This document shows, in pieces, positions 1 to 14,645 of a DNA stretch of 14,645 bases. The notes under the pieces are model-generated. The model made no database searches, was not told the DNA's origin, and worked only from the letters and a program-made list of their open reading frames with translations. This DNA comes from an uncultured Atopobium sp. (lineage in GTDB: Bacteria > Actinomycetota > Coriobacteriia > Coriobacteriales > Atopobiaceae): NCBI GenBank assembly GCA_946647055.1, contig CAMPCT010000033.1, forward strand, positions 1-14,645. The letters are read 5' to 3'. A program made the position numbers and the translations under genes. The stretch's first letter is position 1; every line of letters starts with the position of its first letter.

Positions 1-18
1 TCGAGAAGGAAGGGTAGC

Positions 19-1152
19 TTGGCCAAGAGGTCCTCGAAACGGACTGCCCGCGCAGAGCGTGCCGGTGGGGTCGGGAAGACCCTGCCGGCGCTCTCGTCCC
101 TCGGCGACCTGCCCGGCTTTGGCGAGCTGACGCCCAGCGCGGCGCAGCTCTCGGCCTTCGAAGGCGCCTGCGCGCGCGCCCGTGCCGCGGCACCGGAGGA
201 CGTGGCGGGAGAGCTCGTCCTGGGCTGCGTCGTGAGGCTCGACCGGGGGTATCCCGCCATCGTCTGCGAGGGGGAGCTCTTCCGTGCCGAGTTCGCGACG
301 CGCCTCACCAAGGGCTCGTTCTCGCGCGTGGCGGTGGGGGACTGGGTGTGCGCCCGTCGCCCGGGCACGCACGAGATGGGCATCATCGAGGAGATCCTTC
401 CCCGCGAGAGCGACATCGCCCGCTGGAAGGGCGGCGCCCGCGGCGAGCGTCAGACGCTGGCAGCCAACGTCGACGTGGTCATCGTGGTGCAGGCGCTTGG
501 GCCCGAGGTCATCGACTGCGCGCGCGTCGCACGGTCCGCCGTCGTCGCCCGTGACTGCGGGGCCCAGGTGGCCGTGGTCCTCACCAAGGCCGACCGCGCC
601 ACAGACGAGGTCCTCGCCGCAGACGTCGCTGCCATCCACGACGTGGTGGGTGCCGACGTGCGGGTGGTCGTGACCTCGTCCGAGCATGGCCATGGGGTCG
701 ACGACGTGCGTGCCCTCGTGCCCGAGGGAACCATCGCCATCGTCCTCGGGGAGTCGGGTGCCGGAAAGTCGACCCTGCTCAACGCCCTCCTCGGTCGGGA
801 CGTGCTCGAGACCGGGGCCGTCCGGCAGGCGGACGACATGGGGCGCCACACCACGGTGGCGCGTCGCATGGTGAGCCTGCCTGGCGGGGGCATCATCGTG
901 GACGAGCCGGGCTTGAGGAGCCTGCCGCTCGTGGGCCACGAGCGGGGGCTTGCCCTGGTCTTCCCCGAGATATCCGAGCAGGCGACCACCTGCCGCTTCA
1001 GGGACTGCACCCACACCCACGAGCCGGGGTGCTCCGTCAGGGAGGGGCTCGACGACGGCCTCTACTCGCGTGCGCGGCTCGACGCCTACCTGGCCCTGGC
1101 CGCGGAGATGCGCGCCAGCGCGGGGACGCTCGACCCCGACGTCGTGATCTAG
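19..1152 (+). CDS. rsgA: Ribosome small-subunit-dependent GTPase A (RsgA/YjeQ)
   Basis: RsgA is a cytoplasmic GTPase that binds the 30S subunit late in its assembly and checks the decoding centre. The 377-residue product shows the circularly permuted GTPase order of this family. An OB-fold-like N-terminal region lies at roughly residues 60-125. Then come G4 as TKAD (189-192), the P-loop GESGAGKS (244-251), the switch I threonines in RHTT, and G3 as DEPG (from 295). The C-terminal zinc knuckle C325-x4-C330-x-H332-x5-C338 is intact. The start is a TTG preceded by a purine-rich AGGAAGGG about 7 bases upstream. About 40 basic, low-complexity residues precede the OB fold, so the true start could be slightly further in. 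The upstream promoter lies outside the window. The gene appears unrelated to the pilus operon that follows. Family assignment is very secure. Confidence 0.96.
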   Translation: MAKRSSKRTARAERAGGVGKTLPALSSLGDLPGFGELTPSAAQLSAFEGACARARAAAPEDVAGELVLGCVVRLDRGYPAIVCEGELFRAEFATRLTKGSFSRVAVGDWVCARRPGTHEMGIIEEILPRESDIARWKGGARGERQTLAANVDVVIVVQALGPEVIDCARVARSAVVARDCGAQVAVVLTKADRATDEVLAADVAAIHDVVGADVRVVVTSSEHGHGVDDVRALVPEGTIAIVLGESGAGKSTLLNALLGRDVLETGAVRQADDMGRHTTVARRMVSLPGGGIIVDEPGLRSLPLVGHERGLALVFPEISEQATTCRFRDCTHTHEPGCSVREGLDDGLYSRARLDAYLALAAEMRASAGTLDPDVVI

Positions 1153-1254
1153 GACACCCTTCCCGGCCGTCCCTCCCAAGGCGATCTCCCCGTGGTGCCA
1201 TCGGGCCCGTGCCCCGGTGGAAAAATGCTCATCACAATGCGAAAACGTCTCAAA

Positions 1255-1289
1255 TTGACGGTTGACAGCCCGTCATGTGGGGCTATTAT
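1255..1289 (+). promoter_or_regulatory. Sigma-70-type promoter for the RelB-like gene
   Basis: A consensus -35 box TTGACA (1262-1267) and a TATTAT -10 box (1284-1289) are separated by 16 bases. The -35 box is the second half of a tandem 7-bp repeat (TTGACGG at 1255, TTGACAG at 1262), so two overlapping -35 choices exist. The surrounding 1210-1345 stretch is clearly richer in A+T than the flanking genes. Transcription would begin near 1296, immediately in front of the direct-repeat array. Confidence 0.7.
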
Positions 1290-1302
1290 GGATGACAATG
1301 TA

Positions 1303-1340
1303 ATACCAAGGCATACAAAATCATACCAAGTCGTACCAGA
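1303..1340 (+). repeat. Four 8-bp direct repeats at exact 10-bp spacing (putative operator)
   Basis: The motif occurs four times, each copy starting exactly 10 bases after the last: ATACCAAG (1303), ATACAAAA (1313), ATACCAAG (1323) and GTACCAGA (1333). Spacing of about one helical turn puts all copies on one DNA face. Ribbon-helix-helix repressors (Arc, MetJ, antitoxins) typically bind such tandem sites cooperatively. The array lies between the promoter and the start of the ribbon-helix-helix gene at 1349, where a bound repressor would block transcription. Autoregulation is inference. Confidence 0.65.
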
Positions 1341-1348
1341 AACGAAGC

Positions 1349-1561
1349 ATGGACATGGCGGCAGAGAAGATGACACCGGTGGTGGCCAAGGTCTCCCCGG
1401 CCGAGAAGGATCGCTTCTTCGAGGCCACGGAGCTCATCGGTACGACTCCATCCAACGCCATACGCATGTTCATCTGCGCGTTCAACCGCGCAGGCACGTT
1501 CCCGTTCGAGATCACGGCGCCAGCTGTGAAGGGAGGTAGGGATGCGCACGATGCTCGCTAA
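1349..1561 (+). CDS. RelB/DinJ-family ribbon-helix-helix protein (antitoxin-like)
   Basis: This 70-residue protein carries the N-terminal RelB/DinJ signature. A short beta strand around residues 11-15 is followed by helices containing GTTPSNAIRMF (31-41), and then AGTFPFE (48-54), a motif typical of DinJ-like antitoxins. Such proteins are dimeric DNA-binding repressors that usually also neutralise an RNase toxin of the RelE/YafQ type. The start is ATG 1349 or, two codons on, ATG 1355. Neither has a strong Shine-Dalgarno sequence, only a GAAACGAAG stretch. The tail after about residue 57 is short, so the toxin-binding part may be reduced. No RelE-type gene follows; a 47-residue ORF overlaps the 3' end instead. 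The protein may be a solitary regulator or the remnant of a toxin-antitoxin pair. Confidence 0.75.
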   Translation: MDMAAEKMTPVVAKVSPAEKDRFFEATELIGTTPSNAIRMFICAFNRAGTFPFEITAPAVKGGRDAHDAR

Positions 1562-1685
1562 CGCACGCTGGTCGTTCCTGCGTGTCGCGCTGTCCCTTGC
1601 AAGCGTGCTGCCGTGCTCGATGACCGCCCGGCTCCGCCAGGCCTTCATCGGATCATGCATGAGGTCCATGTGGTCCGGTCACTAG
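1542..1685 (+). CDS. Small hydrophobic ORF of 47 residues, unknown
   Basis: An ATG at 1542 follows a strong GGGAGG (1531-1536) at 5-base spacing and opens a 47-codon frame ending with TAG at 1683-1685. It overlaps the last 20 bases of the RelB-like gene in another frame, an arrangement typical of the second gene of a toxin-antitoxin operon. The product has a basic N-terminus, a hydrophobic stretch around residues 11-26 (WSFLRVALSLASVLPC) and a basic, Met- and Cys-containing tail. I recognise no family. It could be a small membrane protein, a membrane-acting toxin, a decayed toxin remnant or a chance ORF. The ribosome binding site and the overlap are the main support. Confidence 0.4.
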   Translation: MRTMLANARWSFLRVALSLASVLPCSMTARLRQAFIGSCMRSMWSGH

Positions 1686-1764
1686 GCGGCCATTCCCAGG
1701 AATGAGCCGCAGGTGAACGCACCACCAACGTAGCTTGTACGACACATAAATGCAGCAGTGGTCT

Positions 1765-1795
1765 CGCGCGTCCCCCCGGGGACGCGCGTTTCGCT
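1765..1795 (+). terminator. Strong GC hairpin, probable intrinsic terminator
   Basis: CGCGCGTCCCC (1765-1775) and GGGGACGCGCG (1778-1788) form a perfect 11-bp inverted repeat with a minimal loop. It is followed by TTTCGCTT, a weak T-rich run. It lies about 80 bases past the small ORF and before the pilus operon, so it most likely ends the RelB-like transcript. The short T-run makes its efficiency uncertain. Confidence 0.65.
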
Positions 1796-2058
1796 TCCGG
1801 GACCATTTCACGATGCCCTCTACCAGCGCATTCGGTGAACGGTAGGTGGGCGTGCATCTCCGTGCACGATTTCGTCGCCTCGCTGCAGGGGTTCCTTGCA
1901 GCGCGTCATTCGCTGTTTGCTAGAGGCCTGCCACGATATGGTCAGGCACCGGGACAAGTCATCCCCAAACCCCTGTGAGCCAGCCTTCCTCTGCGGAAGA
2001 ATCGTTCTCGAGGGCCGCCGAGTCGCGGCGCGCCCGCCCCGACATTCGCGAGGTGGAG
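1789..2058 (+). promoter_or_regulatory. Non-coding leader of the Tad pilus operon
   Basis: No convincing gene lies here. The region should hold the pilus operon promoter, but no strong consensus is visible. The best candidate is TTGCAG (1896-1901) with TAGAGG (1921-1926) at a 19-base spacing, which is poor. An imperfect palindrome at 1883-1901 (CTGCAGGG-GTT-CCTTGCAG, one G-T pair) overlaps that -35 candidate and could be an operator. The frame of the next gene stays open back to a GTG at 1975, but that GTG has no ribosome binding site. Confidence 0.35.
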
Positions 2059-2847
2059 ATGTCTCTCAGGTTCAGGATCATCCTCTCGGCCGCTTGTGCG
2101 GCCCTCTCGCTCCTGGCGTTCTGGTCGTATGGGTCGCAGGTGCGATCCGAGGCGGACCAGGTGCGCCAGGAGGCGATGGAACGCTATGGGGGCGAGGTCG
2201 TGAGCCTCGTCGTCGCAAACCGTGCCCTCGAGGCGGGCGAGCAGGTGGGCATGGCGGACGTCTCCGTCGTGGACTGGCTTGTCGACCTCGCGCCCGAGGG
2301 CTGCCTCACATCGCTTGACGCCGTGCTCGGCATGTCCGTCACGGTGCCCGTCGCCAAGGGGGCACCCCTCACCGACCTCAACTTCCGGACCGGCTCCGAC
2401 GCCATGGAGGTCCCCGAGGGACGCATCGCGGTCTCGGTTCCCGCGACGGACAAGACCGGCGTCCCGCGCGAGGTGCGGGCGGGTTCGGTGCTCGCGGCGT
2501 ATGCGCTGGGCGACACCGACGTCCGCCTGATCTCCGCCGACCTCGTCGTCCTCTCCACTCCTGGCGAGGGGGCGATGGCGCGGGGCGACTCGGCCCTGAG
2601 CGTCGCGGTGATGCCCGAGGAGGTCACGACGCTGCTGCTCGCGAGTGCCCGCGGCGATCTGCGCCTGGTTCTCCCCGCGGACGACATGGGCACCCTCGAC
2701 GGGCTTGCCCCCACGGCGCCGTCGGAGGTGCCGGAGGAGGCTGCGCAAGACGATGCCGAACCCGAGGACGGGACCCCCGTGGTTCCCGAGAAGGACGATG
2801 GGACCGGCGCCGCTGACGGCGCCCAGCAGGAGAGGGAGGCCGCATGA
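2059..2847 (+). CDS. CpaB/RcpC-like SAF-domain protein of the Tad pilus
   Basis: CpaB/RcpC proteins are envelope proteins of Tad/Flp pilus machines with a membrane anchor and SAF/RcpC domains. The product (262 residues from this start) begins with MSLRFRI and one transmembrane segment at about residues 5-20. An SAF-like domain follows (VVSLVVANRALEAGEQVG onward, through MSVTVPVAKGAPLTDLNF). The remainder is a beta-rich RcpC-like region and an acidic, Pro-rich tail. I chose ATG 2059 because it places the anchor at the N-terminus and a GAGGTGG lies just upstream, although only two bases away. The frame also opens at GTG 1975, giving 290 residues, without a visible ribosome binding site. This is the first gene of the pilus operon, and its stop overlaps the next start (ATGA). 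Confidence 0.85.
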   Translation: MSLRFRIILSAACAALSLLAFWSYGSQVRSEADQVRQEAMERYGGEVVSLVVANRALEAGEQVGMADVSVVDWLVDLAPEGCLTSLDAVLGMSVTVPVAKGAPLTDLNFRTGSDAMEVPEGRIAVSVPATDKTGVPREVRAGSVLAAYALGDTDVRLISADLVVLSTPGEGAMARGDSALSVAVMPEEVTTLLLASARGDLRLVLPADDMGTLDGLAPTAPSEVPEEAAQDDAEPEDGTPVVPEKDDGTGAADGAQQEREAA

Positions 2848-4226
2848 TGGCAGGCAGTTGGTATGTTCGCTCCGATGGGGAGTCGCGAGGCCTCGTGACG
2901 TCGACGGTGGGGGCCCTGTGCCCTGGTGCGACCGTTGCGTACGAGGGGACGGCACAGGGTCTGCGGGATCGTCTGCTGGCATCCGAGCCGGGTGTCGTAT
3001 CAGCTGCGGTCGGACCCGGGGCCTGCGAGGTCGATCCCGTCAACCTCGCGGCAGCGCTCGCACGCGATGGTCATGCGCGCGAGGTGGTCCTCGTGGTCGA
3101 TGCGGCGTCGGGGTCGCTGAGGTCCCGTGCGGCACGTGCCGGTGTGGACCGGGTCCTCGACAGGGAGGAGGCGGAGCAGCTCGTGCGGTCGGCACGTACT
3201 CCTCCTGCTCGTCCCGGGCAGGGGAGGGACGATTGGCAGACCGCCGAGGACGACATGGGCGACGGCATGGGGCCGCTCGATGACCCCGACTTTGGGGACC
3301 GCCTCCCTGAGGGGGCGCGTCGCGCCGACTCGTCCCCACGGCACCTCCATGCCCAGGAGGGAGGGGGCAGCGTGCCGCGGCTGGTCCAACGCAACGACGG
3401 TGCCGCGCCAATCGTCGTGGTCGCGTCTGGTCGTGGCGGCGTGGGCAAGTCCACGCTCGTCTCTGTCATGGCCTGTGCCGCCGCCTCGTGGGGGATGCGC
3501 GTGGCCGTGGTCGACCTCGACCTCTGCTCGGGCAACCTCTTTGGCTACTTCGGCCTTCCCGAGACGGCGCGCCTCGATGCGATCGACGACATGGACGAGC
3601 CGGGGGAGGATGCGCTTGCCAGCTTGGGGGTCTTGGCCGCAGAGGGCGTGACGCTGTGGGGACCCTGCCAGCGGCCCGAGATGGCCGAGACCATATCGCC
3701 CCATGTGGCCGACCTTTTGGCATGCGCCTCGAACAGGTCCGACCTTGTGATCGTTGACACGTCGACGACCTGGACGGACGCCGTCGCCGAGGCGGTGCAG
3801 GGCTGCGACCGGCTCCTGCTCGTGGGTGACGAGCGAGCGGGGACGGTGTCGGCGATGAGCAGGTCGGCCGCCTTGGCGGTGAGGCTCGGCGTGGCGCGAA
3901 CGCGCATAGCGCGCGTCACGAACCGCTCCGACCCGCGACGGCGGGAGGAGCCCTTCCTGTTCCGTGCGGACATCGGCCTCGAGACGGCGCGCTCGTTCTC
4001 GGTCATCGACGGGTCCGACGAGGTTGCCGAGTGCCTCTCGGCGGGACAGGTGGCGCAGCTCGCCACAGAGGCGGGGGAGTTCTCCTCCTCGGTCGCCTCG
4101 ATGCTCGCGAAGGTCCTCGAGGAGGTCGGTGCCCTGCCTGACGACAAGCGTGCCCGAGCGGCACGGGACTGGGAGCCAAGCCGCAGGCAGCGCGGTCTCT
4201 TCTCGCGCATGAGGGAGGCGAGCTAG
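2844..4226 (+). CDS. tadZ: TadZ/CpaE-like MinD-family ATPase, pilus localisation
   Basis: TadZ/CpaE proteins place the Tad machine in the cell. They pair an atypical receiver-like N-terminal domain with a ParA/MinD-type ATPase. Here residues 1 to about 115 look like the degenerate receiver domain. A charged linker follows, and the ATPase starts near residue 188 (PIVVVASGRGGVGKST). The deviant Walker A reads GRGGVGKS (196-203), with arginine where MinD-type proteins usually have the signature lysine. VAVVDLDLCSGNLFGYFGLP follows the P-loop, and LVIVDTSTTW is the Walker B region. The length (460 residues) fits the family. Two adjacent ATG codons (2844, 2847) compete. GGGAGG at 2834-2839 is better spaced for 2847, but 2844 gives the ATGA overlap with the cpaB-like stop. 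Confidence 0.88.
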   Translation: MMAGSWYVRSDGESRGLVTSTVGALCPGATVAYEGTAQGLRDRLLASEPGVVSAAVGPGACEVDPVNLAAALARDGHAREVVLVVDAASGSLRSRAARAGVDRVLDREEAEQLVRSARTPPARPGQGRDDWQTAEDDMGDGMGPLDDPDFGDRLPEGARRADSSPRHLHAQEGGGSVPRLVQRNDGAAPIVVVASGRGGVGKSTLVSVMACAAASWGMRVAVVDLDLCSGNLFGYFGLPETARLDAIDDMDEPGEDALASLGVLAAEGVTLWGPCQRPEMAETISPHVADLLACASNRSDLVIVDTSTTWTDAVAEAVQGCDRLLLVGDERAGTVSAMSRSAALAVRLGVARTRIARVTNRSDPRRREEPFLFRADIGLETARSFSVIDGSDEVAECLSAGQVAQLATEAGEFSSSVASMLAKVLEEVGALPDDKRARAARDWEPSRRQRGLFSRMREAS

Positions 4227-5546
4227 GTGAGCGTCCTCGAGAGGGTGAGGGAGAACGAGGCGCGGACGGCGCATGACGTCGTGTCGGACGGGCATGCGCC
4301 CGTGCGGTCGCAGGTCAAGCGAGACCTCGTCTCGTACCTGGGACTTGCCACGGTGGCCAGCATGGCCGCCTCCGAGGATCCCGGTCGCGCGCAGGGAGAG
4401 CTCGAGGTCGCATGTCGGGCGCTGCTCAACATGCGCGAGTATCCCGGACTCGAGCCCTCCGACCACCAGCAGATCACCCGGGAGGTTCTTGACGAGATCC
4501 TCGGCCTTGGTCCCATACAGCCGCTGCTCGACGACGAGACCGTGACCGAGGTCATGGTGAACGGCTGCAAGTCGCTCTTCTACGAGCGTGGCGGCACCAT
4601 GCACCAGGCAAGCCGCGTGTTCGAGACGCCCGAGCAGATCCTCACCGTGGTCGACAGGATCCTGGCGCCGCTAGGACGACGCCTCGACGAGAGCAATCCC
4701 CTGGTGAACGCGCGCCTGGCAAACGGGGACCGCGTCAACGCGGTCATCCAGGCGGTCGCTCCCGACGGGCCGATCGTGACCATTCGCAAGTTCGCGTCGA
4801 GCGCCGTGACGCTCTCGAGGCTCGTCGAGCTGGGGTCGCTGCCCGAATGGTACGCCCGCCTGCTCTCGTGGGCGGTCGTCCTCAGGCAGGACGTCGCGGT
4901 CGCGGGCGGCACGGGTTCGGGCAAGACCACGTTGCTCAACGCGCTCTCGTGCGAGATTCCCCACGGCGAGCGGGTCATAACCATCGAGGACTCGGCAGAG
5001 CTGCGCTTCGACTCCCACCCCCATGTGGTGCGGATGGAGTCCCGTGACGCCTCGATCGAGGGGACGGGCGAGGTCACCATTCGCGACCTCGTCAAGAACG
5101 CACTGCGCATGAGGCCCGACCGCATCGTGGTGGGGGAGGTGCGCGGCGAGGAGGCAATCGACATGCTCCAGGCCATGAACACGGGCCACGATGGGTCGCT
5201 GACCACGCTGCATGCGGGCACCGCACGCGAGGCCATCCTGAGGCTCGTCCTCATGGCGCGGTTTGGCATGGACCTGCCCACCGAGATCATCGAGGAGCAG
5301 GTCGCCACGGCGCTCGACCTCATCGTCATGTCACGGCGACTGCCCGACGGCAGCCGCGTCATCTCCTCGCTCTCCGAGGTGAGGCGTGCCAAGGCGGGTG
5401 GCGTCGAGCTGGAGACGTGCGTGAGCTTTGACGAGCAGGCCCGGGAGTGGCACCTGGTGCGCGAGCCGTCGTTCCTCGCGGTCGCCGAGGCTGCGGACGT
5501 GATCGATGGGGAGGAGGTGCGCTCATGGAGGTCCAGCTGCTCGTGA
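4227..5546 (+). CDS. tadA: TadA/CpaF secretion ATPase of the Tad pilus
   Basis: TadA/CpaF is the hexameric cytoplasmic ATPase that powers assembly of Flp pili. All type II/IV secretion ATPase signatures are present in the 439 residues. Walker A is GGTGSGKT (227-234). The Asp box is ITIEDSAELRF, with E254 and D255. Walker B is RIVVGEVRGEE, with E304. The His box is SLTTLHAGT, with H329. The family's N-terminal domain includes LGPIQPLLDDETVTEVMVNG. Translation starts at a GTG directly after the upstream TAG, with GGGAGG (4213-4218) at 8-base spacing. The gene overlaps the tadB start by 22 bases, indicating translational coupling. The last residues (WRSSCS) are simply the overlap region. Identification is very secure. 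Confidence 0.96.
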   Translation: MSVLERVRENEARTAHDVVSDGHAPVRSQVKRDLVSYLGLATVASMAASEDPGRAQGELEVACRALLNMREYPGLEPSDHQQITREVLDEILGLGPIQPLLDDETVTEVMVNGCKSLFYERGGTMHQASRVFETPEQILTVVDRILAPLGRRLDESNPLVNARLANGDRVNAVIQAVAPDGPIVTIRKFASSAVTLSRLVELGSLPEWYARLLSWAVVLRQDVAVAGGTGSGKTTLLNALSCEIPHGERVITIEDSAELRFDSHPHVVRMESRDASIEGTGEVTIRDLVKNALRMRPDRIVVGEVRGEEAIDMLQAMNTGHDGSLTTLHAGTAREAILRLVLMARFGMDLPTEIIEEQVATALDLIVMSRRLPDGSRVISSLSEVRRAKAGGVELETCVSFDEQAREWHLVREPSFLAVAEAADVIDGEEVRSWRSSCS

Positions 5547-6460
5547 CGGGCTGTGTCGCTTGTGGCGCATCTCTCTTCGTGCTCGTTCCCAGACCCTCCT
5601 CCACCGTGCTCCGGGGAAGGAGGGGCGGTCTCAACACCTCCGTGCCACGCGCCCTCGAGCGCCTGGGCGGCACCGCCCCCGTCCGTGCCCTGCGTGGGTG
5701 GGCCCCATGGCAGCAGGTTGCGGAGGAGCTCGCGAGGAGGTTGTTCCCAACCGGGGAGGTGCTCTCCCAAGGGGCCGCCTGTGCCGCGCTTCTCGTCGCT
5801 TGGACAGGTTTCGCGCTCTTGCTGTGGCTCCTCTCCGCAAGTCCCCTCGGACTCGTGGTGGGCGTCATCGTGGCACCCCTTGCCACCGGGGCGCGCGCTG
5901 CGTCCATCGCGCGGTCGCGGGATGCGGCCCTCATGGGGGAGATGCCCGCCGTCCTGCGCTCGCTCTCGACGGCCCTCGGTGCGGGCTCGACGCTCTCGCA
6001 GGCGATCGAGTACGTCGCGACGCATGAGCGTGGGGTCATCGCCCGCGAGTTCGAGCGGGCCGCCCTGGGGCTGCGTTGCGGGGGGACGGTGCGCGAGGCC
6101 CTCGAGGGCATCGAGCGGCGACTCGACGTACCCGGCATCGAGCTCATGACCTGCGCGCTGCTCATCTCGCAGAGGACGGGAAGCCCCTTGAGGAGCCTCT
6201 TCTCGAGGTCTGCGGAGCTCGTCGAGGAGCAGGTCGCCCTTCGGGCCCTCCTGTCCACCAAGACGGCGCAGGTACGGCTCTCCGTGAGGATCGTGTGCCT
6301 CATGCCCGTTGCCATGGTGGTCCTGCTCTCGCTCATCTCACCGGAGTTCCGCTCCGGCGTGACGAGCGCCACGGGCATCGCGTGCGTCTCCGTTGCGGCG
6401 GCGCTCGACCTCGTCGCGATTCTCATCGTGCGGAGGCTCATGAGGGGGGTCTTGGGATGA
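5525..6460 (+). CDS. tadB: TadB, inner-membrane platform protein (T2SSF domain)
   Basis: TadB is one of two polytopic membrane proteins that form the platform on which the TadA ATPase acts. The 311-residue product starts MEVQLLVTG with an N-terminal membrane segment. A pair of hydrophobic segments sits near residues 80-120 (ACAALLVAWTGFALLLW and LGLVVGVIVAPLATG). The T2SSF/GSPF cytoplasmic domain follows (LRSLSTALGAGSTLSQAIEY through LMTCALLISQRTGSPLR). Two C-terminal membrane segments end the protein. ATG 5525 has AGGAGG at 5512-5517 with a 7-base gap. The frame is open further upstream, but that sequence lies inside tadA and is arginine-rich shadow. The gene shares an ATGA overlap with tadC. 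Confidence 0.92.
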   Translation: MEVQLLVTGCVACGASLFVLVPRPSSTVLRGRRGGLNTSVPRALERLGGTAPVRALRGWAPWQQVAEELARRLFPTGEVLSQGAACAALLVAWTGFALLLWLLSASPLGLVVGVIVAPLATGARAASIARSRDAALMGEMPAVLRSLSTALGAGSTLSQAIEYVATHERGVIAREFERAALGLRCGGTVREALEGIERRLDVPGIELMTCALLISQRTGSPLRSLFSRSAELVEEQVALRALLSTKTAQVRLSVRIVCLMPVAMVVLLSLISPEFRSGVTSATGIACVSVAAALDLVAILIVRRLMRGVLG

Positions 6461-7077
6461 ATGGCCTGGTCTGGGCCGCCATTGCGGCCGTATCCTGCAT
6501 GGTCCCGCCCCTCGTGCTCACATCGTCCACGAGGGTCGACCGGAGGCGCGGGGTCACACGTCCCTCCCGCACCCTTCCCGAGCCCCGCCTCCTGAGGGCG
6601 GCGCGCGAGCGGACGAGGCGCCGGGAGCTCGCCGACGAATGCATGGGTCTCATGCCCACGCTCATCGACGTGGTCACCCTCGGCCTCTCCGCGGGGCTCT
6701 CGTTCGACGCATCGCTCGACCTGTACTGTTCGCGGTTCGACAACGAGCTGGCGCGGGAGTTCTCCCGGGCGATGCTCTCGTGGCAGACGGGTATCGAGGA
6801 CCGCACGCACGCCCTCTCGGGTATGGCGGACCGACTGGAGTCGCCCGCCATCAGGCGCTTCGCCGATGCGGTCACCGAGGCGCTCTCCTTTGGGACGCCG
6901 CTGGCATCCGTCCTCGAGCACCAGGCCGGTGCGTTGCGTGCCGAGCATCGCATGGCCGTCGAGGAGCAGATCGAGAAGGCACCGGTGAAGATGCTCATCC
7001 CCCTGGGGACGCTGATCGTGCCAGCGATGCTCCTTTCCATCCTGGGACCGCTCCTGAGCACCGCGATGGCCTTCTGA
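6457..7077 (+). CDS. tadC: TadC-like platform protein, short form (T2SSF domain)
   Basis: TadC is the partner of TadB in the pilus assembly platform. The 206-residue product has an N-terminal membrane segment (MNGLVWAAIAAVSCMVPPL), a basic stretch and a complete T2SSF domain (MGLMPTLIDVVTLGLSAGLS through EEQIEKAPVKMLIPL). One terminal membrane segment follows (TLIVPAMLLSILGPLL). KAPVKMLIPLG is typical of TadC. Most TadC proteins are near 300 residues and have additional N-terminal membrane segments, so this is a compact version. The start codon overlaps the tadB stop (ATGA), which argues that the short form is genuine. The frame is open upstream only as a tadB shadow. Confidence 0.88.
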   Translation: MNGLVWAAIAAVSCMVPPLVLTSSTRVDRRRGVTRPSRTLPEPRLLRAARERTRRRELADECMGLMPTLIDVVTLGLSAGLSFDASLDLYCSRFDNELAREFSRAMLSWQTGIEDRTHALSGMADRLESPAIRRFADAVTEALSFGTPLASVLEHQAGALRAEHRMAVEEQIEKAPVKMLIPLGTLIVPAMLLSILGPLLSTAMAF

Positions 7078-7110
7078 GGAAACGAACGGCAGGTTGGGGA
7101 GGGTGGGGCC

Positions 7111-7144
7111 GTTTTGTCAAAACGCGGCGCCGCGGTGGCGCCGC
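7111..7144 (+). promoter_or_regulatory. Two inverted repeats in the flp leader
   Basis: The 88-base gap before the major pilin gene carries a 13-bp palindrome GTTTTG-T-CAAAAC (7111-7123). Directly next to it is an 8-bp perfect hairpin GCGGCGCC-GCGGT-GGCGCCGC (7124-7144). The hairpin ends seven bases before the AGAGGAAG ribosome binding site. Pilin mRNA is usually far more abundant than mRNA of the machine genes. A 5' hairpin could stabilise a processed flp transcript, act as a partial terminator after tadC, or mark a separate promoter. No clear -10/-35 pair is visible. Confidence 0.5.
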
Positions 7145-7165
7145 AGAAGAGAGAGGAAGTTTGAC

Positions 7166-7360
7166 ATGCAGTGGACGAAGGAGATGTCGGGCCGGCTTGG
7201 CCTGGGAAACGTGCTTTCCGAGACATCCGGTCAGGGCACGACGGAGTACGCGATCCTCGTTGGCGTGCTGGTGGTCATCGCGATCCTTGCCATCATCGCG
7301 TTCAGGGACAAGGTCTCGGAGCTGTGGAATGCCATCGCCGACGGGATCAACTCGCTCTAG
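7166..7360 (+). CDS. flp: Major Flp-type (type IVb) prepilin
   Basis: This is the structural subunit of the Tad pilus. The 64-residue precursor has a 22-residue leader ending in Gly, then QGTTEYA followed by a continuous hydrophobic helix (ILVGVLVVIAILAIIAF) and a short polar tail. Cleavage between G22 and Q23 would put Glu at +5 and Tyr at +6, the hallmark of Flp pilins, and leave a 42-residue mature pilin. ATG 7166 is preceded by AGAGGAAG (7152-7159). The frame is open further upstream, but that sequence is arginine-rich non-coding leader. The cleaving peptidase (TadV type) is not in the window. The gene's 3' end overlaps the probable start of the next gene. Confidence 0.93.
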   Translation: MQWTKEMSGRLGLGNVLSETSGQGTTEYAILVGVLVVIAILAIIAFRDKVSELWNAIADGINSL

Positions 7361-7811
7361 GGACGTCCCCGAGGGTCTGCCCATCGCCGTGGCTCCCGCC
7401 CTCGTGGTGCTGCTGGCGCTCCTTGTCTCCAGCGTTCTGATGGGCGGGGAGCTGTCTGGGCGGACGGGAGACGCCGCTCCCGGAGAGGCTCCTCTAACGG
7501 AACCACGGGAGGGCGAGGACTCGCTTGCCACGATGGCGGGGCTGGTTGGTGACGGCAGGCTCTCGGGAGAGGTGCGGGCGAGGCGGGTGGACCACGATGT
7601 GCCCCAGGCCGCGCGGGACGTGCTCGTCGGCTACGAGGGCCAGGGACTCCTGCTCGTCGAGGCGGGCTACCTCGACCTCTTTGGGGAGACCTGGGGCTGC
7701 GTGGTGTGGTCGGGGTCGTGGTCGGAGGTGTGTCTCGTCCGGGGCCTGCCCGACGGCGGGGGCAGCGAGGTGCGCGTCATGAGGATTGATGGCACGGGTT
7801 GGGAGGGGTAG
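7329..7811 (+). CDS. Single-pass membrane protein of the Tad operon, unknown
   Basis: I do not recognise this protein. From ATG 7329 it has 160 residues: a short basic N-terminus, one membrane segment at about residues 19-39 (IAVAPALVVLLALLVSSVLM), an acidic linker, then a small domain of about 90 residues with alternating strand-like stretches (DVLVGYEGQGLLLVEAGYL, WGCVVWSGSWSEVCLVRG) and two cysteines. The topology suggests an anchored domain outside the membrane. ATG 7329 lies inside the flp 3' end (32-base overlap) with GGAG at 7318-7321. GTG 7389 is the alternative, giving 140 residues but a poor ribosome binding site. The stop is two bases before the next ATG. Its place between the major pilin and minor pilins suggests a role in pilus assembly or a pilin-associated surface part. 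Confidence 0.7.
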   Translation: MPSPTGSTRSRDVPEGLPIAVAPALVVLLALLVSSVLMGGELSGRTGDAAPGEAPLTEPREGEDSLATMAGLVGDGRLSGEVRARRVDHDVPQAARDVLVGYEGQGLLLVEAGYLDLFGETWGCVVWSGSWSEVCLVRGLPDGGGSEVRVMRIDGTGWEG

Positions 7812-7813
7812 GC

Positions 7814-8053
7814 ATGCGAGTGGATGGAGAGGTGACGGATGAGCTGGGGTGCGCCCTTTGGGATGAGCGTGGCCAGTCCACGGTCGAGTATGCGGTCGTC
7901 CTCGCGGCGGGAATGGCCATGTGCGCCGCCCTCGCGGTGCTGTGGCATGCCGCGAGCGGGGGCGTCCTGCTGGGGATCGTCGAGCATGCCTGCGCCTATG
8001 CGTTTGGCGGGGGAAGCGACCTCTCCGCCTGGCAGGACCTGCTGCTCTTCTGA
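7814..8053 (+). CDS. Second Flp/TadE-like prepilin
   Basis: The 79-residue product has a 20-residue leader ending in Gly, then QSTVEYAVVL and a hydrophobic helix reaching about residue 45. Cleavage at G20-Q21 gives Glu +5 and Tyr +6, as in the major pilin. The mature form of 59 residues has a longer C-terminal part (VEHACAYAFGGGSDLSAW) than the major Flp and contains cysteines. It is probably a minor pilin or pseudopilin of the same pilus. ATG 7814 follows GGGAGGGG (7801-7807 region) at good spacing. It overlaps the next frame. Confidence 0.82.
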   Translation: MRVDGEVTDELGCALWDERGQSTVEYAVVLAAGMAMCAALAVLWHAASGGVLLGIVEHACAYAFGGGSDLSAWQDLLLF

Positions 8054-8519
8054 CGCGTGGGAGGAGCAGACGGGGCAGTCCTCGGTCGAGGCGGCGTTGC
8101 TGCTGCCGACGGTGATGGTGGTCCTCGCGCTCCTCCTGGAGCCGGTGTGCCTCCTCTACACGCGCACCGTCATGCAGCATGCCGCCTGCCTTGCGGCCCG
8201 TGCCGCCCTCACGACGTCTTCGGGGGAGGGGGCCGTGCGGGAGATGGCGCTCCGGCGTCTTGCCGCGGTGCCCGAGGCATCCCCCTTCCACGTGGGCGGG
8301 CGTGACGACTGGGTGGTGACGGTCGGGGGGCTGGGGACTTCGCACGTGAGCGTCTCCATCACGGGGCATGCCAGGCCCCTGCCGCTGGTGGGTGCCGCCA
8401 TCGCCCTTGCCGGAGGCTCTGACGGTGCGGGAGTCGTCCTTCGGGTGGACGTCGAGGAGGGGTTGAGGCCCGAGTGGCTGGAGGGAGGATACGATGACTG
8501 GGTCGGCATCTGGGGATAG
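7998..8519 (+). CDS. TadE-like pseudopilin
   Basis: TadE-type proteins are minor pilin-like subunits processed by the prepilin peptidase. The product contains TGQSSVEAALLLPTVMVVLA, the TadE hallmark, with Glu +5 after a G-Q junction. A helix and an extracellular part of about 120 residues rich in strands follow (DDWVVTVGGLGTSHVSVSITGHARPLPLVG). The start is uncertain. ATG 7998 gives 173 residues and a 56-base overlap with the preceding gene, ATG 7986 adds four residues, and TTG 8004 is also possible. None has a strong ribosome binding site, so translation may depend on coupling. The stop overlaps the next gene by 26 bases. Confidence 0.8.
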   Translation: MRLAGEATSPPGRTCCSSDAWEEQTGQSSVEAALLLPTVMVVLALLLEPVCLLYTRTVMQHAACLAARAALTTSSGEGAVREMALRRLAAVPEASPFHVGGRDDWVVTVGGLGTSHVSVSITGHARPLPLVGAAIALAGGSDGAGVVLRVDVEEGLRPEWLEGGYDDWVGIWG

Positions 8520-10572
8520 GCATGGAACGGCGTGGCATGGGCATGCCGCGTGCGCGCCGCTGCTCTCGACCTTCGTGGACGACGAGGGTGGCTACACGTC
8601 GGTGGCCTTCGCCTGCGCGCTTCTCGTGAGCCTGAGCCTCGTGTTCGCGACGGCGACCGCCGGGTGGGTGCTCTCGCGCTCGGCGGACGTGCAGGAGGTG
8701 GCGGACGCCTGTGCCCTTGCGGGAGAGAATCCCGTCGCCGCCTATGCGACCGTGGCGCAGGTGCTCGACGCCTGCGTCCTGAGCATGGGCATCGCGGGAG
8801 TGGTCGTCGCGGGGGCGGGGCTTGTCCTGGCGGCTGTTCCCGGTGCGTCCGCGGAGGCGCTCGAGGTCACGAACATGGGGCGCGACATCCTCGACGCGCG
8901 ACGGGACTTCGCGCACGAGGCCTCGGAGGGCCTCTCGAGGCTCGAGGGGACGCTTCCCCTGCTCGTGGTGGCCAATTCCGCGACGGTCGTCTCGGCGAAC
9001 TCGTCGGACGGCGCCGCCTATGTCGGCTGCGCCATTCCCTTTCCCCAGGAGTCGCTCTCGGAGTTCTCCCTTGGGGACGAGGACCCCGATACCGAGGCGG
9101 TCGACGATGCGGCCGATCGGATGCGCGACGCGTCCGACCGCGCGAAGGACGCCCAGGACCGCGCCGAGGCGCTCCAGATGGAGGGGTGGCTCGCCGACTG
9201 TGGCTCGACTCCCCGTTGCATGCGCGAGCGTGCGGGGACGCTGGCAGGGCTCTCTGGGTCTGCGAACCCCAACTATCCCTCGCCCGAGGGATGGAACTTT
9301 GGGGTCGCGCTCGAGCGTGCCCGTGCGTACTACGCTCGCAGGGTGGCGATCGAGGCGCCGCATGGCGGTGACATCGAGTCGGTCACCGACTCCCTTGCCA
9401 GGCGGGCGTTCTACGAGTATGCCCGTGACACCGTGCGGTCCGGTCACTACCGCGAGCTGGCCGACGGAGCCGTCGACCTCTCCCTTCCCCGCCTTCCGCG
9501 AAACATGTCCCAGGTCCGTGCGACCCGTCTCTACACCGAGTCGCGGTGGCCTTGCTCCATCGAGGACGGCGTGCGCACGCTCCACTCCACGCTTGCCTGC
9601 CCCGGTGCGACGGGGCCCTCGTCGGGAACTGCGTCGCTTGCCGAGCAGGAGTCGGGCATCGTCGGGCATTGCCCCGTCTGCCGCATGGACGTGGGGGACA
9701 TGGGCAAGACCCCTGCCGCGTCAACCTCGATCGACAACGGCTTCGAGCACTTCTGGGCCCGTGTCTGCGATGCCGCGGACGCCTATGAGGCGGCGTGCTC
9801 CGACCTCGCGGCTGCCAAGGGGGAGATGCGCTCCATCTCGGACGAGGGGGCGTCTGCCTTCGAGCGTGCCATCGAGGCCCTTTCCGTCGATCGGCCGAGC
9901 ATCTGCCCTCCCGGGGCATGGGGTTGCGTCGCGGTCGTCGCGCGCCCGAGCACGGGCGTGGCGCCCGCCGAGCTCACCTCGGCCTTCCTCTCGGAGGCCC
10001 ATGTCCCCGCAGGAGCCGCGGTCTCTGCGGCGGTGCTTGCCCCCGACCCCGCGACTGCGGAGAACAACGTGCTCTCGAGCTTCCTAGACGGCCTGTCGGT
10101 GGATGGGGGAGTCGCGGTTGGCGTCGCGGGGAGGATCCTGGATGCCTGGGGAAGCTTCCTCGTCGCCTACGGGTCGGTCTACGAGGATGTCGGCAGCACC
10201 GCGGGAGGGCTGCTCACGAGGCTCGACGGAGTCTCGGGCTCGAGCATTGGCCGGTCGCTCTCCGAGCGGCTCGCAGACCTCGTCGCCGCCGCGGGGTTCG
10301 AGCCCGTCGACATGCGCATGAGGAAGCCCGTGCTCACGGGGACGGCAAACGTTCTGGGAAAGGGAGGTGTGAGCGACTCCCTGGGCATACGCGAGCTCGT
10401 CGAGTCCCTGCCCGCATCGGGGTCGCCCACCCAGATCGCGGCGGCCTTGGGAAGGCATGTGGTCAACAGGTTTGGCGCCACGACCGTGACCATAGCCGAG
10501 CTGCCCATTCCGGGGACCGACCTCACCATCCCCCTGACCCTTGACCTGAGGGGCCTGGTGAATGCCGTATGA
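8494..10572 (+). CDS. Large TadG-like surface protein of the Tad operon
   Basis: This 692-residue protein has a pilin-like N-terminus (DEGGYTSVAFACALLVSLSL, membrane helix about 34-58) that lacks the usual Glu +5, as in TadG-type proteins. A second hydrophobic stretch lies at 95-117. A charged, Ala-rich helix, probably a coiled coil, spans 199-230. Several cysteine pairs follow: C236/C242 (CGSTPRC), WPCS with LACPG, and a CPVC motif at 393-396 in GHCPVCRMDVGDMGK. The C-terminal half is Ser/Gly/Val-rich. The start has GGGAGG (8483-8488) at about 5 bases. Its position among pseudopilins suggests an anchored tip, base or surface subunit. The large middle and C-terminal parts match no family I can name. 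CPVC could be a disulfide-exchange or zinc site. Confidence 0.8.
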   Translation: MTGSASGDRHGTAWHGHAACAPLLSTFVDDEGGYTSVAFACALLVSLSLVFATATAGWVLSRSADVQEVADACALAGENPVAAYATVAQVLDACVLSMGIAGVVVAGAGLVLAAVPGASAEALEVTNMGRDILDARRDFAHEASEGLSRLEGTLPLLVVANSATVVSANSSDGAAYVGCAIPFPQESLSEFSLGDEDPDTEAVDDAADRMRDASDRAKDAQDRAEALQMEGWLADCGSTPRCMRERAGTLAGLSGSANPNYPSPEGWNFGVALERARAYYARRVAIEAPHGGDIESVTDSLARRAFYEYARDTVRSGHYRELADGAVDLSLPRLPRNMSQVRATRLYTESRWPCSIEDGVRTLHSTLACPGATGPSSGTASLAEQESGIVGHCPVCRMDVGDMGKTPAASTSIDNGFEHFWARVCDAADAYEAACSDLAAAKGEMRSISDEGASAFERAIEALSVDRPSICPPGAWGCVAVVARPSTGVAPAELTSAFLSEAHVPAGAAVSAAVLAPDPATAENNVLSSFLDGLSVDGGVAVGVAGRILDAWGSFLVAYGSVYEDVGSTAGGLLTRLDGVSGSSIGRSLSERLADLVAAAGFEPVDMRMRKPVLTGTANVLGKGGVSDSLGIRELVESLPASGSPTQIAAALGRHVVNRFGATTVTIAELPIPGTDLTIPLTLDLRGLVNAV

Positions 10573-11060
10573 GGCGCCCGGTGATGGTGGCGGCGCACGC
10601 GCTCATGGGGGAACGGGGCCAGATGTGCGTCGAGATGGCCGTGCTGCTTCCGGTGACCCTGGTCATTGCCCTCGCCGTCCTCAACCTGGCCCGCTACGCG
10701 GAGCTCTGCGCACGCTTCGACAGGGTTGCCCTCGACGCGGTCGTCGCCTGTGGTGCGTCACCCTCTGGCGCGGGGGACGCCTCGTCCTCCTCAGCCCAGG
10801 TCGAGGCCCGCATCCAAGAGGCCTTCGCGGACGTCGACAGGCTCGAGGTGAGCGTGACGTCATCCGAGGTCGGGCGCCTCTCGGGTGCCGACGCGACCTT
10901 CTCCATCCTCCCCACGCTGACGCGCTACACCTGTGAGATGCGCCTCTCCCCTTGGCCGTCCTCGTTCGCCATCGCGGGGGTGAGTCTGGGGCCGCCAGCC
11001 CGGCTCGTCCACAGGAGGTCGTTGGTCGTCGACAGGTTCAGGGCGGGGGTGGTGGTCTAG
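10569..11060 (+). CDS. TadE/TadF-like pseudopilin
   Basis: The 163-residue product starts with a short leader ending GERG, then QMCVEMAVLLPVTLVIALAV, a TadE-type helix with Glu +5 after the G17-Q18 junction. A globular part of about 115 residues follows, containing two further cysteines. It fits a TadE/TadF minor subunit that would combine with the TadE-like and TadG-like proteins. ATG 10569 overlaps the preceding stop (ATGA). ATG 10584 is a possible alternative, since the leader is otherwise long and contains two Met. The stop is immediately followed by the next ATG. Confidence 0.82.
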   Translation: MRRPVMVAAHALMGERGQMCVEMAVLLPVTLVIALAVLNLARYAELCARFDRVALDAVVACGASPSGAGDASSSSAQVEARIQEAFADVDRLEVSVTSSEVGRLSGADATFSILPTLTRYTCEMRLSPWPSSFAIAGVSLGPPARLVHRRSLVVDRFRAGVVV

Positions 11061-11678
11061 ATGCGGGACGTGACGGTGACGTTTGGGCGACCGGGGACGT
11101 CCGTGACGGCACGTTGGCTCACGACCCCCCTGCAGCGCCTGCGAGGGCTGCTGCTCACGGGCAGTGATGCCCGGCCGGTGCTGCTCGAGGGATGTGCCTC
11201 CGTGCACACCTTTGGCATGGCATACCCCATCGACGTGGCGTTCCTTGGGCGCGACGGGTCGTGCCTGCTGTCGGTCCGCGGCATGCGGCCGGGTAGGGTC
11301 CTGGGCGCCAGGGGGTCGCGGCGGGTGCTCGAGCGCCCGGCAGCGGACGGACCCTGGCCGCAGAGGGGAGAGCGTGTCGAGATGACATATGGCCGCGGGG
11401 GAGGGGGATCTCCGCCGCGGAAGGGGGCCCAGGCCCCGCTGGTGACGAAGGACGCAATGGATGGGGCGAAGCCCCGGATGGGAGTTCGATCATGGCAAGG
11501 CAGTACTCGTTTGGCGGTTCGTCGATGCAGGCAGAGGAGCGGGAGCGGGCGGAGCAGGCCGAGGGCCAGGCGGTTGGCGTCAAGGTGTGCCCACGCTGCG
11601 GGGCGAGGCTCTTCGAGGACATGGACGTGTGCTATGGGTGTCTCTATGACTTCAGGAACCCGGGCGAGGGCTTCGTGA
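11061..11678 (+). CDS. DUF192-family protein, open frame running past the domain end
   Basis: Residues 1 to about 108 form a recognisable DUF192 domain: RLRGLLLTG, the central VLLEGCASVHTFGMAYPIDV (about 40-59), then VRGMRPGRV and PWPQRGERVE. Family members are usually 110-150 residues and often secreted. Their molecular role is not firmly known. Here the frame stays open for nearly 100 further residues, giving 205. That tail is arginine-, serine- and glycine-rich, looks non-native, and runs 187 bases into the next gene in another frame. The real domain probably ends near 11390, just before two G-runs and short GC hairpins. A lost stop codon, a frameshift or a sequencing slip are all possible. 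The start follows the previous TAG directly, with a weak ribosome binding site. It is the only cytoplasmic-looking product between pilin genes and the FHA gene. Confidence 0.68.
   Translation: MRDVTVTFGRPGTSVTARWLTTPLQRLRGLLLTGSDARPVLLEGCASVHTFGMAYPIDVAFLGRDGSCLLSVRGMRPGRVLGARGSRRVLERPAADGPWPQRGERVEMTYGRGGGGSPPRKGAQAPLVTKDAMDGAKPRMGVRSWQGSTRLAVRRCRQRSGSGRSRPRARRLASRCAHAAGRGSSRTWTCAMGVSMTSGTRARAS
11424..11475 (+). repeat. Two short GC hairpins between DUF192 and FHA genes
   Basis: GGGGCC-CA-GGCCCC (11424-11437) and GGGGC-GAA-GCCCC (11463-11475) are perfect short inverted repeats. The second closes with GCGAAGC, a known extra-stable hairpin loop sequence. It ends five bases before the GGGAG ribosome binding site of the FHA gene. 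They may be leader structures or leftovers of a non-coding spacer, which would agree with the DUF192 reading frame ending before this point. Confidence 0.45.
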
Positions 11679-12139
11679 GCCTTCCCGACCCAGAGGGGCA
11701 GGCATCGGGTGCCAAGTCGGCTGTAGCCGCCCGCCCCTTGGGCAGGCAGGCGGGACCGTCGTCGACAAAGGCCGGTCCCACGCCGCCTCGGGAGATGGCC
11801 ATGCCGGGCGACCCGGGGGCGACGCTCGCCTTTGGCAGCGAGCTGCCTCCCGTGGTGCTCAGGGTCAGGTCCCCGAACGTCGAGTTCGTTATCCCCGTGG
11901 GCGATGGTGGCGTCTCCTTTGGGCGGAGTCCCGAGAACGACGTCATCCTGCCAGCCCGCACGGTGTCGCGCGAGCACCTGCGCGTGGTGCGACGTGGTGA
12001 CGACACCATGGCGTTCGACCAAGGCGCGACCAACCCGACCCTCCTGAACGGCAACGCCATCTCGGGGGGCGTCAGGATCGCCGATGGTGACGTCCTCGAG
12101 GTGGGCAACGTCAGCATCAAGCTCGAGCCGGCCGGATAG
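11492..12139 (+). CDS. Zinc-ribbon and FHA-domain protein
   Basis: FHA domains bind phosphothreonine on partner proteins, linking a process to Ser/Thr kinases. The 215-residue product has an N-terminal four-cysteine ribbon (C33-P-R-C36 and C47-Y-G-C50), a low-complexity Pro/Ser/Ala linker (about 60-115) and a C-terminal FHA domain (about 120-213). Key FHA residues are present: G144-R145 in FGRSPENDV, S159 and H162 in SREH, and N186-G187 in NPTLLNG. ATG 11492 has GGGAG at 11480-11484, and ATG 11525 is an alternative. No kinase or phosphatase gene lies nearby in the window. As the last gene of the pilus block, it could bring phosphorylation control to the TadA/TadZ apparatus, but that is inference. 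No terminator is visible after its stop. Confidence 0.88.
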   Translation: MARQYSFGGSSMQAEERERAEQAEGQAVGVKVCPRCGARLFEDMDVCYGCLYDFRNPGEGFVSLPDPEGQASGAKSAVAARPLGRQAGPSSTKAGPTPPREMAMPGDPGATLAFGSELPPVVLRVRSPNVEFVIPVGDGGVSFGRSPENDVILPARTVSREHLRVVRRGDDTMAFDQGATNPTLLNGNAISGGVRIADGDVLEVGNVSIKLEPAG

Positions 12140-12204
12140 CGCAGGCCATACGCAGACCCTGTGCCTCCCTCGCCCGACGGATGGCACCTCCCCCGCACAT
12201 GCGC

Positions 12205-12210
12205 TATACT
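12205..12210 (+). promoter_or_regulatory. Probable -10 box of the TerB-like operon
   Basis: TATACT matches the -10 consensus at five of six positions and lies in a short AT-richer pocket between two GC-rich arms. The expected start would be about 12217. A -35 at 17-base spacing (TGGCAC, 12182-12187) is poor, so the promoter may need an activator or be intrinsically weak. Confidence 0.5.
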
Positions 12211-12212
12211 GA

Positions 12213-12226
12213 CGAACACGTGTACG
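12213..12226 (+). promoter_or_regulatory. LexA/SOS-box-like operator
   Basis: CGAACACGTGTACG matches the Gram-positive/actinobacterial LexA box (CGAAC-RNRY-GTTCG form) at 13 of 14 positions. The only change is A for T at position 12. Its centre is the perfect palindrome ACACGTGT (12216-12223). It sits three bases after the -10 box, over the expected start site, where LexA binding would repress. The host's own LexA consensus is unknown, so this is a candidate. Confidence 0.5.
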
Positions 12227-12254
12227 AATACCATGTGCGAGGGAGGTGCGGGCG

Positions 12255-14006
12255 ATGAACGCCGAGGAGATCGTCGAGCTCATCCTCAAGGCCGCGCGCG
12301 AGAGCCGCGTGTTCAGCGGCGACGTGTACCGTGACGAGCCCATCATCCGCACCGGCAGGCAGGCATATGGGGGCAAGGCCGCTCGCCAGCCTGCGGCGGA
12401 GCGCACCAGGATCCCCCGGGTCCAGCGGCCAGAACAACACCCCCGCCCGCGCGAGGGCCTGCCCATCTGGTCGTTCGCCCGCGACCTCGCCGAGGCGGCC
12501 ACCGAGGTGGTGACGCCCGTCCCCGAGCCCATCGCACGCATGCGTGACCTTGCCCGCAGGCGGGGGAGGGGCGCGTTCGCCTATGCGAGCCCCCAGCTCT
12601 TCTACGAGCAGGCCCGCCTCATGGAGAACTATGCCGACGACTTCCCCTACGAGGGCGACTTCAGCAAGTACTACCCCACGTACGAGGACATGACCAACAC
12701 GCAGCTCCGCGGGTACTTCACGTGGCGGGCGCGCCTGCGCGCGGGCGAGGCACCCGCGGCCCCGCTGTCGTTCCTCTTCGTGCACATCTACGAGTTGCTC
12801 TGTGGCGTGGGCGTCGCGGGGCCCGAGGAGGGCCTGGCGGAGCTCGTGCGGCTGCGCGAGTCGTATGGGCCCCGGCCCGGCAACGAGGCCCTCGTATCCT
12901 ACCTCGCCATCTGGATCCCCGACTACGTCGCCTATCACGGCCTCGACCAGTCCCTGCTCGACCTTGCGGGAGCCACGTCCCCGCTCGAGCATGCCATCGC
13001 GGTCCTTGACGCGGCGGAGAAGGCGCTGCTCTCAAGCGCGAGCCCTGGCATGTGGGACGAGTCGCTCCCAGGCATCCCCTCCCGTGCCGACCTCACCCTC
13101 GCCCTTGCAACGGCGTCGCGCTACCGGCTCGACCGCTCGCGCGCCTTTGGCGCGTGGCGCGACGAGCTGGACGAGTGCTGCTCCACCGTGTTCGCCCGTC
13201 TGGTCGACCACTGCCGTCGCCGTCGCAAGCGTGGCTTCGTTGACGGCCTCTTTGGCCAGGCGGAGGCCGTGCCCTATGTCATCTTCCGCTCGGCGGTCTT
13301 CTTTGACCCCAGGCCCCACGAGGACTGCGTGGTGAGCCTTGGGGAGCGTGGGTCGCTCGCGTGCCGCTCCGGCCGCTGGACGCGCCTGCGCCCGCACGCC
13401 TCCCCCAACGCAAGCGCCGAGCTGGGCGACATCCTCCACGAGGTCGACCGCGTCCTCCGCCTGCACAAGGGTGGCCTTCCCGAGCTCAAGGCCCGGGGCG
13501 TGCCCAAGTACGTCCATGCGATCGTCGAGGAGGAGGTCGGGTCGTGCCTCGCTCGCCGGGCTGCCGTGGAGGCCGCGCAGGTGCACATCGACCGCACGGC
13601 GCTGGTGGGCATTCGCGCCGCCGCATCGCGCACGCGCGAGGCCTTGCTCGTCGACGAGGAGCGTGACGACGCACCGGAGCCGCTGCCCGTGCCGCAGGTC
13701 GAGCCCGAGCTGCCCGAGCGGTTTGTGTCCCCCGGCGCCACGAGCATCGAAGGCGAGCCTCCAGCCGCTCCTGCCACCTCCCTGCCCGGGCTCTCGTCCG
13801 AGGACCTCGCGTTCCTTCGCGACCTGCTCGACGGGAGGCTCGACGAGGAGGCCCTTCGCGGGTACGGCATCAAGGCCTCGCTCTTTGCCGACCACATCAA
13901 CGAGGCCCTCCTCGACGAGGTGGGTGACACCGTGATCGAGTTCGACGGGGACGTCCCGCGCCTTGTCGAGGACTACGAGGAAGACGTGAGAAAGGCACTC
14001 GGATGA
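12255..14006 (+). CDS. TerB_N/TerB_C domain protein
   Basis: The 583-residue cytoplasmic protein matches the TerB_N pattern in its first half: DFSKYYPTYEDMTNTQLRGY (about 135-154), then a WRARLRAG turn and SFLFVHIYELLCGVGV (about 172-187). Its last 75 residues match the TerB_C pattern (LSSEDLAFLRDLLDGR, then FADHINEALLDEVGDTVIE and a final acidic helix). I see no clear central metal-binding TerB domain; the middle (about 320-510) is unassigned. The first 80 residues are basic, Pro/Arg-rich and probably disordered. Comparative genomics (Anantharaman, Iyer and Aravind) linked TerB_N/TerB_C proteins with ATPases and helicases in proposed DNA-processing stress systems. ATG 12255 has GGGAGG (12241-12246) 8 bases upstream. 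GTG 12246 lies inside that ribosome binding site and is unlikely. The stop overlaps the next start (ATGA). Confidence 0.8.
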   Translation: MNAEEIVELILKAARESRVFSGDVYRDEPIIRTGRQAYGGKAARQPAAERTRIPRVQRPEQHPRPREGLPIWSFARDLAEAATEVVTPVPEPIARMRDLARRRGRGAFAYASPQLFYEQARLMENYADDFPYEGDFSKYYPTYEDMTNTQLRGYFTWRARLRAGEAPAAPLSFLFVHIYELLCGVGVAGPEEGLAELVRLRESYGPRPGNEALVSYLAIWIPDYVAYHGLDQSLLDLAGATSPLEHAIAVLDAAEKALLSSASPGMWDESLPGIPSRADLTLALATASRYRLDRSRAFGAWRDELDECCSTVFARLVDHCRRRRKRGFVDGLFGQAEAVPYVIFRSAVFFDPRPHEDCVVSLGERGSLACRSGRWTRLRPHASPNASAELGDILHEVDRVLRLHKGGLPELKARGVPKYVHAIVEEEVGSCLARRAAVEAAQVHIDRTALVGIRAAASRTREALLVDEERDDAPEPLPVPQVEPELPERFVSPGATSIEGEPPAAPATSLPGLSSEDLAFLRDLLDGRLDEEALRGYGIKASLFADHINEALLDEVGDTVIEFDGDVPRLVEDYEEDVRKALG

Positions 14007-14645
14007 CGGACGAGACAACAAGGCCCAAGGTACCCCGGCGCATCGCGACGGTGCTCGTCAACTCCCTCAAGGGCGGGGTCGTGCCCCGCGTGGGGCTTCC
14101 CTACATCACCGTGGGCCGCGAGGCAGAGATCGCGGCGCTCCTGCGCGACCTCGAGATCGTGGCCGACGGAGGCGCCTCGTTCCGCTTCGTCGTGGGAAAG
14201 TACGGCAGCGGCAAGAGCTTCCTGCTCCAGACCATCCGCAACCACGCGATGGGCAAGAACTTCGTGGTGGCGGATGCGGACCTCTCGCCCGAGCGTCGCC
14301 TGCAGGGCACCAAGGGCCAGGGGTTGGCAACCTACCGCGAGCTCATCTCCAACCTCTCCACCAAGACGCGTCCCGAGGGCGGTGCCCTCACCCTCGTCCT
14401 CGACCGCTGGATCTCGAACGTCCAGCAGGAGGTGGTGGCAGAGGGCACCGCGCCCGAGGACCCGGCCTTCGCCTCCCTGGTCGAGCAGCGCATCCACGCC
14501 GTCATCAGCGACCTCCAGGAGATGGTCCACGGCTTCGACTTCGCCCGGCTCCTCTCGCTGTACTTCCGCGCCTACCTCGACGGTGACGACGAGGCCAAGG
14601 GCAACGTGGTCAAGTGGTTCCGCGGCGAGTACCGCACCAAGGCCG
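14003..14645 (+). CDS. DUF2791/BrxD-like P-loop ATPase, cut by window end
   Basis: This frame is open from ATG 14003 to the window end (214 complete codons) and is 3'-partial. It begins with about 25 basic residues, then VPRVGLPYITVGREAEI, the Walker A VGKYGSGKS (P-loop GKYGSGKS at 65-72), and conserved stretches VVADADLSPERRL, GTKGQGLATYRELISNLSTK and ALTLVLDRWI. These fit the DUF2791 family (BREX system ATP-binding domain, BrxD-like), AAA+/P-loop ATPases normally near 430-450 residues, so about half is visible. BrxD proteins are encoded with an Lhr-like helicase (BrxHI) in some BREX loci. The same ATPase also occurs beside TerB_N/TerB_C genes outside BREX. The ATGA overlap implies coupled translation with the TerB-like protein and a shared complex. 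A helicase or nuclease gene would be expected to the right. Confidence 0.85.
   Translation, partial: MTDETTRPKVPRRIATVLVNSLKGGVVPRVGLPYITVGREAEIAALLRDLEIVADGGASFRFVVGKYGSGKSFLLQTIRNHAMGKNFVVADADLSPERRLQGTKGQGLATYRELISNLSTKTRPEGGALTLVLDRWISNVQQEVVAEGTAPEDPAFASLVEQRIHAVISDLQEMVHGFDFARLLSLYFRAYLDGDDEAKGNVVKWFRGEYRTKA

Follow-up and report, generated by a model that had tools for sequence, protein, structure and literature searches.

The DNA analysed in this study (the window) is a stretch of 14,645 nucleotides from an uncultured Atopobium sp., and its last part carries the beginning of a Shango operon behind the end of a Tad-type pilus locus. The features at this junction were as follows.

11492..12139, forward strand: FHA-domain gene (Pfam FHA) that closes the Tad-type pilus locus, a possible source of read-through
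12181..12186, forward strand: weak -35-like hexamer ATGGCA (promoter scan, spacer 18), unconserved
12184-12201, forward strand: left arm of an inverted repeat, GCACCTCCCCCGCACATG, complementary to the Shine-Dalgarno region
12205..12210, forward strand: -10 box TATACT (promoter scan)
12213..12226, forward strand: box of the LexA/SOS type, CGAACACGTGTACG, covering the likely start site (expected near 12217-12220)
12232-12249, forward strand: right arm of the inverted repeat, CATGTGCGAGGGAGGTGC, containing the Shine-Dalgarno sequence GGGAGG (12241-12246)
12255..14006, forward strand: sngA, first gene of Shango (PADLOC SngA, E 8.7e-68; Pfam TerB_N and TerB_C)
14003..14645, forward strand: sngB, encoding a BrxC/BrxD-type ATPase and truncated where the window ends (PADLOC SngB, E 2.2e-90, 210/439 positions; Pfam BrxC_BrxD)

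The gene behind the promoter, which an earlier note on this DNA had taken for a defence gene, was thereby identified as sngA, and the partial sngB follows it directly, with an overlap at 14003-14006. The window stops within sngB; in three relatives tested, the gene order on a single strand is sngA, sngB, sngC. SngABC is described as an anti-phage system in P. aeruginosa and was also reported from E. coli (PMC10250203). The present operon resembles these systems in its TerB protein, its BrxC/D-type ATPase and, in the three relatives, the helicase SngC, whereas no LexA motif precedes the single E. coli plasmid copy examined. SngC may share one helicase group with BrxHI, DruE and DpdJ (PMC12278908). 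Among relatives, the closest to share this gene junction was locus L087 of genome G415 (DNA match of 69% over query positions 90-1467), and the top-scoring homologue with a species name was an Olsenella sp. protein (42% identity). Protein cluster P0001, taken to represent other strains of the species, has a SngA of 97% identity. Upstream, the pilus locus was recognised by the Pfam domains T2SSE and T2SSF, and the match of a TadA-family model was below the cut-off.

The earlier note had reported an 18-bp inverted repeat around the sngA promoter, and this observation was confirmed. The arms are complementary at 17 of 18 positions around a loop of 30 bases. Pairs of this quality with a loop of 3-60 bases were present in 0/300 dinucleotide-shuffled windows; by contrast, the weaker standard of 15/18 was reached in 182/300. 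The repeat is not a chance match. The geometry was also described correctly: TATACT and the likely start site lie within the loop, and the Shine-Dalgarno sequence in the right arm is separated by 8 bases from the ATG at 12255. The note had itself made its reading depend on arms that are conserved or co-varying, and here it did not hold, as the repeat was absent in the 22 relatives examined (best arm match 11-13 of 18 positions). At this locus, no Rfam family matched at the gathering score. Farther upstream of the left arm, GTGCCTCCCTCGCCC at 12160-12174 is, judged by eye, partly complementary to the Shine-Dalgarno region. In another locus (L027, about 1190-1290), the promoter and sngA are separated by a long palindrome that is nearly perfect.

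The loop also holds an element that the earlier note did not mention. Two bases past TATACT, with its start 8 bases after the first base of that hexamer and hence overlapping the promoter, lies the LexA-type box CGAACACGTGTACG, which has one mismatch to CGAACN4GTTCG. The annotated Gram-positive LexA box of Firmicutes and Actinobacteria is given as CGAACRnRYGTTYC (PMC2248561). The present box resembles it in the order of CGAAC, four bases and a right half, in its promoter overlap and in that relatives carry this type before recA, lexA and uvrA, and differs in a right half of GTACG instead of GTTCG and in having a defence operon as target. The GTAC half-site was counted against an SOS reading, and the same variant occurs in lexA promoters of relatives. 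The LexA of Bacillus subtilis 168 recognises boxes of this type. The box was scored with a symmetric motif model of 49 distinct sites (71 in total) from lexA and recA promoters only, including no sng site; the sites were gathered by loose half-site patterns, and some of them are noise. The best site of the window was the box at 12213-12226 (score 16.3, by lexA and recA promoters of relatives, the host's own lexA lying outside the sample), and the runner-up scored 10.5; that a model from lexA and recA promoters alone ranked this box first was counted in favour of SOS control. The pattern CGAACNNNNGTWCG had one exact match in the window, which is the box, and shuffled windows had a mean of 0.06 matches (8/200 with at least one). 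The repeat was also considered as a second operator of the same regulator; this candidate was rejected, as the centre of the repeat (12216.5) is displaced by 3 bases from the box centre (12219.5) and the repeat is unconserved.

The promoter layout was then compared among relatives. The promoter scan gave 9/12 matches for the -35 and -10 hexamers altogether. In an alignment of the window with the sngA upstream regions of its six closest relatives, TATACT and most of CGAACAnnTGTACG were invariant against a mean column identity of 59%, and the syntenic L087 carried a 14-mer identical to the window box with TATACTGA in front. Across 38 sngA promoters, the window included, a -10-like hexamer began upstream of the box start in 13, by 8-9 bases, and downstream of it in 4, by 16-17 bases, and in 17, by 21-25 bases; the four others differed. 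The operator has thus shifted among a small set of positions, and in most promoters it is placed where a bound repressor would block RNA polymerase. This position of most boxes within the polymerase span, at few fixed distances from the -10 hexamer, was also counted for SOS control. Two loci carry two LexA-type boxes that flank the -10 hexamer, one upstream and one downstream (L007, 1293 and 1320 of the oriented locus; L010, 968 and 1001).

Boxes were surveyed across Shango loci of Coriobacteriia, a class assigned to the sample via L002 (Candidatus Aphodovivens avistercoris), in which 167/396 genomes had a SngA match. The 74 sngA loci comprised L002, the 30 best matches, the next 40 listed and three more, with about 97 matching genomes outside the sample; L001, from Bacillota, was counted separately. 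A box was accepted at a score of at least 13 within 200 bases upstream of sngA, and the start positions of L001, L107 and L122 were set by hand before the final counts. The box preceded sngA in 37 loci and sngB instead in 30, and 7 had neither. Where a box stood at sngA and sngB was in view, a second box at sngB was found in 0/35 loci. Among the 7 box-less loci, L127 and L134 have sngB, which lay out of view in the other five (two of these, L034 and L130, stop at a contig end). An extended fetch of up to 6.9 kb was made for 15 of the 16 loci with neither a sngA box nor sngB (in L191 this was the entire 4.1-kb contig); it brought sngB into view in 11, with a box before it in 10. A box also preceded sngC in 4 of the 7 extended-fetch loci where sngC was visible. 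In L193, L195, L200, L203 and L215, sngC is separated from sngB and has a LexA-type box to itself, 36-58 bases ahead of the first residue aligned.

In the relatives sampled, the motif co-occurred with Shango transcription units. Sites scoring at least 13 in 75 loci numbered 39 in 15,375 positions inside sngA promoters and 23 in 316,202 positions outside. Of these 23, 20 lay at the sngA end facing sngB, one at the locus edge before sngB (L110), one at the sngA start itself (L107) and one within sngA (L031). Two simpler accounts were discarded: that the sngA box is background (9/325 random segments reached at least 10 bits), as 20 of the 23 outside sites of at least 13 bits precede sngB, and that loci with no sngA box are box-less, as many carry the box at sngB instead. 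A hold-out set took 20 places from the 22 that followed in the list, or the nearest that the list allowed (G375 was excluded for lying at a contig edge, and G078 was last); the box was found upstream of sngA in 19/20 loci, the miss being L212; eight of these loci share one 14-mer at a near-identical place, and the set does not represent 20 independent events. Its 102,973 positions contained 20 sites, of which sngA accounted for 19 and the last preceded sngC (L215). The box-at-sngA label required 3 changes on a SngA tree of 75 rows, which included the window and L001, omitted L090 as too short and had L107 and L122 labelled box-less. The survey, the hold-out set and the tree were counted in favour of SOS control, and the loci with no box (7/74 and 1/20) against it. 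The presence of the operator at sngB in loci with a separate sngA is comparative evidence for selection on this regulation.

The same motif type occurs at SOS genes of relatives, which was counted in favour of SOS control. Under a loose rule (at most 3 mismatches), a site was located before recA in 19/19 genomes fetched and before lexA in 17/19, several of the latter with a GTAC or GTGC right half. The recA site was within 150 bases of the matched start in 18 genomes and 465 bases before it in L074. In G393, CGAACACATGTACG precedes uvrA in the opposite strand sense, and the identical 14-mer precedes sngA in G358. Exact copies of CGAACANNTGTWCG, searched genome-wide in 8 genomes, were not enriched over a reversed control (15 versus 17 strand matches, palindromes being scored on both strands and 3/8 genomes having no match), a result counted against SOS control. 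Its 11 distinct places were 3 sngA promoters, 1 uvrA, 3 copies of a small ORF and 4 unexplained places in G171 and G180. The small ORF is conserved, encodes 120-124 amino acids and has CGTACACTTGTTCG about 40 bases in front (L078, L079 and L080, about 1501-1915, forward strand; G183, G393 and G358, respectively). Its L078 copy had no NCBIfam or Pfam match, and it is a possible SOS gene candidate. In both G171 (contig 73) and G180 (contig 1), LexA-type boxes that are perfect palindromes occur at a spacing of about 3.5 kb (L077, L081, L084 and L085), and one of them falls inside the start of a 200-aa ORF.

Outside Coriobacteriia, the box was less regular. SngA was matched in 30/391 genomes of the class of the Bacillota genome G002, and only 6 of 28 scored loci, G002 included, had a site of at least 13 within 220 bases before the chosen start. 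One of two Paenibacillus plasmid copies of Shango had the box. The plasmid copies from E. coli and Rhizorhabdus (one each) had neither this box nor the LexA motif of their own clade within one mismatch, and the Nonomuraea stretch had no site scoring at least 12. The box-less plasmid copies of E. coli and Rhizorhabdus and the low count in the class of G002 were set against SOS control. SOS control is thus indicated for the Shango operons of Coriobacteriia and some Bacillota, and not for Shango in general.

Because the conserved control element is a LexA-type box within the loop, sngA is most likely kept off by LexA. On the strength of promoter sequences and their comparison, we consider it highly probable that LexA represses the Shango operon and that DNA damage releases it. 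In the undamaged cell, a LexA dimer would sit on CGAACACGTGTACG, over the start site and beside the -10 box, and the sng genes would be off. RecA would be loaded on single-stranded DNA after DNA damage, or when a replication fork stalls or is degraded, as may happen during phage attack; LexA would then cleave itself, and Shango would be made. The cell may benefit by making its defence when it is needed. In this genome, the repeat may additionally silence read-through RNA. Among the matches listed for Shango, sng genes or TerB with SOS or LexA, with subscription papers mostly outside the search, no report of an SOS-controlled Shango was found. The one paper listed for Shango together with the SOS response concerns a V. 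cholerae genome. No description of Shango regulation was found in the literature searched.

SOS control could also be real and serve another end, in that the gene set in Coriobacteriia might act mainly in genome maintenance over phage defence. This view is compatible with LexA control and is rather unlikely. SngA was matched in 167/396 genomes of this class against 30/391 in the class of G002, a contrast that suits a housekeeping role and that stems from two different searches with different query types. Core genes occur as neighbours (metK and purL, as detailed below) and the box is common to repair genes, whereas the SngABC set was anti-phage where tested, in P. aeruginosa and E. coli, according to PMC10250203. 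The neighbours concerned are metK right before sngA in L014 (141-1430) and a phosphoribosylformylglycinamidine synthase (purL-type) gene divergent from sngA in L155 (3-2639, reverse strand).

The earlier note had instead placed control at the level of RNA, with the repeat insulating sngA translation from pilus read-through as the main mechanism and only RNA from the internal promoter being translated. Several of its premises were supported. A scan of 12000-12400 found no terminator-like site after the FHA gene, as the note had stated. RNA of 12140-12290 had a predicted fold of -60.5 kcal/mol (z -3.42), and equal stability was reached in 0/200 shuffles. The mean unpaired probability of the Shine-Dalgarno sequence was predicted to be 0.00 in read-through RNA and 0.52 in RNA starting inside the loop, and only 1% of 100 shuffled upstream sequences hid it as well as the native read-through RNA. 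In L087, which with the window makes up the two loci with the pilus junction, the Shine-Dalgarno sequence was also hidden in read-through RNA (unpaired 0.05; 6% of shuffled upstream sequences as low). Together with a repeat that exceeds chance, these predictions speak for silencing of read-through RNA; the lack of the arms in the 22 relatives speaks against it. Hiding by upstream RNA was seen in 2/10 relatives tested, L087 and L010 (1% of shuffled upstream sequences as low in the latter), and the other 8 did not exceed shuffled upstream sequences. L010 has no co-directional gene right upstream of sngA in the longest-ORF listing, which argues against a role tied to read-through, and the read-through RNA is itself hypothetical, with a predicted folding. 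Insulation as the main mechanism is accordingly improbable.

The repeat is a local feature rather than the main switch, because its arms were not found in the 22 relatives while most sampled relatives keep a box, and the hairpin is at most a local addition to LexA-type control. It could provide a second lock, as transcription entering from the pilus operon would escape repression by LexA at the start site. We regard such silencing of read-through RNA, proposed for this genome only and unsupported by conservation, as a tentative idea. In IS10/Tn10, read-through transposase RNA is inhibited by fold-back. The likeness lies in a left arm complementary to the Shine-Dalgarno region and a promoter within the loop, whereas here the neighbours are the FHA gene and sngA and not a transposase, and the repeat was found in this sequence alone. 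A gene under both kinds of control is SymE, a toxin that is induced in the SOS response and repressed by LexA, an antisense RNA and the Lon protease (PMC1891008). SymE/SymR resembles the present case in joining LexA with a possible RNA-level lock on one gene, and differs in that the RNA lock here would act in cis and on read-through RNA only. In the fullest form of the proposal, Shango would belong permanently to the SOS regulon in all Coriobacteriia, each transcription unit tending to be headed by a LexA operator (that of sngB, and sometimes of sngC, in loci with a separate sngA); damage would arm immunity, and in this genome the hairpin would be a second lock that stops pilus read-through from bypassing LexA. 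This comprehensive version is possible, though we would not expect all of it to hold.

Finally, it is very improbable that the box is the operator of another, Shango-dedicated repressor and merely resembles a LexA box: its GTAC half-site is asymmetric and some defence systems have their own regulators, such as BrxR for BREX (PMC10693628), but the motif, including GTAC and GTGC half-sites, precedes lexA, recA or uvrA in relatives and was recognised by a model with no sng site. The WYL repressors of the BrxR type provide a parallel in that a defence operon is repressed transcriptionally (PMC10693628), with the difference that the likely repressor here is the host LexA and no dedicated regulator. 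Taken as a whole, the interpretation in the earlier note was partly supported, being correct on the geometry, the RNA fold and the defence gene.

How defence systems are silenced until they are needed is a live question. LexA control through a conserved SOS operator offers a testable answer for Shango in a class of mostly gut-living bacteria, namely that the system would be made on DNA damage. If this is true, a system of BREX-like ATPase and helicase would be tied to genome-integrity signalling, and DNA-damaging treatment or prophage induction would be predicted to alter phage resistance in these bacteria.
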